From Lysobacter panacisoli (GTDB taxonomy: Bacteria; Pseudomonadota; Gammaproteobacteria; Xanthomonadales; Xanthomonadaceae), in assembly GCF_009765165.1 (NCBI RefSeq), contig NZ_VLNU01000002.1, positions 84,316 to 148,315 on the forward strand: a stretch of DNA of 64,000 nt, read 5' to 3'. Shown in pieces: positions 1-64,000 of this stretch. The position numbers were made by a program, and so were the translations under genes. How positions within the stretch are numbered: position 1 is the first letter of the stretch; each line of letters starts with the position of its first letter. A model generated the notes under the pieces. It did not search any database, was not told the origin of the DNA, and saw nothing but the letters and a program-made list of their open reading frames with translations.

Positions 1-1
1 G

Positions 2-844
2 ATCAAGAATTCCAGCGGCTACGACCTGCGCCAGTTGATGATCGGCTCGGAAGGCACGCTCGGCATCGTCGTGGAAGCGACCCTGCGCCTGACCGATCCA
101 CCGCCGCCGACCAACGTGATGCTGCTGGCGCTGCCGTCGTTCGAATCGTTGATGCAGGTGTTCGCGGCGTTCCGCGAGCGGCTGACGCTGGAGGCGTTCG
201 AGTTCTTCACCGACCGCGCGCTGCACCATGTGCTGGCGCACGGCGCGCAGAAACCTTTCGACGAGGTGCATCCGTTCTACGTCGTCACCGAGTTCGCGGT
301 CGGCTTTGATGCGCGCGAGGCCGCGGCGATGGCGGCGTTCGAGTTCTGCATGGAGCAGGGCCTGGTCAGCGACGGCGTGATCAGCCAGAGCGACGCGCAG
401 GCCGCGCAGCTGTGGCGCTTGCGCGAAGGCATCACCGAAAGCCTGGCGAAATACCGGCCGTACAAGAACGATGTGTCGGTGCGGATTTCGGCGATGCCGG
501 CGTTCCTCGCCGAAACGCAGGCGCTGCTGGGGCGCGAGTACCCGCACTTCGACGTGGTCTGGTTCGGCCACATCGGCGACGGCAACCTGCACATCAACGT
601 GCTCAAGCCCGACGACACCGGTGACGCCGAATTCGTCAGCCAGTGCGAGCAGGTCACCAAGCTGCTGTCGCAGGCGCTGGAGGGTCATGGCGGCAGCATC
701 TCCGCCGAACACGGCATCGGCCTGGTCAAGAAGGCCTACCTGCTCGGCACGCGCAGCGCCGAGGAAGTGGCGCTGATGCGCGGCATCAAGCGCGTGCTCG
801 ATCCGAACGGCCTGATGAATCCGGGCAAGCTGTTCGACACCTGA
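2..844 (+). CDS. FAD-linked oxidase, C-terminal part (GlcD / D-2-hydroxyacid dehydrogenase family), 5' truncated by window
   Basis: The frame is open from base 2 and ends with TGA at 842-844, so the N-terminal part lies outside the window. The first residues carry the end of the FAD-binding domain (LMIGSEGTLGIV). The rest is the FAD-oxidase C-terminal domain, with the family motifs FGHIGDGNLHINV, SAEHGIGLVKK and the ending LDPNGLMNPGKLF. Members of this vanillyl-alcohol-oxidase superfamily oxidise D-lactate, glycolate or D-2-hydroxyglutarate and pass electrons to quinones or an electron-transfer flavoprotein. The substrate cannot be decided from this half. D-2-hydroxyglutarate or D-lactate dehydrogenase are the best guesses. 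The gene is followed by a 148-bp gap and then the DUF2388 gene, so it is probably a separate unit. Confidence 0.9.
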   Translation: MKNSSGYDLRQLMIGSEGTLGIVVEATLRLTDPPPPTNVMLLALPSFESLMQVFAAFRERLTLEAFEFFTDRALHHVLAHGAQKPFDEVHPFYVVTEFAVGFDAREAAAMAAFEFCMEQGLVSDGVISQSDAQAAQLWRLREGITESLAKYRPYKNDVSVRISAMPAFLAETQALLGREYPHFDVVWFGHIGDGNLHINVLKPDDTGDAEFVSQCEQVTKLLSQALEGHGGSISAEHGIGLVKKAYLLGTRSAEEVALMRGIKRVLDPNGLMNPGKLFDT

Positions 845-992
845 CACGCCGACGCCCCACGTCCGCCAGGTTGCTTCACCGCGGGATGAACACCGCGGCC
901 TTTTCGCCGCCGCGCATACGTCCTTTGACGCTTCGAGCGGTTAGTCTTCGCGGACCGGCCGCCCCCGCGGTCATTCCGTTCATGGACTTGCG

Positions 993-1313
993 ATGAAGCG
1001 TTCCGCCCTGTTGCTTTCCCTCGCGCTCACGGCCGCCGCCCCGGTGGCGCTGGCCTCCAGTTTCGCCGGCACGTCGGCGGGTACCTCCGCCGGCGGCAGC
1101 TCGGCCTCGAGCAACGCCAGCTCCGATTCCAGCTCCGGCAACGACGACAAGGTGGTGCTGGCCGCGCGCGACGACGCCGCGACCTTCGTCGCCAGCGACG
1201 GCGCGATCCGCGGTGCGCAGCTCGAAGCCGCACTGCGCCACCTGCGCGAGCATGCGCCGCAGGCGCGCGACGCCAGCGACCTGGAACTGGCGAAGGCGAT
1301 CCTCGCCCTGTGA
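993..1313 (+). CDS. DUF2388 family small secreted protein
   Basis: This 106-residue protein has an N-terminal signal peptide of about 21 residues (hydrophobic LLLSLALTAAAPVALA, cleavage near ALAS). A Ser/Ala/Gly-rich segment follows, and then a conserved C-terminal block with KVVLAARDDAATFVASDGAIRG, a pattern I recognise from the DUF2388 family of Pseudomonas and xanthomonads. Its role is unknown. Its stop codon overlaps the GTG start of the DUF4105 gene (GTGA at 1310-1313), so the two are translationally coupled and probably act together in the periplasm or envelope. Confidence 0.8.
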   Translation: MKRSALLLSLALTAAAPVALASSFAGTSAGTSAGGSSASSNASSDSSSGNDDKVVLAARDDAATFVASDGAIRGAQLEAALRHLREHAPQARDASDLELAKAILAL

Positions 1314-3142
1314 TCCACGGCCGCGGCCTCGTCCGCGGCGTCGTGCTCGTCGTCGGACTCGCATTCGCCGCCGGTTCGGCGCAGGCCGCGTTGCGCCTGC
1401 GTCTCGCCGAGGACGGCCTGACTCGTGCGCAGGTCGATGCCAGCCAGCGGCTGCTCGAGGAAGCGCAGGCGCATTTGCCCGATGCGATGCGAACCGGCAT
1501 CGACCGGGAGATCGTCGTGCGCTGGACGGATGTGCTGGACGATTCCATCCACGGACGCGCGACGCGAGACGAATTGCTGATCAACCGCGCGCTGCTGCCG
1601 CCGTTGACGCAGGCGGGCGCACCACCGCGCGAAGCGCTCGCGACCGTCCTGCACGAACTCGCGCATTTCCATGACCGTGCCGTTCGCGGCGCGCTGTCAC
1701 GCGATCCGCGCCTGCTCGATCTCGCCGGCTGGCAGGTGCGCGCCACGCGTTTCACCACGCGCGTCGCGGGACGCCAGCGCGAGAACCGTTTCGTCGACCG
1801 CAGTCCCGATCCGTACGAGCTGACCGATGCGGAGGAGTTCGTCGCGGTCAACGTCGAACACTTCCTGCTCGACGCCGACTACGCGTGCCGTCGTCCCGCC
1901 GTGTATCGCTACCTGCGCGATCGTCTCGGCGAGCCGCGCACGCCAGCGGCGTCGTGCGACGCGCAGTGGCCGTACGTCGATGCAGGCGAGAGCGAGGGCG
2001 GTGCGGTGGGCATGCTCGATCCCGCACGCGTGTACGCCATCGACTACCTGCTCGCCGAAGGCAACAGCCAGCCGATGAGCCGCTGGGGCCACAGCATGCT
2101 GCGCATCGTGGTGTGTGCGCCGGGGCGTCCGCGCGGACCGGATTGCCGACTCGATCTGTCGCACCACCGCGTGCTCTCGTTCCGCGCCTTCGTCGACGAC
2201 GTGCAGGTATCGAGCTGGCGCGGACTCAGCGGGCGCTATCCGTCGCGGCTGTTCGTGTTGCCGATGGAACAGGTGATCGACGAGTACACGCGCGTCGAGC
2301 TGCGCGGCCTGAGATCGGTGCCGCTGCGACTGGATCGCGGAGAGATCGCGGCCGTGCTCGAACGCGCCGCGCAGGTGCACTGGAGCTACGACGGCCGCTA
2401 CTACTTCCTCGGCAACAACTGCGCGGCGGAAACCTGGAAACTGCTCCACGACAGCCTGCCGCGACTGGCGGGGCAGGGCATTGGCAGCATCACGCCGACG
2501 GGCCTGTTGCAGCGACTGGAATCGGCCGGCGTCGCCGATGCGTCGGTGCTGGAAGACGACGATGAAGCGCTGCGCCTGGGCTATCGCTTCGCTTCGCAGC
2601 GGGCGTACTTCCAGCAGGTGTATGACGTCGCGCGTACGCAGCTGGAGCTGCCGCAGCGCGATGTCGAGGACTGGCTCGCGATGGGACCCGCGCAGCGTCG
2701 AGCGTGGTTCGAAGGCGCCGACCTGCGCGCGAGCGCGGCGCTGCTCGTGCTGGAGCAGGCCGCGCAGCGACGGCAGATGCGCGACGTGCGCGATGCGCTG
2801 AAACGGCGTTACCTAGAGCAGGAGGCACAATCCGGCGTGGGCGACGATCCGGTGCGCGAGCTGCTGCGTGAAAGCGCCTACCTTGGCCGCCCCGCATCGC
2901 TGATCGAAGGCGGCTACGGCGTTCCGCAGACGGATGAACGCATGGCGCTGGTCGCGCGCGGCGACGAATTGCACGCGAAGCTGCAACGCACGCGCATCGC
3001 GGTCGAGCAGGGCGCGCGCGGATGGATGAGCGCACAGCAGCGCGACACCATCGATGCCATCGCGTCGAACCGTGACGCGCTGGGAGAACGGCTGCGCGCC
3101 CTGCACGCGCAGGAAGGCGGCGTGCGCCTGGATTCCCGGTAG
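1310..3142 (+). CDS. DUF4105 family envelope protein with HExxH motif
   Basis: This 610-residue protein starts at GTG 1310, overlapping the stop of the DUF2388 gene. It has an N-terminal signal peptide (about residues 1-26, ending AGSAQAA). Two regions stand out. The first is an N-terminal segment with VLHELAHFHD, an HExxH zinc-protease-like motif. The second is the DUF4105 region in the middle, with the family hallmark YYFLGNNCAAETWKLL, the Asn-Cys being papain/NlpC-like in flavour. The C-terminal 150 residues are helical and charged. The function of DUF4105 is not established; peptidase or amidase activity on the envelope is inference from the motifs. A strong bidirectional hairpin terminator lies 300 bp downstream, shared with the convergent efpL gene. 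Confidence 0.82.
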   Translation: MIHGRGLVRGVVLVVGLAFAAGSAQAALRLRLAEDGLTRAQVDASQRLLEEAQAHLPDAMRTGIDREIVVRWTDVLDDSIHGRATRDELLINRALLPPLTQAGAPPREALATVLHELAHFHDRAVRGALSRDPRLLDLAGWQVRATRFTTRVAGRQRENRFVDRSPDPYELTDAEEFVAVNVEHFLLDADYACRRPAVYRYLRDRLGEPRTPAASCDAQWPYVDAGESEGGAVGMLDPARVYAIDYLLAEGNSQPMSRWGHSMLRIVVCAPGRPRGPDCRLDLSHHRVLSFRAFVDDVQVSSWRGLSGRYPSRLFVLPMEQVIDEYTRVELRGLRSVPLRLDRGEIAAVLERAAQVHWSYDGRYYFLGNNCAAETWKLLHDSLPRLAGQGIGSITPTGLLQRLESAGVADASVLEDDDEALRLGYRFASQRAYFQQVYDVARTQLELPQRDVEDWLAMGPAQRRAWFEGADLRASAALLVLEQAAQRRQMRDVRDALKRRYLEQEAQSGVGDDPVRELLRESAYLGRPASLIEGGYGVPQTDERMALVARGDELHAKLQRTRIAVEQGARGWMSAQQRDTIDAIASNRDALGERLRALHAQEGGVRLDSR

Positions 3143-3441
3143 CGTCGGTAAATCCGCCGCGCTCGGGGAGGCCGGCGGCGCGCATGTCGCTCCGAGCGCC
3201 TCGCGAGCCGCATGAAGCGCCTGCGTTGGCGAAAAAAGCGTCATGGGTCGACACAAAAAGCGTCGGCGATGGCGAAGAAGGCGCCATGCTCGACGCTTTT
3301 CGCGGCGTGCACGGCGCTTTGGGCGTCGGCGGTGGCGCTTGTTTCGTCAGGTTGCGGCACGAATGGCGTCGAGCGTGGCGCTTATTTCGCCGCCCGCGCC
3401 GCTTGAAGGTGGGACGGAGCCGGATCCAGCGTCGGCGGAAA
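3143..3441. other. Gene-free stretch with short internal repeats
   Basis: I find no convincing gene between the DUF4105 gene and the terminator. The sequence contains several imperfect copies of a GCG(A)nGCGTC word in both orientations. CGAAAAAAGCGTCA at 3230-3243 is repeated exactly inverted at 3502-3515. The Lys/Ala-rich open frames here lack family resemblance and ribosome binding sites. Confidence 0.5.
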
Positions 3442-3473
3442 CGCAAAAAGCCGCTCGGGAGCGGCTTTTTGCG
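3442..3473. terminator. Bidirectional Rho-independent terminator between DUF4105 gene and efpL
   Basis: There is a perfect 15-bp stem (CGCAAAAAGCCGCTC at 3442-3456, complement at 3459-3473) with a 2-base centre. The A5 tract on one side and the T5 tract on the other let it work in both directions. It lies between convergent genes. Confidence 0.85.
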
Positions 3474-3520
3474 GTGTCGACGACGCGGGAAGTGCTGCGC
3501 GTGACGCTTTTTTCGTCGCG

Positions 3521-4087
3521 TCAGTCCGCGCGGCCGGCGAATTCGCCCGTCGTGGTGTTGACCAGCACGCGCTCGCCGTTGCCGATGTACTCCGGCACCA
3601 TGATCTCGATGCCGGTGGACAGCTTGGCCGGCTTCGGGCGCTTGGTGGCGGTGCCACCCTTGAGTTCCGGCGGCGTCTCGACCACTTCGATCGCCACGCT
3701 CTGCGGCAGCTGCAGCGCGACCGGTGCGTCGTCGATGATCTGCACGTAGCAGCCGGTGAGGTCGGCGACGATGTAGCCGGCCAGGTCGCCGACGACGTCG
3801 GCGTCGAGCGTGTACGGCGTGTAGTCCTCGTCGTCGAGGAACACGAACGCATCGCCGTCCTTGTACGAGAACGTGGCCTGGCGACGGCTGAGCTCGACTT
3901 CCTTCAGCTCGTCCTCCGCGCCCATGCTCACGTCGAGCTTGGTGCCGCCGGGCACGGAGTACATGGTGAAGCGGAACTTGACGTTGCCGCCGCGGCCCTG
4001 CGGCGAGCTGCGCTCGATGTCGCGGATCTGGTAGACCGCGTTGTTGTACTCGACAACGTTACCTTTCTTTACGTCGTAGGCTTTCAT
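3521..4087 (-). CDS. efpL: Elongation factor P-like protein EfpL (YeiP)
   Basis: This 188-residue protein aligns along its length with E. coli YeiP. It has an N-terminal KOW-like domain, the middle segment [21 protein letters not shown], and the family ending MGRAD/GRAD. EfpL is a paralogue of EF-P that rescues ribosomes stalled on proline-rich motifs. It carries an arginine at the tip loop where EF-P carries the modified lysine; here the loop reads SSPQGRGGN with Arg32. I chose the start at 4087 ([10 protein letters not shown]) rather than the upstream ATG at 4129, because the extra 14 residues fall inside a repeat and have no family counterpart. The gene stands alone, is followed by a bidirectional terminator, and has an inverted repeat in its upstream region. 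The proline-repeat autotransporter at 50.3 kb is the kind of protein that would need such a factor. Confidence 0.93.
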
Positions 4088-4094
4088 GGTTGTG

Positions 4095-4192
4095 TTCGGG
4101 ATTCGTGATTCGGGATTGAGGATTCGCAAGAGCGGCGGCGCGGTTAACGGGACGATGCGGGCTCCTTCGAATCCCCGAATCTCGAATCCCGA
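4095..4192. repeat. Inverted repeat of GGGATTCGnGATTCGGG type
   Basis: Two arms (about 4095-4122 and 4167-4192) are near-perfect inverted copies of a TTCGGGATTCG(T/A)GATTCGGG sequence. They lie between efpL and the upstream dehydrogenase gene. This is a REP-like intergenic palindrome. The efpL upstream region would be folded by it in RNA. Confidence 0.7.
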
Positions 4193-4206
4193 AGCCCAGC
4201 GTCACA

Positions 4207-4977
4207 TCACTTCGGCGCCAGACGCGTCGCGCCGTCGAGGCGGATGGTTTCGCCGTTGAGGTAGGTGTTGCCGAGGATGTACGCGACCAGGTCGGCGAAT
4301 TCCTTCGGCTGGCCCAGGCGCGACGGGAACGGGATCGACGCGGCCAGCGACTGCTGCACCGAGTCCGGCATGCCGTCGACCATCGGGGTCCAGAACACGC
4401 CCGGCGCGATGGTCATCACGCGGATCCCGAAGCGCGACAGTTCGCGCGCCATCGGCAGGGTCATGGCGACCACGCCGCCCTTCGACGCGGAGTACGCGGC
4501 CTGGCCGATCTGTCCTTCGTAGGCGGCCACGGAGGCGGTGTTGACGATCACGCCGCGCTCGCCGTCGGTGCCGGCCTCGTTGTGCTGCATCAGGGCGGCG
4601 GCGGCCTTGGCGACGTTGAAGCTGCCGACGAGGTTGACCATCACCGTGCCCTGGAACTGCGCCAGCGGCATCGCGCCTTCCTTGCCGAGCATGCGGCCCG
4701 CGCCGAGGATGCCCGCGCAGTTGATCGCCACGTTGAGTCCGCCGAGGAACTCGCGCGCGGCCGCGACGTTGTCGACGACGCCGGCTTCGCTGGTGACGTC
4801 GGTCTTGAAGTAGCGGGCGTTGGCTTCGCCGAGTTCGGCGACGGCGGCGGCGCCCTTGTCGTCGTTGACGTCGAACAGGGCGACCTTGCCGCCGTGGGCG
4901 ACGAGATGCTGGGCGACGGCGAGGCCGAGGCCGGAGACGCCGCCGGTGACGATGGCGCGGACGGATTGGAGTTGCAT
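4207..4977 (-). CDS. Short-chain 3-hydroxyacyl-CoA dehydrogenase (type II, HSD17B10-like)
   Basis: This 256-residue classical SDR has the NAD-binding TGGVSGLG at residues 11-18, NCAG at 86-89, Ser149 in NTAS, and the catalytic YSASK (Tyr162, Lys166). The AAYEGQIGQAAYSASKGG block and the ending NGETIRLDGATRLAPK match type II 3-hydroxyacyl-CoA dehydrogenases. These oxidise L-3-hydroxyacyl-CoA, including 2-methyl-3-hydroxybutyryl-CoA from isoleucine, with NAD+. Its position just downstream of the liu-type genes on the same strand fits branched-chain acyl-CoA breakdown. The gap to the GGDEF-EAL gene is only 82 bp, so it may share that transcript. Substrate choice is inference. Confidence 0.9.
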   Translation of the reverse strand: MQLQSVRAIVTGGVSGLGLAVAQHLVAHGGKVALFDVNDDKGAAAVAELGEANARYFKTDVTSEAGVVDNVAAAREFLGGLNVAINCAGILGAGRMLGKEGAMPLAQFQGTVMVNLVGSFNVAKAAAALMQHNEAGTDGERGVIVNTASVAAYEGQIGQAAYSASKGGVVAMTLPMARELSRFGIRVMTIAPGVFWTPMVDGMPDSVQQSLAASIPFPSRLGQPKEFADLVAYILGNTYLNGETIRLDGATRLAPK

Positions 4978-5059
4978 GGGCTGGTCCCGGGACGCGGAAA
5001 GACGCGATTTTACCGGACGCCGGGCCCTGGCCGTTCGTCGCGGCCGATCCGGGCCGTAT

Positions 5060-7633
5060 TCAGGCCTGCATCAACATCGTGCGGTAGGTGTCGCGGATCT
5101 GTTCCGGCGTCAGGCCGGGGGCGAACAGGAAGCCCTGGCCGACGTGGATCCCCAGTTGCAGCAGGAAGGCGCGGTGGCGCTCGGTTTCCACGCCCTCGGC
5201 GACCAGCTCCAGGCCCAGGCTCTTGGCGATGCCGGTCACGGCCTGGCATACGGCCACGTCGGAGTGGTTCTCCGGAACGCCCTGCACGAACAGCTGGCTC
5301 AGCTTGAGGCCGTGGATCGGCAGGCGGCGCAGGTAGTTGAGCGCGCTGTAGCCCTCGCCGAAATCGTCGATGGTGAGCATCACCCCCATCTCGCGCAGCG
5401 CGGCGAACGTGCGCAGCGTCGCCGGCGCATCCTCGATCAGCACGCGTTCGGTGAATTCCAGTTCGAGCGCGGCGCCGGGCAGGCCGTACTCGGCGAGCAC
5501 CGCGGCGACGCTGCTTGCGAGGTCCTCGCCGAGGAACTGGCGATACGACACGTTGACCGCCACGCGCGGCACCTTGAGGCCGCCTTCCTGCCATTCGCGC
5601 ATCTGCCGGCAGGCTTCGTGCAACACCCAGTCGCCGATGCCGACGATGTCGCCGGTGGTTTCGGCGTGGTCGATGAACTTGTCCGGACGGATCTCGCCGA
5701 GCGAGTGGTTGCGCCAGCGGATCAGCGCTTCGACCGCGATCACGCCGCCGTCGCGCATGTCGACCTGCGGCTGGTAGACGAGGTGGAACTCGTCGTTGTT
5801 GACCGCGCGGCGCAGGTGCGTTTCGAGCTGCAGGCGATGCAGTTGCTGCTCGGCCAGTTCCGGCGTGAAGGTCTGCCAGCCGTTGCGACCGCGCCGCTTG
5901 CTGTCGTACATCGCCACGTCCGCGCTCTGGATCAGCTGCTGCGAGCGCACGCCGTCGAGCGGCGCCTGGGCGATGCCGATGCTGGCGGTGATCGAGAACT
6001 CCTCGCCGTCGAGGCGGAAGCTGTCGCCGAAGATTTCCAGGATCGCATCGGCCAGCCGCTCCGGGCGCGCCGGATCGCTGCCGGTGTCGCAGATGATCAG
6101 GAATTCGTCGCCGCCGAAGCGCGCGATCAGGCCTTCGCTGCCGATCGCGCGCTGGATGCGTCGCGCGGCCGAGGCGAGCAGGCGATCGCCCGCGGCGTGG
6201 CCGAGCACGTCGTTGACCACCTTGAAGCGGTCGAGGTCGACGTAGAGCACCGCCAGCGCCGAGCGCAGCGGATCGTCGAGGCGGCTTTCCAGTTCGGCCA
6301 GCACCGCGTCGCGGTTGAGCAGGCCGGTGAGCGGATCGCTGCGCGCCTGCACGCGCAGGGTTTCCTCATCGTGCTTGCGTTCGGTGATGTCCTGCAGCGT
6401 GCCGGTCAGACGCGAGTTGAGCGGATCGCCCGCTTCGGCTTCGCCGATCACGCGCACCCAGAACGAACGGCCATCGGCACGGTGGCCCTGGACTTCGAGA
6501 TCGAGGTTGCGGCCGAAGGAAATCGCCTGGCCCAGCGCCGCGCGCAGGCGGTCGCGGTCGATGCCGCGCAGGCAGCCGAGCATGCCTTCGATGGTGTCGG
6601 GTGCGGGTCGGTGGCCGAGGATGCGCTGCGCTTCCTCGGTGAGGTAGAGCCGGTCGGGCGCGACGTCCCATTCCCAGCCGCCGATGTGCGCCATCGCCTG
6701 CGCGCGGTCGAACAGCGTGCTGTCGCGCTTGAGCGTGGTGACGTCGGAAAACAGCGCCAGCACCTGGTGCGGCTTGTCGCCACCGGCCGGGAACTGCGGC
6801 ACTGCGGTCACCGACAGCCACATCAGTTGCTGGCGCGTGCGGTGGTACAGGCCGATCACGGTGCTCTCGATGATGCGCGCTTCCTGCAGCGCCTGGCGCG
6901 AGGGATAGCGCTCGGGCGGTAGCTGGTGGCCACGCTCGTCCACCACCATCCAGTGATCGGGTTGCAGCGCGTCGTTGATCGACTCGTCCTGGCCGATGCC
7001 GAAGATCTTCATCGCCGCGACGTTGGCGTAGACGATCTGCAGGGCCTCGTCCTGGACGATGATGCCGCGGTCGACCGCTTCCATCAGTTCGCGGTAGCGC
7101 AGCTCGGCGGTGTGGCGGCTGCTGAGGTCGCGCGCGACCGCGACCATCGCCTTGTTGCCGTCGTACTGCAGTCCGGCGGTATGCACCTCGACCGGGAAGC
7201 GCGTGCCGTCGCCGCGCATGTTGGTCACTTCGACGACATACGTGCCGCCGCGGTTGAGCGTTTCCCACACCGGGACCATGTGGTCTTTCGGTAGATCGGG
7301 ATTCAACGTCTCGATCGGCTGGCCGACGATTTCCTCGCGCGCCCGCTTGTACGCGGTCATGCCGGCCTTGTTGAGGTCGAGCACCGTGCCGTCCCACGCG
7401 ATGATGCTGACCGGATCGGGTACCGCGTCGAACAGCGTGCGATAGCGCAGGCGTTCGGCTTCGCAGTCGTGCAGTGTCGCGACGAGCGCGTCGTGCGATT
7501 GCTGCAGCAGTTGTCGGGTGTCGGGCGACAGATCGCCGCGTTCGAGCGCGTCTCGCAGCGCCGCCAGCGTGGCCGTCGCGTCGCCTCCATCCGGAGGCGT
7601 CGGCGGCGTCGGCGCTGGCGGCTTGCGTTTCAT
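5060..7633 (-). CDS. PAS-PAS-PAS-GGDEF-EAL cyclic-di-GMP signalling protein
   Basis: This 857-residue cytosolic protein has no membrane segments. A Pro-rich start and a short coiled stretch (to about residue 60) precede three PAS-like domains (about 60-175, 180-300, 305-420). A GGDEF domain follows (about 430-590, intact ARFGGDEF), then an EAL domain (about 600-850). EAL-domain residues visible are EAL in VEALIRW, N in NVSYRQF, E in LEFTERV, DDFGEGYS (usual form DDFGTGYS) and E in AEGVETE. The KxD motif is changed to KLS. It may therefore both make and degrade c-di-GMP; activity of the EAL half needs testing. The ATG shares one base with the stop of the HMG-CoA lyase gene (TGATG), so it is translationally coupled to leucine catabolism. 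The very long open frame running upstream through the lyase gene is not coding. Confidence 0.93.
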   Translation of the reverse strand: MKRKPPAPTPPTPPDGGDATATLAALRDALERGDLSPDTRQLLQQSHDALVATLHDCEAERLRYRTLFDAVPDPVSIIAWDGTVLDLNKAGMTAYKRAREEIVGQPIETLNPDLPKDHMVPVWETLNRGGTYVVEVTNMRGDGTRFPVEVHTAGLQYDGNKAMVAVARDLSSRHTAELRYRELMEAVDRGIIVQDEALQIVYANVAAMKIFGIGQDESINDALQPDHWMVVDERGHQLPPERYPSRQALQEARIIESTVIGLYHRTRQQLMWLSVTAVPQFPAGGDKPHQVLALFSDVTTLKRDSTLFDRAQAMAHIGGWEWDVAPDRLYLTEEAQRILGHRPAPDTIEGMLGCLRGIDRDRLRAALGQAISFGRNLDLEVQGHRADGRSFWVRVIGEAEAGDPLNSRLTGTLQDITERKHDEETLRVQARSDPLTGLLNRDAVLAELESRLDDPLRSALAVLYVDLDRFKVVNDVLGHAAGDRLLASAARRIQRAIGSEGLIARFGGDEFLIICDTGSDPARPERLADAILEIFGDSFRLDGEEFSITASIGIAQAPLDGVRSQQLIQSADVAMYDSKRRGRNGWQTFTPELAEQQLHRLQLETHLRRAVNNDEFHLVYQPQVDMRDGGVIAVEALIRWRNHSLGEIRPDKFIDHAETTGDIVGIGDWVLHEACRQMREWQEGGLKVPRVAVNVSYRQFLGEDLASSVAAVLAEYGLPGAALELEFTERVLIEDAPATLRTFAALREMGVMLTIDDFGEGYSALNYLRRLPIHGLKLSQLFVQGVPENHSDVAVCQAVTGIAKSLGLELVAEGVETERHRAFLLQLGIHVGQGFLFAPGLTPEQIRDTYRTMLMQA

Positions 7634-8519
7634 CACGCCGCCAACGCTTTCCCGACCTTGCTGCCGGTCTCGCGCCCCAGCAGCGTGGCGAGCCAGCGTC
7701 CGGTCTGCGCGAGTTGTGCCAGGTCGATCCCCGTCTCGACGCCCAGGCCGTGCAGCATGTACACGACGTCCTCGGTGGCGACGTTGCCGCTGGCGCCCTT
7801 CGCGTAAGGGCAGCCGCCGGTGCCGGAGACCGACGAATCGACCACCGCGACGCCTTCCTCCAGGCACGCCAGCACGTTCGCCAGCGCCTGGCCGTAGGTG
7901 TCGTGGAAATGCACGGCGAGCGCGCCGATCGGCACTTCCTGCGCGACCGCGAGCAGCATCGCCCGCGCCTTGCCGGGCGTGCCGACGCCGATGGTGTCGC
8001 CGAGCGAGACCTCGTTGCAGCCCATCTCGTGCAGGGCACGCGCGACGCGGACCACGTCGGACAGTGGCACCTCGCCCTGGTAGGGGCAGCCGAGCACGGT
8101 GGAGACGTAGCCGCGTACCGCGACGCCGTCGGCGCGCGCGCGTTCCATCACCGGCGCGAAGCGCTGCAGCGATTCGTCGATGCCGGCGTTGATGTTCTTG
8201 CGGTTGAACGCCTCGGATGCGGCGGTGAACACCGCGATCTCGTCCACGCCGACCGCGCGGGCGCGCTCGTAACCCTGTTCGTTGGGCACCAGCACCGGAT
8301 AGCGCACGCCGGGCTGCTTGTGGATGCCGGTGTAGACCTCGGCCGCGTCGGCGAGCTGCGGCACCCACTTCGGACTGACGAAACTGGTCGTCTCGATGCT
8401 GCGCAGGCCGGTCGCCGAAAGCCGATCGATCAGCGCGATCTTGTCGGCGGTCGAGATCGTCGCCTTCTCGTTCTGCAGGCCGTCGCGCGGACCGACCTCG
8501 ACGATGCGCACCGAGGTCT

Positions 8520-8523
<4 letters not shown>
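7633..8523 (-). CDS. liuE: Hydroxymethylglutaryl-CoA lyase
   Basis: This 296-residue TIM-barrel lyase cleaves HMG-CoA to acetyl-CoA and acetoacetate, the last step of leucine degradation. Motifs are EVGPRDGLQNE with catalytic Arg13 and metal ligand Asp14, the metal histidines HFH (205-207), and the signature SGTGGCPYAKGASGN with the catalytic Cys238. Length matches the family. Its ATG overlaps the stop of the upstream biotin carboxylase subunit gene (ATGA), and its own stop overlaps the start of the GGDEF-EAL gene. The three genes are therefore one tightly packed unit. It is also named mvaB in other bacteria. Confidence 0.96.
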
Positions 8524-10529
<2,006 letters not shown>

Positions 10530-10534
10530 GTTGT

Positions 10535-10924
10535 TCAGCCCTCCCCTTCAAGGGGAGGGTTGGGTGGGGATGGGGTGGCCTTCTGCAGCGCGGCGGTAAT
10601 CACGTCGATCACTCCTTCGGCATTGCCGAGTACATCGTTGTTCCAGAATCGCAGGACGACAAAGCCGGCCTCTTCCAGGTACTTCGTTCGCTCCCGATCG
10701 TATCGGAGTGTGTCGGCGTGATGGCCGCCATCCAGCTCGATAACGACCTTCCGCTCCAGGCATGCGAAATCCAGGATGAAGCGTCCGAATGGATGCTGTC
10801 GCCTGAACTTGCAGCCTGAGACCTGCCTGCCGCGCAGGTATTGCCACAGTCGATGCTCGGCTTCGGTTGGCGAGTTGCGCAGGCGACGCACACGCGCCGA
10901 GTGCCGTTGTTCCTGACCTTGCAT
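10535..10924 (-). CDS. DUF559 endonuclease-domain protein inside a repeat-bounded element
   Basis: This 129-residue protein has the DUF559 fold, a small PD-(D/E)xK/Vsr-like nuclease domain: SPTEAEHRLWQYLRGR, FRRQHPFGRFILDFAC, the acidic VIELDGGHH, and VVLRFWNNDVL near the end. These match the family order. The start at 10924 (MQGQEQRHS) is the first ATG after the upstream repeat. The last residues (PPLEGEG) are encoded by the left inverted repeat. The gene sits between the enoyl-CoA hydratase and carboxylase genes with 37-bp inverted repeats at both ends, so it looks inserted. Nuclease activity and target are not known. Confidence 0.87.
   Translation of the reverse strand: MQGQEQRHSARVRRLRNSPTEAEHRLWQYLRGRQVSGCKFRRQHPFGRFILDFACLERKVVIELDGGHHADTLRYDRERTKYLEEAGFVVLRFWNNDVLGNAEGVIDVITAALQKATPSPPNPPLEGEG
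10537..10573. repeat. Left 37-bp inverted repeat of the DUF559 element
   Basis: The sequence from AGCCCTCCCCTTCAAGGGGA through GGGATGG is repeated exactly in inverse orientation at 10942-10978. Each copy contains its own palindrome (CCCTCCCCTT-n-AAGGGGAGGG). Confidence 0.9.
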
Positions 10925-10941
10925 CGTAGCGTCCTGCCAAA

Positions 10942-10978
10942 CCATCCCCACCCAACCCTCCCCTTGAAGGGGAGGGCT
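10942..10978. repeat. Right 37-bp inverted repeat of the DUF559 element
   Basis: This is a perfect inverted copy of 10537-10573. Together they bound a 442-bp unit containing only the DUF559 gene. I see no clear target-site duplication outside the repeats. Confidence 0.9.
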
Positions 10979-10986
10979 TAAAAGCA

Positions 10987-11769
10987 TCACTTGCACCAGC
11001 GCGGCTTTCGCTTTTCGAGGAAAGCGCCCAGTCCTTCCTGGCCTTCCTCCGACACGCGCAGGCGGGCGATCAGCGCGGCGTTGTCGGCGTCGAGGCGGTC
11101 GCGGTCGTGTTCGTGGGCGACGCGACGTACCAGCGCCTTGGCCTGCGCGGAGGCAATCGGGCCGGCCTTGAGCAGCAGGTCGGTCTGGCGCTGGACCGCG
11201 GCGTCCAGTTCCGCGGCTGGTACGACCTCGTGCAGCAGGCCGATGCGTTGCGCGGTCGGGGCGTCGAAGATCTCCGCCGTGGCGAACCAGCGCCGCGCCT
11301 CGCGCGGCCCGATGGCCTCGATCACGTAGGGCGAGATCACCGCCGGGAGCAGGCCGAGCTTGCTCTCGGTCAGCCCGAACTTCGCATCGACCGAAGCGAC
11401 GGCGATGTCGCAGCAGGCGACCAGGCCGACGCCGCCGCCGAAGGCCGCGCCCTGCACGCGGGCGATGGTCGGCTTGGGTAGTTCGTCGAGCGTGCGCATC
11501 AGGCGGGCGAGGGCGAGCGAATCGGTGCGGTTGTCGGCCTCGCTGGCGGCCGCCATGCCGCGCATCCAGTTCAGGTCGGCGCCGGCGGAGAACGACGGCC
11601 CTTCGCCTTCCAGGATCACGACCCGGACGCTGTCGTCGTCGGCCACGGCTTCCAGAGCGCCGGTCAGCGCCGCGATCAACATCGCGTCGAAGGCGTTGTG
11701 CAGGTCCGGACGGTTCAGGCGCAGGCGGGCGACGGGTCCCTCGCGCAGGTTCAACAGCGGGTTGGTCAT
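10987..11769 (-). CDS. liuC: Enoyl-CoA hydratase/isomerase, probable methylglutaconyl-CoA hydratase
   Basis: This 260-residue crotonase-fold protein starts at ATG 11769 (MTNPLLNLREG). Visible are the oxyanion-hole segments FSAGADLNWM and AAFGGGVGLVACCD, and the LTESKLGLLPAVISPYV block typical of LiuC/AUH-type hydratases. The ADLNWM sequence is characteristic of methylglutaconyl-CoA hydratase relatives. In the pathway it converts 3-methylglutaconyl-CoA (product of the LiuB/LiuD carboxylase) to HMG-CoA, the substrate of the lyase encoded two genes downstream. The larger open frame continuing upstream through the feo genes on the other strand is a shadow. Confidence 0.92.
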   Translation of the reverse strand: MTNPLLNLREGPVARLRLNRPDLHNAFDAMLIAALTGALEAVADDDSVRVVILEGEGPSFSAGADLNWMRGMAAASEADNRTDSLALARLMRTLDELPKPTIARVQGAAFGGGVGLVACCDIAVASVDAKFGLTESKLGLLPAVISPYVIEAIGPREARRWFATAEIFDAPTAQRIGLLHEVVPAAELDAAVQRQTDLLLKAGPIASAQAKALVRRVAHEHDRDRLDADNAALIARLRVSEEGQEGLGAFLEKRKPRWCK

Positions 11770-11849
11770 CGGCCATGCGGTTGTTGGACTCTGGCGGATG
11801 ATAGCCGGTGGCCTCAGTGGACCGCGCGACGGCGGGTGGAGTGCTACAA

Positions 11850-11868
11850 TTTGAGAACGATTCCCATT
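11850..11868 (+). promoter_or_regulatory. Putative Fur box upstream of feoA
   Basis: TTTGAGAACGATTCCCATT resembles the Fur consensus GATAATGATAATCATTATC, with the GAnAAnGATTCnCATT core. It overlaps a TACAAT -10-like hexamer at 11845-11850 and lies about 50 bp before the feoA start. Iron-dependent repression by Fur is the expected control for feoAB. Confidence 0.7.
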
Positions 11869-11917
11869 TGGAGCCGGAGTCCCGGAGGCATGCCTTCGGA
11901 CCGGCTGTAGGTGAACC

Positions 11918-12181
11918 TTGAAGCTGTCCGAACTGCCATACCGCACCGCTGCCATCGTCGAACGTGTCGAGGACGACATGCCCAACGACGCCATCGCGCG
12001 CCGACTGCGCGAACTCGGCTTCGTGCAGGGCGAGCGCGTCGAAGTCATGGCGGCTGGCCCGGTCGCGGCGGAACCGCTGCTGGTGCAGGTCGGCTTCACC
12101 CGCTTTGCATTGCGTCGCAGCGAGGCCGCGCGGGTGCGCGTGGCGATGAATGCCGCGACGCTGGCGGAGGCGGTCGCATGA
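11918..12181 (+). CDS. feoA: Ferrous iron transport protein A
   Basis: This 87-residue SH3-like protein has the FeoA pattern: MKLSELP at the start, RRLRELGFVQGERVEVM in the middle, and RFALRRSEAARVRV near the end. It is a small cytosolic accessory factor of the FeoB iron(II) transporter. The start is TTG at 11918, preceded by AGGTG five bases upstream; no in-frame ATG fits. The stop overlaps the FeoB ATG (ATGA at 12178-12181). A Fur-like operator lies upstream. Confidence 0.93.
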   Translation: MKLSELPYRTAAIVERVEDDMPNDAIARRLRELGFVQGERVEVMAAGPVAAEPLLVQVGFTRFALRRSEAARVRVAMNAATLAEAVA

Positions 12182-14052
12182 GCGCCGAGAACGCCGTGCG
12201 CATCGCCCTGATCGGCAATCCGAACTGCGGCAAGACCGCGCTGTTCAACCAGCTGACCGGCAGTCGGCAGAAGGTCGCCAACTACGCCGGCGTGACCGTC
12301 GAGCGCAAGGAAGGCCGCTTCCTCGCGCCGTCGGGCCGCAGCTACGCCGTGCTCGACCTGCCCGGTGCGTACAGCCTGCACGCGGCCAGCCTCGACGAAG
12401 CCGTCGCACGCGACGTGTGCCGCGGCTTCTATCCGGGCGAGCCCGCGCCGGACGTGCTGGTGTGCGTGGTCGATGCGACAAACCTGCGCCTGCATCTTCG
12501 CTTCGCGCTGGAAGTGCGCGAACTCGGCCGGCCGATGGTGCTGGCGGTCAACATGATGGATGCGGCCAAGCGCCGCGGCATCGACGTCGATCTCGCCGTG
12601 CTCGAGCGCGAACTCGGCGTGCCGGTGGTGCCGACGATCGCCGTGCGCAACGGTGGTGCACGCGAGCTGGTGTCGATGCTCGACACGGTCTCCGGGAAGC
12701 TGCACGAGCCGCAGACGCACCTGCCGGAGGAGTTCGCGCACGACGCCGATGCATTGCATGCCGAAACCCGTCGTCTGCTGTCGCTGGCGGTGACGATGCC
12801 GCGCCGCACCGCCGAGCTGGACGACGCACTCGACCGCTGGCTGCTGCATCCGGTGCTCGGCCTGTTGTCGCTGGCGGTGGTGATGTTCCTGATCTTCCAG
12901 GCGGTCTACGCCTGGGCGACGCCGTTGATGGACCTGATCGAAGCCGGCACCGGTGCGCTGGGCGAGTTCGCCAGTGCGATGCTGCCGGATGGACCGCTGC
13001 GCAGCTTGCTGGTCGATGGCGTGATCGCCGGCCTTGGCAGCGTGGTGGTGTTCCTCCCGCAGATCCTGATCCTGTTCGCCTTCATCCTCGCGCTGGAAGA
13101 ATCGGGCTACCTGCCGCGCGCCGCATTCCTGCTTGATCGCCTCATGTCGCAGGCGGGCCTGTCCGGTCGTTCGTTCATCCCCTTGCTGTCGAGTTTCGCG
13201 TGCGCGGTGCCGGGCATCATGGCGACGCGCTCGATCCAGGATCCGCGCGACCGCCTCGCCACGATCCTCGTCGCGCCGCTGATGACGTGTTCGGCCCGGC
13301 TGCCGGTGTACGCGCTGCTGATCGGCGCGTTCATCCCGCAACGACAGGTCGCCGGCGGGCTGCTCAACCTGCAGGGGCTGGTTCTGTTCGGCCTGTACGC
13401 CGCCGGCATCCTCAGCGCGTTGGGCGTGGCGTGGGTGATGAAGAAGTGGCGTCGCGACAAGAGCGAGCATCCGCTGCTGCTTGAGCTCCCGTCCTACCGC
13501 ATCCCGCATCCGCGCGACCTGCTCATCGGCCTGTGGGAACGCGCGTGGATCTTCCTGCGCCGCGTCGGCGGCATCATCCTCGCGTTGACGATCCTGCTGT
13601 GGTTCCTGCTGTCGTTCCCCGGCGCGCCCGAAGGCGCCACCGGACCGGCCATCGACTACAGCTTCGCCGGCCGCATCGGCCACACGCTGACGGCGGTGTT
13701 CGCGCCGATCGGCTTCAACTGGCAGATCTGCATCGCTCTGATCCCCGGTCTGGCCGCGCGCGAAGTGGCGGTGTCCTCGCTGGCGACGGTGTACGCGCTG
13801 TCGGCCGCGAACGACGATGCCGCCGCGCAGGCGCTGTCGCCGATCATCAGTGACACCTGGTCGCTGGCGACCGCGCTGTCGCTGCTGGTGTGGTTCATCT
13901 ATGCGCCGCAGTGCATCTCGACGCTGGCGACGATCAAGCGCGAGACCAACTCGTGGAAGCAGGTGGCGATCGCCACCGGCTATCTGTTCGGTCTGGCGTA
14001 TCTCGCCTCGCTCGTGACCTACCAGGTCGCGGTCGCGCTGGGCGCGGGGTGA
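12178..14052 (+). CDS. feoB: Ferrous iron transport protein B
   Basis: This 624-residue protein has an N-terminal G domain with G1 GNPNCGKT at residues 13-20, G3 DLPGAYS and G4 NMMD. About eight or more transmembrane helices follow, carrying the FeoB gate segments (LSSFACAVPGIMATR, and later LIPGLAAREVAVSSL). It moves Fe2+ across the inner membrane. Its length is somewhat short for FeoB (many are 700-800 residues), because the region between the G domain and the first helix is compact. It overlaps feoA and is followed after 2 bp by a small Cys-tailed membrane protein gene. The ATG at 12178 is chosen because the GTG-initiated frame at 11911 would swallow feoA. Confidence 0.96.
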   Translation: MSAENAVRIALIGNPNCGKTALFNQLTGSRQKVANYAGVTVERKEGRFLAPSGRSYAVLDLPGAYSLHAASLDEAVARDVCRGFYPGEPAPDVLVCVVDATNLRLHLRFALEVRELGRPMVLAVNMMDAAKRRGIDVDLAVLERELGVPVVPTIAVRNGGARELVSMLDTVSGKLHEPQTHLPEEFAHDADALHAETRRLLSLAVTMPRRTAELDDALDRWLLHPVLGLLSLAVVMFLIFQAVYAWATPLMDLIEAGTGALGEFASAMLPDGPLRSLLVDGVIAGLGSVVVFLPQILILFAFILALEESGYLPRAAFLLDRLMSQAGLSGRSFIPLLSSFACAVPGIMATRSIQDPRDRLATILVAPLMTCSARLPVYALLIGAFIPQRQVAGGLLNLQGLVLFGLYAAGILSALGVAWVMKKWRRDKSEHPLLLELPSYRIPHPRDLLIGLWERAWIFLRRVGGIILALTILLWFLLSFPGAPEGATGPAIDYSFAGRIGHTLTAVFAPIGFNWQICIALIPGLAAREVAVSSLATVYALSAANDDAAAQALSPIISDTWSLATALSLLVWFIYAPQCISTLATIKRETNSWKQVAIATGYLFGLAYLASLVTYQVAVALGAG

Positions 14053-14054
14053 GC

Positions 14055-14309
14055 ATGGACGTCGGCCTGCTCGCGCAGTACCTGATCATAGCGGCGGCGG
14101 TGCTGGTGAGCGCGTGGTTCGTGGCCCGGCGTCAGTTCCCGAATGCCGTGCGGCGCGCGCGCATCGCGCTGGCGATTCCGCTGGTGCGCGAGGGCAGGGC
14201 GTCGTGGCTGCAGCGCATCGGTCGCTGGGTCGCACCGCCAGCCGCGTTGAACGACGGCTCCTGCGGCGGCTGCAACAGTTGTGAGCCCACGCAACCGCGC
14301 CAGCACTGA
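14055..14309 (+). CDS. Small FeoB-linked membrane protein with Cys-rich tail (DUF6587-like)
   Basis: This 84-residue protein has one N-terminal transmembrane helix (LAQYLIIAAAVLVSAWFVA), a basic middle and a Cys-rich C-terminus (CGGCNSC). It starts 2 bp after feoB and must be cotranscribed. Small proteins with a membrane anchor and a CxxCxxC tail commonly follow feoB and may act as FeoC-like partners handling iron or redox state. The DUF6587 assignment is from memory of xanthomonad annotations and is moderately sure. Confidence 0.75.
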   Translation: MDVGLLAQYLIIAAAVLVSAWFVARRQFPNAVRRARIALAIPLVREGRASWLQRIGRWVAPPAALNDGSCGGCNSCEPTQPRQH

Positions 14310-14336
14310 GCCGGCGCGGTACATGGACGCAACCGC

Positions 14337-14708
14337 TCAGTGGCGGCTGCGTCCGCGACCGGCGCGATAGCCGGTCACTTCAACGGCTTCCACCTCGAGG
14401 GTGAAAGACCGCTCCTCGCCCGCGAAGAGCGCGCCCACGCCCATGACCTGGCGTTCGATCTCGACGCCCTCGTCGTTGCGGATCGTGAGCACCACCGAAT
14501 ACTCCAGCGCGTTGTCGCCCGGCGGCGGCTTGATGGTGCCCTCCACACGCAGGGGCACCGACCGCTTCTTCGCGGACTCCACGGCGTCCGGATCGAACCG
14601 CAGGTGATGGCGGCACGACGGACAGACGTTGGCGCTTTCGAGGATCTTCGTCTTGCAGTGCGGACAGGTCCGCGTCGCGCCTGGCGTGCCGGGGCGCGTG
14701 CTGCTCAT
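14337..14708 (-). CDS. Zinc-ribbon protein coupled to bactofilin
   Basis: This 123-residue protein has two CxxC knuckles near the N-terminus (CPHC...CPSC, about 15 residues apart), a classic zinc ribbon. A beta-rich domain follows (residues 50-115) and then a basic Arg/His tail. Its start overlaps the bactofilin stop (ATGA), so the pair is cotranslated. No enzymatic motif is seen. It may be a partner or regulator of the bactofilin polymer, which is inference from coupling only. Confidence 0.75.
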   Translation of the reverse strand: MSSTRPGTPGATRTCPHCKTKILESANVCPSCRHHLRFDPDAVESAKKRSVPLRVEGTIKPPPGDNALEYSVVLTIRNDEGVEIERQVMGVGALFAGEERSFTLEVEAVEVTGYRAGRGRSRH

Positions 14709-15265
14709 GACGCGGTGGCCGCCTCCGCCTTGGCTTCGGACTTCTCGGCCTTGCTGCTACCGGGCTTGGTGTCCTTGTCGTCGAAGCCGAACTCGACCTG
14801 GCCGCGCATGCGCGAACCAGCGGCGATGGTCACCACACCGGCCTTGACGTCGCCGACCACGATGCCGCCTTCCAGCAGTTCGACGCGCGAAGCGGATTCG
14901 ATGTTGCCTTCGAGCTCGCCGGCGATGACGACCTTGCGCGCGCGCACGCTGCCGTTGACCTTGGCGCCGACCTCGACGCTGAGGTCGCCTTCCACGTGCA
15001 CGTCGCCCTTGAAGCGACCCGCGATGCGGATATGGCCCGCGCCCTGGATCTTGCCTTCGATCGACAGGTCGGCGGCGATCAGCGACTCCTTGCCCTCACG
15101 CTCGACCGGACGCGGCGCGGGGGCGGGCGTCGGACGCGGTGCGGGCGCGGCGGCGCCGAAGTTGATCTCGTTGCGGACATCGGGTTCCTTCGGCAGCGCG
15201 GATTCCGGCTGACCCGTCGGAGCGTTCTTGGGGGCGGGGGACTGGGGGGAATTGAAAATCGCCAT
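14705..15265 (-). CDS. Bactofilin (polymer-forming cytoskeletal protein)
   Basis: This 186-residue protein has disordered Pro/Ala-rich N- and C-terminal ends and a central right-handed beta-helix core of about residues 55-155. The core carries the hydrophobic-glycine periodicity of bactofilins (for example GKIQGAGHIRIAGRFKGDVH and VGDVKAGVVTIAAGSRMRG). Bactofilins self-assemble into filaments that organise cell-wall enzymes or cell shape. I chose the start MAIFNSPQS at 15265 over an ATG 12 codons upstream. The gene sits between the methylcrotonyl carboxylase beta gene and its coupled zinc-ribbon partner. Confidence 0.9.
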   Translation of the reverse strand: MAIFNSPQSPAPKNAPTGQPESALPKEPDVRNEINFGAAAPAPRPTPAPAPRPVEREGKESLIAADLSIEGKIQGAGHIRIAGRFKGDVHVEGDLSVEVGAKVNGSVRARKVVIAGELEGNIESASRVELLEGGIVVGDVKAGVVTIAAGSRMRGQVEFGFDDKDTKPGSSKAEKSEAKAEAATAS

Positions 15266-15415
15266 GACGCTTCCTCGGTTGGGGCATAACGTGGGATGCA
15301 ACCCACCCGAGGCTACGCAGCCCGATCGTCCACCGGTGTGACACCGTGCACCTAACCGCCAGTACGCGTGAGGGCGTTTATGTTCCGATCACATGACTGA
15401 ATCGGCGTGCGGACG

Positions 15416-17026
15416 TCACATGCGGAACACGCCGAAGCGCGTGCGGTCCTCGATCGGCGCGTTGAAGCTGGCGGACAGGGCCAGACCGAGCACGCGGCGG
15501 GTGTCGGCCGGATCGATGATGCCGTCGTCCCACAGGCGCGCGCTGGCGTAGTACGGATTGCCCTGCGACTCGTACTGTTCGCGGATCGGTGCCTTGAAGG
15601 TTTCCTCTTCCTCGGCGGACCAAGACTTGCCGGCTGCCTCGATACCATCGCGCTTGACCGTGGCCAGCACGCTGGCCGCCTGTTCGCCGCCCATGACCGA
15701 GATGCGCGCGTTCGGCCACATCCACAGGAAGCGCGCGCCGTACGCGCGGCCGCACATCGCGTAGTTGCCCGCACCGAAACTGCCGCCGATGACGACAGTG
15801 AACTTGGGCACGTGCGAGCACGCCACCGCGGTCACCATCTTCGCGCCGTCCTTGGCGATGCCGGCGTTCTCGTACTTGCGGCCGACCATGAAGCCGGTGA
15901 TGTTCTGCAGGAACACGAGCGGGATGCCGCGCTGGTTGCACAGTTCGATGAAGTGCGCGCCCTTGAGCGCGCTCTCGGCGAACAGGATGCCGTTGTTGGC
16001 GACGATGCCGACCGGATAGCCGTGCAGGTGCGCGAAGCCGGTGACCAGCGTCTTGCCGTAGCGCGCCTTGAATTCCTGGAAGTCGCTGCCGTCGACGACG
16101 CGTGCGATGACTTCGCGGATGTCGAACGGACGTCGCGTGTCCTTCGGCACGATGCCGTAGAGCTCGTTGCCCGAGTACAAGGGCTCGCGCGCCGGCTGCA
16201 CGGCCACCGGCAGGGACTTGCTGCGGTTGAACGTCGCGACGATGTCGCGTGCGATCTGCAGCGCGTGGCGATCGTCCTCGGCGAAATGGTCGGCGACGCC
16301 GGAGACGCTGGTGTGCACATCGGCACCGCCGAGCGCTTCGGCATCGACGACTTCGCCGGTCGCGGCCTTCACCAGCGGCGGGCCGCCGAGGAAGATCGTG
16401 CCCTGTTCCTTGACGATGATCGACTCGTCGCACATCGCCGGCACGTACGCACCGCCCGCGGTACACGAACCCATCACCACGGCGACCTGCGGGATGTTCT
16501 CCGCGCTCAGCCGCGCCTGGTTGTAGAAGATGCGGCCGAAGTGCTCCTTGTCGGGGAAGACCTCGTCCTGCAAGGGCAGGAACGCGCCGCCCGAATCGAC
16601 GAGGTACACGCAGGGCAGGCGGTTCTCGCGCGCGATTTCCTGCGCGCGCAGATGCTTCTTCACCGTCATCGGGAAGTAGGTGCCGCCCTTGACCGTCGCG
16701 TCGTTGGCGACCACCACCACTTCCTGGCCCATCACGCGACCGATGCCGCAGACCATGCCGGCCGCGGGCGCGGCATCGTCGTACATGCCTTCGGCGGCGA
16801 GCGGCGCGATCTCGAGGAACGGCGAACCCGGGTCGAGCAGGGCAGTGATGCGATCGCGCGCGAGCAGCTTGCCGCGCTCGGTGTGCTTGGCGCGTGCCTT
16901 CTCGCCACCGCCCTGCGCGGCGCGGGCGAGGCGTGCGTCGAGTTCGTCGACCAGCGCGCGGTGGTAGGCGACGTTGTCCTGGAAATCCTGCGAGCGGGGA
17001 TCGATGTGGGAAGTGAGTGCGGGCAT
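15416..17026 (-). CDS. liuB: Methylcrotonyl-CoA carboxylase beta (carboxyltransferase) subunit
   Basis: This 536-residue carboxyltransferase has the length usual for LiuB/MCCB. It has two crotonase-like halves. The N half contains [18 protein letters not shown] and the [11 protein letters not shown] block; the C half contains [10 protein letters not shown] and [16 protein letters not shown], with [17 protein letters not shown] typical of methylcrotonyl rather than propionyl enzymes. It works with the biotin subunit at 8520-10529 to make 3-methylglutaconyl-CoA. The start at 17026 (MPALTSHID) is preferred; another ATG lies 10 codons upstream. Unlike the usual compact liu operon, it is separated from liuC by bactofilin and feo genes. 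Confidence 0.95.
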
Positions 17027-17136
17027 CGATGCGGGGGAATGCGAAGGATGCGGCATCAGACCACAAAGGGCAGGGCACGGCCAACCGTGAGGGACGTGGC
17101 GTGCTTCGTGCGCCAGAGTGCGATGCGGCAAAAAAA

Positions 17137-17162
17137 GAAAGGCCCGCGTTGGCGGGCCTTTC
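17137..17162 (-). terminator. Terminator after alanine-rich lipoprotein 1
   Basis: The hairpin GAAAGGCCCGC-GTTG-GCGGGCCTTTC is followed on the minus strand by a T7 run. It ends the transcript of the lipoprotein gene before liuB. Confidence 0.85.
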
Positions 17163-17186
17163 GTCGTGCGTGTCGAAGCGCTGCGG

Positions 17187-17561
17187 TTACTTGCGTTCCG
17201 CGGCTTCCTGCTCGGCCTTCTCGGCAGCGGCGTCGGCCTTCTCGGCGACCTTGCTCGCAGCATCGGCGGTGGCCTGTGCGGCGTCGGCCGTCGCGGCGGC
17301 CGCACCTGCAGCGGCGTCCTGCGCGGCAGCGGCAGTGGCGTCGGCAGCGTTCGCGACTGCGGCGCCGGTCTTCTCGGCGGCGGTGTCGGTGGCGGCGGCC
17401 GCGGCCTCGGCAGTTTCCTTCGCGGCGGTCGCGGTGGCGTCGGCGGCCTGATTGGCAGCGGCGGCGGCTTCAGCGGCCTCGCCCTGCGCGTTGTCGTGTT
17501 TGGTGCAGGCCGACAGGGCCAGGACGGCGGCGGCCAGTGCAACGTAGAGCTTGGTGTTCAT
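17187..17561 (-). CDS. Alanine-rich lipoprotein 1
   Basis: This 124-residue protein has a lipoprotein signal peptide (lipobox LSAC, Cys near residue 20), followed by about 100 residues that are mostly alanine with spaced Asp, Glu, Thr and Lys. It is probably a continuous helix or coiled coil in the periplasm. The overall plan resembles Lpp-like or LEA-like helical lipoproteins, but no family is certain. The start MNTKLYVA at 17561 has a purine-rich site upstream; the longer frame to 17639 lacks a signal peptide at its front. A paralogue lies directly upstream on the same strand, and each has its own terminator. Confidence 0.8.
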
Positions 17562-17686
17562 GAGGTCTCTCCGAAGGAAGTTGTCGTGACGTGTCAGCTG
17601 GAGCTGCAGCGCCGGTGTGGCTGCGGCGACATCATTCACCGGCGGGTGTGAAAAAGCATCAACAACCCGAACCTCTACTACAGAAA

Positions 17687-17710
17687 AAGCCGCCGGGAAC
17701 CCGGCGGCTT
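17687..17710 (-). terminator. Terminator after alanine-rich lipoprotein 2
   Basis: An 11-bp stem (AAGCCGCCGGG and its complement) with a 2-base loop is followed on the minus strand by a T-run. Confidence 0.85.
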
Positions 17711-17750
17711 CTTCATCGTAATCACCTGGGCAATTGCTTGCCCGCGGTTA

Positions 17751-18119
17751 TTACTTCTTGCCTTCTTCCTTAGCAGCGTCAGCGGCCTGCGTGGCAGCGT
17801 CGGCAGCCTGGGTGGCGGCGTCAGCAGCCTGCGAGGCAGCGTCGGCAGCAGCGTCGGCAGCGGCCGGAGCGGTGGCAGCGGCGGTGGCGTCGGCCGAGGT
17901 GGCGGCGGCGTCAGCAGCCTGGGCAGCGGTGTCGGCAGCGGCCTGGGCAGCGTCAGCAGCAGCGGCGTCGCCGGCAGCAGCGGCGTCGGTGGCAGCAGCA
18001 GCGGCTTCGGTCGAAGCAGCGGCGGCGTCAGCAGCGGCTTCCTCAGCCTGCTTCTGGTTCGAGCAAGCAGCCAGGGCGAAGCCCAGAGCCAGGGCGATCA
18101 GCGCCTTGTTGAAGGTCAT
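17751..18119 (-). CDS. Alanine-rich lipoprotein 2
   Basis: This 122-residue protein has lipobox LAAC (Cys about residue 19). The mature part is roughly half alanine, arranged in AADAA/AAQAAD-like short repeats and ending in KEEGKK. It is a paralogue of the neighbouring 124-residue lipoprotein, with the same architecture and composition but low residue identity outside alanine. It is probably an extended periplasmic helix anchored in a membrane. The function is unknown. A terminator lies 40 bp after its stop codon. Confidence 0.82.
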   Translation of the reverse strand: MTFNKALIALALGFALAACSNQKQAEEAAADAAAASTEAAAAATDAAAAGDAAAADAAQAAADTAAQAADAAATSADATAAATAPAAADAAADAASQAADAATQAADAATQAADAAKEEGKK

Positions 18120-18240
18120 GGTTTGTATCCTCGTCGTTAGTTAGGCAACGCGCAATTGCGCGTCTATAACATGATGACAAGCCGGTGACGTGTGTCAAGC
18201 GGCTTGGCCGGTTTTTTTTAAGTAATACGTTCTTAACGTC

Positions 18241-19416
18241 TTATACCAGCTCGACCGCGATCGCGGTGGCCTCGCCGCCGCCGATGCACAGCGACGCGAC
18301 CCCCTTCTTGACGCCCCTTGCACGCAGGGCATGCAACAGCGTCACCACGAGGCGGGCACCACTGGCGCCGATGGGATGGCCCAGGGCACACGCGCCGCCA
18401 TTGATGTTGAGCTTGTCGTGCGGGATCCCCAGATCCTTCATCGGCGCCATGGCCACACAGGCAAACGCTTCATTGACCTCAAACAGGTCAACGTCCTCGA
18501 CCTTCCATCCGGCCTTCGCCAGCACGTTTGAAATCGCTTTCACCGGCGCAGTGGTGAACCATTCCGGTGCCTGGGCATGGCCGGCGTGCGCGACGATGCG
18601 GGCGATCGGCGCGAGTCCGCGACGCTTGGCCTCGTCGGCGCCCATGAGCACTGCGGCGGCGGCACCGTCGGAAATCTTCGACGACGACGCAGCGGTCAGC
18701 ACGCCTTCCTTGCCGAAGGCGGCGCGCAGGGTGGGGATCTTCGCCAGATCGATCTTGCCCGGCTCCTCGTCGGTGTCGACGACCACGTCGCCCTTGCGAC
18801 CCTTGACCGTGACCGGCACGACTTCGTCCTTGAACGCACCGTTGGCCAACGCGGCCTGCGCGCGACGCGCGCTTTCGGCGGAGAAGGCATCGAGCGATTC
18901 GCGGTCGAAACCGTACTTGTCGCACGCCATGTCGCCGAACACGCCCATCGCCTTGCCGTCGTACGGATTGGTCAGGCCATCCCACGCCATGTGGTCGAGC
19001 ATCTCGGCGCTGCCGTAACGAATGCCGGTACGCGAGTTGTTGAGCAGGTGCGGCGCATTGGTCATCGACTCCATGCCGCCGGCGACGACGACATTGGCCG
19101 AGCCCGCCTTGATCAGGTCGTGCGCCAGCATCATCGCCTTCATGCCCGAGCCGCAGACCTTGTTGATCGTGGTGCAGCCGGCGGACGTCGGCAGGCCCGC
19201 GCCGAGCGCGGCCTGGCGCGCGGGCGCCTGGCCGAGGCCGGCCGGCAGCACGCAGCCCATGATCACTTCGTCGACCTGGTCGGGCGCGACGTTGGCATGG
19301 GTCAGCGCGCCCTGGATGGCGGCGGTGCCCAGCGTCGGCGTCGGCACGCCGGTGAACTGGCCGAGGAAGGAACCGATGGCGGTGCGCTTGGCACCGACGA
19401 TGACGACGTCGCTCAT
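18241..19416 (-). CDS. Acetyl-CoA acetyltransferase (thiolase)
   Basis: This 391-residue degradative/biosynthetic thiolase has the acyl-accepting Cys88 in NKVCGSGM, His347 in ALGHPIGASGA and Cys377 in SLCIGGGEA. It joins two acetyl-CoA to acetoacetyl-CoA or runs in reverse. Beside the leucine genes it would split acetoacetyl-CoA derived from the acetoacetate released by HMG-CoA lyase. The start MSDVVIVGAK at 19416 matches the family; the open frame continues 30 codons upstream without family resemblance. atoB or phaA could both be used as names. Confidence 0.95.
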   Translation of the reverse strand: MSDVVIVGAKRTAIGSFLGQFTGVPTPTLGTAAIQGALTHANVAPDQVDEVIMGCVLPAGLGQAPARQAALGAGLPTSAGCTTINKVCGSGMKAMMLAHDLIKAGSANVVVAGGMESMTNAPHLLNNSRTGIRYGSAEMLDHMAWDGLTNPYDGKAMGVFGDMACDKYGFDRESLDAFSAESARRAQAALANGAFKDEVVPVTVKGRKGDVVVDTDEEPGKIDLAKIPTLRAAFGKEGVLTAASSSKISDGAAAAVLMGADEAKRRGLAPIARIVAHAGHAQAPEWFTTAPVKAISNVLAKAGWKVEDVDLFEVNEAFACVAMAPMKDLGIPHDKLNINGGACALGHPIGASGARLVVTLLHALRARGVKKGVASLCIGGGEATAIAVELV

Positions 19417-19509
19417 GGGGACTCCAGCAGAAAACTTCGCAAACGGGCCGGCGCGGGGCCGGAACCCACGGATTATGCGGCGGCGTGCTGCGACGCCGCA
19501 AACCACCGG

Positions 19510-20136
19510 CTAGCCCAGTCGCAGCAGGTACAGGCCCCGGCCGCGGCCTCGCGGGGTCTGGCGCTGGAAGCCATGCGGGACGAACAGGGCGGGGACTCCG
19601 GTCCAGACGAAGGCAGCGGCCTGCCGTTCACCCTCGGCGACCGACTGCGGGTAGGCCTCGATCTCACCCGCCCCCTTCCGCCGCGCCAGGGCGACCGCGG
19701 CCGCGACCAGGAGGCGGGCGATGCCGTGGCTACGCCAGCGCGTCGGCACGAACAGGCAGTTGAGCGACCAGGTCCGAGCGTTCCAGTCGCGTTGCAGGGC
19801 GCGGCTGTGAGCCAGCCGTGGGAAATCCGAACGCGGGCCGATCGCGCACCAGCCGACCGCTTCGTCGCCGACGAATGCCAGAACGCCCGTGGCGGCACCG
19901 CGCTCGACCAGCCTCCTGAACGACTCCCGGTTGTGGTCGCCCTTGGCGGCTTCCCACGCCTTCCCGCCGGTGGGAACCCGCCACCACATGCACCAGCAGC
20001 CCCCGCACGCGCCGCGTTCGCCAAACAGCGCCTGAAGGTGCGGCCAGTCGTCGCGGCGCAGCGGCCGTGTGCGCACGGACACCCGCGGTTCATCCGCGTG
20101 GAGGCGGCGTGGAATTGTTCGCTTCGGGACTCGCAT
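19510..20136 (-). CDS. GNAT-family N-acetyltransferase
   Basis: This protein of up to 208 residues has a GNAT fold: VLAFVGDEAVGWCAIGPRSDF (strands 2-4) and the acetyl-CoA-binding LFVPTRWRSHGIARLLVAAAV. The N-terminal GGCWCMWWR motif is shared with a subgroup of uncharacterised bacterial GNATs. The substrate is unknown. The start is uncertain: the first ATG at 20136 overlaps the upstream region of the divergent autotransporter gene, and a shorter form is possible. Confidence 0.82.
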   Translation of the reverse strand: MRVPKRTIPRRLHADEPRVSVRTRPLRRDDWPHLQALFGERGACGGCWCMWWRVPTGGKAWEAAKGDHNRESFRRLVERGAATGVLAFVGDEAVGWCAIGPRSDFPRLAHSRALQRDWNARTWSLNCLFVPTRWRSHGIARLLVAAAVALARRKGAGEIEAYPQSVAEGERQAAAFVWTGVPALFVPHGFQRQTPRGRGRGLYLLRLG

Positions 20137-20213
20137 CGATTGTGGCGGCCTCCGCTTGGATCGATACTCGACACGCGTCCGCTGGGGAGTGGACGGCGAC
20201 TACCGAGGAGCTC

Positions 20214-23057
20214 ATGCATTACCACGAAAAGGGACTTGTGACGGCCCTGCGCAGCGCACTGCTGTGCACGGGATTCTGCGGCCTGGCCGCATGCGGAGGC
20301 GGCGGAGGCGGGAGCACCAATGTCAGATCGGCCCCGCCGGCGCTCGGATCGACGACGCCGACGCAGCCGGTAGTGAGCACGCCGAATCCGGCGTACAGCC
20401 GGCACCTCACGCTGACCAATGCGGCCGAAGCGTCGCGGGCCGGCATCACCGGCGCGGGCGTGCGCATTGGCGTCGTCGACAGTGGCGTCATGGGCAACCA
20501 TCCGGCGCTGTCGCCGCGCGTGGTGGACAAGCTGGTGTACGTGCCGTCGCCGCCGAACAATCTGCGCGTCGACGATGTGGTCGGGCACGGCACGGCGGTG
20601 TCGCAGATCGCGGCAGGCACGCCGTTCGGCGCATGGCCGGGCGGTATCGCGCCGGGCGCGCAGATCGTGTCGGCGCGCATCCTGTACGACAAGGATCCCG
20701 AGGACGACGGGTCCGGCCAAGGCAATTCGGTGGACGGTGCGCTGGGCATGGCGCCCATCCACCAGGATCTGATCAACCGCGGCGTGCGCGTGATGAACAA
20801 CTCGTGGGGTGGTTTGTACTGGACCAATCCCGCGGCGACCGCGCCCATCGCGTCGGAGTACCGTCCCTTCATCGTGAGCAACGACGGACTGGTGGTGTTC
20901 GCGACGGGCAACGAAGCGAAGGCGAATCCGTCCAGCATGGCCGCACTGCCGAGCCAGCCCGGACCCAACGGCACGTTGCCGGCTGCGGACCTCGAACGCG
21001 GCTGGCTCGCGGTGACCGCGATCAACCCGAACAACATCAACCAGCTCGACGTCGACAGGAACGGCGCCGTCTACGCGAACGCCTGCGGCGTTGCGATGCG
21101 TTACTGCCTTGCGGCGGTCGGCACCGTTGCAGCCACCGGCAAGGACGATGGCCCGACCAGTCCCACCTACTGGAGCTGGTCCGGCACTTCGCTGGCCGCG
21201 CCGCAGGTGTCGGGTGCCGCCGCGCTGGTGTGGCAGGCCTTCCCGTACTTCAACAACGACCTGGTCCGGCAGACACTGCTCGGCACTGCGCGCGACATCG
21301 GCACGCCGGGCGTGGACGCCGTGTTCGGCTACGGCCTGCTCGACGTGGGCAAGGCGATCAGGGGCCCCGCGCGCTTCGATTGGGGCGACGTGACCGTGAA
21401 CATCAACGGCGCCACGTCCACGTGGTCCAACACCATCTTCGGCAACGGTGGCCTGATCAAGCAGGGCACGGGCACGCTGGTGCTCAACGGCAGTGCGCAG
21501 TACACCGGCGCCACCCAGGTGCTCGGGGGCACGCTGCGGATCGGCACCGGCATGATCTCTCCAGTCACCATCGGGCCGGCGGGCACGCTGGCGATCGGCA
21601 GCGGCGGAAGTTCCGCCGGCGCCAACGCGGGCAACGTCGTGAACCAGGGCACGCTGCTGCTCGACTCGGGGTCCTCCGTCATCACCGGCAACTACCAGCA
21701 GTCGGCAGCCGCGCGCATGGCGCTGATGGTCGGTGCGCGCCTGAACGTGACCGGGCAGGCGGGTCTCGCCGGCAACCTGCATGTGCTCGGCGTGCTGCCG
21801 GGCTATGTGACGTCCGCGCGCGAGGTCTTCCTCAACGCCAACAGCATCACTGGCACATTCGGCAGCCTCACCGCGCAGACGGGCGTGCTGTTGAACGCGA
21901 CTCCGGGTTACAGCACGACCCAGGCATGGCTCGACATCACTCGCCTTGAAGTCACCGCCACCGCGCAGTCGCTGGGACTCAGCGCGGAATCGGTCGGCAG
22001 CGCGCAGCGCGTCGAAGGCGCGTTCGATGCGATCGACTCGGGCCAGCTCGGCAGCGGTGCATCCTCGTCGTCGTTCCTCGGCGGTGCCGGTGCGATCCAG
22101 GGGTCGCCCACGGCCGCAGCGGCGGAGCGCACGCTGTCGAGCCTGTCCGGTGAGCTGCATACCGCCGACAGCGAATTCGCGCTGATGGCCATCGAAGGCA
22201 ATCGTCGCGCGCTGGAATCGCGCGTGGATGCGCTGCTCGATGCCCCGGCCGGCGGCGCATGGGCCGACGAGCTGCGTTCGCAACGCGCGATGTCGCGTTT
22301 CGACATCGATGCCAACGGCTGGATGATGGGCCAGGATCGCCGCCACGGCGATCGCCTCACCATCGGCGCCGCGCTCGCGGAAACCGACGGCTACGCGTAC
22401 CACGACCAGCGTTTCGATCGCGAGCGCAACCGCCAGCTCGAAGCGCAGGTCTATGCGACCTACGATCTCGGCGCGGGCTACGTGCTGGGCAACGTCGCGT
22501 TCGGTCACATGCAGCGCTGGACCCAGCGCGACGTGCTGCTCGGCGATGAGGCCTTCCGCCTTGGCACCGACTACTCCCAGCGCTATGCCAGTGCGGCCGT
22601 GCAGGCCGGTTTGCCGCTGCGCATTGGGCGCGGACGCCTCACGCCATATGCCGGCGTGCAGTCGCTGCGTCTGGATCGCGATGGTTTCAGCGAAGACGGT
22701 GCGGTCGGTTTCGGCCTGAGCACCGACGCGTCGACGATGACCTTGAGCCAGGCGCTGTTCGGCGCGCGCTGGTCCAGTCAGTGGAGCGCCGGGCGTTCGC
22801 TGTGGAGCCTGCAGGGTCGCGTCGAATGGCAGCGCCTGCTGTCGCAGTCGGGAGCCGATGTCGATGCGCGCTTCACCGGTCTCGACGTGTGGTCGCCGAT
22901 TGTCGGCAGCGCGCTGGGCCGCGACATCGGCGTGGTCGGTTTCGGTCTCGGCACGGTGTTGCCGGGTGGTAGCCGCCTCGGCTTCGACGTCGATGCGCGC
23001 CACGACCAGGGCGAGACATGGTCGCGCGCGATGCTCAACTGGTCGACGGCCTGGTGA
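20214..23057 (+). CDS. Lipidated subtilisin-like autotransporter serine protease (NalP-like)
   Basis: This 947-residue protein starts at ATG 20214, with GAGGAG just upstream. It carries a signal peptide with lipobox LAAC (Cys27) and a Gly6 linker. A peptidase S8 domain follows (about 75-400), with catalytic Asp89 (VVDSGV), His125 (GHGTAV) and Ser326 (SGTSLAAPQ). Next come an autotransporter-associated beta-strand repeat (GGLIKQGTGTLVLNGSAQYT) and a passenger beta-helix. The C-terminal 12-stranded barrel occupies about residues 690-947 and ends in an aromatic residue. It is secreted to the surface by type V secretion. Lipidation before the protease domain recalls Neisseria NalP. It converges on the isovaleryl-CoA dehydrogenase gene with only 21 bp between. 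Confidence 0.94.
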   Translation: MHYHEKGLVTALRSALLCTGFCGLAACGGGGGGSTNVRSAPPALGSTTPTQPVVSTPNPAYSRHLTLTNAAEASRAGITGAGVRIGVVDSGVMGNHPALSPRVVDKLVYVPSPPNNLRVDDVVGHGTAVSQIAAGTPFGAWPGGIAPGAQIVSARILYDKDPEDDGSGQGNSVDGALGMAPIHQDLINRGVRVMNNSWGGLYWTNPAATAPIASEYRPFIVSNDGLVVFATGNEAKANPSSMAALPSQPGPNGTLPAADLERGWLAVTAINPNNINQLDVDRNGAVYANACGVAMRYCLAAVGTVAATGKDDGPTSPTYWSWSGTSLAAPQVSGAAALVWQAFPYFNNDLVRQTLLGTARDIGTPGVDAVFGYGLLDVGKAIRGPARFDWGDVTVNINGATSTWSNTIFGNGGLIKQGTGTLVLNGSAQYTGATQVLGGTLRIGTGMISPVTIGPAGTLAIGSGGSSAGANAGNVVNQGTLLLDSGSSVITGNYQQSAAARMALMVGARLNVTGQAGLAGNLHVLGVLPGYVTSAREVFLNANSITGTFGSLTAQTGVLLNATPGYSTTQAWLDITRLEVTATAQSLGLSAESVGSAQRVEGAFDAIDSGQLGSGASSSSFLGGAGAIQGSPTAAAAERTLSSLSGELHTADSEFALMAIEGNRRALESRVDALLDAPAGGAWADELRSQRAMSRFDIDANGWMMGQDRRHGDRLTIGAALAETDGYAYHDQRFDRERNRQLEAQVYATYDLGAGYVLGNVAFGHMQRWTQRDVLLGDEAFRLGTDYSQRYASAAVQAGLPLRIGRGRLTPYAGVQSLRLDRDGFSEDGAVGFGLSTDASTMTLSQALFGARWSSQWSAGRSLWSLQGRVEWQRLLSQSGADVDARFTGLDVWSPIVGSALGRDIGVVGFGLGTVLPGGSRLGFDVDARHDQGETWSRAMLNWSTAW

Positions 23058-23078
23058 TCAGGACGTTCGGGCAGCGGC

Positions 23079-24251
23079 TCAGTGCCGCTGCTCGAACAAC
23101 TCGCGGCCGATCAGCATGCGGCGGATTTCGTTGGTGCCCGCGCCGATCGCGTAGAGCTTGGCGTCGCGCAGGATCCGGCCGGTCGGGAACTCGTTGATGT
23201 AGCCGTTGCCGCCCAGCGCCTGGATGCCTTCCAGCGCGACCTGCACGGCCGCTTCCGACGCATGCAGCAGGCACGCCGCCGCATCGACGCGACTGCTGTG
23301 GCCGCCGTCGAAATCGCGCGCCACCTGGTACGCGAACGCGCGGCTCGACTGCAGCGCGGTGTACATGTCGGCGATCTTGCCCTGCATCAGCCCGAACGTG
23401 CCGATGGCGGCGTTGAACTGCTTGCGCTCGCGCACGTAGGGCAGGGCGATGTCGAGCGCGGCCTGCATCAGGCCGATGGGGCCGCCGGTCAGCACGAGGC
23501 GTTCGGTGTTGAGGCCGCGCATCAGCACCTTCACGCCGTGGTTCACGTGGCCGAGCACGTTCTGCACCGGGATCTCGCAGTTCTCGAACACCAGCTCGCA
23601 GGTGTTCGAGCCGCGCATGCCGAACTTGTCGAGCTTCTGCGCCGTCGAGAAACCCTTCATGCCCTTCTCGACGATGAAAGCGGTCATGCACTGGCTGCCG
23701 GCGTCTTTGCCCGCAGTGCGCATGTACACGATCAGCACGTCGGCCTCGGGGCCGTTGGTGATCCACATCTTGCTGCCGTTGGCGACCCACACGCCGTCGC
23801 GCCCCGCTTCAAGACGAAGCTCGGCGCGGCAGCTCATCGAGCCGACCACGTCCGAACCCGCGCCCGGTTCGCTCATCGCCAGCGCGCCCTTCCATTCGCC
23901 GCTGCACAGCTTGGGCAGGTACTTGCGGCGCTGGTCCTCGTTGCCGTTGGCGTAGAGATTGCTCACGCACAGGTTCGAATGCGCGCCGTAGCTCAGGCCG
24001 ACAGAACCCGACGCGCGCGAGATCTCTTCCATCGCGACCAGATGCGCGAGGTAACCCATGTCGCTGCCGCCGTACTCGCCCGGCACCGTCATGCCCAGCA
24101 AACCCATTTCGCCGAGCTTCGGCCACAGATCCTGCGGGAACCAGTTCTCCTCGTCGATCTGCGCCGCGCGCGGTGCGATCTCGGCCTGCGCGAAACGTTG
24201 CACGGCATCGCGCAGGGCATCGAGTTCTTCACCGAGGGGGAAAGGGCGCAT
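23079..24251 (-). CDS. liuA: Isovaleryl-CoA dehydrogenase
   Basis: This 390-residue acyl-CoA dehydrogenase has the FAD-binding segments [12 protein letters not shown] and WITNGPEAD. The predicted catalytic base is Glu250 in [13 protein letters not shown]; isovaleryl-CoA dehydrogenases place the glutamate here rather than near the C-terminus as in other family members. The C-terminal [35 protein letters not shown] is a family hallmark. It oxidises isovaleryl-CoA to 3-methylcrotonyl-CoA, the substrate of the LiuB/LiuD carboxylase. It stands apart from the other liu genes, about 6 kb upstream of liuB. Confidence 0.95.
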
Positions 24252-24387
24252 GGGAGTCCTTGAACGGAGGAGAGGGCACGCGGCGAACGCGCGCGATGCT
24301 GCAATTGTAGGGGCGCGGCGTTAACCGGTCGTCTTGCGGTGCAATAAAACGTGCCGCAAGCGCCACGCGAACCGACGGCCTCTTGCC

Positions 24388-24487
24388 GTCATCCCCGCGA
24401 AGGCGGGGATCCAGGCCGGCACGCATCACGCATTCCGGAGGGCGGAATCGCATCCGTTGCATGGATTCCCGCCTTCGCGGGAATGAC
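24388..24487. repeat. Inverted pair of GTCATCCCCGCGAAGGCGGGGAT repeats
   Basis: CGTCATCCCCGCGAAGGCGG (24388-24415 with flanks) and its inverted partner GGATTCCCGCCTTCGCGGGA (24462-24487) flank about 45 bp. This REP-like palindrome is common in many proteobacterial genomes. Confidence 0.85.
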
Positions 24488-24500
24488 CGCAACGGAAGTC

Positions 24501-24577
24501 GTAGCCCGGGTAAGGCCGAAGGCCGCACCCGGGGAAGTGGCGTGTTTCCCGGGTGCGCTGCGCTTACCCGGGCTACG
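24501..24577. repeat. GTAGCCCGGGTAAG palindromic repeat, copy 1
   Basis: The left arm GTAGCCCGGGTAAGGCCGAA and right arm (CCCGGGTGCGCTGCGCTTACCCGGGCTAC) form a large palindrome. Further copies occur at 34768-34848, 47370-47400 (half), 49651-49685 (half), 55094-55187 and 55890-55982. Confidence 0.9.
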
Positions 24578-24596
24578 ACACGCAGGGAGGTCAAAA

Positions 24597-24625
24597 GAAA
24601 ACGCCCGGACAAGCCGGGCGTTTTC
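24597..24625 (-). terminator. Terminator after leucine dehydrogenase
   Basis: A 12-bp stem (GAAAACGCCCGG and its complement) with a 5-base loop and a following T-run in the minus direction lies 29 bp after the ldh stop. Confidence 0.85.
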
Positions 24626-24653
24626 AGATGCATCACTGCTCGCGAAACGGCAA

Positions 24654-25757
24654 TCAATGCCCGCCGCGAATACGACCCTGGAAACGCGGAGCCGAACGGC
24701 CCAGCGGCAGCTTCAGCTTGCCGATCGCGTTGATGCGCTCTTCGGCCAGGCGGTCGGCGGCACGGTAGGTCGGGATCGCGTCACGCTCGGCGATCTCGAA
24801 GATGCGCGCGAGGTTGTGGTAGATCGTGCGCATCATGCGCATGGCGCGCTCGCGGTTGTAGCCGTCCAGCTCCAGCGCCACGTTCATCACGCCGCCCGCG
24901 TTCACCGCGTAATCCGGTGCGTACAGGATGCCGCGCTTGGCCACTTCGTCGCCGATGGCGTTGTTGGCCAGCTGGTTGTTGGCCGCGCCGCAGATGACCT
25001 TGGCCTTCAGGCGGGGCAGGGTGTTCTCGTTGACGGTGCCGCCCAGCGCGCACGGCGAGTACACGTCGGCCGGGACGTCGTAGATCTCGTCCAGGCCCAC
25101 GGCTTCGGCGCCGTACTCGGACACGGCCTTGTCCACCAGCGACTTGTTGATGTCGGTGACGAACATCTTCGCGCCGCGCTCCTTGAGCAGCTTCACGAAC
25201 TCCATGCCCACGTGGCCAAGGCCCTGCACGGCGTAGGAATACTTGCCCACTTCCTCGTCGCCGAAACGCTTGTTGAGCGTGGCCATCAGGCCCTGCAGCG
25301 TGCCGTAGGCGGTGAACGGCGACGGGTCGCCCGAACCGCCGTGGACCTGGTGCACGCCGGTGACGTACTCGGTCTCGCGGTACACGTATTCCATGTCGTT
25401 GACGTCGATGCCGACGTCTTCGGCGGTGATGTAACGACCGCCCAGTGCTTCGACGAACTGGCCGAACGCGCGGAACAGCGCCTCGGACTTGTCCACGGCG
25501 GGATCGCCGATGATCACGGCCTTGCCGCCGCCGATGTTCAGGCCGGCAACCGCGTTCTTGTACGTCATGCCGCGCGACAGGCGGAGCACGTCGTTCAGCG
25601 CGTCCTGCTCGGTCTTGTACGGCCACATGCGCGTACCGCCGAGAGCCGGACCGAGCACGGTGTTATGGATCGCGATGATGGCCTTCAGGCCCGCGTCCTT
25701 GTTGTGGCAAAACACGACCTGCTCGTGGCCGAAGGTGTCCAGGGTTTCGAAAATCAT
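24654..25757 (-). CDS. ldh: Leucine dehydrogenase (Glu/Leu/Phe/Val dehydrogenase family)
   Basis: This 367-residue NAD-dependent amino-acid dehydrogenase has an N-terminal dimerisation domain with LGPALGGTRM, Lys67 and the catalytic Lys79 in LNIGGGKAVI. A Rossmann domain with QGLGHVG follows. It deaminates leucine, valine and isoleucine reversibly to the 2-oxo acids and so feeds the branched-chain pathway encoded around it. It has its own terminator. The liuA gene lies on the same strand 400 bp downstream across repeats, so the two are probably separately transcribed. Confidence 0.93.
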   Translation of the reverse strand: MIFETLDTFGHEQVVFCHNKDAGLKAIIAIHNTVLGPALGGTRMWPYKTEQDALNDVLRLSRGMTYKNAVAGLNIGGGKAVIIGDPAVDKSEALFRAFGQFVEALGGRYITAEDVGIDVNDMEYVYRETEYVTGVHQVHGGSGDPSPFTAYGTLQGLMATLNKRFGDEEVGKYSYAVQGLGHVGMEFVKLLKERGAKMFVTDINKSLVDKAVSEYGAEAVGLDEIYDVPADVYSPCALGGTVNENTLPRLKAKVICGAANNQLANNAIGDEVAKRGILYAPDYAVNAGGVMNVALELDGYNRERAMRMMRTIYHNLARIFEIAERDAIPTYRAADRLAEERINAIGKLKLPLGRSAPRFQGRIRGGH

Positions 25758-25935
25758 CGGGTGCTCCGCGTTGGCGCGAGGAGTTGCGCGTCGCGCTTTA
25801 CGCCAACTGTGAGGTGTAAGTCGTTGAATCGAAATAGATTCGCCTCTGCGACAAAGGCTATGGCCCCGCCGCAGGCGCGACAGTCTAATGCAATCGGGGG
25901 ATACGGATGCGTACGCCCAGCGGCGTGATGCCCGT

Positions 25936-27201
25936 TCAGTAATTCCGGTACGGTCCCTGGCGCAGCCAGAGGGTCGCCAGCCACTTCACGCCGCGCTCCA
26001 CGGGCAGGCCGGCGTGCAGCGAATCCACGTCCGGCGACCCGTCCGGATGCAGGTTGTCGAAGATCACCGCGCGCCCCGGCCGCGGCATCACCCGCAGCCC
26101 GGCGATCGGGAATTCGGTTTCGCCGCCGGCTTCCACGTCGTTGAGGTAGACGCAGATCGTGCGCAGGCGGTTGCCCGCGTCGGGACGGTCGCCTTCGATC
26201 GAACCGGGCGGCCGGTAATCGCGATGCGGACGGTATTCCTGGCCGGGCTCGTAGCGCAGCACGGTCAGGTGTTCGGCATGCGAGAACGGCACGCCGGCCG
26301 CGGCGGTCATGCGCAGCTGCACCGCGCGCAGCGCCATGTCCTCGAGGATGGGATCCACCGCGGCATCGCGGCTGGTGCGGATTTCCAGCGGCACCGGCTT
26401 GCCGGTGTTCGGATCGATCGTCTGCGAACGCTGCAGGCGCGGCTCGGCGTTGGCAATCAGCAGCCGGCAATCGTCCGCGCTCAGCAGACCATCGACGGTC
26501 AGCACGCGCGGACGCGCCGATTGCAGTTTCAGGTCGACCGGGCGCAGCACGTCGTCCATCTGCAACTCGCCGGCCGGGACATCCAGCGGCACGTAGTCCG
26601 GCACCGCGACCCGCGGCAACGGGCCGATGCCGTACGACGCCAGTTGCTGGCGCAGCTGCGACGCCGCGAACGGCTGCGCCTTGCAGTTTTCGCCCAGTGC
26701 CAACCGCTCGGCGAACAATCGCGCCGCGACCGCATCGCCCAGGTCCGCGCCGCGTTCGAGCAGTTGCATGCAGCGCCGCTGGTCGTCGGGATGGGCCTTG
26801 CGCGCGAAGTGCAGCGCCGCCGCGCGCAACGCCGGCGGATAGTCCGCCTTGACCGCGTGCATCACCCGCTCGTTGATCCGCCCGTCGCGCGGCAGGGCCT
26901 GCCCGCCGAGCGCGATCAGCGCCAGGAAATACCCCGCGATCGGGCTGCCCGCCATTTCCGCGCGCAGGAACCACACCGCCGCCAGTTCCGCATCGGCCTC
27001 GCAGCCCACGCCGTACATCAGCATGCGGGCGTACTCGATCTGCGCGTTCGCCAGCCCGGCTTCGGCCGCGCGGCGGTGCAGGGTGAACGCCTCTTCCAGC
27101 TCGTGCCGCACCACCAGCGCCGAGGCCAGCCGGAACAAGGCCGGCGGCGAACCCGTATGGGCCTGGCGGCGCAGTTCGAGCAGGGCGGTGTCTTCGTTCA
27201 T
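25936..27201 (-). CDS. Sel1-repeat / 2-oxoglutarate-Fe(II) oxygenase (prolyl 4-hydroxylase type)
   Basis: This 421-residue cytosolic protein has two halves. The N-terminal half (about 15-170) has Sel1/TPR-like helical repeats (for example [29 protein letters not shown]). The C-terminal half (about 230-421) is a P4H catalytic domain: the iron ligands are the His and Asp of YRPHRDY and the His of DSLHAGLPV, and the 2-oxoglutarate-binding Lys is in GVKWLATLW. It probably hydroxylates a protein proline or a related residue, with the Sel1 repeats choosing the target. The target is unknown. It is divergent from icmF across about 150 bp. Confidence 0.9.
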
Positions 27202-27349
27202 GGCGGCGGGGAGGGGGTTGGACGGCAGTGTAGCCAGACCGCACGGGCGCGGTGCCGGTGAGGACTACCAACGCCCGCTCCGGGCCAAACCGGCCCATAA
27301 CCCTGCCGCGCTACAATGCGGATTCGATCGTTTCCGTATTGAGCAGTCC

Positions 27350-30300
27350 ATGAGCACTCCCGCCAGCAACCTGCCCGAAGCCGCAACCGAGACCAGCCCG
27401 CTGCGGTTCGTCACCGCCGCCAGCCTGTTCGACGGCCACGACGCCGCCATCAACATCATGCGGCGCCTGATCCAGGGGCAGGGCGCGGAGGTCATCCACC
27501 TCGGCCACAACCGCTCGGTCGAAGACGTCGTTCGCGCCGCATTGCAGGAAGACGCCGACGCCATCGCGCTGTCGTCCTACCAGGGCGGCCACGTCGAGTA
27601 CTTCAAGTACATGGTCGACATGCTCAAGGAACGCGGCGCGTCCCACGTCCGCGTGTTCGGCGGCGGCGGCGGCACCATCACGCCGGAAGAAATCCGCGAA
27701 CTGCAGGCCTACGGCGTGGAGCGCATCTACCACCCCAACGACGGCATGCACATGGGCCTGGTGGCGATGATCGAGGACGTCGTGCGCCGCGCCGAAGGCG
27801 CGCGCCTGCCGGTCGACAAGCCGCACAAGGTCGCCTTCGACAACGAGATCGAAATCGGCCGCATGCTCAGCGCCATCGAAGAGAGCGCGCTCGACGAGGC
27901 CGAACTCGCCCACCTGCGCAAGGAATGGCAGCTCGCCGGCGGCAAGACCCCGGTGGTCGGCATCACCGGCACCGGCGGCGCCGGCAAGTCCTCGGTCACC
28001 GACGAACTGCTCAACCGCTTCCTCGCCAGCTTCCCGGAGATGCGCGTCGCCGTGATCTCCGTCGATCCCACCCGCCGCCGCACCGGTGGCGCGCTGCTGG
28101 GCGACCGCATCCGCATGAACTCGCTGCGCTCCAAGCGCGTGTTCATGCGTTCGATGGCCACGCGCCGCCAGCACATGGCGACCAACATCGTGCTCAAGGA
28201 CTGCATCGCCTTCCTCAAGTCGCTGGGCTACGACCTCGTCATCGTCGAGACCGCCGGCATCGGCCAGTCCGACTCGGAGATCGTCGACCTCGTCGATTTC
28301 CCCATGTACGTCATGACCAGCGACTTCGGTGCGCCGAGCCAGCTGGAGAAGATCGACATGCTCGACTACGCCGAGCTGGTCGTCCTCAACAAGTTCGACA
28401 AGCGCGGCGCCGAAGACGCCCTGCGCGACGTGCGTAAGCAGTGGAAGCGCAACCGCGTCGCCTTCCAGACCAAGGACGAGGACGTCCCGGTCTACCCGAC
28501 CATCGCCTCGCAGTTCAACGACCCCGGCATCAGCTGGATGTTCGCCAACCTGTGCCGCCTGTTGCGCGACAAGCTGTCGCTGCCGGCGGACAAGTGGACG
28601 CCCGAGCTCGACACCTCGCTCAAGGAACCGCGCGCGACCGTGCTGATCCCGGGCGCGCGCGTGCGCTATCTCGCCGAGATCGCCGAGCAGGGCCGCGGCA
28701 TCAACAAGCAGATCGAAACCCAGTCCGAGATCGCCGACCGCGCGCAGAGCTACTGGCAGTCGCTGAAGGACCTGGGCGACGACAAGCTCCCCGGTGCGCT
28801 CGACCTGTACGTGGCCGATGCGCTGCTACCCCTCTCCCTGGCTGCTTCGCAGCCTGTCCCTCTCCCGCAAGGGGAGAGGGGCCACACCGGCCACGCCAAC
28901 GCTTCCACCTCTCCCCTTGCGGGAGAGGTCGACGCGCGCAGCGCGTCGGGAGAGGGGAGCGCGCGCAGCGCGCCCGACCGCACGCTCCTTACCCTGCGCC
29001 AGCGCTACAACGACGCCGTTCAGTCGCTCACGTCCGAAGCGTTGAAGCTGCTGCGCGACTGGCCCGCACGCCTCAAGTCCATCACGGACGAAGTCAACGA
29101 ATACAAGGTCCGCGACAAGACCATTCGCGTCGAGAACTACCGCGAATCCCTGTCGCACCAGAAGATCCCGAAGATCGCCGCGCCCACCTACCGCAGCTGG
29201 GGCGAACTGCTGACCTTCCTGCAGAAGGAAAACCTGCCGGGCTACTACCCGTACACCGGCGGCGTGTACCCGTACCGCCGCACCGGCGAAGACCCCATCC
29301 GCATGTTCGCGGGCGAGGGCACGCCCGAGCGCACCAACCGCCGCTTCCACTACCTGTCGGTCGGCCAGCCGGCCGCGCGCCTGTCCACCGCGTTCGACTC
29401 GGTCACGCTGTACGGCGAAGACCCCGCCGTGCGCCCGGACATCTACGGCAAGATCGGCAATTCCGGCGTCAACATCGCCACGCTGGACGACATGAAGAAG
29501 CTGTACTCCGGCTTCGACCTGTGCGCGCCCACCACATCGGTGTCGATGACCATCAACGGCCCGGCGCCGATCATCCTGGCGATGTTCATGAACACCGCCA
29601 TCGACCAGCAGGTCGAGAAGTACCTGCGCGCCGACGACGCGCGCTGGAACGCCGCGCACGACAAGATCGAGAAGATGTTCGAAGGGCGCGCGCGTCCGCA
29701 GTACAGCGGCATGCTGCCCGAAGGCAACGACGGCCTCGGCCTGGGCCTGCTGGGCGTCACCGGCGACCAGGTCGTCGACGCGGAAACGTACGAGAAGATC
29801 AGGGCCGAGACGCTGGCCACCGTGCGCGGCACCGTGCAGGCCGACATCCTCAAGGAAGACCAGGCGCAGAACACCTGCATCTTCAGCACCGAGTTCGCCC
29901 TGCGCATGATGGGCGACATCCAGCAGTTCTTCGTGGACCGCAACGTCCGCAATTTCTACTCGGTGTCCATCAGCGGTTACCACATCGCCGAAGCCGGCGC
30001 GAACCCGATCAGCCAGCTCGCCTTCACCCTGAGCAACGGCTTCACGATCGTGGAGTACTACCTCGCGCGCGGCATGAAGATCGACGACTTCGCGCCCAAC
30101 CTGTCGTTCTTCTTCAGCAACGGCATGGACCCGGAATACACCGTCATCGGCCGCGTCGCCCGCCGCATCTGGGCCCGCGCCATGCGCGAGCGCTACGGCG
30201 CGTCCGCGCGCAGCCAGATGATGAAGTACCACATCCAGACCAGCGGCCGCTCCCTGCACGCGCAGGAGATCCAGTTCAACGACATCCGCACCACGCTGCA

Positions 30301-30928
30301 GGCCCTGTACGCGCTGTTCGACAACTGCAACAGCCTGCACACCAACGCCTACGACGAAGCCATCACCACGCCGACCGAAGAAAGCGTGCGCCGCGCCGTG
30401 GCCATCCAGATGATCATCAACAAGGAACTGGGCCTCAACTTCAACGAGAACCCCTGGCAGGGCAGCTTCATCGTCGACAAGCTCACCGACATCGTCGAAG
30501 AAGCCGTCTACAAGGAGTTCGAAGCCATCAGCGAGCGCGGCGGCGTGCTCGGCGCAATGGACACCATGTACCAGCGCGGCAAGATCCAGGAAGAGAGCCT
30601 GTACTACGAGCACAAGAAGCACGACGGCAGCCTGCCGCTGATCGGCGTCAACACCTTCCTGCCCAAGGACCACGGCGGCGACATCGTCACCGAGATCGAA
30701 CTGATCCGCTCCACCGAAGGCGAGAAGGGCCAGCAGATCGACAACGTCGCCGGCTACCAGGGCAACCGCAACGGCTTCGCCGCCGACGGATTGAAGTCGC
30801 TACAGGCGACTGCTCGCGAACGCCGTAATGTGTTCGCCAGTTTGATGGAGGCGGTGAAGACGCATTCGCTGGGGCAGATTAGTCATGCCCTTTATGACGT
30901 GGGTGGGGAGTATCGGCGGAATATGTGA
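27350..30928 (+). CDS. icmF: Fused isobutyryl-CoA mutase IcmF carrying an in-frame palindromic repeat insertion
   Basis: This 1192-residue adenosylcobalamin mutase has an N-terminal B12-binding domain (about 15-150: [36 protein letters not shown]). A MeaB-like GTPase chaperone domain has Walker [13 protein letters not shown] near residue 204 and NKFD near 346. A C-terminal substrate TIM barrel runs from about 560 to the end ([42 protein letters not shown]). This order and the [10 protein letters not shown] sequence are those of IcmF, which interconverts isobutyryl-CoA and butyryl-CoA (or isovaleryl/pivalyl). Residues of about 494-544 are encoded by a CCCTCTCCCGCAAGGGGAGAGG-type repeat that keeps the frame open and sits in the linker after the GTPase domain. 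The ATG at 27350 is chosen; the upstream open frame antisense to the P4H gene is not coding. Confidence 0.95.
28826..28981. repeat. Palindromic repeat pair inside the icmF coding sequence
   Basis: CCCTCTCCCGCAAGGGGAGA begins one palindrome (28858-28880). Its inverted counterpart is at 28908-28928, followed by a GC-rich hairpin around CGACGCGCGCAGCGCGTCG. The segment is about 156 bp, a multiple of three, with no stop in the icmF frame. It encodes a Pro/Ser/Gly-rich linker. Confidence 0.88.
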
Positions 30929-30960
30929 TTCTTGTTGCGTCAGACAACGCGGTTTGGCCC

Positions 30961-33705
30961 TTACATCGACCGTCCGTGCGATTGGGACTGCCGTTGCTGC
31001 TCCTGCTGCTGCCACTGCGCAACCCGCTGTGCTTCCTGCTGCTCGTAGGCCTCGGCCTTCTGCATCGTCTCAGCCATAGGCGGGGCAGGTGTGCGCAGAT
31101 CGACCAGGCCGTTGTAAATCGGAAACGTGTCCTGCACCAGGACGTGGCTTTCATACACTTGCACCGACTGCACCCGTCCCGGCCGCACACCACCCTCACG
31201 CGCGGCCAGCGTCAGTTCGGCAACCTTCTCGTCGCTCACATTCGCTGGTAACTTGTCGCGCAGTTGCTGAAACAGCGGATGGTGCGGATGCGACGGGTCC
31301 AGGTAGGTCACCCGCCCGGAGCCCAAGCTGTGTTGCATCGACGTGGAGTCCGCCGCTGCATGACGTGCCTCCTGCGCTGGCGACGAAGTGGATAGTTCGG
31401 GTGCTTGCAAGGGGTGTCTTTCAGGTTGCGGCTGCTCCTGTTGTGGTCTTGCCCGCTGCTGCAATCCCTGCTGCATCTCCTGCGCCGTGGTCACGCTGCG
31501 CGTGGTCCACATGCCCCGACCGTTGTTCTTCACCGTCGCGATCGCGCTGTCCGGGCCGTACTGTCCTTGCGCATCGGGTTGCAGGATCAGCATGAAAGGG
31601 GACGTGACGCCTTCACGCGCATGCGACTTTTCGATGGCCGAGACCGTCGCGTTCAGTTGTTCCTGCGTGCGCGAGATGCTGTGTTGCGCATAGTTCTCGG
31701 CCACCAGATCGCGCAGGTAGTGGCCGGTCGAAGGCGTCGGTGGCGCCACCTGCGCGGCAGGCATCTGCGTGCGCATCTGCGCTCCCTTGGCCGTGCTTGC
31801 CTGCTGGTAGGTCGCCTCCAGTTCCACCAGCACGTTGCCTTCGGCGCGGCTGTCGTACAGCACGCCGTCGTGCATCCAATCGCCGTTGTGGTAGCGCACA
31901 TACAGATTGCCATCGGAAGCCATCGATCGCTCCGGGGCCAATCCCTTCATCACAGCCTCGGGCGGGTCGCCGAAGCGTTGCCAGTCGTATTGCAGGTGCG
32001 CGGCCACGTAGCGACTGGCGATCGCGGTCGGACTTTGCGTCGCGTTATGTGCGATCACCACCTGCGCGGCGTGGTCGAGTTCGGCCGCGCGCGACGGGCT
32101 GGCGGTTTCGGTATGGGTGATCTTGTGGCCGCGTTCGATGACGTCGGTCACCACTTCGCGTTGCCATGCGCCGCTGTCGGGATCGCGCGTCCAATCGCGC
32201 GGCAGCAGACTGGGCGTGTCGTGCACGCCGGCCGGGAGTGCATACGGATTCTTCGGCACAGGCGGATGGGCCAGGACCAGTTCCACCGACGTGTTGGTGG
32301 CCTGATAGTTCAACCGGTCGGCCAACGAGCCGGTGGCCACTACGGCGTGGGTCTTGTAGTGGGGCTGGCCGGTCTTCCAGTCCACCGCAGAAAAACGTGT
32401 GTCGATCTCATCGGTCTGGATCGTGCCGGCCCAGCCCTGTTTCGGATCGAAATGCCACACGCGACCGGCGCGGTCGGTTTGTGTGTAGATGCGTTGTTGA
32501 TCGATGGCATCGGCGAGTTTGTCGCCGGCCACGGTGCCGACGATCGCGCCGATGCCGCCGGTGACGAGCAGGCCGGGGCCGCTTTCGACCCCGAGCGCGG
32601 CGCCGGTGCTGGCACCGAGCGCGGCCCCACCGAACGCACCGACGCCGCGGGAACCGAAGTGGACGATTTCCGACTGCGCGCCGGTGGCGTTGCCCTGTTC
32701 GTACAGTCCCGTCGCCGCGTGGGCGGTGATGGCGGCGTCGGCGAGGGTTTCTACCGTGCCTAGTGCGCCGGCGCCCTTGACGATGATCGGCCGGACGCGG
32801 GAGGTGTAGTCGAAGTGGATGGCGCGCTGGGTGTTGTGAACCAAATCTTCCACTACCTTGCGTTCGCCGCGCTCGTTCAGTAGGTGCTGCGCGGTGGGCG
32901 CCGCCACGTGTGGGTTGTGCGCAATGGCCTCCGGCAGATCGCGGTGCCATGTCTGTTGCGCTTGCCAGCCTTGGCGCAGGCTGTATGTGACTTTCGGATC
33001 GTGCAGCCGCGCCTCGCGCGCCTCCTCCAGCGCTGCACCGGGCAGCTTGAAGTCAGTACGGCTGTTGTACAGCTCCACACCTTCGCGGTTGAAGATGCGG
33101 ATGGGCACGTCGGTGTGCGCGTGGATCGTGTCCAGACTGCGCGGCACCTTGTCGTAGATCGCGTCGCGGGCGTCGGCGGGGACGTAGCGACCGTGACCGT
33201 CCTTGTCGAGTTTGCTCGAAAAGCGGTAGTCAACTCCCAACTCGCTTTCGAGCTTGTGCGCCGCGACCGCGCGCACTTCCACGTCGTAACCTTTGGCCTG
33301 CAAATCGCGGATCAAGTCAGCTGTCCACTCGCCATTGCTGAGCGTGGTGTCGAAGATGAAGTTCTTGCGCCCGGTGACAGCGGCTTCGCGCAACTCGTCG
33401 GCCCACGCACTCGCGTCGGGTTGGGTCAGGCCGGACCAGTTGTAGGGGGTGGCGGATTGGAACTCGTTGATGCGAGGGTGGTATTTGCGCAGTTCGTCGG
33501 GGTCGATGGGGACGACGTTGCCATTCAGTTCTTTGATGGCTCTATCCGCTAGTCCACCCTTTCCCGCGCCTGGTTGCCCTCCAAGAACTATAGCCTTGGG
33601 AGCATCTTGCGGCGTTGCGATGTTTAACCTGCTGCCGGGGACGACATCTTCCAGAAATACCTTTCGGTGCTCGCTTGGTGGGAGAACGGTGGATGCATTG
33701 CTCAT
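30961..33705 (-). CDS. Zeta-toxin protein with C-terminal XVIPCD-like type IV secretion signal (putative X-Tfe effector)
   Basis: This 914-residue protein starts at ATG 33705, seven bases after GGAGG. The N-terminal zeta-toxin kinase domain (about 25-250) has Walker A GGQPGAGKG (42-50), IDPDELRKYHP with Asp68/Asp70, and FDTTLSNGEW. Zeta toxins phosphorylate UDP-N-acetylglucosamine and block wall synthesis. The middle carries a glycine-zipper stretch (GAFGGAALGASTGAALG), a WHFDPKQGW region and an uncharacterised domain. The last 114 residues (about 801-914) match the plan of the Xanthomonas VirD4-interacting domain: a DPSHPHHPLF start, a helical mid part, and a Gln-rich tail. Effectors with this tail are delivered into rival bacteria by the X-T4SS, and a virB6-like gene lies at the right edge of this window. 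It overlaps the upstream partner gene by 4 bp (ATGA). Confidence 0.88.
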   Translation of the reverse strand: MSNASTVLPPSEHRKVFLEDVVPGSRLNIATPQDAPKAIVLGGQPGAGKGGLADRAIKELNGNVVPIDPDELRKYHPRINEFQSATPYNWSGLTQPDASAWADELREAAVTGRKNFIFDTTLSNGEWTADLIRDLQAKGYDVEVRAVAAHKLESELGVDYRFSSKLDKDGHGRYVPADARDAIYDKVPRSLDTIHAHTDVPIRIFNREGVELYNSRTDFKLPGAALEEAREARLHDPKVTYSLRQGWQAQQTWHRDLPEAIAHNPHVAAPTAQHLLNERGERKVVEDLVHNTQRAIHFDYTSRVRPIIVKGAGALGTVETLADAAITAHAATGLYEQGNATGAQSEIVHFGSRGVGAFGGAALGASTGAALGVESGPGLLVTGGIGAIVGTVAGDKLADAIDQQRIYTQTDRAGRVWHFDPKQGWAGTIQTDEIDTRFSAVDWKTGQPHYKTHAVVATGSLADRLNYQATNTSVELVLAHPPVPKNPYALPAGVHDTPSLLPRDWTRDPDSGAWQREVVTDVIERGHKITHTETASPSRAAELDHAAQVVIAHNATQSPTAIASRYVAAHLQYDWQRFGDPPEAVMKGLAPERSMASDGNLYVRYHNGDWMHDGVLYDSRAEGNVLVELEATYQQASTAKGAQMRTQMPAAQVAPPTPSTGHYLRDLVAENYAQHSISRTQEQLNATVSAIEKSHAREGVTSPFMLILQPDAQGQYGPDSAIATVKNNGRGMWTTRSVTTAQEMQQGLQQRARPQQEQPQPERHPLQAPELSTSSPAQEARHAAADSTSMQHSLGSGRVTYLDPSHPHHPLFQQLRDKLPANVSDEKVAELTLAAREGGVRPGRVQSVQVYESHVLVQDTFPIYNGLVDLRTPAPPMAETMQKAEAYEQQEAQRVAQWQQQEQQRQSQSHGRSM

Positions 33706-34052
33706 GCGCCACCTCCGAAGATGTCCTTGAGGTAGTGCTGAAAATCGTCCGTATCGCCCAGCCAAGAGCCCTTGGAGCTTGCCTGTCCCATGAGGTGCTT
33801 CTTGGCTTTCGCTTTTTCAACGACTACGGGGTCGCCGCTGGCTTCGGCTGCCTTTAGTTCATCGCGGGCTTCGAAGTAGAAGGTTTCCAATCGACCTTCA
33901 AGCGCCCAGATGGCGCCATCGAATGGCATGAGCCTGAATGGCTTCTTGGCGTAGTCGTTCAGGACTTCCTGCAATCGTTCTATATGCTCCGGATAGTCCT
34001 TGAGCATTTCGCGCAGGCGTGCAGGCACGGGAGGTGGGGGGAGGGTCTTCAT
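33702..34052 (-). CDS. Small cytosolic partner of the zeta/XVIPCD toxin (putative immunity or antitoxin protein)
   Basis: This 116-residue protein is charged and helical (LREMLKDYPEHIERLQEVLNDY near the start) with no signal peptide, ending in DIFGGGA. Its stop overlaps the effector start, so both are made from one message, and it is made first. That order is typical of toxin-immunity pairs. Most immunity proteins of X-T4SS effectors are periplasmic lipoproteins; a cytosolic one fits a kinase toxin that acts in the cytoplasm. I do not recognise the sequence as an epsilon antitoxin. The start MKTLPPPPVP at 34052 follows a weak AGGAAG site. Confidence 0.68.
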   Translation of the reverse strand: MKTLPPPPVPARLREMLKDYPEHIERLQEVLNDYAKKPFRLMPFDGAIWALEGRLETFYFEARDELKAAEASGDPVVVEKAKAKKHLMGQASSKGSWLGDTDDFQHYLKDIFGGGA

Positions 34053-34102
34053 CGCGGTCACTTCTTCCTGATGGCACCGAATGCCGAAGATGCTATCTCG
34101 GC

Positions 34103-34182
34103 GTGAACATGGATCGTGTCCAAGCTGCGCGGCACTTTGTCGTAGATCGCGTCGCGTGTGTTGACGTAGCGGCCGTGGCGTC
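34103..34182 (-). pseudogene. Orphan fragment of a zeta-toxin domain
   Basis: Read on the minus strand, this stretch encodes RDAIYDKVPRSLDTIH preceded by GRYV. It is nearly identical to the corresponding part of the intact toxin (encoded around 33100-33195), and the DNA is also close. The reading frame breaks off on both sides. It is a leftover of a second toxin copy directly upstream of the partner gene. Confidence 0.8.
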
Positions 34183-34258
34183 GCCATCGAAGCAAGCATC
34201 CGCGACTCTCTCGCATTGAAGCCCGAAAACGGCGTGCGCAGACTGGATTGCAAGGAGC

Positions 34259-34486
34259 GTCGAAGCTCCGCACAAAGCGGTAACCCGCCACCGATTCACA
34301 GGCGGGTTTCTTGTGTCCGAACCTTGGGCATGAGTCCGACGCAGCGCGATGTTCCGCGTCGGGAGGGCGGCTAATACAACACCTCGCAAGAGGGAATACG
34401 CCCGCCGGCTTTGTGCGGCTTCGAACCTCCCGACACCTTGCGCCGAATCCCCGGCGCAAGCCCGGCTGGTTTGCTGGAGACACCGC
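34259..34486 (+). ncRNA. Structured leader RNA, copy A, before XAC0095-like gene
   Basis: This 228-bp leader is strongly similar to copy B at 59983-60203. In order it holds: GAAGCTCCGCACAAAGCGG (34262-34280); a hairpin ACCCGCC/GGCGGGT with a T-rich tail (34283-34310); an outer stem GTCGGGAGG/CCTCCCGAC (34358-34366 with 34426-34434) enclosing CCTC-GCAA-GAGG (34382-34393); and CCGGCTTTGTGCGGCTTC (34405-34422), which is nearly complementary to the first element. A last hairpin CTTGCGCC/GGCGCAAG (34437-34460) precedes the start codon. It could be a C4-type antisense/phage-immunity RNA or a cis-regulatory leader. The family is not certain. Confidence 0.6.
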
Positions 34487-34735
34487 ATGAGCAAGGACAC
34501 GCGTACCATCCCCGCCGCATTCCGCGGCTACCTGCTGCCCCGATCCGCCCACGACTCACTGGTCCAGACGCGCGACCAGCTGCGCCTGCTCGCGCAGTTC
34601 ACCGAAGCCCGCAGCGACGCGCGCGAGTACATCGTCCTCACCCCCGACTCCCTGTCCGAACTCTTCGACCGCGTCGCCAATCACCTCGACGACGCGCTCT
34701 CCGCGACGGTTCACGACGGGCCTATGCCCAGCTGA
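34487..34735 (+). CDS. XAC0095-like small protein, paralogue A
   Basis: This 82-residue cytosolic protein has the central RDQLRLLAQFTEAR block that I recognise from the XAC0095 family of xanthomonads, then LTPDSLSELFDRVANHLDDAL. It is the same length as paralogue B at 60204-60452 and about 65% identical to it. Both open with IPAAFRG and have a GGAG-type site. Function unknown. Both copies sit behind the same structured leader and at the edge of accessory regions, which suggests a mobile or phage-derived unit. Confidence 0.75.
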   Translation: MSKDTRTIPAAFRGYLLPRSAHDSLVQTRDQLRLLAQFTEARSDAREYIVLTPDSLSELFDRVANHLDDALSATVHDGPMPS

Positions 34736-34767
34736 TCGCGTTGGAGCTGCCGCTATCGGCAGCCAGC

Positions 34768-34848
34768 GTAGCCCGGGTAAGGTCGCAGACCGCACCCGGG
34801 AGGCGCAGTCACGTGCCCCCCGGGTGCGCTTCGCTTACCCGGGCTACG
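34768..34848. repeat. GTAGCCCGGGTAAG palindromic repeat, copy 2
   Basis: Left arm GTAGCCCGGGTAAGGTCGCA and right arm ending TACCCGGGCTACG, separated by about 20 bp. It lies between the XAC0095-like gene and the pseudouridine synthase gene. Confidence 0.9.
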
Positions 34849-34933
34849 AATGAACCTGTCCCTTTTCTGCACGGCGCATTCGGCTGCACCGTGGCAACGT
34901 GTGCCAAAGTACCGCCCCCCGTCGAGCCTTCTC

Positions 34934-35656
34934 ATGACCGATCCCATCCGACTCTCCAAACGCGTGGCCGAGCTGGTCGGGTGTTCGCGCGCCGATGCCG
35001 AGTGCTACATCGAGAACGGCTGGGTGCGGGTGGACGGCCATGTCGTCGAGGCGCCGCAGCATTCGGTGACGAACGAGCGCGTCGAGCTGGATCCGGCGGC
35101 CGTGCTGGATGCACCGGAGCCCGCCACGGTGTTGCTGCACAAGCCAGCCGGCTTCGATGCGATCGCCGGGGCCCAGCCGGCAGCCGCGCTGGTCGCGCCC
35201 GCCACTCGCTGGGAAGGTGACGCAAGCGGCGTTCGCCTGCTGCAACGCCATTTCGTCCGGCTGACCCCATTGGTGCCGTTGGACGCGCAGGCCAGCGGCC
35301 TGATGGTGCTGACCCAGGATGGTCGCGTATGGCGGCGACTCACCGAGGACGCCGCGCAGATCGAGCAGGAGTTCGTCGTCGAGGTGTCCGGCGAGATCGC
35401 GCCCTATGGCTTGCGTCGCCTCAACCACGGCTTGAGCTACCAGGGACGTGCGCTGGCACCGTGCAAGGTCAGCTGGCAGAACGAGATCCGCCTGCGCTTC
35501 GCGCTGAAGGACGTGCAGCCCGGCCAGATCCAGGACATGTGTGCGCAGGTGGGCTTGCAGGTCGTGGCGATGCGGCGCCTGCGAATCGGCAAGGTGTCGC
35601 TGGCGAAGATGCCGGCCGGGCAATGGCGCTATCTGCCGGTGGGTGAGCGGTTCTAG
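34934..35656 (+). CDS. S4-domain RNA pseudouridine synthase, RluF-like, with altered active-site motif
   Basis: This 240-residue protein has an N-terminal S4 RNA-binding domain (about 5-55: RLSKRVAELVGCSRADAECYIENGWV) followed by an RsuA/RluF-type catalytic domain with LLHKPAGFD. The catalytic aspartate motif reads VPLDAQASGLMVLTQDG (Asp117), where the family usually has GRLDxxSxGLLxLTxDG. The Asp, SGL and LT are kept, while the Gly-Arg before Leu-Asp is replaced by Val-Pro. It would convert uridine to pseudouridine in 23S rRNA or tRNA. The altered motif may mean changed activity. The start MTDPIRLSKR at 34934 is preferred over an upstream ATG inside the repeat. Confidence 0.88.
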   Translation: MTDPIRLSKRVAELVGCSRADAECYIENGWVRVDGHVVEAPQHSVTNERVELDPAAVLDAPEPATVLLHKPAGFDAIAGAQPAAALVAPATRWEGDASGVRLLQRHFVRLTPLVPLDAQASGLMVLTQDGRVWRRLTEDAAQIEQEFVVEVSGEIAPYGLRRLNHGLSYQGRALAPCKVSWQNEIRLRFALKDVQPGQIQDMCAQVGLQVVAMRRLRIGKVSLAKMPAGQWRYLPVGERF

Positions 35657-35668
35657 CGCGACGCGGCG

Positions 35669-36139
35669 TCAGTCGCCGCGCACGCGCATCGTCAGGCCCT
35701 TCAGGAAGTTGCGCAGCAGCTGGTCCCCGCACGGGCGGTAATTGGCATGGCCCGGCTGTCGGAACAACGCCGTCAGCTCCGGCTTGGACACGGGCCATCC
35801 CGCGGATTCGAACACCGCGTGCATGTCGCTATCCTTCAGCTCGAATGCCACCCGCAGCTTCTTCAGCACCACGTTGTTGGTGACACGCTTCTCTGGCGGC
35901 CGCACCGGCAGGCGCTCGTCGCGGCCACGGCAGTACACCACCAACCCGTCGAGGAAACGCGCGAGCACGGCATCGCTGCAATCGGCGTACTCGGGGTCGT
36001 CTTCACGGCGCAGGAACGCCTGCACGTCGGCCTTGTCGAGCGCGAACGCCGGATCGGCCAACTGGGTGATCTCCACGACGCGCTGGTCGCTGAGATCGAG
36101 CATGTAGCGGATGCTGCGCAGCACGTCGTTGGCGATCAT
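35669..36139 (-). CDS. yehS: DUF1456 family protein (YehS-like)
   Basis: This 156-residue protein contains two copies of the roughly 70-residue DUF1456 repeat. The first has MIANDVLRSIRYMLDLSD...VQAFLRREDDPEYADCSD and the second NNVVLKKLRVAFELKDSDM...LTALFRQPGHANYRPCGDQ. Length and repeat arrangement match E. coli YehS. It is a cytosolic protein of unknown function. It converges on the pseudouridine synthase gene with 12 bp between stops. Confidence 0.92.
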   Translation of the reverse strand: MIANDVLRSIRYMLDLSDQRVVEITQLADPAFALDKADVQAFLRREDDPEYADCSDAVLARFLDGLVVYCRGRDERLPVRPPEKRVTNNVVLKKLRVAFELKDSDMHAVFESAGWPVSKPELTALFRQPGHANYRPCGDQLLRNFLKGLTMRVRGD

Positions 36140-36437
36140 TGATTTCGAGCGGTCTGCTGCGTGGACTGGCTAGTTTAGGCCACTGCACCGTGACGGGCGC
36201 GGTTCCCGCGGATACGCCTGGCGCGTACCCACACGTGACCGCTTCTAGCAGGGCAAGTGAACCTGACCCCTTATTCCCCTCACTCACCCCACTGCAGCCC
36301 CCGGTCGTCCCTCCCTCGGCCTCAGGAACCGGCAACCCACGTACGATGGCACCCTTGGGCATGCTGCCGACGCCGGTGACGGGGCGACGATGGGAGGCAG
36401 CACGGCCGGTGGCACGCTCGTCAGTGAGGAGCACGTA
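36140..36437. other. Intergenic stretch with one repeat-family D half copy
   Basis: No gene is seen. GTGAACCTGACCCCTTATTC at 36258-36277 is a half copy of the GGTCAGGTTCA repeat found at 39001 and in the 42-45 kb run. The promoter of the two-component operon should lie in the last 150 bp. Confidence 0.5.
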
Positions 36438-37529
36438 ATGGCGACACCGGTAGGGGATAACGGGTCCGGAATCGGCCGCCGGGGCGTGGCGATTCTGGGG
36501 GCGTGGACGCTGGTGGCGATGCTCTTCGCCGGGCAGGCCTGGTTTGCCGCACAGGAGCGCGGCGAGCCGGTGGCGTGGACACGTGCCAGTGCGATTTGGC
36601 TCGTCTGGGCCGCGGTCTGGGCGGCCCTCACGCCGATTGCGCTCAGACTCGAAGCGCGGTTTCCGCTCCAGCGGCCGCACCTCCTTGCCGCGCTTGCGGT
36701 ACACGGCGTGGCTTCGGCGGCCTGCGCCCTGATCAACCTGGCGCTCTTCGCGCTGGCCGCGCCCGTCATCGGTGCGACCCAGGTCGAACCCACCTGGCTC
36801 GGCACCTTCAGCCGGCTGCTTGGCACGACGTTCCTGCTGAACCTCCCGGTCTATTGGCTGATCGTCGCCGCGGCACATGTCGAGCGACTCGTGCGGGCCG
36901 CCCGGGAAGAGGATCGTCGGCGACTGCGCCTCGAAGCGCAGCTGGCCGATGCCCGTCTGCAGACACTGCGCACGCAGCTGCAGCCACATTTCCTCTTCAA
37001 CGCCCTCAACACGATCTCGGTGCTGATGCACGAGAATGTCGACGCAGCAGATCGCATCCTCCTGCAGCTCAGCGCGCTGCTGCGTCGCTCGCTCGACAGC
37101 ACCGAAGCGCATGAGGTGACGCTCGGCGAAGAGATCGGCTTTCTCGAGAGCTATCTTGAGATCGAGCAGGCCCGCTTCGGCGAACGTCTGAGCTACAGGA
37201 TCCTCGTTCCTGATCAGCTTCTCGAAGCGCGGGTTCCCAACCTGATCCTTCAACCCCTGGTCGAGAACGCGCTGCGTCATGGACTGGCCACGCGCGCGGG
37301 ACCGGGGCGAGTGGAAATCAAGGCGGACCGGCGCGGCGACTCGCTGCTGCTGTGCGTTGTCGATGACGGCCGAGGGCTGCCACCGGCGACGACCGAACGC
37401 GTCGGCCTGACGAACACGAGGGCGCGCTTGCGCCTGCTGTATGCGGACAGGCAACGCTTCGAAGTGCGAAATTCCGATGATGGCGGTGTCATCGCGCAGA
37501 TCGACCTGCCTTGGCGCACTGTCGCATGA
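36438..37529 (+). CDS. LytS/YehU-type membrane sensor histidine kinase
   Basis: This 363-residue protein has four predicted N-terminal transmembrane helices (about 15-145) and a short coiled coil. The His-kinase motif QLQPHFLFNALNTIS follows (phospho-His184, PF06580 type), then an HATPase domain with NLILQPLVENALRHG and DDGRGL. It has no extracellular sensor domain of note. It overlaps the response regulator gene by ATGA. The start at 36438 follows GAGG; an in-frame ATG 16 codons upstream is less likely. Confidence 0.93.
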   Translation: MATPVGDNGSGIGRRGVAILGAWTLVAMLFAGQAWFAAQERGEPVAWTRASAIWLVWAAVWAALTPIALRLEARFPLQRPHLLAALAVHGVASAACALINLALFALAAPVIGATQVEPTWLGTFSRLLGTTFLLNLPVYWLIVAAAHVERLVRAAREEDRRRLRLEAQLADARLQTLRTQLQPHFLFNALNTISVLMHENVDAADRILLQLSALLRRSLDSTEAHEVTLGEEIGFLESYLEIEQARFGERLSYRILVPDQLLEARVPNLILQPLVENALRHGLATRAGPGRVEIKADRRGDSLLLCVVDDGRGLPPATTERVGLTNTRARLRLLYADRQRFEVRNSDDGGVIAQIDLPWRTVA

Positions 37530-38287
37530 CCATCCGCGTACTGATCGTCGACGATGAGCCGGCCGCGCGCCGCGGGATACTGCGGCTGCTGCGGCAGGAG
37601 CCGGACATCGAAGTCATCGAAGAATGCGGTGACGGTGGGGCGGCCATAGCGGCGATCAGCGCGCATTCGCCCGACCTCGTCTTCCTCGATGTGCAGATGC
37701 CCGAACTCGATGGGTTCGCCGTCATTGAAGCCATCGGGGGCAACCGCATGCCGGCCGTCGTGTTCGTAACGGCATTCGATCAACACGCCGTGCGGGCGTT
37801 CGATGCCCAAGCGATCGACTACGTGCTCAAGCCGATCGATCCGGAACGCTTTCGCCGTGCACTGCAACGCGCTCGTTCCCACCTGGCTCATCCCGATGAC
37901 GGCTTTGTCCGCCGCGTTTCCGAGGCGATGAAGTCGATCGATCGAGGAGAACTGCAGCGTTACCCCTTGCGGCTGGCAATCCGTTCCGAGGGTCGGGTTC
38001 GTCTGCTCGACATCGACGAGGTCGATCGCATCGTCGCCGCAGGAAACTACGTCGAGATCCACACGGGCACGAAGCATCACCTGCTGCGCGAGACGATGAC
38101 CAGCCTCGAGTCCCGCCTGGACCCGCAACGCTTCATCCGGGTATCGCGCGCGGCGATCGTCAGCATCGCCCGGATTCGCGAAGTCCAGCCATTGTTCGAT
38201 GGCGACTTCGTCGTTCTCCTCAAGGACGGCACGCAGATCAACGGTAGCCGTCGTTATCGGGCGGCGCTCGACGTGTTGCTTCGCTGA
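37526..38287 (+). CDS. LytTR-family response regulator
   Basis: This 253-residue protein has a receiver domain (1-120; acidic pair Asp9-Asp10, phospho-acceptor Asp55 in FLDVQMPELDG, conserved Lys in DYVLKPID). A LytTR DNA-binding domain follows (about 145-253; EVDRIVAAGNYVEIHTG, FIRVSRAAIVSI, LLKDGTQINGSRRY). It is the cognate partner of the upstream kinase, being translationally coupled to it. The target genes are unknown. The SnoaL-like secreted protein 130 bp downstream is a candidate. Confidence 0.94.
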   Translation: MTIRVLIVDDEPAARRGILRLLRQEPDIEVIEECGDGGAAIAAISAHSPDLVFLDVQMPELDGFAVIEAIGGNRMPAVVFVTAFDQHAVRAFDAQAIDYVLKPIDPERFRRALQRARSHLAHPDDGFVRRVSEAMKSIDRGELQRYPLRLAIRSEGRVRLLDIDEVDRIVAAGNYVEIHTGTKHHLLRETMTSLESRLDPQRFIRVSRAAIVSIARIREVQPLFDGDFVVLLKDGTQINGSRRYRAALDVLLR

Positions 38288-38422
38288 GCGCTGCGTAGGT
38301 TCCCGTCACCGCGCAGCCGCTACTCATCCCACCGCCGCGTCCACCCGACACCCAAGGGGGGCGAGCGGATCGCACGGAACCCCATCATCCGCAACACGCA
38401 CTTTCGCGTATCGGAGATGGTC

Positions 38423-38971
38423 ATGAAGACGTACAACATCCTGCTGTCCGCCGTGGCGACAATCGCCGCCCTTATCGGCGTGGTTCCTTGCGAGGCCACC
38501 GCGTCCGACGGCGTTATCGCCGCGTCGCTGGAATCCAACAAGTCGATCACCCGCAGGGTGTACGAGGAAGGCCTCAGTCAGGGCCGATTCGAAGTTCCGT
38601 ACAGTGCAGACTTCGTTGGCCACGGCGGCAGGAATACCTTCACCCACGCCGATGGCATGGCCGAAGCCAAGGGATGGCGCAAGGCGTTTCCGGATCTGAA
38701 GATCACGGTCGACAAGCAGGTTGCCGAGCGCGATCTGGTGGCGGTGCGCTGGACCGCGCGCGGGACCAACACCGGCGCCGGCAATGGCATTCCAGCCACC
38801 GGTCGCGCCGTGCAGGTCACGGGCACAACGCTGTTTCGACTGGCGGACGGGCGAATCGCCGAAGAATGGACATGCGCCGATTCGCACGGACTGATGAAGC
38901 AACTGGGCCTGCTGGCCACGCCGGCAGCGGCGCCGAAGACCGACGGCGGCTCTCATCCTGGCGCTCGTTGA
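38423..38971 (+). CDS. Secreted SnoaL-like (ester cyclase) domain protein
   Basis: This 182-residue protein has a signal peptide (about 1-27) and a SnoaL/NTF2-like cone fold: AEAKGWRKAFPDLKITVDKQVAERDLVAVRWTARGT and FRLADGRIAEEW are typical. The ester-cyclase/SnoaL-like polyketide cyclase label covers many small-molecule binding or catalytic proteins, so the function is open. The start at 38423 is chosen because GGAG at 38413-38416 is correctly spaced for it and too close for the ATG at 38417. Repeat family D follows the stop. Confidence 0.85.
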   Translation: MKTYNILLSAVATIAALIGVVPCEATASDGVIAASLESNKSITRRVYEEGLSQGRFEVPYSADFVGHGGRNTFTHADGMAEAKGWRKAFPDLKITVDKQVAERDLVAVRWTARGTNTGAGNGIPATGRAVQVTGTTLFRLADGRIAEEWTCADSHGLMKQLGLLATPAAAPKTDGGSHPGAR

Positions 38972-39000
38972 CCCTGGTGAAAAATAGGGTCTGAAAAATA

Positions 39001-39047
39001 GGGTCAGGTTCATATCCTGGCAGGCGGAAATGGACCTGACCCCTTTT
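39001..39047. repeat. Repeat family D palindrome (GGGTCAGGTTCA...TGGACCTGACCC)
   Basis: GGGTCAGGTTCATATCC and GGAAATGGACCTGACCCC form a near-perfect palindrome of 47 bp, the best-preserved member of family D. A shortened extra GGGTC lead-in precedes it. Confidence 0.85.
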
Positions 39048-39173
39048 CGTGAGTGAGCTCATGCCCAGCTGAGGCGCGGCAGCCGCCTGAGTTGCTTCCC
39101 ATCAAGAGGGGTAGGGCGCCTCAGTTCCGATGTCCGCTGTCGGCCAGAATCGGGCATCTGCTGCGGCCTTGGG

Positions 39174-40046
39174 TCAAGCGCCCGCCAGTTGCTTCGCATC
39201 CCGCTCCGCAACGGTCACCAGCCACTCCGTGACTGCTCGAAAGCGCGCGATCTGGCCCGCATCCTTGTGGCTGAGAAGCCACAATTCGCGGTGCGACTCG
39301 ATTCGATCCTGCAACCGGTTCAAGCCAAGGCTATCGCCTACGACACAGGGCAACAGCGCGATGCCAATTCCCGACTGGCAAGCTCGCGCAATCATCGCGA
39401 TGGTGGTCAGGCGGGTCACGCGCTCCGGCTTTATCTTCTCCAGCCATTTCATTTCGGCCAGCCACGCGAACTCACGCGGAAACGCCAGCCACGGCAGCGT
39501 CTTCCATTCCTTGCGATCGACTCCGCGAAACGCTTCGCCTCCATAGACGGCAAAGCCGAGGGTGCCGATCTTCCGCATCCGCAAGGCGGCGTCGGCCGTG
39601 GGGCGGTTCAAGCGGATCGCCAGATCGGCCTCGCGCCGCGTAAACGAAACCTCGCGGAAGTCGCCCAGCAAGCTCAACTCGAGCCGCGGATGCTTCGCCA
39701 GCAGCTCGGGCACATGGTTGACCAACCAGTGGCTCAGCACCACGTCGATCCCGGTGATGTTGACCGGTCCGGCCACGTCCTGCTGCTCCGCACGGGTCTC
39801 CAAGACCATCGTGTCCACGCGATCGACGATCAGGTGCGCGTGCTCCAGGAACACGCGCCCGGCTTCCGTAGGCCGGTAGCCGGACGGGTCGCGGATGAAC
39901 AGTCGGATTCCCAAGGCCTGCTCCGCCGCGGCCAAGCGGCGGCTCACCGTGGAAGTGACCAGCTCAAGGTCGCGGGCGGTCTGCGCCATGCTCCCGGACT
40001 CGGCCAGCTTGCGCAGCAGGGGTATGTCGTTCCAGTCGAGATCCAT
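39174..40046 (-). CDS. LysR-family transcriptional regulator
   Basis: This 290-residue protein has an N-terminal winged helix (IPLLRKLAESGSMAQTARDLELVTSTVSRRLAAAEQALG) and a C-terminal effector-binding domain (about 90-290). The start at 40046 (MDLDWND) has AGGA seven bases upstream; the ATG two codons earlier is too close. It is divergent from the alpha/beta hydrolase and aldo/keto reductase genes, which it probably controls, as is usual for LysR regulators. The C-terminal domain reads like the group related to VNITG...HWLVNHVPELLAKHP regulators. Confidence 0.92.
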   Translation of the reverse strand: MDLDWNDIPLLRKLAESGSMAQTARDLELVTSTVSRRLAAAEQALGIRLFIRDPSGYRPTEAGRVFLEHAHLIVDRVDTMVLETRAEQQDVAGPVNITGIDVVLSHWLVNHVPELLAKHPRLELSLLGDFREVSFTRREADLAIRLNRPTADAALRMRKIGTLGFAVYGGEAFRGVDRKEWKTLPWLAFPREFAWLAEMKWLEKIKPERVTRLTTIAMIARACQSGIGIALLPCVVGDSLGLNRLQDRIESHRELWLLSHKDAGQIARFRAVTEWLVTVAERDAKQLAGA

Positions 40047-40116
40047 AGCCATTTCCTGGAAACCGGCGTGCCAGATCACGTTGCATCTTTGCATCGCGAC
40101 CTTGCCTGTTTTGATA

Positions 40117-40131
40117 TTCCCGCAACGGGAA
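40117..40131. promoter_or_regulatory. Palindromic candidate operator between LysR gene and hydrolase gene
   Basis: TTCCCGCAACGGGAA is a perfect 6-3-6 palindrome midway in the divergent intergenic region. It is a candidate binding site for the LysR protein, although it lacks the exact T-N11-A form. Confidence 0.5.
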
Positions 40132-40218
40132 CGGCGGCGTAGAAAGTACACCACGGACGCGGTGATGTCCCCGGATTCATCGCCCGAGTCTCTCCCTCCC
40201 CGTACAGGAATCGATGTC

Positions 40219-41124
40219 ATGAAAACCCCGCTTCTCGGCCTCCTGATGGCCGCCCCTCTGTCCGCCCCGGCCTTCGCCCAGGACACTGCCGACACCACCG
40301 AAACCCGGTATGTCCAGGTCAACGGCGATCGCATCGCTTACCGCCGCATCGGCTCGGGCTCGCCCATCGTGCTGGCCAACCGCATGCGCGGAACGCTCGA
40401 CACGTGGGACCCGCTGTTTCTGGACACGCTGGCCCGCCATCACACCGTCATTACCTTCGACTACCCCGGTGCTGGCTACTCCAGCGGCGCGCTGCCGGAC
40501 GACTTGGGCAAGGTGGCGCAGTTCGTCGACCGCTTCGCCACGGCCATCAAGCTGGACAAGTTCGCGATGGCCGGTTGGTCGTGGGGTGGCTTCACGACCC
40601 AAACGCTGCTTCTGGACAAACCGGAGCGCGTCACCCATGCCGTCCTGATCGGCACGAATCCCCCAGGCCCCGGCCAGATTCCGATCCAGCAGGTCTTCAT
40701 CGAGCGTGCGCTGAAGGCGGTGAACGATCTGGCCGACGAGGAGGTTCTGTTCTTCGATCCGTCCTCCGAGTTCAGCCGACGCATGGCGAACGAGTCGCGC
40801 GACCGCATCTACGCGCGTCCGGACGTGGTGTCGAAGATCCCGCACTCGATGGACATGATCCAGACCTATCTGAAGGCCGCTGAAGCCTTCGGTCAGGATT
40901 CGACGGGGCGCCGCGCAAAGCTGACCCAGACGCGCACGCCCATCCTGGTCATCAGCGGTGACCGCGACACGAGTACCGCCGGACAGAACTGGTTCCCGCT
41001 CATCAGCCAGATGCGCAACGCGCAGTTTGTGTTCTACCCCGAGTCCGGGCATGGCCCGCAGCACCAGTATCCGGAGCTGTCTGCGCAGTACATCACTGAC
41101 TTCATCGCCCGTACGAACAAGTGA
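40219..41124 (+). CDS. Exported alpha/beta hydrolase
   Basis: This 301-residue protein has a cleavable signal peptide (MKTPLLGLLMAAPLSAPAFA, cut near residue 20) and an alpha/beta-hydrolase fold. The nucleophile is Ser121 in GWSWGG, the acid Asp248 or Asp250 in ISGDRD, and the base His278 in SGHGPQ. The oxyanion-loop region reads VLANRMRGTLDTWDP rather than the usual HG. It is an esterase or haloperoxidase-like enzyme; the substrate is unknown. It is followed 41 bp later by the aldo/keto reductase gene and lies opposite the LysR gene. Confidence 0.91.
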   Translation: MKTPLLGLLMAAPLSAPAFAQDTADTTETRYVQVNGDRIAYRRIGSGSPIVLANRMRGTLDTWDPLFLDTLARHHTVITFDYPGAGYSSGALPDDLGKVAQFVDRFATAIKLDKFAMAGWSWGGFTTQTLLLDKPERVTHAVLIGTNPPGPGQIPIQQVFIERALKAVNDLADEEVLFFDPSSEFSRRMANESRDRIYARPDVVSKIPHSMDMIQTYLKAAEAFGQDSTGRRAKLTQTRTPILVISGDRDTSTAGQNWFPLISQMRNAQFVFYPESGHGPQHQYPELSAQYITDFIARTNK

Positions 41125-41165
41125 CGAAATGGGCGCCATCGCGGCGCCCTTTAGGAGAATCCATC

Positions 41166-42200
41166 ATGCGTTACCGCATCTTCGGCAACACAGGCCTGCG
41201 CGTATCCACGCTGGCGCTGGGCACCGGCAACTTCGGTAAGGGTTGGGGCTACGGCTCCGATCAGGACGAGGCCCGCCGCATCTATACGACCTACCGCGAG
41301 GCAGGTGGCAACTTCATCGACACCGCCGACCAGTACCAGTTCGGGCAGTCCGAGGCCATGCTCGGCGAGTTCATCGCGGGCGAGCGGGACGACATCGTGC
41401 TCGCCACCAAAGTCTCGCTCGGCGATGCACCCGATGCCGGGCTGCAGCGCAGTGGAAACAGCCGCAAGGCGATGCTGCGCTCGGTGGAAGCCAGCTTGAA
41501 GCGCCTCAACACCGATCGCGTCGACCTGCTTTGGGTGCACATGCCCGATGGCGTGACGCCGATGGATGAGATCGCTCGCGGCCTCGACGATCTTGTGCGC
41601 AGCGGCAAGATTCTCTACGCGGGGCTGTCGGATTTCCCGGCTTGGCGTATCGCCACTGCAGTCACACTCGCCGAAGCTCGCGGTTGGTCACCGGTCGCGG
41701 CAGTGCAGTTGGAGTACAGCCTGGTCGAACGTTCGGCCGAGCGGGAACTGCTGCCTATGTCGGCCGGCTTCAACCTCGGCACCGTAGCCTGGTCGCCCCT
41801 TGGCGGCGGGCTACTGACCGGAAAGTATCGCCGCGGCGAGACCGGCCGCGCGCAAGGCTTGGGCGTTGTCATCCACGACGAGAGCGACGCTCGCAAAACC
41901 GCGACCGTCGACGCGGTCCTCGCCATCGCCGACGAGATCGGTGCATCACCCGGACAGGTGGCGATTGCGTGGGTGCTGGCCAAGGGCATCCTGCCGATCA
42001 TTGGGCCGCGGACGCACGAACAACTCATAGACAATCTCGCGTCGCTCGACGTGAAGCTGTCGACGGAGCATCTCCAACGCCTCGATGCGGTGAGCGCCAT
42101 CAAGCTCGGATTTCCGCATGACGTCGTAGCCGAGACGGCACCGGCACTCGCCGGCGGCAAGTTGGAACTGATCGACTGGCCCCGGACTGCCGTCCGATAG
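41166..42200 (+). CDS. Aldo/keto reductase
   Basis: This 344-residue AKR has the catalytic tetrad Asp52, Tyr57 (DTADQYQFG), Lys82 (LATKVS) and His125 (LLWVHMPD), and an NADPH-binding C-terminal segment (LPIIGPRTHEQLIDNL). It reduces aldehydes or ketones. The GGAG site is well placed before ATG 41166. It is probably cotranscribed with the hydrolase under LysR control. A hairpin terminator follows. Confidence 0.94.
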   Translation: MRYRIFGNTGLRVSTLALGTGNFGKGWGYGSDQDEARRIYTTYREAGGNFIDTADQYQFGQSEAMLGEFIAGERDDIVLATKVSLGDAPDAGLQRSGNSRKAMLRSVEASLKRLNTDRVDLLWVHMPDGVTPMDEIARGLDDLVRSGKILYAGLSDFPAWRIATAVTLAEARGWSPVAAVQLEYSLVERSAERELLPMSAGFNLGTVAWSPLGGGLLTGKYRRGETGRAQGLGVVIHDESDARKTATVDAVLAIADEIGASPGQVAIAWVLAKGILPIIGPRTHEQLIDNLASLDVKLSTEHLQRLDAVSAIKLGFPHDVVAETAPALAGGKLELIDWPRTAVR

Positions 42201-42237
42201 GGTTCAAGAGTCCAACTTTTTCCCGCCCGGAAGCACG

Positions 42238-42264
42238 AAGCCGAGCCGTTCCTCGGTTCGGCTT
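42238..42264 (+). terminator. Hairpin after aldo/keto reductase
   Basis: AAGCCGAGCCG-TTCCT-CGGTTCGGCTT forms an 11-bp stem with one mismatch. The T-run is weak. It lies between convergent genes. Confidence 0.6.
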
Positions 42265-42276
42265 GTGTGCACGTCC

Positions 42277-42777
42277 TTAGGCGGCAGACGCCTGTCCTGA
42301 CGCAACTGGCGGCCGCTTGACTGAAAGAGAGTAGAAGGCGACGAGTAGGACGGCGATCAAGCCATGCGTGGCAAACGCCCACGCCACACCGATCCAGGAG
42401 TTGGTGATGCCATGCCACTCGTCCAGGCGGAGGTGAGCAAACGTTGTGCCGGTCCAGAAGATGGCCCAGGCCACAACCGGGGCAAGCAGATAGTCGCCTC
42501 GCTTCCAGATGGAGAGTGCACCAATGACGCCGCAGCCGAGGCTGAAGAACGCGAGCCACATCACTGCCGGATCACCCGGCGTGAACTGGACATGCGGCAT
42601 CAGAGGCGCGCCCTTAACCAGAATGGCAAAGGCACGGACGATCTGAGCTATTCCACAGTAGCCAGCAAGCAGATAGACCAGGAACACTTCAGCGGACGCA
42701 GCCCTGTTTTCCGTTGGGCGGACACGAACATGTATGGCAGCGGCGATCAAGCTGAGAACAAGCAGTGCAAACCACAT
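42277..42777 (-). CDS. Small integral membrane protein (DUF6790-like)
   Basis: This 166-residue protein has four to five predicted transmembrane helices: MWFALLVLSLIAAAIHV, EVFLVYLLAGYCGI, WLAFFSLGCGVIGAL, LAPVVAWAIFW and a final ATHGLIAVLLVAFYSL. It is preceded by AGGGGA. No catalytic motif is seen. The DUF6790 resemblance is from memory and tentative. It is the first of a run of short minus-strand genes separated by repeats. Confidence 0.75.
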   Translation of the reverse strand: MWFALLVLSLIAAAIHVRVRPTENRAASAEVFLVYLLAGYCGIAQIVRAFAILVKGAPLMPHVQFTPGDPAVMWLAFFSLGCGVIGALSIWKRGDYLLAPVVAWAIFWTGTTFAHLRLDEWHGITNSWIGVAWAFATHGLIAVLLVAFYSLSVKRPPVASGQASAA

Positions 42778-42846
42778 GGCATATCCCCTTATGCACGGTT
42801 TGAAGGATGAACTGCACGATCTGTTAGTGCTTCTTGTGTGCCAAAA

Positions 42847-42889
42847 GGGTCGGGTTCATTTCTCGGCCGGCGGAAATGAAACTGACTCC
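42847..42889. repeat. Repeat family D, copy at 42.85 kb
   Basis: GGGTCGGGTTCATTTC...GAAATGAAACTGACTCC, a decayed palindrome overlapping the 3' end of the next minus-strand gene. Confidence 0.7.
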
Positions 42890-43284
42890 TTCTCCGGCTC
42901 AATTGCGGACAGCGACAGACCGTCGAATGGAGTCAAGCGAAGGAAATCTTCACGTAGTCGTGTGTCGGTTCCTCTGAGGTGAACATGCCCCTCATGACAG
43001 AACTCAACCGCCAGTCGCCCATCTGGAACTTCAAAGCACATGTCCGATCTGCACGGCTCGAATATGCGTTGCTCCTGGCTCTCCCGGACGAAGCGGTCGA
43101 GCCACCCAGTGCCAACCTTCATTGGCACATACCAAAGGTCGGGATGAAGGTTGCAGCCGTAGCCGTATGTCGCGGAAATTACTTGATCTCCGAGCAATTT
43201 GACCAGGGCGCCGGGCAGCGCACCGAGTAGGAGCGCAAGCGATTCAGCGTCGTGGATATCCGATACGTGCTCGATTGGTGACAT
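42856..43284 (-). CDS. Hypothetical protein (cassette-like gene)
   Basis: This 142-residue cytosolic protein of unknown family contains YGYGCNLHPDLWYVPMKVG and GRLAVEFCHEGHVHLRG, and looks like a compact alpha/beta domain. Its last residues (SVSFPPAEK) and its stop codon are supplied by repeat family D, so the C-terminus was shaped by the repeat. The ribosome site is weak. Possibly an immunity-like protein; no evidence beyond size and context. Confidence 0.6.
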   Translation of the reverse strand: MSPIEHVSDIHDAESLALLLGALPGALVKLLGDQVISATYGYGCNLHPDLWYVPMKVGTGWLDRFVRESQEQRIFEPCRSDMCFEVPDGRLAVEFCHEGHVHLRGTDTRLREDFLRLTPFDGLSLSAIEPEKESVSFPPAEK

Positions 43285-43330
43285 GCGGTTGAATGTCCGT
43301 TATCGGCTCGAACAATGGGTCACGAAGGAT

Positions 43331-43373
43331 GGGGCAGGTTCATTTTCCAGCTGGCGGAATGAGCCTGAGCCCT
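43331..43373. repeat. Repeat family D, copy at 43.33 kb, with family E half at 43290-43310
   Basis: GGGGCAGGTTCATTTTCCAG...GGAATGAGCCTGAGCCC. Next to it is GAATGTCCGTTATCGGCTCG (family E). Confidence 0.7.
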
Positions 43374-43388
43374 TGCCGCAGATGTATG

Positions 43389-43709
43389 TCACTGGCGTGC
43401 TTCCAGTAGTCTGCCGTCCGCATCGAAACGAAGCCCGAGTCTACCCACCCATGTAAAGCCGTCTTTGTCGAAGACGGTCTCATCCCCTCCGCGACCAGCG
43501 GCGGTTATGACCTCGTCACGAGTGGCACCTGGGCGAGCGGCGACCGGAAGCAGCGAGAGAGCCTGGCTTAGCGCCTGCTCCTGTTCTTCACAACTCTGCA
43601 TGGCATAGGTGTGCGTGATGCCGAAATCCAGCGTGTTGTATATCCACCACGCGTTTGATCCAACAAGCGACAAGGACAGCAGGATTATGGCGAGCGACGT
43701 CTTCCGCAT
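43389..43709 (-). CDS. Small exported or membrane-anchored hypothetical protein
   Basis: This 106-residue protein has an N-terminal hydrophobic segment (LAIILLSLSLVGSNAWWIY), then a soluble part with CEEQEQALSQALSLLPVAARPG and a C-terminal FTWVGRLGLRFDADGRLLEARQ beta-rich end. A GGAGG site precedes ATG 43709. The hydrophobic segment is either a signal peptide or an anchor. Function unknown. Confidence 0.68.
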   Translation of the reverse strand: MRKTSLAIILLSLSLVGSNAWWIYNTLDFGITHTYAMQSCEEQEQALSQALSLLPVAARPGATRDEVITAAGRGGDETVFDKDGFTWVGRLGLRFDADGRLLEARQ

Positions 43710-43733
43710 TCCTTAGTCCTCCAGATCAGAAAA

Positions 43734-43772
43734 TGGGTCATCACTTCTTGGCTGGCGGAAATGAACTTTCCC
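43734..43772. repeat. Repeat family D, copy at 43.73 kb
   Basis: Degenerate: GGGTCATCACTTCTTGGCTG then GCGGAAATGAACTTTCC. Confidence 0.6.
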
Positions 43773-43797
43773 GCGTCAGTTCGCCTTCTTCTGTCCG

Positions 43798-44196
43798 TCA
43801 GTTCGTTGCTTCGTCTGGCGAGACAGGTTCGAAATGAATCTCTTCCGTGACGCGAAGCGTCGGCACGACGAGCCGGCCGGGGCGGTCATCCAGTCGCTCC
43901 TCCTGGGAGTGTTGCGTTGCGGTGTATGCCCTCACCGAGTACTTGGGGGCGGGATCGCGGCACATGGTGCGAATACGAACCGGGATTGAAAAGCGGCCAT
44001 CGGCGTCGGTGTGCCCAATCGCCGGACCTCCCGGCTTACGGCCTATTGCCCATGAGACCCCAACCGCGGTGTTTGGCAACGGAGCGCCTTGCCGGTCCGT
44101 CACGCTGCCCGACACAGATCGAAACGTCGCGGAACACTTCTTTGCGAACGCATCTTGCGTAAACAGCAGCGCAAGAGCCAGAACGATCAGGCGCAT
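43798..44196 (-). CDS. Secreted protein with carboxypeptidase-regulatory-like (beta-sandwich) domain
   Basis: This 132-residue protein has a signal peptide (MRLIVLALALLFTQDAFA) and a single Ig-like domain of the CarboxypepD_reg type: VSGSVTDRQGAPLPNTAVGVSW, then GHTDADGRFSIPV and the ending TLRVTEEIHF. Such domains are stalk or binding modules in the periplasm. No catalytic residues are seen. Confidence 0.72.
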   Translation of the reverse strand: MRLIVLALALLFTQDAFAKKCSATFRSVSGSVTDRQGAPLPNTAVGVSWAIGRKPGGPAIGHTDADGRFSIPVRIRTMCRDPAPKYSVRAYTATQHSQEERLDDRPGRLVVPTLRVTEEIHFEPVSPDEATN

Positions 44197-44214
44197 GTTG
44201 TTGCTCTCGGGCGA

Positions 44215-44246
44215 AAGACCGCTATGGGTCGGAAGCGAACGTTAAC
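44215..44246. repeat. Repeat family E (ACCGCTATGGGTCGGAAGCGAACGTTA)
   Basis: This is a palindrome of the GTCCGCT...AGCGGAC type. The stop codon of the next minus-strand gene (44242) lies in its end. Other family E copies: 39128-39159, 43290-43310, 47001-47026, 47269-47339 and near 50157. Confidence 0.65.
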
Positions 44247-44553
44247 GTGTGCTGGGCCGAAGGTACTTCCACCAGTAATCAATCGTGCCGAATGGGATGA
44301 GAACCACAAAGCGAAGTATCCATCCAGCCGTCCCGTCATTCTCAAGGCGCTTGTTGCCAAGCGCGTGCCAGCAGAATGTGGCAATGGCACCCAGCTGCAG
44401 GACAAAGACGGGCCAGATCGGGTGATCCAATGCAGCGCCGTCGCCGAATGCCCATGCGCGAACAAACATCGCCAGAACGATCAGTGTGGGCGCCACTGCG
44501 AGCGCCAAAGACCCCCAGCTGAGCAGACGCATTCTCAACGGCTGTATTGCCAT
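44242..44553 (-). CDS. Small membrane protein
   Basis: This 103-residue protein has three predicted transmembrane helices (LLSWGSLALAVAPTLIVLAMFV, WPVFVLQLGAIATFCWH, GWILRFVVLIPFGTIDYWW). GAGG is spaced eight bases before the ATG. No family recognised. Confidence 0.68.
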   Translation of the reverse strand: MAIQPLRMRLLSWGSLALAVAPTLIVLAMFVRAWAFGDGAALDHPIWPVFVLQLGAIATFCWHALGNKRLENDGTAGWILRFVVLIPFGTIDYWWKYLRPSTR

Positions 44554-44594
44554 GTGACGGGCCTCAACTTGTGTCTGCTCAGGATTGCGCGCGA

Positions 44595-44630
44595 AGGGTC
44601 AGGTTCAATTTCCAGCCATCTGGAAACCGC
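44595..44630. repeat. Repeat family D, copy at 44.60 kb
   Basis: GGGTCAGGTTCAATTTCCAG followed by CTGGAAA. It again contains the stop codon region of a minus-strand gene (44605). Confidence 0.65.
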
Positions 44631-44916
44631 CAGTGAGCGGCAGTGCAAGCATCCAGAACAAATGCGCTGCAATCAGTGCCAGGCCGCCCGCCTGAGGCCA
44701 TGAGCGCAAGTGCGGATAGCGCACAAATGCAACAACACAGGCTGGGAAGACGATCAGTTCAGCGAGCAGTGTAGTGCCACAGAGGATGCCGCAAAGAGTG
44801 AAAAGAACGGTGCTGTTGGAGAATGCTATCGCACCGTAAAGCGCGAGCAGGGACAGCGGTGGCAAGGCGAAGAGCACTGTAGATGGAATAGTTGCTGCGC
44901 GTTCTGTGGTCATCAC
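44605..44916 (-). CDS. Small membrane protein
   Basis: This 103-residue protein has three helices (STVLFALPPLSLLALYGAIAF, GTTLLAELIVFPACVVAFV, GLALIAAHLFWMLALPL). Its C-terminus (GGFQMAGN) is encoded within repeat family D. The ribosome site is poor. A one-codon shorter start at 44913 is possible. Confidence 0.65.
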   Translation of the reverse strand: MMTTERAATIPSTVLFALPPLSLLALYGAIAFSNSTVLFTLCGILCGTTLLAELIVFPACVVAFVRYPHLRSWPQAGGLALIAAHLFWMLALPLTGGFQMAGN

Positions 44917-45009
44917 TGCGCCACCGCCTCAATGTCCTGTTTTGGGAAGTACATCGCCAGTGCCAAGACCTGCCAAGGTGCATGGCCACCTTGGGTCTGA
45001 AGCAGACTT

Positions 45010-45312
45010 TCAGTCGCCAAGAAACCAGATGTACGTGTGCGTCCTTGTTGCGCCCTCAAGCAGCCGCACGATTGCGTGGAGATGCGCGCTGGCCTCCGCC
45101 GAAACGTTCGGTAGCAACTGGCGAAGCTCCGCCAATAGGATGGGTAGCTGCTGCTGGTTGAAGCAGGCGTCTCCTGCAGGGTCGATAAAGCGCAGGCAAA
45201 CGCTATCCGATTGGCAGTGCAGGAGATCACTGATGTCGCTGAGCGCGCCCTCATCATCGACCGCGCCGAGTATCGCTCCACGCTCATCTTTCCAGTGCAC
45301 ATCGATGCCCAT
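45010..45312 (-). CDS. Hypothetical cytosolic protein
   Basis: This 100-residue acidic protein opens with MGIDVHWKDERGAILGAVDD and ends HLHAIVRLLEGATRTHTYIWFLGD. A G-rich site lies five bases before the start. The size, acidity and context (cassette-like run) are those of immunity-type proteins, but no partner toxin is adjacent and I do not recognise a family. Confidence 0.65.
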   Translation of the reverse strand: MGIDVHWKDERGAILGAVDDEGALSDISDLLHCQSDSVCLRFIDPAGDACFNQQQLPILLAELRQLLPNVSAEASAHLHAIVRLLEGATRTHTYIWFLGD

Positions 45313-45337
45313 GCATCCCCCGGCTTGGTGTCACAGG

Positions 45338-46123
45338 TCAATACGCAACAAAGCCACTCGCACTGTCGTTCGGCACCGGAATAGGTCCGAACAGAATGAC
45401 TTGCTTCGCATCGAGATCGACGCAGGTACTGTTGGAGAAGGGAAATCCACGCAGCGCGTTGTTCGTGGCGAACACGAAGCCCTTATCGGTATAGATGTGG
45501 CGTCGCCCCTCGGCCAGCGAGTCGGGTGGCGTCAAGGGGCCGATGCAAACCCGATGCAACCGGGTTTCCTGCGTGGAAGCGAGCAGGGCAGAGTTGTCCT
45601 TGTCGGGGCCGGCAACCATCTGCAGGTGGAACGCATGCAGGTTGCTCAATGGATTCACGGCGTCCATGCGTTGGTAGTCGCCGGACGCTGCTTGCGGGTT
45701 GCTGAGGGTGTCGACCGCCTGGACATGGATCGTCTTGCCCGTGACGAGTGCGCAGGCGGAATTGAACACCTGCTCCGCGGTCGGGGGAGGATAAATGGCC
45801 GGACGGTGACCTTGCGGGCTGATCACCGCCTGATCGACCGCCACGAGCACGGGGCCTTTCGATCCGCGGTTCACGCAAATGCGATAGGTCGCGGGCTTAT
45901 CCAGCACCGCGATCACCGCGAAGCCCGAACGGTTGAGCGCCCAGACACCTTTCTCGCAACCGACCGTACCCGGCTTTGGCGGGCACATGGCCGCGGCGGA
46001 ATCGCTGGATGTCGCGGCTGCGGAAGTTGTCGACGACTTCGTCGTGCTCGGCGTGCCTGGCGTGCTCGACGTGCATGAAGGCAAGGCCAGCGAAAGCACG
46101 GCCATCCACAGAATCTGCTTCAT
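45338..46123 (-). CDS. Lipoprotein of unknown function
   Basis: This 261-residue protein has a lipoprotein signal peptide (MKQILWMAVLSLALPSC, Cys17), a Ser/Thr-rich linker (about 18-50) and a beta-rich domain with six further cysteines. The ending VILFGPIPVPNDSASGFVAY is distinctive. AGGGGA precedes ATG 46123, which is chosen over a frame open 31 codons further upstream. Function unknown. Confidence 0.75.
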   Translation of the reverse strand: MKQILWMAVLSLALPSCTSSTPGTPSTTKSSTTSAAATSSDSAAAMCPPKPGTVGCEKGVWALNRSGFAVIAVLDKPATYRICVNRGSKGPVLVAVDQAVISPQGHRPAIYPPPTAEQVFNSACALVTGKTIHVQAVDTLSNPQAASGDYQRMDAVNPLSNLHAFHLQMVAGPDKDNSALLASTQETRLHRVCIGPLTPPDSLAEGRRHIYTDKGFVFATNNALRGFPFSNSTCVDLDAKQVILFGPIPVPNDSASGFVAY

Positions 46124-46283
46124 TCGGTTCCCCTGAAGATGACAGATAGACAGGCAAACGCCCCTTGCTCGACCGCTATCCACACGGCGCCATCCCAGGA
46201 CGCCTGACGGGCGCATTCCCCAACGCGCACACGCGACGGACTATAGACCAGGGATGGGCGCGTGCCCCTCAACCCGAACTGGG

Positions 46284-46847
46284 TCAGCTTCCCCCGCCTG
46301 GAGGTGTCTCGGTGCTGTCGAATCGGTCGGTGAAGGCATTCTCCCGGCGCAGAACACAGACGCGACTTCCACCCTGCCTCTCGTCACGAAGCCAGAATGT
46401 CACGGTGTAGCGCCCTTCAATGGGCCCGTCGACAGGCTCCTGGATCGCCAGGTCCGCCCTGTAGGTGCTCTCCGAGCGAAAGCCCGTCTGGTACGACTTG
46501 GCGGCCGCCTTCAGACTCCTGTTCCACCATTTCGATCCCGCAACACTCAGGCTTCCACTAAACCGCTCCGTGTAAACGCCTGTCGGCGTATCCACCGAGG
46601 CATTCAATCTGTACTCGCTTGCCCCGCATCCGACGCCGACACATAGCCCGCCGTACAAGGAAAGCCGCTTGAAGGACGACGCCTCGCAATCGGGCTCGTC
46701 GCTTGCGGTGCTGGACGCCATTTGCACGGTTCCAGTCGAACCGTTTTCATCCGCTGCCGATACGGCGAGGCTGGAACCGCCGAAAAGCAGCAACATCGAT
46801 ATCGTTGCCAATCCGCGCGATGTTCCAAGCATTTTGTTGCGCCCCAT
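46284..46847 (-). CDS. Secreted protein of unknown function
   Basis: This 187-residue protein has a signal peptide (about 1-35, LATISMLLLFGGSSLAVSAA) and a mature domain with four cysteines, containing YGGLCVGVGCGASEYRLNAS and YTVTFWLRDERQGGSRVCVL. Its end is Pro/Gly-rich. A strong G-rich site sits four bases before the ATG at 46847. Not assigned to a family. Confidence 0.72.
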   Translation of the reverse strand: MGRNKMLGTSRGLATISMLLLFGGSSLAVSAADENGSTGTVQMASSTASDEPDCEASSFKRLSLYGGLCVGVGCGASEYRLNASVDTPTGVYTERFSGSLSVAGSKWWNRSLKAAAKSYQTGFRSESTYRADLAIQEPVDGPIEGRYTVTFWLRDERQGGSRVCVLRRENAFTDRFDSTETPPGGGS

Positions 46848-47000
46848 GATCCCCCCTGATTTGATTTCCGCCTTGCCTTTCCCCAGCGTGCTTATAGCAG
46901 CCGTTGGGAAGGTTGGAAACCGGCGTGCCCGGCGTCTGTCAGGGTGAATCAGGCGCTGCGTAGGAGCGGATGGTCCGGCCGATTCGACCGCACTCAAGGT

Positions 47001-47026
47001 GCGCTGTCGGCGAGAAGCGGACGTTA
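47001..47026. repeat. Repeat family E copy
   Basis: GCGCTGTCGGCGAGAAGCGG followed by ACGTTA, a palindrome of the family E type, at the 3' end of a small minus-strand open frame. Confidence 0.55.
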
Positions 47027-47242
47027 CGGAAACCAGCCGACGAGCGCTGCTCGAAGGGATCGCGGCCCGACCACAGCGGCGAGGAGGAAAGCGGCTGCAG
47101 CCACCGAAAGTACCCAGAACCAGCCACTACGCTCAGCAGCGCGAGCGAAGCCAGCTCCACCTGCCCACGCCATGCCTATTGCGACACAGAGTGCGCGGGC
47201 TAGCGCATCGACTCGTGCTGGGAGGCTGCGCTTATCCTGCAT
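47024..47242 (-). CDS. Possible small two-helix membrane protein
   Basis: This 72-residue frame starting MQDKRSLPAR has two hydrophobic stretches (ALCVAIGMAWAGGAGFARA and FWVLSVAAAAFLLAAVVG). It follows the pattern of the other small membrane genes in this run, being minus strand with a repeat at its 3' end. Evidence is only compositional. Confidence 0.45.
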   Translation of the reverse strand: MQDKRSLPARVDALARALCVAIGMAWAGGAGFARAAERSGWFWVLSVAAAAFLLAAVVGPRSLRAALVGWFP

Positions 47243-47369
47243 GTGGTCTCTCCATGACTCGTATGACTGCTTTGGGTCGAAAGCGGGAACTAACACCGCC
47301 GGCGTAGACGTACCCAGCAGAATGTCCGCTATCGGCCACACTTGCGAAGGACTACGCCTTATCCACAAG

Positions 47370-47400
47370 CCCCGGGTGCGCTTCGCTTACCCGGGCTACG
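47370..47400. repeat. GTAGCCCGGGTAAG family, half copy
   Basis: CCCCGGGTGCGCTTCGCTTA followed by CCCGGGCTACG. Only the right arm is present, 55 bp from the hupB stop. Confidence 0.85.
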
Positions 47401-47455
47401 CGGAGGAGGGGGGCGAAGTCGCCCGGACGCCATTGCGGCGCCCGGGCGGATGGCC

Positions 47456-47728
47456 TCAGGCCAGGGCTTCCTTGAACGCCTTGCCCGGCTTGAAGGCCGG
47501 CACGATGGTCGACGGGATCTCGATCACTTCGCCCGTCTTCGGATTGCGACCCTGACGGCCCGCGCGGTTGCGTGCCTCGAAGGTGCCGAAACCCACCAGG
47601 GTCACCGCTTCGCCGCGCTTGAGCGCGTCGGTGATGGCGGCGATCGTCGAATTCAATGCAGCTTCCGCCTGCGACTTGGTGACGCCCGATTGTTCGGCGA
47701 TGACGTCGATGAGCTGAGCCTTGTTCAT
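47456..47728 (-). CDS. hupB: Nucleoid-associated protein HU-beta
   Basis: This 90-residue histone-like protein matches HU along its length: [47 protein letters not shown], and the DNA-binding arm [24 protein letters not shown]. It binds and bends DNA as a dimer. It is a single gene divergent from the CPBP protease gene. It is a normal housekeeping gene that marks the end of the cassette-like run. Confidence 0.97.
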
Positions 47729-47849
47729 GGTGTACTCCGTTGAGGGGCGCGCAGGGTAGCCGAGCAGGCCGGCCGAGTCGAATCATGCACCAGACGCTGC
47801 CCGAGCGTTATCGCTACACTCGGGGCGGGGACAACTGGGGAATGCAGGA

Positions 47850-49640
47850 ATGGATGCTCGCGCGATGGTGCGGTCGCTGTGTGTGATCGCGGCGCTGGTG
47901 GTGGGTGCGGCGCAGGCGAATGAACCGGCGCGGACGGCATTTACATTCGGTGACGGCATTGCCCAGGTAACCGAGGCCAAGACGCGCGGCTACCTGGACG
48001 CGCTAGCCAAATACGATGCCGCACTAAGCAGCGCGCCCGATGACGTCGGCACCGCCGTGGCGCGTTGCCGCTTCATCGGGAACTACGCCGACGAGGAATC
48101 GGGCGACTGGATGCCCGAGGCGACGGAGGCCTTCGAGTCCTGCTCCCGGCAACTGCATGAGCGCTGGCCCGATGCACCGCAGGCGCTGCTGTTCGAATTC
48201 GACACGCTGTGGGGCGAGGAAGCCGCGGCGCGGGGCGATGCGCTGATCAAGACCGCCGGTCAGTGGCAAGCGTCCTGGCGCAGCGAACTGCTGACCAAGA
48301 CGTCCTATGCCCATCAGCAGGCCGGCAACAATGCCCGTGCCGGAGAGCTTGCCCTCATGGCACTGCGCCTGGGGGATGCGTCGCGTCTGGCCGCGGCCGT
48401 GGAATACCTGTCAGGACTTGGGAAGTTCGACGAGGCGGCCGAAGTGCTGGCAAAGGCCGAACCGGCCGAGCTCCCGTGGGAAGCCAATGAGCGTGTCGAA
48501 GCTGCGCTCACGCTTCCCGATCCGAAGATTGCCCTGGCGGAATTGCGCCGATTCCCGCAAGCCGGTGAAGGCGTCAACGTTGAAACGGCCGCACGTGCCT
48601 ACATTCGTGCCGGCGATTTCGCTTCGGCGCAGCGCGTCCTGAAAGGGGCACCCGGCAAGAGCGAAGCGATCAAGGCACTGAAGTTCGACGCTGCGATCGG
48701 GAGCCGCGACTTCACCACTGCAGTCGCCCAGGTTGACTTCACCAACACCCGCAACTTCACCGCCAATCTCGGTCGCTTCGCCAAGCTGGCGGTCCGCGCG
48801 CCCCTCACGCTTTTCACGCCGTCCATGATGGCGGGCCTGCTGATCTGTGCGGCGTGGGTGATGGCCGTGGCGCTGGCGCCCGGCGTGGTGCTGGTGCCCG
48901 CGCACTACCGCGGCCTGGCCCGGCGTCTGGACGGCAAGGTCAATGCACCGCTGTTCCCCGCTGTCGGATTGTGGCGCGCGTGGTACGCGGCGGCGGTCGC
49001 CATCGTCGTTCCGACCGTGGTGGCGTTGCTGGTGGAACCCGACGCGATCGTCGGAATGATCGAGGGCAAGGTCACGGCGGCGCCGCAGATGTTCCGCGCT
49101 TTCCTGTTCGGCGAGATGGCGGCGCTGTTGCTGCTGTTGCCGGCGTTGTTCGGCACGAATCGGCGCCAGCTCATCGGCGACCGCGCCGCGCTTCGCATCT
49201 GGTGGATCGTGCTGTTGATGTGGGGCGCATTGCTGTGCATCGGCGTGGTGTTGACCTGGTTGCAAACGTGGCTGGGCGCAGGCGGTGAGACCGCGCAGAC
49301 GCGCATGGTCGCCGCGATGGTCGAGGGCGGCGCGGAGATGGGCGGACCCATGCTGTCGCTGCTGATCCTGGCGTTCGTCGGTCCCGTGTTCGAAGAACTG
49401 GCATTCCGCGGCCTGCTGCTGGGCGGCCTGTCGCGCCACATCACCTTCGGCTGGGCGAATGTCGTGCAGGCGGCCCTGTTCGCCGCCATCCACGACGATC
49501 CGCCGCGCCTGCCGTATTACTTCGCGATGGGTCTGTTTGGCGGCTGGCTGGTCCGGCGCACCGGATCGCTGGGGCCGGCCATCGCATTGCATGTGCTCAA
49601 CAACGCCTTCGCGGTGGGGCTGTTGCTGTGGGCGCGATGA
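47850..49640 (+). CDS. CPBP-family intramembrane glutamic endopeptidase with N-terminal helical-repeat domain
   Basis: This 596-residue protein has a signal peptide (about 1-23) and a periplasmic TPR-like helical region (about 40-300, with ALAKYDAALSSAPDD and EAAEVLAKAEPAELP). About seven transmembrane helices follow. The C-terminal CPBP (Abi/Rce1) motifs are complete: EELAFRG (Glu515, Glu516, Arg520), FAAIHDD (His548) and HVLNNAF (His581, Asn585). CPBP enzymes cleave prenylated or other membrane peptides, or give bacteriocin immunity. The large periplasmic domain fused in front is unusual. Confidence 0.9.
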   Translation: MDARAMVRSLCVIAALVVGAAQANEPARTAFTFGDGIAQVTEAKTRGYLDALAKYDAALSSAPDDVGTAVARCRFIGNYADEESGDWMPEATEAFESCSRQLHERWPDAPQALLFEFDTLWGEEAAARGDALIKTAGQWQASWRSELLTKTSYAHQQAGNNARAGELALMALRLGDASRLAAAVEYLSGLGKFDEAAEVLAKAEPAELPWEANERVEAALTLPDPKIALAELRRFPQAGEGVNVETAARAYIRAGDFASAQRVLKGAPGKSEAIKALKFDAAIGSRDFTTAVAQVDFTNTRNFTANLGRFAKLAVRAPLTLFTPSMMAGLLICAAWVMAVALAPGVVLVPAHYRGLARRLDGKVNAPLFPAVGLWRAWYAAAVAIVVPTVVALLVEPDAIVGMIEGKVTAAPQMFRAFLFGEMAALLLLLPALFGTNRRQLIGDRAALRIWWIVLLMWGALLCIGVVLTWLQTWLGAGGETAQTRMVAAMVEGGAEMGGPMLSLLILAFVGPVFEELAFRGLLLGGLSRHITFGWANVVQAALFAAIHDDPPRLPYYFAMGLFGGWLVRRTGSLGPAIALHVLNNAFAVGLLLWAR

Positions 49641-49650
49641 TCGAGCCTGC

Positions 49651-49685
49651 GTAGCCCGGGTAAGGTCGCAGGCCGCACCCGGGCT
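49651..49685. repeat. GTAGCCCGGGTAAG family, half copy
   Basis: GTAGCCCGGGTAAGGTCGCA then GGCCGCACCCGGG, left arm only, right after the CPBP gene. Confidence 0.85.
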
Positions 49686-49713
49686 CGTCAGTGGCGCGGT
49701 TCATCCAGCACCG

Positions 49714-50103
49714 TCACCACGCAGTGCCCCGCGCGGCCTCAATACGCTGCCAGATCTTCGGTGGGGTTTGGTTCTTCCAAACGCCACCTAGTAGATGGCG
49801 GAACGCTGGATCGCGTCGCGCATGCAATTCGATGCGCTCGATGAACGCGTCACCTTCGTATGCAATGAGATCTTCCATCGGGCCAGCGGCCAGATTTGTG
49901 AGGACCTCGTGCGGCGGCGACTTGGCCAGTACTGCCAGGACAAAGTTCCATATCTCCTCCGCAGCGTCACGTCGAAGCGGCAAGAGCGAGCGCTCGAAGA
50001 CCCACCAAAGAGGACTGGCAGGAGTCAACGCGTCCTGAGAGCTGTAGGCCGCGATGTACGCATCGGCCCATTGTTCGATCGACACAGAAACATCCATGCG
50101 CAT
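49714..50103 (-). CDS. DUF6869-like hypothetical protein
   Basis: This 129-residue cytosolic protein has WWVFERSLLPLRRDAAEEIW and LTNLAAGPMEDLIAYEGDAFIERIELHARRDPAFRHLLGGVW. I recall this pattern as DUF6869, a family of small helical proteins that often sit beside toxin or accessory genes. There is no clear ribosome site; the start may be MDVSV two codons in. Function unknown. Confidence 0.68.
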   Translation of the reverse strand: MRMDVSVSIEQWADAYIAAYSSQDALTPASPLWWVFERSLLPLRRDAAEEIWNFVLAVLAKSPPHEVLTNLAAGPMEDLIAYEGDAFIERIELHARRDPAFRHLLGGVWKNQTPPKIWQRIEAARGTAW

Positions 50104-50331
50104 GCCATTGTTGAAGGGGCGAGTCGCGCTGCTCGACGCGATGACGCCAGATGGTAGCGAATGTCTGCTATCACGCGGAGTGTCGGCAATTCACGCCTCG
50201 CGATGCCTCGTACGCGCTGAGCACGACAGCCGTCACGCGCTGATGATCACGCCCGTCGAAGAATGCTTCGTTCGACCCGCTTCCGGGTAACCGCACGTTG
50301 CGTTGATCACCCTTGATGTCCAGAGGGAGCC

Positions 50332-52680
50332 ATGCGCAAGCCGATCATTCATGACATTGCCGCAGCGCGGGATCGCGACGCGACATCGGCGGCGATGCGC
50401 ATCGCCGATCCTCGCCTGTCGGTAGCAATGCTGATGGGCGCGGCATGGCTGATGGCACCTGATGTCGCCGACGCACAACAGTGCAAGGATCGCGGCGGCC
50501 TGGCGTATCTGGGCGTCACGGCCAACGAGGGGCGCTCGGTATGGTTGTCGGCCACCGGCGCGGGTTCGTTCCAACTGGAGTCGGCGCAGGGCAGTCAGAC
50601 GGTCGATCAGTGGCAGCGCAGCCGACGCGGTCTGCGTGTGACGCTGTCGCCTGTCGTGTCCAACGGCAATGGTGGCGTGCATCAATTGCTCGTGATCGAA
50701 GGCAATCGACCTTGCATGATCGATTCGCAGAACCAGAAGGGTGGCATCACCTTCCCGTCGTTCATCCACCTGCCCGAACTTCGCCCGCCTGGGGGAAGTG
50801 GTCCGCCGGGCGGATCATCGACCGGCAATCTCACGCCGCTCACGCCTTCGGTGCCCGGCGGCATCGCCGCCCCCATCGCCACGCTACCTCCCTCCGGCGC
50901 GATGCCCACGTTGCCGGGCCGCCCGACTGCTCCGCCTTCCGGCGCCATGCCTACGCGGCCGGGTGGTGTCGCACCTCCCTTGGCACGACCACCCACCGGC
51001 GCGATGCCGACGATTCCCGGTGGTGTTACACCACCGATCGCAACGCTGCCGCCTTCCGGTGCGATGCCGACTCGGCCGGGTGGTGTTGCGCCACCCATCG
51101 CAAGGCTTCCACCTGCGGGCGTGACGCCGACGATTCCCGGTGGTGTTGCACCACCGATCGCAACGCTGCCGCCTTCCGGTGCGATGCCGACTCGGCCGGG
51201 TGGTGTCGTGCCGCCGTTGGCAACACGTCCACCCACCGGTGCGATGCCGGCCGTTCCCGGTGGTGTTGCACCACCGACGGCCACGTTGCCGCCTTCCGGT
51301 CCGATGCCCTCAGGCCCGGGTGTTGCACCGCCCTTGAGCCGACCACCCGCCGGCGCGATGCCGACGATTCCCGGTGGCGTCGCACCACCGACGGCAACGC
51401 TGCCGCCTTCCGGTGTGATGCCCACGCAGCCGGGTGGTATTGCAACACCCATCGCGACACTTCCTCCGACCGGTGTGACGCCCAGCGTGCCCGGAACGCT
51501 TCCGCCCGGTGCAACGCGTCCACCCGTGGGACTCACGCCTGGTGCGCCCACGACGCCACCGACCGCGCTGACGCCGACAATGCCCGGCGGCATGACGCCT
51601 CCTGTCGCGACACTCCCGCCGGCAGGCGTCACGCCCACACTTCCCGTGACGCCACCTGCGCCGACCACACCGCCAACGCCTGTGTCGGCGATCGACGACG
51701 CCACGCTCGCGCGGCGCGCGGCCGCGGATCAAGCCGCTGCGAACTGCCCGGAGTGGTCGCGCGATGGACGCGCGGACGATGTCGAAGATCGCGCCGATTG
51801 CGATCGCATCGCCCTGGAACAAGCGCAATCGGGTTTCGGTCAATCGGTTCCGGTCACGCCCGGTCGCGAGTTCGCGACACCCTCGCGCTGGAACCTGTGG
51901 TTTGACGGACGCGCGCTCGACACTTCCGATCGACGGCATGGGCTGGACACCGACGGCAGCGGCAGTTACGTCACCCTCGGCGCCGACCGCCGTTACGGGA
52001 ACGACGTCGTCCTCGGCGTCATGGCATCCTACGAACGCAGTGAGAGCGACGGATTCGACGGCAACCTTCGCCAGGAAACCGACGGCTACGGCATCGGCGC
52101 GTATGTCGCGCAACCGCTGTCGCAGCGATGGGCGATGAACGCTTCGGCCGTGTACTCGTGGTTGTCCAACGACTCCCGGATTGCCGTGCTCGAGGGCAGC
52201 TACGACACCGCGCGCGTGTCGCTTTCGTTGAATACCACCGGGCAGTACCAGTCGGGCGAGTTCACCCTGCGTCCGAAGTTCACCCTCAGCTACAGCCACT
52301 ACGACAACGACGCCTACGAGCTGGCCGGCGCGGTGTTCGATACGCCCATCGCCTTCCAGGTCGCGCGGGACGGCTACGACAACGGCGTGATCGAAGGGTT
52401 GCTGGAAGTCAGCCGCACCTTCTTCACCGCGAACAGCGTCGTGATTCCCTATGGCGAAATCGGCGCGAACTACGCCTTCATCCGCCCGCAGGACGGCGGC
52501 ATCCTGACCTCCGACCTGCGTCTGGCCTCCACCTCGGCCTGGCTGGGATCCGCGCGCGTGGGAGCGCGAGCGCTCGTGTCGCAGGCGATGTTCGTGGAAA
52601 CGAGCGCGGGCTACCTCAGCCTGGGGCAGGGCGACAACGACGTCTGGGAGTTCCGGTTGTTCCTATCGTGGGCGTTCTGA
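50332..52680 (+). CDS. Autotransporter with proline-rich tandem-repeat passenger
   Basis: This 782-residue protein starts after GAGGGAG at ATG 50332. It has a long signal region (cleavage near ADAQQ, about residue 48) and a beta domain at about 50-140. A tandem array at about 145-445 is built on units like PPSGAMPTRPGGVAPPIA, repeated some 14 times with drift. An acidic linker follows with EWSRDGRADDVEDRADCDR. The C-terminal autotransporter barrel is at about 520-782 (RWNLWFDGRALDTSDRRHG, VVLGVMASYERSESDGF, ending in Phe). It is a surface-displayed, probably stiff extended stalk; a function in adhesion or as a surface layer is inference. The many PP-containing units make it a likely client of EF-P or EfpL. 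Confidence 0.88.
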   Translation: MRKPIIHDIAAARDRDATSAAMRIADPRLSVAMLMGAAWLMAPDVADAQQCKDRGGLAYLGVTANEGRSVWLSATGAGSFQLESAQGSQTVDQWQRSRRGLRVTLSPVVSNGNGGVHQLLVIEGNRPCMIDSQNQKGGITFPSFIHLPELRPPGGSGPPGGSSTGNLTPLTPSVPGGIAAPIATLPPSGAMPTLPGRPTAPPSGAMPTRPGGVAPPLARPPTGAMPTIPGGVTPPIATLPPSGAMPTRPGGVAPPIARLPPAGVTPTIPGGVAPPIATLPPSGAMPTRPGGVVPPLATRPPTGAMPAVPGGVAPPTATLPPSGPMPSGPGVAPPLSRPPAGAMPTIPGGVAPPTATLPPSGVMPTQPGGIATPIATLPPTGVTPSVPGTLPPGATRPPVGLTPGAPTTPPTALTPTMPGGMTPPVATLPPAGVTPTLPVTPPAPTTPPTPVSAIDDATLARRAAADQAAANCPEWSRDGRADDVEDRADCDRIALEQAQSGFGQSVPVTPGREFATPSRWNLWFDGRALDTSDRRHGLDTDGSGSYVTLGADRRYGNDVVLGVMASYERSESDGFDGNLRQETDGYGIGAYVAQPLSQRWAMNASAVYSWLSNDSRIAVLEGSYDTARVSLSLNTTGQYQSGEFTLRPKFTLSYSHYDNDAYELAGAVFDTPIAFQVARDGYDNGVIEGLLEVSRTFFTANSVVIPYGEIGANYAFIRPQDGGILTSDLRLASTSAWLGSARVGARALVSQAMFVETSAGYLSLGQGDNDVWEFRLFLSWAF
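50850..51690 (+). repeat. In-gene tandem repeats encoding Pro-rich passenger units
   Basis: Imperfect units of about 54-60 bp with a recurring GATTCCCGGTGGTGTT core are head to tail inside the autotransporter gene. They are coding, in phase, and vary in length, so expansion and contraction are expected. Confidence 0.85.
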
Positions 52681-52704
52681 TCGAAGCGTCGCGTCGCGAT
52701 GTGC

Positions 52705-54069
52705 TCAACCCTGCTTGGTGATCGCCGCCGGGAACCACTTGCCCGACAACACCGCCTCATCCGGGCCGTACATGCGGAACGTGAGGTGGTAGTTCTTGCC
52801 CTTCGGCGTGGGCAGCCAGTTTCCGTCCGCTGCGTCCTTGGGCTTTTCCGGCGCGAGGTACAGCGTCAGCGAGCCGTCCGCGTCGTACGTCAGTTTCGAT
52901 TCCTTGTTGAGCAGGAAACGATTCTTCGCGTTCGGGATGACCTGGAACTTCTCGTCGTCCACGGCGATCACCGACCAGAAGTACTTCACATGATCGGCGG
53001 GCAGGTCGCCCTTGGCGAACTTCAGCGTGTAGGTGTTCGCGCCATCCAGCGGCGTGCCGGTGCCATCGGTGTTGGTCTTGAAGTAGACCACTTCCTCGCG
53101 GTTGTTGGCCCAGATGCCGCCGAAGTCGACCACTGTCCGCGCCAGATAGTCGTCACCGTAGTTGCCCGCCACGTCCGGGCGCGCCCAGCCGTCGCGCTTT
53201 GTTCCGATGTCGACCAAGGCCTTGTGCATCGCCGGCTGCGCCTGCTCGCGGATGACCTTGTCCACGCGCTCGCGCTGCGCGGGATCGGCGATGGCCGCCG
53301 CAACGGCGCGCACCTTGGCCTGCTGCGCATCCATGCCGCGATTGATGTCCGGCTCGGACAGCGCGGCTTCCACCGTCGCCGCATCGAAGGCTTCCACGCC
53401 GGGCAGCTTGCTGTTGGGGAAGTCGGGCGTCTTCGGAACTTCGGCAATGTTCGGCGTGCCGCTGGCGTGCACCTTGATCTGGTGTTGCAACGCGGCGGCC
53501 TTCTTCGAGTCGGCGCCCAGCTCGACGCGGGCCAGCACGCGCGCCGTCTTTCCGGGCAGATCGATGCGACGTGCGTCGGCGGGAACCTGCACGTTCGCGC
53601 CCTTCAGGCACGCCCAGAAGTCGCCCGACGGGTGGTCGGCGAAGGTGCGCTCGTTGATGTTGGCGATGGTCTCGCCCCAACCGTTGAGGAACTGCACGGT
53701 GTAATAGCGGCCTTCGATCTTCGGCACGCTGAAGATCGTGCAGCTGTTCTCGTCCACCGCGATCCACGCTTCGCTATAGGCCACGTCGAGATTCGGGTTG
53801 GCCCAGGCCACGCCGCCGACGTCGCGGTGAGTGATCTCGTTCCACTTGATGCCTTCCTTGCCGAAGTCCAGCTGCTCCTGGCGCAGCACGAGCAAACGGC
53901 CGAGCAGATACAGGTAGGCATCCGTGATGTCCTGGTCGGACACGGCATTCGCTGAGGTTTCGGGAGCGGCGGCAGGCGCGGTCGCGGACGGCTCGGCGGG
54001 CTTCTGGCATCCGGTCATCACCAGGAGGGCGATGCCGAGTCCCGTGACAGTGCGGGCGACGAGTTTCAT
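52705..54069 (-). CDS. DUF1254/DUF1214 lipoprotein
   Basis: This 454-residue protein has lipobox VMTGC (Cys about 21) and an Ala/Pro linker. A DUF1254 N-terminal domain follows (about 60-190: YLYLLGRLLVLRQEQ, NPNLDVAYSEAWIAVDE, YYTVQFLNGWG). A DUF1214 C-terminal domain (about 330-454) contains ANTYTLKF, KYFWSVIAVDDEKFQVIPN and LTLYLAPEKP. The pair occurs as one polypeptide in many proteobacteria; its function is unknown. The start at 54069 has GGAAGGGA upstream. It converges on the autotransporter. Confidence 0.9.
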   Translation of the reverse strand: MKLVARTVTGLGIALLVMTGCQKPAEPSATAPAAAPETSANAVSDQDITDAYLYLLGRLLVLRQEQLDFGKEGIKWNEITHRDVGGVAWANPNLDVAYSEAWIAVDENSCTIFSVPKIEGRYYTVQFLNGWGETIANINERTFADHPSGDFWACLKGANVQVPADARRIDLPGKTARVLARVELGADSKKAAALQHQIKVHASGTPNIAEVPKTPDFPNSKLPGVEAFDAATVEAALSEPDINRGMDAQQAKVRAVAAAIADPAQRERVDKVIREQAQPAMHKALVDIGTKRDGWARPDVAGNYGDDYLARTVVDFGGIWANNREEVVYFKTNTDGTGTPLDGANTYTLKFAKGDLPADHVKYFWSVIAVDDEKFQVIPNAKNRFLLNKESKLTYDADGSLTLYLAPEKPKDAADGNWLPTPKGKNYHLTFRMYGPDEAVLSGKWFPAAITKQG

Positions 54070-54171
54070 GGCAGTCCCTTCCAAGCGTCAGTCGGAACCG
54101 AAAGGTCGGCCCGTCGGCGTAAACGACGTGTGAAGCGTCATCTATCGGAAGGATGGCCGCGACGTGGGCAG

Positions 54172-54393
54172 CTAATCCTCACCATCGTCGGCGAGGTTCA
54201 TGTCCCGCAGGATCGCACCCAGTTCGGTATGCACCGATTCGGTCAGATCCGGTGGCGTGCGTTCGAGGATCAGGCCCGCACGACCGGCGAACTGGTCGAA
54301 GAATGCGGCGGAGTCCGGTGTGTCCTGAAGCAGGCTCGGGACGTCATCCCGCAGCGTCTGCAGTTGCGATTGAAGTTCAGGCCAGGTCGGCAT
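54172..54393 (-). CDS. Small acidic hypothetical protein
   Basis: This 73-residue protein, MPTWPELQSQLQTLRDDVPS to the acidic NLADDGED end, is probably all-helical. There is a CGGGA site upstream of ATG 54393. I do not recognise it. The next gene (RidA) runs on the opposite strand. Confidence 0.55.
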   Translation of the reverse strand: MPTWPELQSQLQTLRDDVPSLLQDTPDSAAFFDQFAGRAGLILERTPPDLTESVHTELGAILRDMNLADDGED

Positions 54394-54593
54394 CGGCGTG
54401 TTCCCGAAAGGTACCCTTGATGCGGCGTGATGGTAACGCCCGCCGCGTGGACGCACGTGCAGGCAGGCCCGTTCAGCCGTGCCGTGGGTGGTGCGTTTTC
54501 CTCAACATCGCGTTTCCGCGCGATGGCCTACCGTGTGCCGTGCGCGTGATCCGAAATGTCCGCGCGATGCCACCGCGACGCAGGAGAAGGCAC

Positions 54594-55028
54594 ATGACGA
54601 TCCGCAAGACGACGAAAGGCATGGGCATGCCGTGGGAAGACGCGTACGGCTACGCGCAGGCCGTGCAAGTCGGCGACACCGTTTACATCTCCGGCCAACT
54701 CAGCCACGACGCGAACGGCAACATCGTCGGCGCGCCGTCGCTGGACGAGAAGGGCCGCATCGTCGATCACGGCAACATGGAGATCCAGATGCGGCAGACG
54801 TATGAGAACGCCAAAGCGCTGCTGGCCAAGTTCGACGCCACGCTCGACAACGTCGTCGAGGAAGTCCTGTACGTCACCGACATGGACGCCGCGTTCGCGG
54901 TTGCCGGCACTGTGCGCAAGCAAGCTTACGGTTCCGACAAGCCGCAGGTCGCCAGCACGATCCTCGTGACCCCACGCCTCGCGCTGCCGACGCAGCTCAT
55001 CGAGATCAAGTTCATCGCCCGCGTCTAA
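54594..55028 (+). CDS. RidA family protein (Rid / YjgF)
   Basis: This 144-residue trimer-forming protein has VQVGDTVYISGQLSHD, the central QTYENAKALLAKFDATLDNVVEEVLYVTDMD, and IEIKFIARV at the end, all usual in the family. RidA enzymes deaminate reactive enamine/imine intermediates. The active-site arginine (usually RP(C/S)) is not obvious: the corresponding stretch reads TPRLALPTQLIE, which suggests a Rid subgroup other than the archetype. GGAGAAGG precedes the ATG. Confidence 0.92.
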   Translation: MTIRKTTKGMGMPWEDAYGYAQAVQVGDTVYISGQLSHDANGNIVGAPSLDEKGRIVDHGNMEIQMRQTYENAKALLAKFDATLDNVVEEVLYVTDMDAAFAVAGTVRKQAYGSDKPQVASTILVTPRLALPTQLIEIKFIARV

Positions 55029-55050
55029 GCGCGGGCGGGATCGAACGGAC

Positions 55051-55088
55051 AACCCGAGCGCCTTCCGTCAGGACAGACGCCGGGGTAG
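55051..55088. repeat. CGCCTTCCGTCAGGACAGACG hairpin repeat, left copy
   Basis: GCGCCTTCCGTCAGGACAGA then CGCCGGGG. The same hairpin recurs at 55994-56035, and there the stem CCCCGGCG/CGCCGGGG is complete. Both copies lie at gene ends, without T-runs. Confidence 0.7.
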
Positions 55089-55093
55089 GGAGC

Positions 55094-55187
55094 GTAGCCC
55101 GGGTAAGGCCGCAGGCCGCACCCGGGAAGATCTTCCGTATCGCGTAAGAGCCCCGGGTGCGCTTCGCTTACCCGGGCTACGCTGGCT
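55094..55187. repeat. GTAGCCCGGGTAAG palindromic repeat, copy 5
   Basis: This complete palindrome forms, with copy 6 at 55890-55982, a direct repeat of about 100 bp that flanks the hypothetical gene 55177-55755. Confidence 0.9.
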
Positions 55188-55755
55188 TGCGCGTCATCCA
55201 CCCGTGATAGATCGAACGCCGCAATCTGGCGCCAGCATGGACATCAGCCCCATACGTGAGCAAGCACACGGCGCGAAATGCCTCGGGTGTTCCGACTATC
55301 TGGGATTTGGCGCAAACCGTCGCCCAGAATTCCGATCGACCCAACAGTGCCATTGCCTTGCACATGTTCCAGAACTCTCTGGAAATACGACGATCGAGGT
55401 ACTTGAGGGCAGCGTGCTCCAGTCGCGTCCGAGCGGAGGAGGTCAGACTGCAGTGCGGGAGCCAACGCCAGAGGTACTCCTTCAAGTACCCGGACCGGAA
55501 GTGGTAGGGGTCGGCGACGAGGAAGGAAACCGCCGCCTCTACCGCGCTCGGGTCATCTGCGCGAATGCGATCCAGGACCTCGTGGCCACCGGGAAAGGCC
55601 AGGCTGTCAAAGCGCTGATGGAACTCCGCGCACGCACGTTCCCATGCTTCTCGCTCTGCCGGCGAGTTGCTCCGGGTCAGAACGGTTTGACCTATCCGCT
55701 CGTTGAGACGTCGGATCTCGGCTGAACTCTCCCGGATTCGCTTGAGGCTGACCAT
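55177..55755 (-). CDS. Hypothetical protein bracketed by direct repeats
   Basis: This 192-residue charged, helical cytosolic protein is rich in Trp/Arg (HQRFDSLAFPGGHEVLDRIR, YHFRSGYLKEYLWRWLPHCS, REFWNMCKAMALLGRSEFW). Its last residues (TRKPA) are encoded at the edge of the left palindromic repeat. No family recognised. It lies between two roughly 100-bp direct repeats, so it may be a recent insertion. Confidence 0.65.
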   Translation of the reverse strand: MVSLKRIRESSAEIRRLNERIGQTVLTRSNSPAEREAWERACAEFHQRFDSLAFPGGHEVLDRIRADDPSAVEAAVSFLVADPYHFRSGYLKEYLWRWLPHCSLTSSARTRLEHAALKYLDRRISREFWNMCKAMALLGRSEFWATVCAKSQIVGTPEAFRAVCLLTYGADVHAGARLRRSIYHGWMTRKPA

Positions 55756-55889
55756 CGGTTCCGATTGCGGGCAGGCTGTCCCTTTGAGTGAAAGCGAACC
55801 TTAGCACTGCTGACCGTACCCATCGCCGTCGAAGTGCCTCGACTTGTACACCTGCCGTGTCTACACCAGTGCAGGCAATTCCGTACAGC

Positions 55890-55982
55890 AAGCGTAGCCC
55901 GGGTAAGACCACGGGTCGCACCCGGGAAGATCGTCCGTATCGCGGAGAGCCCCGGGTGCGCTTCGCATACCCGGGCTACGCT
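55890..55982. repeat. GTAGCCCGGGTAAG palindromic repeat, copy 6
   Basis: Nearly identical to copy 5, including the spacer and the flanking CGCTGGCTTG. Confidence 0.9.
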
Positions 55983-55993
55983 GGCTTGGACGA

Positions 55994-56035
55994 ACAACCC
56001 CGGCGCCTTCCGTCAGGACAGACGCCGGGGCAGGG
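55994..56035. repeat. CGCCTTCCGTCAGGACAGACG hairpin repeat, right copy
   Basis: The complete stem CCCCGGCG/CGCCGGGG around a 16-17 base loop lies just after the EcsC-like gene stop and may serve as its terminator. Confidence 0.7.
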
Positions 56036-56039
56036 CGCG

Positions 56040-57065
56040 TCAGCCCAGTGGCATCACGTCGTCGATTTCCGCCGACGAGAAGCCGAGCAGTCCGCCGACC
56101 TTCTTGATGTAGAGCTTTTCCGTTACGTGGAAGTCTTCGTCCTTGCGGGCGAGGGCGACCATGTTCGACAGCAGCGCGATCGCGCTGTCGGGACGGGCCG
56201 CGACCACGTCGATGCCCTGCAGCGCTTCCGACTGGCCCGACAACGCAGCGCGCAGGCGCTCGCGCTGCGGCGCGCTCAGCTCCGGGCTTTCCAGCGCGTC
56301 GTCGATGAAACGCTGTTCCGCTTCGACGAGGCGTCCGTCGATCTTGGCCAGGTCGATGAGCACCTGCAGCTTGCAGAACTCGAGCAGGTCTTCGGCCTCG
56401 TCCTCGGTCACCTCACCGGCGGGCTCGGCGAGTTCGAGCGGCTTGATCAGTTCGATATCCGCGGTGGTGGGGTCGTTGACGATCTCGTGCTTGAAGATCT
56501 CGCGCGCCTTGTCGCCGATCTGCTTGGTCAGATAGCCCGTCCATGCCGCCATCGCCGCCGCGCCGATGCCGGGCAGCCACTTGCTGACCGCGGACTTCAG
56601 CGCCTGCTGGGTGATGCGACCGCCCAGCAGCGCGACCATCTTCTGCATCACCTGCAGGGACGCGCGCCGCACCAGCACCTTGCCACCGTGCATGACCAGC
56701 AGGCTGCCCGCACTGCTACCGGCAGCGCTGATGAAAACGCCCAGCAACAGCTCGGTAGGCATCTCCTTCTGGCCGTGCGCGGCGCCGATGTCGTAGATCA
56801 GCTCGACCTGCTTCTTGATCACCAGCATCAGTTCCGGCACCACCGCCAACATGCCCCACGGTCCGGGCGCCAGACTGGAGGCACCGGAGATCGCGGCGTT
56901 CTGCGTCACGGCTGCGCGGATCAGCGCATCGATGGCGGCCTGGTTCGGGATCTTGTCCGGGTTGGCCTGGTAGTACTCGCTTCGGGACACACGCACCGAT
57001 TCGAACGCGTCGCGCAGGCCAGCGGTGATCTTGTCCTGCATCTGCTCGGTAAGGCTTTGTTCCAT
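56040..57065 (-). CDS. EcsC-like protein with C-terminal TerB-like domain
   Basis: This 341-residue protein has two parts. The N-terminal part (about 40-200) is EcsC-like, with hydrophobic helices such as WGMLAVVPELMLVIKKQVELIYDIGAAHG and WLPGIGAAAMAAWTGYLTKQIG. The C-terminal part (about 230-341) is TerB/DjlA-N-like, with LQVLIDLAKIDGRLVEAEQRFIDDAL and a second helical repeat. TerB domains bind metal through acidic residues and occur in stress and phage-response systems. The fusion suggests a membrane-linked stress protein. The hairpin repeat follows its stop. Confidence 0.85.
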   Translation of the reverse strand: MEQSLTEQMQDKITAGLRDAFESVRVSRSEYYQANPDKIPNQAAIDALIRAAVTQNAAISGASSLAPGPWGMLAVVPELMLVIKKQVELIYDIGAAHGQKEMPTELLLGVFISAAGSSAGSLLVMHGGKVLVRRASLQVMQKMVALLGGRITQQALKSAVSKWLPGIGAAAMAAWTGYLTKQIGDKAREIFKHEIVNDPTTADIELIKPLELAEPAGEVTEDEAEDLLEFCKLQVLIDLAKIDGRLVEAEQRFIDDALESPELSAPQRERLRAALSGQSEALQGIDVVAARPDSAIALLSNMVALARKDEDFHVTEKLYIKKVGGLLGFSSAEIDDVMPLG

Positions 57066-57474
57066 GATTTCCCCTGAGTGATGAAACTACTGCGCGTCCT
57101 TGTCCGCGGGCAGCCGAACGCAACCCACCGGCATGACCCGGAAGGACAGGCAACGTGACAACATATCGGCCGCGCCAGCAGCCAGTTGAGCCGCCAGCGA
57201 AAGACGTGCCGGCACCTCACGCACTGGTACAGGCCGGGTATGACCCCGACGCCGAGCGGCGAACTTCCCTTCGACACGTATTGCTCCCCCTGCGCCGTGT
57301 GGAGGCGTATTCGACACGGCCGTCGTCTCAAATCCCGAGACCGGCCCCGTCGTTGCCCACGCCCTGCGGATAACCCACGGCCCGGCGACTCTACACGGAC
57401 TGCGACGCCCCGCACACTTCACCGGCCCCGATTCCTGCGTTAGCCTTGGCCCATGCACATGCGCTGGGGGCGCC
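57066..57474. other. Gene-free stretch, possible remnant of a zinc-ribbon gene on the minus strand
   Basis: No intact gene is supported. On the minus strand, GVGVIPGLYQCVRCRHVFR (around 57190-57255) resembles the first half of small zinc-ribbon proteins. The second CxxC is not in the same frame and the frame runs on into the EcsC gene. The promoter of the DUF4124 gene should be in the right end. Confidence 0.4.
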
Positions 57475-57987
57475 ATGCATCCGATCGCGAAAGGATTCGC
57501 CGTGGCCGCCGCGCTGATGATCGCCGCGTCCGTATCCACGCCCGCCCGGGCCGATGTCTTCAAATGCACCGTGGACGGCCGCACCGTCTACCAGGACAAA
57601 CCCTGCGCCGGCGTCATCGCCGCAACGCCGCAACAACGCACCGCCCGCAGCGAAACCGCCGGCGGCATCCGCGTTCCGGAATACCTCGAACGTCCTCCCA
57701 TGCCCGGTGCGACGCCACTGGCGATCCTGCACCGGCAGATCCTCGACGCCGAGGCGTACAGCCGACGCCTGCACACCGCCTACGACGCCGACGTGCGCCT
57801 CACCCGCGCCCGCGTCGCCGGCTTGCCGATGGATCAACAGAACCGGGAAGCCGAAGCGCTCCACGCCAAGTGGGACTCGCACTTGCAGCAGGCGAGCAAG
57901 CGGAGCGATGACCTGATGAAGCAGCTACGCCGCGAGTGTCCGGGTGGGGCGGCGTTGAGTGAGGGGCGAGAGGTGTGTCGGCGGTGA
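57475..57987 (+). CDS. Secreted DUF4124-domain protein
   Basis: This 170-residue protein has a signal peptide (about 1-26, ending TPARA). The DUF4124 motif follows directly (VFKCTVDGRTVYQDKPC), where two cysteines frame a small beta domain. A helical C-terminal region (AILHRQILDAEAYSRRLHTAYDADVR) ends in a second Cys pair. DUF4124 proteins are abundant periplasmic proteins in beta/gamma-proteobacteria with unknown function. Confidence 0.88.
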   Translation: MHPIAKGFAVAAALMIAASVSTPARADVFKCTVDGRTVYQDKPCAGVIAATPQQRTARSETAGGIRVPEYLERPPMPGATPLAILHRQILDAEAYSRRLHTAYDADVRLTRARVAGLPMDQQNREAEALHAKWDSHLQQASKRSDDLMKQLRRECPGGAALSEGREVCRR

Positions 57988-58052
57988 GGACGCGTATCTC
58001 GGCAATGCCCATGCAATTCGCTTAGTGAAGTCAAGCAGTCTTGGGAGGGGAG

Positions 58053-59879
58053 ATGGGAATTTGGCGGCCTCAAGTTGGGAAGTGGCGCAACTTCGCGGAA
58101 AAGGAAGCGCTACTGCTCTTTGCTCAATCATTGATTGAGCTGTTGTTTGATCACACCGTTGATAGCTTCAAGGCGCGAGCATTGAACTTGCACTCGCTAA
58201 CGCGTGAGTGCATGAGTGCCGCTCGAAGGGTTGTCAGCGGTCGCATGAAGCAAGGTGCATTGAGCCCGCTCTTGGAAGAGCTCAACTACCGCATTGGTAG
58301 TGGGCCAGTGACCGGCGTTATTGATTCCGGGGTGCTCGCCCAATACCGGAAAGCCATTGGTGAAGGCAAGAAATCAGACCCAAAGCGCTTAGTGCTTGTC
58401 CTCGGCGCGCTCCAATCAGAGCTGGAAGGCTACTACTGGGAGGCCATCTGCTCTTCCATCAGAACAGAGGTAGGGTCCGGCAAATGCTCGCGTCGAATCG
58501 TAGAGCTTGCTGACGTCTTTATCAGCGAGGCGGAGTACAGGGGGTGGGATCGAAACTACATCTATGGTAAGGCGAGATGGTATTTCTTCCAGAGTAGAAA
58601 CGAGCCTTCGCTAATCGATGGAATAGGGGCGCTTGACGAGTTCCTCCGGATCTTCGAGAGCCCTGTAGAGAAGGCTTACACATGCCTGTTCCGGGCCTCT
58701 GAAAGCATCAATAAGGTCGAAGAGATATCTCGACGTGCCGACATCGATATATCGACCGGTGCGCCAACAGGTTGTCCGACTGACAGCAGGTCGACTGCTT
58801 TTCTGTCGAAAGACAACGACCTTCCTATGTACGTGAAGATCGATGGCGTCAAAGCATTTGATGAGGTGAGTGCTCGGAAGGCGGCTGAGAGGCGTCTTCA
58901 GTTCATTGTTAATCTCTACAGATTCCAGCATCACGAGTACGGTCCAAGATGGTCTGAGTCTTGTCTTGTGTATGAGGCTGGGGCGTTGAAGCGATCATTG
59001 ATTCGCCGCCCTGACTCCCCAATGCATCTTGGAAACAATGGCCGCTTCGCTGTAACGAAAATCAGCGCGTCGGATCTCACCGAAATTCTCATAGGTGGAT
59101 TCTTGTCGCCGCCGTCGAAGGCGACTGTATTCAACTTGCTCGAGTATCACCGAGTGGCCATTGAGGCAACAACGCCCGAGAACCAATTGCTGGATCTTTG
59201 GGCGGGAATTGAAGGATTTGCGCCTGCCCCGATTGGAGACCAGGATCGAATTGTCTTCTTTATGGACATGGTGTTGCCTGCTTTGACGCTTACGTACATC
59301 GAGAAGCACGTTCACTATCTTTCTGAGTCATTCCGCGCGTTCGATGAGAGTGTTGTTCACTACATCGAGGCGAATGGAGTGGGGGATTCGTATCTTTCCA
59401 AGTGCGCTTCTATTCTTTGTTGTGTTGACAAGGGTAATGAACGCAAAGAGCTTTTGGCGCAGTTAAGTGGTTCGCCATTGCTAACTCTGCGAGCACAAGA
59501 GGTGATAGGTAAGTTTGCAAGTGCAAACAACTTGCACGCGGTTCTGGAGAGCCGTAGGAAGTGGGTCGGGTGGCAGATTCAGCGGATCTACAGTGCTCGC
59601 AACGGGATCATCCACAATGCGCAAAGCCTCCCGCATTTGCCGACATTGGTGGAGAATTTGCATGGTTACTTCGACACGCTAGTGGCAGCGGTTATTAGGT
59701 ATGCGCTCTCGAGAAAAGCGCCAACAACAATCGGTGCAACGCTGCATGCGTTGCACATGCATGAGGCTGGATATCTGGCCGACATAAAGAAGTGTTCCGC
59801 CATTGACTCGGGAAACTTCTTGCATATTGTGTTTGGTGCGCGTAACCCGTTGGCCCCTGGAGGGCGTGGTTTTCTGTAG
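58053..59879 (+). CDS. ApeA-like HEPN-domain protein, candidate anti-phage defence gene
   Basis: This 608-residue cytosolic protein has a visibly lower GC content than its surroundings, which suggests transfer. The N-terminal half is unassigned. The C-terminal third has LLDLWAGIEGFAPAP followed, about 130 residues on, by RIYSARNGIIHNAQ. The Arg516-x4-His521 there is the HEPN ribonuclease motif. The LW(A/S)xIEG...RN..H layout is that of ApeA-type HEPN proteins, which cause abortive infection by cutting RNA. The start at ATG 58053 has GGAGG four bases upstream; a TTG four codons earlier is less likely. It stands alone, with a DUF4124 gene before it and the structured leader after it. Confidence 0.75.
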   Translation: MGIWRPQVGKWRNFAEKEALLLFAQSLIELLFDHTVDSFKARALNLHSLTRECMSAARRVVSGRMKQGALSPLLEELNYRIGSGPVTGVIDSGVLAQYRKAIGEGKKSDPKRLVLVLGALQSELEGYYWEAICSSIRTEVGSGKCSRRIVELADVFISEAEYRGWDRNYIYGKARWYFFQSRNEPSLIDGIGALDEFLRIFESPVEKAYTCLFRASESINKVEEISRRADIDISTGAPTGCPTDSRSTAFLSKDNDLPMYVKIDGVKAFDEVSARKAAERRLQFIVNLYRFQHHEYGPRWSESCLVYEAGALKRSLIRRPDSPMHLGNNGRFAVTKISASDLTEILIGGFLSPPSKATVFNLLEYHRVAIEATTPENQLLDLWAGIEGFAPAPIGDQDRIVFFMDMVLPALTLTYIEKHVHYLSESFRAFDESVVHYIEANGVGDSYLSKCASILCCVDKGNERKELLAQLSGSPLLTLRAQEVIGKFASANNLHAVLESRRKWVGWQIQRIYSARNGIIHNAQSLPHLPTLVENLHGYFDTLVAAVIRYALSRKAPTTIGATLHALHMHEAGYLADIKKCSAIDSGNFLHIVFGARNPLAPGGRGFL

Positions 59880-59982
59880 GTCGGAGTCGATGCACGATCT
59901 TGTGGCGTTTCGCTGCATGTCGTCGCGACAAAAGCTTATTGCTCACGCGCAATCACCATCAGCAAACTCCCTCCCAAGGAGT

Positions 59983-60203
59983 GTAGAAGCTCCGCACAAA
60001 GCGGTAACCCGCCACCGAACACCGGCGGGTTTTTCATGCCCATGCATCGGGCGTGATCCGGCGCGTGCAGTTCCGCGTCGGGAGGGCGGCTAATACAACA
60101 CCTCGCAAGAGGGAATACGCCCACCGGCTTTGTGCGGCTTCTAACCTCCCGACACCTTGCGCTGCGTCCGCAGCGCAAGCGGCCGTCCACTGGGAGATCC
60201 CAC
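59983..60203 (+). ncRNA. Structured leader RNA, copy B, before XAC0095-like gene
   Basis: This leader has the same order of elements as copy A: GAAGCTCCGCACAAAGCGG at 59986-60004; hairpin AACCCGCC/GGCGGGTT plus T-run (60006-60034), a good terminator; outer stem GTCGGGAGG/CCTCCCGAC at 60077-60085 and 60145-60153; CCTC-GCAA-GAGG at 60101-60112; and CCGGCTTTGTGCGGCTTC at 60124-60141. The last hairpin is longer here (CTTGCGCTGC/GCAGCGCAAG, 60156-60179), with both arms changed in a compensating way. If transcription starts upstream of 59986, a short terminated RNA carrying the complementary element would be made. Confidence 0.62.
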
Positions 60204-60452
60204 ATGCGAAAGGAAGCCCGCTCCATCCCCGCCGCGTTCCGCGGCGTCGTGTTGCCTCACTCTGCCCACGAATCGCTCGTCCGCACGCGCGACCAGTTGC
60301 GCCTGCTCGCGCAGCTCACCGAACCGCGCGGCGACGCGCCGGAAACCGTCTTCGTCAGCCCCGACGCCCTGGCCGAACTCTTCGACCGCGTCGCCCATCA
60401 CCTGGACGACGCGTTGTCCGTCGTGGTGGACGATGGCGCCGAACCCACCTGA
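60204..60452 (+). CDS. XAC0095-like small protein, paralogue B
   Basis: This 82-residue protein is the same length as and clearly paralogous to the protein encoded at 34487-34735 (shared IPAAFRG, SLVRTRDQLRLLAQLTE, LAELFDRVAHHLDDALS). GGGAG precedes the ATG. The leader and the gene are duplicated as a unit, while flanking genes differ. Function unknown. Confidence 0.75.
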   Translation: MRKEARSIPAAFRGVVLPHSAHESLVRTRDQLRLLAQLTEPRGDAPETVFVSPDALAELFDRVAHHLDDALSVVVDDGAEPT

Positions 60453-60589
60453 GCCGCTACCGGCCCGCGCCCTCTCGTGCGGGCCGCCGTAAGGCCGCCC
60501 GCGCCATGCCCGGGACTGTCCGCCCGCCCGCGCGCCCACCGTTGGCTTGCCTGTGACGGAGGGCGCTTCCCGCCGGGTCGGAGGTTCGC

Positions 60590-61063
60590 ATGGACGTACG
60601 TTTCCTGACGGCCGTGGTGGCCGTGGCAGTCGCCGCCAGTCTCGTAGGCTGCAAACCCAAGGGCCCGTCGGCGGCTGAAGCCGACAGCCAGCGCATGGCG
60701 CTCGTGCAACGCGCGGAGGCCTTCAAGCGCGACGCCGTGCAGAAGCCCGTGCTCGCACCCGCACGCAAGGCCGAGCTGCAACAACTCGCGGCCGACGTCC
60801 GCGCCTGGCAGGCACGCACCGGCCGCAACGACGTGCGCGTCACGCCGGACACCGTCACCGCGCGCCGCAACGACAACCCCGGCGGCGGTGGCGACTGCGA
60901 CGACTGCCCCGGCTACCGCGTCGACGGCGACCGCATCTGCTTCCTCGAAAGCGAAGGCGAATGCCCCGCCGACGACGGCAGCGACCTGCAACTCGGCCGC
61001 GTCTGCGTCTACACCTGCATCTGGATCGGCGCTGAGGCGGAGCCGGCGCGGAAGGGTTCCTGA
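60590..61063 (+). CDS. Cysteine-rich lipoprotein
   Basis: This 157-residue protein has lipobox LVGC (Cys21), a helical charged region (AEADSQRMALVQRAEAFKRDA) and a C-terminal Cys-rich acidic domain with CDDCPGYRVDGDRICFLESEGECP and CVYTC. A GGAGG site is nine bases before the ATG. It may be an envelope protein; some X-T4SS immunity proteins are small lipoproteins with cysteine pairs, but no toxin is adjacent, so that is speculation. Confidence 0.78.
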   Translation: MDVRFLTAVVAVAVAASLVGCKPKGPSAAEADSQRMALVQRAEAFKRDAVQKPVLAPARKAELQQLAADVRAWQARTGRNDVRVTPDTVTARRNDNPGGGGDCDDCPGYRVDGDRICFLESEGECPADDGSDLQLGRVCVYTCIWIGAEAEPARKGS

Positions 61064-61151
61064 CGCGACAAGCACGCGGCAACCGCAAGGACGATTGGCC
61101 GTCCCTCGGCTACCATCCCGGGGCGGTCTCATCGAACACTTGGGGGAGTGG

Positions 61152-61967
61152 ATGGCTGTCAATCAGGAAGAGCGTGCGTACCGGGCCTGGAAGGTGCTTA
61201 CGGCGGTAGCGGCGAAGAAGGACGGACTGATCACCTACGGGGAGCTGGGCGAAGCGATCAATGTGCATCACCGCGCGCTTCGCTATGTGCTGGGTGTCAT
61301 CCAGGCCTATTGCCTCGACCAGAAGCTTCCGCCACTGACGATCCTCGTCGTGAATGCGCAGGACAGAACCCCCAGCTATGGGTTCATCGCCTGGGATGCG
61401 ACAGACCTGCCCGAAGGATTGCGGAAGGTCCGCAACCACCCGTGGAATGAGAGCGAAAACCCGTTCCTCTACGCATCCAAGGGCGAAACCGAAGAAGAGC
61501 TCGCCGCAGAGCTGGATGCCGATCCCGGGAAAGCCGAAGACATCTACGCGCAGGTCAAGGTGCGGGGCACGGCGCAATCGATCTTCCGGAAAGCGCTGCT
61601 GCTCGCGTACCAGGGGCGATGCGCCATCTGTGGATTGACCTTCGAAGACGCGCTTCAGGCATCCCATCTGATCGAGTGGAACGACTGCAGTCCCGCGCAG
61701 CGAATGGCCACGTGCAACGGTCTCCTGCTTTGCGCAACGCATCATCGGTTGTTCGATTGGGGCTACATCACCATCGCGCCAGATCACACCGTGTTCTATA
61801 TCGATCCGAAGGGCAGGGACGGGAAGTACTCCAATGCGGACACCCAGGTGTCGACGGCCCTTCATGGCAAGAAAGCCTTCATGCCCAAGGACCGGCGCCA
61901 CTGGCCATCAGCGGAATGTCTTGGGTGGCATTACAAGGCGCATGAGTGGAAGTTCGAGGGCCGGTAG
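61152..61967 (+). CDS. HNH endonuclease with N-terminal winged-helix-like domain
   Basis: This 271-residue protein has two parts. The N-terminal region (about 5-85) reads like an MGMT/Ada-type winged helix (LITYGELGEAINVHHRALRYVLGVI). The C-terminal region is an HNH nuclease domain of the HNH_2 type: CAIC (157-160), ASHLIEW with His172, CNGLLLC (188-194) with Asn189, and THHRLFDWG with His197/His198. It is probably a restriction-type or defence endonuclease. The Mrr-like nuclease gene lies 280 bp downstream on the same strand. Confidence 0.88.
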   Translation: MAVNQEERAYRAWKVLTAVAAKKDGLITYGELGEAINVHHRALRYVLGVIQAYCLDQKLPPLTILVVNAQDRTPSYGFIAWDATDLPEGLRKVRNHPWNESENPFLYASKGETEEELAAELDADPGKAEDIYAQVKVRGTAQSIFRKALLLAYQGRCAICGLTFEDALQASHLIEWNDCSPAQRMATCNGLLLCATHHRLFDWGYITIAPDHTVFYIDPKGRDGKYSNADTQVSTALHGKKAFMPKDRRHWPSAECLGWHYKAHEWKFEGR

Positions 61968-61996
61968 ATGCGCTTTCCACAGATATTGAGGGCACC

Positions 61997-62248
61997 ATGC
62001 GTATAAGCGGCTATCCCGAAGTAGCGCTTCCATCCGAACAGATTGTTACCAAAGTGTTGGCGGAGATCTCCATCTCGGCCACTCCGACGGAAGCAAGGCG
62101 GATGGCGGCGTTCCTGCTCGCGGCTGCGGACGAGATGGACCGCATGGGGGCGGAATACAGCCACCTCCATCTGTCCGACAAGCAACCCGGCTTCGACACG
62201 TCGCCGCACGTCACGATCTTCAACGCCGAGCATTGGCCGTCGGAATGA
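61997..62248 (+). CDS. Small Imm32-like protein coupled to the Mrr-type nuclease gene
   Basis: This 83-residue protein has TEARRMAAFLLAAADEMDRM followed by EYSHLHLSDKQPGF and a short strand (HVTIFN). This layout recalls the Imm32 immunity family, in which a helix is followed by an HxH-type strand. GAGG precedes the ATG at 61997. Its stop overlaps the ATG of the nuclease gene (ATGA), so the two are made together, which fits a protective or regulatory role. Confidence 0.65.
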   Translation: MRISGYPEVALPSEQIVTKVLAEISISATPTEARRMAAFLLAAADEMDRMGAEYSHLHLSDKQPGFDTSPHVTIFNAEHWPSE

Positions 62249-63138
62249 ACGGACTCAAACGCGTTACCCATCGCCGCGACGATGCGCTCACGCGCGTCGG
62301 CTGGGACCACCTGGAGACGCTGCTGGCAGCGTATTACCGCAGCGAGGGATACGAGGTCGAGCACGTCGGCACCGGTGGAACTGGTGCGCGCTTCGATGGC
62401 GGCATCGATCTCAAGCTGCGTCGCGGCGAGCAGTTCATCGTGGTGCAGTGCAAGCACTGGAACGCGATGAAGGTGCCGCACAACGCGGTGCACGAGCTGC
62501 TTGGCTTGATGGTCAACCACGGTGCGACGGGCGCGATCCTGGCGACGAGCGGTGAGTTCACCAAAGCTGCCATCGAGGCGGCGCAACGGTTGGGGCATGT
62601 CCAGCTCATCGACGGCGACGACCTGCGCGCGATGCTCGGTCCCATCCGTGAACCGGCATCGGCGTTCGATTCCATCCGCATTGGTGCGAACGACGGACCG
62701 GGTCCGGCCTTCGCGCGGCGAATCGGCGAGCGCCTGCTATCCGCGGCGGAAGATCGCATTCGCCACGGCGGGAGTGGCCGGTATCCGCATAACGCGACGC
62801 GTAGTTTCGCGACGCTGGTCGCCATGAAGCTGCTCGCCTTCGCGTTGTTCGCAGCGTTCATGGTGGTGATGTATTTCGTGATGACGCGATACATCGTGGG
62901 AGTGCTGCAGCCATCGGCTGCGGCTCCGCAGCGATCGCCCGCCGCTTCGCCTGTAGTCGCCGCGCCGGTATCGCAGCAGTCGGCGACACAGGCGGTCGAT
63001 CCGTGTCTGGAAATCATCGACGCCAAGTCCGGGAGCTACATCGACCGTTGCGCAGGCGGCCCGGCGAACAGTCACGAACACCCGCGGGACGCGGACGCGG
63101 CCATCGAAACCATCGCGGAGTCCACGCCCGAGATGTAG
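62245..63138 (+). CDS. Mrr-type restriction endonuclease-fold protein with a membrane segment
   Basis: This 297-residue protein has an N-terminal Mrr_cat PD-(D/E)xK domain: WDHLETLLAAYYRSEGYEVEH, then Asp55 in GGIDLKL and QCK at 68-70 (the QxK variant). It continues to about residue 130 with ATSGEFTKAAIEAAQRLGHVQLIDG. A transmembrane helix (about 192-215, LLAFALFAAFMVVMYFVM) and a Pro/Ala-rich periplasmic tail with two cysteines follow. Membrane-tethered Mrr-like nucleases are found in defence and plasmid-exclusion systems. It overlaps the Imm32-like gene. It is next to the type IV secretion gene virB6. Confidence 0.88.
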   Translation: MNGLKRVTHRRDDALTRVGWDHLETLLAAYYRSEGYEVEHVGTGGTGARFDGGIDLKLRRGEQFIVVQCKHWNAMKVPHNAVHELLGLMVNHGATGAILATSGEFTKAAIEAAQRLGHVQLIDGDDLRAMLGPIREPASAFDSIRIGANDGPGPAFARRIGERLLSAAEDRIRHGGSGRYPHNATRSFATLVAMKLLAFALFAAFMVVMYFVMTRYIVGVLQPSAAAPQRSPAASPVVAAPVSQQSATQAVDPCLEIIDAKSGSYIDRCAGGPANSHEHPRDADAAIETIAESTPEM

Positions 63139-63431
63139 CCGCTGCAGGGAAATCAACGGCAAGCCCGTTGGCGACCAGATTGAGGCCTCCGGCTCTCGCT
63201 ACCGAGCTCTGCGGGCGCGCATCGACTTGATGAGGTCATTGCAGTTGCGGCCAAACTGCAAGTCGTCTCTGCGACTTCTTCTGCCAGCTTACATCCGGCG
63301 AAGCTGCCAATAGCGGCATCGCGGCGCGATGCTATGTCCTGCCGCAGGGCGCTCGTTCGCGTGCACGACGCAAGCCGTAGGAATGCAGCGCCGCCTTGCG
63401 TGATACCGGGTCGGCAGAGGAACGTCATCGC
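63139..63431. other. Intergenic stretch before virB6
   Basis: I see no gene or clear terminator in these 293 bp. The promoter or a preceding leader of the virB6-like gene may lie here. Confidence 0.4.
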
Positions 63432-64000
63432 ATGGAGTTCGGCAACGGGCTGCTGCAGCAGGTGCAATGGGAAGGAGCGGCGCAATGGCTCTACTACAAG
63501 GTCATCTTCGAGTTCCTGCATCAGGAAATCGATACGTTCCGCGACAACACGCTCCACGAAATGATGCGCTGGGTAGGCGGAAGCACAGCGGTGATCGTGG
63601 TCCTGTGGCTGCTGTGGTACGGCTATCGCGTCCTGCAGGGGCGGGTTCACAACGCGATGGAAGGCATGGTGGATGCAGGCCGCGTCGCCTTCATCGTCAC
63701 GTTGGCGCTGACGCTGACCATCGGCAACGGTGACGTGTACAGCCTGCTGGTGAACGAACTGCCGGGCGAGATCACCGGGGCATTGACGGGTGAAAACAAG
63801 CGTGCCGAGGACATGATCAACGCGAGCCTGGCGAAGATGGAAGCGGCGATGGTCGCCCTCGACGCCCTGAACCTCCACGGCGGCAGTCAGAATCTGGAGA
63901 CGGACAAGGATCGGGCTCAATGGCTGGCCGGCGTCGGCACGATTGGGCCGGCGCTGACGGGCGGCGCACTGCTGGTGATGTACCGCATGGCATTGGCGCT
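63432..64000 (+). CDS. virB6: VirB6/TrbL-like type IV secretion inner-membrane protein, 3' truncated by window
   Basis: The frame starts at ATG 63432 (MEFGNGLLQQVQWEGAAQWL) and is open to the window end (189 codons). Helices visible are AVIVVLWLLWYGYRVLQG, VAFIVTLALTLTIG and a third near the end (PALTGGALLVMYRMALA), with a polar segment between (MINASLAKMEAAMVALD). This is the order of VirB6/TrbL proteins, the polytopic core of the type IV channel. The X-T4SS that delivers XVIPCD-tagged effectors uses such a VirB6. The rest of the cluster should lie to the right of the window. Confidence 0.85.
   Translation, partial: MEFGNGLLQQVQWEGAAQWLYYKVIFEFLHQEIDTFRDNTLHEMMRWVGGSTAVIVVLWLLWYGYRVLQGRVHNAMEGMVDAGRVAFIVTLALTLTIGNGDVYSLLVNELPGEITGALTGENKRAEDMINASLAKMEAAMVALDALNLHGGSQNLETDKDRAQWLAGVGTIGPALTGGALLVMYRMALA

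Follow-up and report, generated by a model that had tools for sequence, protein, structure and literature searches.

Two segments of a 64,000-nucleotide stretch of the Lysobacter panacisoli genome (hereafter the window), one near 60 kb (copy A) and one near 34 kb (copy B), carry the same series of structured elements upstream of a small gene, and this raises the question of what RNA they encode and what it acts upon. The sequence-only reading took them for a duplicated leader with complementary arms, either a phage-immunity-type RNA or a new cis-regulatory leader of the XAC0095 family. We located every element that it described in segments 59983-60203 and 34259-34486, in the order stated (Table 1). 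A terminator-like hairpin follows the first word in both copies, although the T-run of copy B is imperfect. A stem GTCGGGAGG/CCTCCCGAC then spans 60077-60153 in copy A and 34358-34434 in copy B, with a GCAA-capped hairpin inside both, and the last hairpin ahead of the start codon does differ in length, with 10 bp at 60 kb and 8-9 bp at 34 kb. Both downstream ORFs match the XAC0095 model NF047335, as proposed. Promoter-like sites are also found at the corresponding place upstream in many related loci.

Table 1. Elements of the two copies, in window coordinates
Copy	Feature	Position	Strand	Basis
A	Promoter-like site, TTGCTC - 18 - CAAACT, serving the upstream RNA	59939..59968	+	sequence
A	Predicted upstream RNA, ~60 nt, from a1 hairpin to terminator T-run	59975..60034	+	sequence; layout as in relatives
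A	Word a1, loop of hairpin GGAG..CTCC	59984..59990	+	7-nt exact complement of core a' region
A	Word b1	59993..60002	+	10-nt exact complement of b' loop region
A	Terminator-like hairpin and T-run (T-run end 60034)	60006..60034	+	sequence
A	Core, sRNA-Xcc1 RF02221	60077..60161	+	65.4 bits, cut-off 53
A	Stem P1	60077-60085 with 60145-60153	+	
A	b', loop of hairpin P4	60127..60134	+	
A	a' segment, between P4 and stem P1	60138..60144	+	
A	Last hairpin, 10 bp	60156..60179	+	
A	SD-like GGGAG before XAC0095-family gene	60192-60196	+	
A	XAC0095-family gene, 82 aa	60204..60452	+	NF047335 68.9 bits, cut-off 34
B	Promoter-like site, TTGAAG - 17 - CAGACT	34216..34244	+	sequence
B	Predicted upstream RNA; T-run imperfect, 34307-34312	34251..34312	+	sequence
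B	Word a1	34260..34266	+	
B	Word b1	34269..34278	+	
B	Core, sRNA-Xcc1 RF02221	34358..34442	+	69.6 bits, cut-off 53
B	b', loop of P4	34408..34415	+	
B	a' segment	34420..34425	+	
B	Last hairpin, 8 bp (9 in computed fold)	34437..34460	+	
B	XAC0095-family gene, 82 aa	34487..34735	+	NF047335 65.6 bits, cut-off 34

By covariance-model search, the core of both copies is sRNA-Xcc1 (Rfam RF02221), an already catalogued family. The scores of 65.4 and 69.6 bits, together with nine copies in the genome, argue that the duplicated structure is not a product of chance. The proposal of a new leader of the XAC0095 family therefore fails, since RF02221 was known before and also precedes symE and phage antirepressor genes. 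We likewise rejected a riboswitch or any new leader family, as RF02221 is the sole Rfam match in the window; the copy-A leader has, at E <= 5, just two further matches, of 18.6 and 11.8 bits, far below their cut-offs. The antisense strand of both cores encodes the shadow peptide CCISRPPDAE that had been pointed out; it is the conserved RNA read backwards.

The sRNA-Xcc1 core consists of a closing stem (P1) around two inner hairpins and carries the conserved motif AATACAA..GGGGAATA. At least three standard pair types occur at all nine positions of stem P1 among 163 distinct cores, a count that leans to pairing because the positions were picked by complementarity. RNAalifold predicts merely three pairs in an alignment of 75 cores, probably because the cores differ in length.

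The 3.88-Mb genome contains nine RF02221 copies, eight of them above the cut-off, and seven XAC0095 genes, each of whose matches starts 78-92 nt 3' of an RF02221 copy. One copy (L007) sits before a SymE-like gene and another (L002) before a small ORF that is unrelated or decayed. With this genome counted each time, RF02221 occurs in 10 of 12 genomes at the level of the genus, in 43 of 149 at that of the family, in 26 of 369 (12 above the cut-off) at that of the class and in 58 of 398 (40 above the cut-off) at that of the phylum, and it is also present in 11 plasmid and 8 phage records. An exact pattern of the window core recurs in six contigs, from Pseudoxanthomonas, Lysobacter and a Lysobacteraceae bacterium. 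Family scans of 114 of 117 downstream ORFs returned 43 XAC0095, 16 SymE, 6 Bro-N, 3 AntA, 3 KilA-N and 2 Rha proteins. Six of nine plasmid or phage places that we inspected have an antirepressor-type gene annotated at the core (ant, anti-repressor, KilA-N, Ant, Rha and KilA-N); the other three have a small ORF before Bro-N, an unannotated stretch, and a core cut by an IS near symE.

Several of these mobile loci have features of their own. Aggregatibacter phage S1249 (L046) carries tandem RF02221 matches before ant (2501-2587 and 2735-2818, the second below the cut-off), and Escherichia phage PPwrbA_EH2201 (L045) also carries two (1962-2051 and 2501-2586). On an IncL/M plasmid the module and a KilA-N gene lie near a carbapenemase gene (L048, 2501-2583). 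In an X. citri plasmid (L050, 2501-2553) the core match stops near ISXfu2, in a stretch with two IS and two symE copies. The annotated anti-repressor CDS of phage Smp131 spans the core (L043, 2817-3389), and its start is likely over-called. Five sRNA-Xcc1 copies with a spacing of about 380 bp are tabled for Xylella Temecula1 (PMC12189769).

For comparison among loci we collected 133, the best-scoring and not a random sample, which yielded 126 matches in 122 loci (11 had no match) and 119 distinct cores. Loci in which P4 was absent or low-scoring, the flank short or the ORF missing were excluded, leaving 109 for a word test and 113 for a duplex-energy test, the window copies included. The XAC (43) and SYM (16) classes were defined by our own iterated profiles, and their sizes equal the NCBIfam/Pfam counts, an agreement by count alone; the ANT class (14) was chosen by hand from names and sequences, and 36 loci form the OTH class. 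Start codons were assigned by a simple score that sometimes errs, as at L009, where XAC0095 lies in another frame. The word test compares the longest exact complementary words of each locus with those of loci swapped within its class, counts words of at least 6 nt as successes and uses 5000 permutations, so that p=0.0002 is its floor; the search for longest matches inflates the absolute rates, and the swaps correct for that, though not for all relatedness. Viral loci were treated separately: among the matches listed there were at least 80, of which 72 were kept and 60 are distinct. A single exact core pattern is common to all of them, and their proteins were assessed by eye.

Two words, a1 and b1, lie about 65-100 nt 5' of the core, after the promoter-like site and usually ahead of the terminator-like hairpin. 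The first stands in a hairpin loop, and its complement a' lies ahead of the closing stem; the second is complementary to b', which forms the loop of the second inner hairpin. The two are present upstream in order in 85 of 109 loci and in 38 of 43 XAC loci, where a1 lies at about -93 and b1 at about -81 relative to the core. The complementarity of the upstream word to the core, noted from the sequence alone, is borne out across the XAC class (a in 40/43 and b in 39/43 loci, against 26% and 18% for swapped pairs). The other classes agree (SYM 13/16 and 12/16, ANT 12/14 and 13/14, OTH 33/36 and 32/36; p=0.0002 in all four), as do the viral loci among the matches listed, with a1 in 49/60 and b1 in 54/60 against 27% and 19% for swapped pairs.

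Duplex energy, a coarser measure, averages -28.3 within a locus and -22.0 after swapping. The own pair ranks first in only 20 of 113 loci and within the top five in 69, presumably because the GC-rich flanks of the words are shared. Within the L. panacisoli genome all nine cores have their lowest duplex energy with their own upstream RNA, the margin being below 1 kcal/mol in four cases, and when exact words are summed the own partner is best in seven of nine (the exceptions are L003 and L009). Copies A and B have a common b word, and their computed duplexes cross-react. On visual inspection, the 5' arm in the a1 hairpin (GGAG, GGTG, GGGG) tends to track the 3' strand of stem P1 (CCTCC, CACCC, CCC), which suggests that the closing stem may be invaded by the upstream RNA on binding.

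The minimum-energy fold of the whole leader contains a long a1b1:core helix in both window copies. Such a helix is what one would expect if a1/b1 paired with the core inside one read-through transcript, a cis leader in which the fold and not a separate small RNA mattered. We consider this distinctly unlikely, since 92 of 109 loci have a run of at least four T within 60 nt after b1, accompanied in 81 by a hairpin of -6 kcal/mol or better, although copy B falls outside this rule; moreover, IsrK, which occupies the corresponding place in prophage Gifsy-1, is reported to work in trans (PMC4825925).

In phage-type loci the two words occur a third time, downstream of the core at the ribosome-binding site, as a2 and b2. 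Downstream words were found for a2 in 11/14 and b2 in 11/14 ANT loci, 7/16 and 11/16 SYM loci, and 16/36 and 19/36 OTH loci (p=0.0002 for each class), and in the viral loci among the matches listed for a2 in 50/60 and b2 in 48/60, compared with 24% and 10% for swapped pairs. The word b2 stands about 9 nt ahead of the start codon in phage-type loci, and in 42 of 48 viral loci among the matches listed it ends 7-12 nt ahead of it, which is the Shine-Dalgarno position. Within genomes of the same family or order, both downstream words are missing from 4 of 9 SymE loci, and likewise from 9 of 11 other non-XAC loci.

The gap between the core and the start codon varies little, with medians of 53 (XAC), 48 (SYM) and 45 nt (ANT), and a viral median of 48 nt with 53 of 60 loci within 25-70 nt among the matches listed. 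Both this spacing and the recurrence of core words before the neighbor's start, in 48-50 of 60 viral loci among the matches listed, run against the published view of sRNA-Xcc1 as a stand-alone, trans-acting virulence sRNA to which the neighboring gene is incidental. That view has experimental backing, since the RNA was cloned in Xcc (8004) as an 88-nt species and characterized by Northern blot and RACE (PMC2996969), and control by HrpG/HrpX is cited in PMC12444791. As an account of all loci we nevertheless judge it very improbable, and for phage-type loci it is already disfavored.

Comparison of loci shows the common layout, the match of words within each locus, the placement of b2 at the Shine-Dalgarno position and the co-variation of the words. 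From these features we consider each copy likely to be an antisense RNA module of the C4 type, with sRNA-Xcc1 as its scaffold. The promoter would drive an RNA of about 60 nt that carries a1 and b1 and ends at its own terminator, all predicted elements. Read-through would yield a longer RNA in which a leader with the 85-nt core (a' and b') is followed by the last hairpin and the gene. By analogy with C4 in phage P1, the core of phage antirepressor loci and many symE loci most likely blocks translation at the ribosome-binding site, and the upstream RNA most likely titrates the core, as IsrK does in Gifsy-1. The sequence-only reading had assigned the antisense role to the upstream word. The shared plan of P1 and Gifsy-1 indicates that these roles are swapped, with the structured core as the C4-like antisense RNA and the upstream RNA as its a1/b1 partner.

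Complementary words could also arise as functionless remains of an inverted duplication, and arm-to-arm copying can hold inverted repeats alike. Such remains would have to account for three words, a1b1, a'b' and a2b2, that agree in phage-type loci, and for b2 at the Shine-Dalgarno position in 42 of 48 viral loci among the matches listed. We regard this origin as extremely improbable.

The XAC0095 loci do not follow the phage-type scheme in full. Downstream words of this class are not above chance (a in 0/43 loci, p=0.996; b in 7/43 against 10.6% for swapped pairs, p=0.30), and no words above the swaps appear in the leader, the spacer, the first 280 nt or the reverse strand. The mean z of the duplex between core and leader is 0.03 in the XAC class (20 of 43 loci), compared with -2.63 for ANT (14), -1.42 for SYM (16) and -0.89 for OTH (20 of 36). 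We therefore rejected a block of the ribosome-binding site by the words in this class: nothing exceeds the swaps, and the z of 0.03 compares with -2.63 for antirepressors. By these comparisons the XAC0095 class is a distinct variant of the module without target words at the ribosome-binding site, and since its copies lack a2/b2 the core cannot silence the gene through that pairing.

What the core might do at these loci is a matter for cautious suggestion. Our guess, to which we would give somewhat less than an even chance, is that the upstream RNA works as a conventional antisense RNA against the core within the read-through mRNA, setting its processing or stability, and that the output depends on read-through of the terminator.

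The main rival for the XAC0095 copies is a core that acts in trans, as a C4-like RNA against other RNAs such as the antirepressor messages of incoming phages, with the upstream RNA as a sponge and XAC0095 merely carried along. The core scaffold is still conserved at these loci though the target at the ribosome-binding site is absent, sRNA-Xcc1 does accumulate as an 88-nt RNA in Xanthomonas (PMC2996969), and in 25 of 27 pairs of closely related loci the words outpace the remainder of the core, all of which would suit a trans role. However, an exact search of the L. panacisoli genome with the two-word signatures of three word pairs, representing four of the nine copies, returned, besides the loci of origin, one, none and two further sites (1, 0 and 17 with reversed patterns as controls). 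All three further sites overlap open stretches of 165-342 aa, and none resembles a start-codon region. Exact two-word trans targets are thus rejected in this genome for these three word pairs, and on balance we hold a trans-acting core to be unlikely.

Comparison of copies shows that both pairing partners change together. The clearest example is a single locus in two genomes of the genus (L017 and L018) with 98.7% identity over 9.3 kb, identical XAC0095 proteins and 1 of 83 third positions differing. The 185-nt element has 11 differences, of which 10 occupy the 40 word positions and one the other 145 (Fisher p=8e-7, a value that rests on word limits fixed after the alignment was seen). Three adjacent b pairs are altered on both sides, and nothing is altered between the arms. 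The own pairs form computed duplexes of -21.2 kcal/mol, compared with -16.1 and -17.4 for the crossed pairs. Among 27 XAC pairs with at least 60% protein identity, which are not independent, the words diverge more than the remaining core in 25 but exceed third codon positions in 8 only, and one pair (L065/L068) shows no word change despite changes at 21 of 73 third positions. These counts make L017/L018 a striking case and not the rule.

Such matched changes could be read as the mark of a domesticated, self-contained RNA pair at the XAC0095 loci, in which a C4-type antisense RNA and its small-RNA partner have moved off the ribosome-binding site and switch words together, most copies having a code of their own. 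The switching might possibly arise by copying between inverted-repeat arms during replication, and the pairing codes would perhaps serve immunity or guard against cross-talk between paralogs. We find this reading doubtful, having lowered our estimate because the words exceed third positions in only 8 of the 27 pairs and because the own partner is best in seven of nine copies.

The surroundings of the XAC0095 genes offer some further observations. The predicted model of the XAC0095 protein consists of two helices (pLDDT 74). Next to copy B, window positions 30961-33765 (-) encode a 934-aa protein with an N-terminal Zeta_toxin domain (E 2.4e-52), whose C-terminus, by eye, we take to resemble the XVIPCD signal of X-T4SS effectors. 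The small ORF that precedes its gene, at 33702-34253 (-), has no Pfam match and may be the immunity gene of the zeta protein. An antisense ORF at 34058-34200 (-) duplicates part of the zeta-domain protein (RDAIYDKVPRSLDTIH), as if a remnant of another effector gene lay between effector and leader. An HNH_2 endonuclease gene lies 3' of copy A (60888-61967, +; E 3.5e-11). In X. citri, XAC0095 was reported to interact with HrpG and its neighbor XAC0096 with VirD4 (PMC2883993), so that XAC0095 there likewise adjoins a gene whose product interacts with VirD4; its expression was seen in planta only (PMC2653504).

If the C4-type reading holds, a virulence-linked family of trans sRNAs would be recast as the antisense half of a phage-type switch, with an overlooked partner named for sRNA-Xcc1 and, at phage-type loci, a target named as well. 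This would give a direct test for existing annotations, for example those of Xylella vesicles, for which target prediction took free trans action for granted. The XAC0095 variant, which has up to nine RNA pairs in one genome, mostly different words and no target at the ribosome-binding site, raises the question of what job a C4-type RNA has once its classical target is gone, and would offer a natural system for studying the change of specificity in RNA pairs.

In the published record sRNA-Xcc1 appears as virulence-linked, integron-encoded and trans-acting. It has been reported together with symE from an integron cassette in 13 Xanthomonas species (PMC12444791), and in Xylella seven copies are treated as trans sRNAs (PMC12189769). 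A table of the latter paper places sRNA-Xcc1, isrK and C4 matches of one strain side by side, and PMC5331693 may also name sRNA-Xcc1 alongside IsrK or C4 antisense RNA. The partner words, the antirepressor context and the link to XAC0095 go unmentioned in the available portions of this literature, and we found no paper in the open-access literature that joins sRNA-Xcc1 with an antirepressor. C4 and c4-a1b1 themselves stand in the motif table of PMC2864571. The C4-like sRNAs of A. baumannii also occur as many chromosomal copies in one genome, with two small RNAs antisense to them; that group matches C4, and the accessible text does not mention sRNA-Xcc1 (PMC5320573).

The kinship of sRNA-Xcc1 with C4 is one of plan. 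The Rfam C4 model (RF01695), suggested as a check, matches neither the copy-A leader (E <= 5) nor any of 16 related loci (E <= 0.5), which include the seven other copies of this genome, and it has no match across the whole window at the gathering score. The isrK model (RF01394), which does match in Gifsy-1, has no match in the copy-A leader or the 16 related loci, nor in one genome, in a search that had no control match. Common descent with C4 is therefore not supported, and we name the element a C4-type module and not a C4 RNA. The motif given above is also proper to the sRNA-Xcc1 core, unlike C4. The comparison with the C4 RNA of P1-type phages that had been drawn for the window copies is nevertheless apt, since the layout is the same and the distances are similar. 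In phage P1, as in the sRNA-Xcc1 module, the order is a1, b1, an RNA with a closing stem and two inner hairpins, a2, b2 at the ribosome-binding site, and the gene. The P1 annotation places a putative a1 at -88 and a putative b1 at -74 from the 77-nt C4 RNA, a2 from 4 nt after C4, the end of b2 10 nt before icd, and icd at +51; in sRNA-Xcc1 loci the gene starts about 45-53 nt after the core and the words lie at similar distances. In P1 the b' loop covers the ribosome-binding site while a' binds upstream, and in P1 and P7 RNase P cuts C4 at the 5' end of the closing stem (PMC5320573). By eye, the closing stem of the XAC class is often followed by a tRNA-like ACC, which would suit processing by RNase P as in C4. 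The XAC0095 loci differ from the P1/P7 C4 module (RF01695 and RF03163 c4-a1b1) in having no a2/b2.

Gifsy-1 offers a second parallel. Rfam matches and sequence give its isrK locus the order c4-a1b1, isrK, C4 and gene start, and the words complementary to its C4 are TTGGCGT and TCACCG upstream and TTGGCGT and ATCACCG downstream, among a few other matches of 6-8 nt. In Gifsy-1 C4, b' lies in the loop of the second hairpin and a' just ahead of the closing stem, and the sRNA-Xcc1 cores have the same anatomy. A terminator-like hairpin stands between a1/b1 and the core in both. IsrK (RF01394) resembles the upstream RNA described here in being a short a1/b1 RNA that ends at a terminator and is followed by an antisense RNA and then a gene, and in its short form it acts in trans to turn on the read-through mRNA (PMC4825925). 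It differs in sequence, its antisense RNA is C4 and not sRNA-Xcc1, and it regulates orf45/anrP and not XAC0095.
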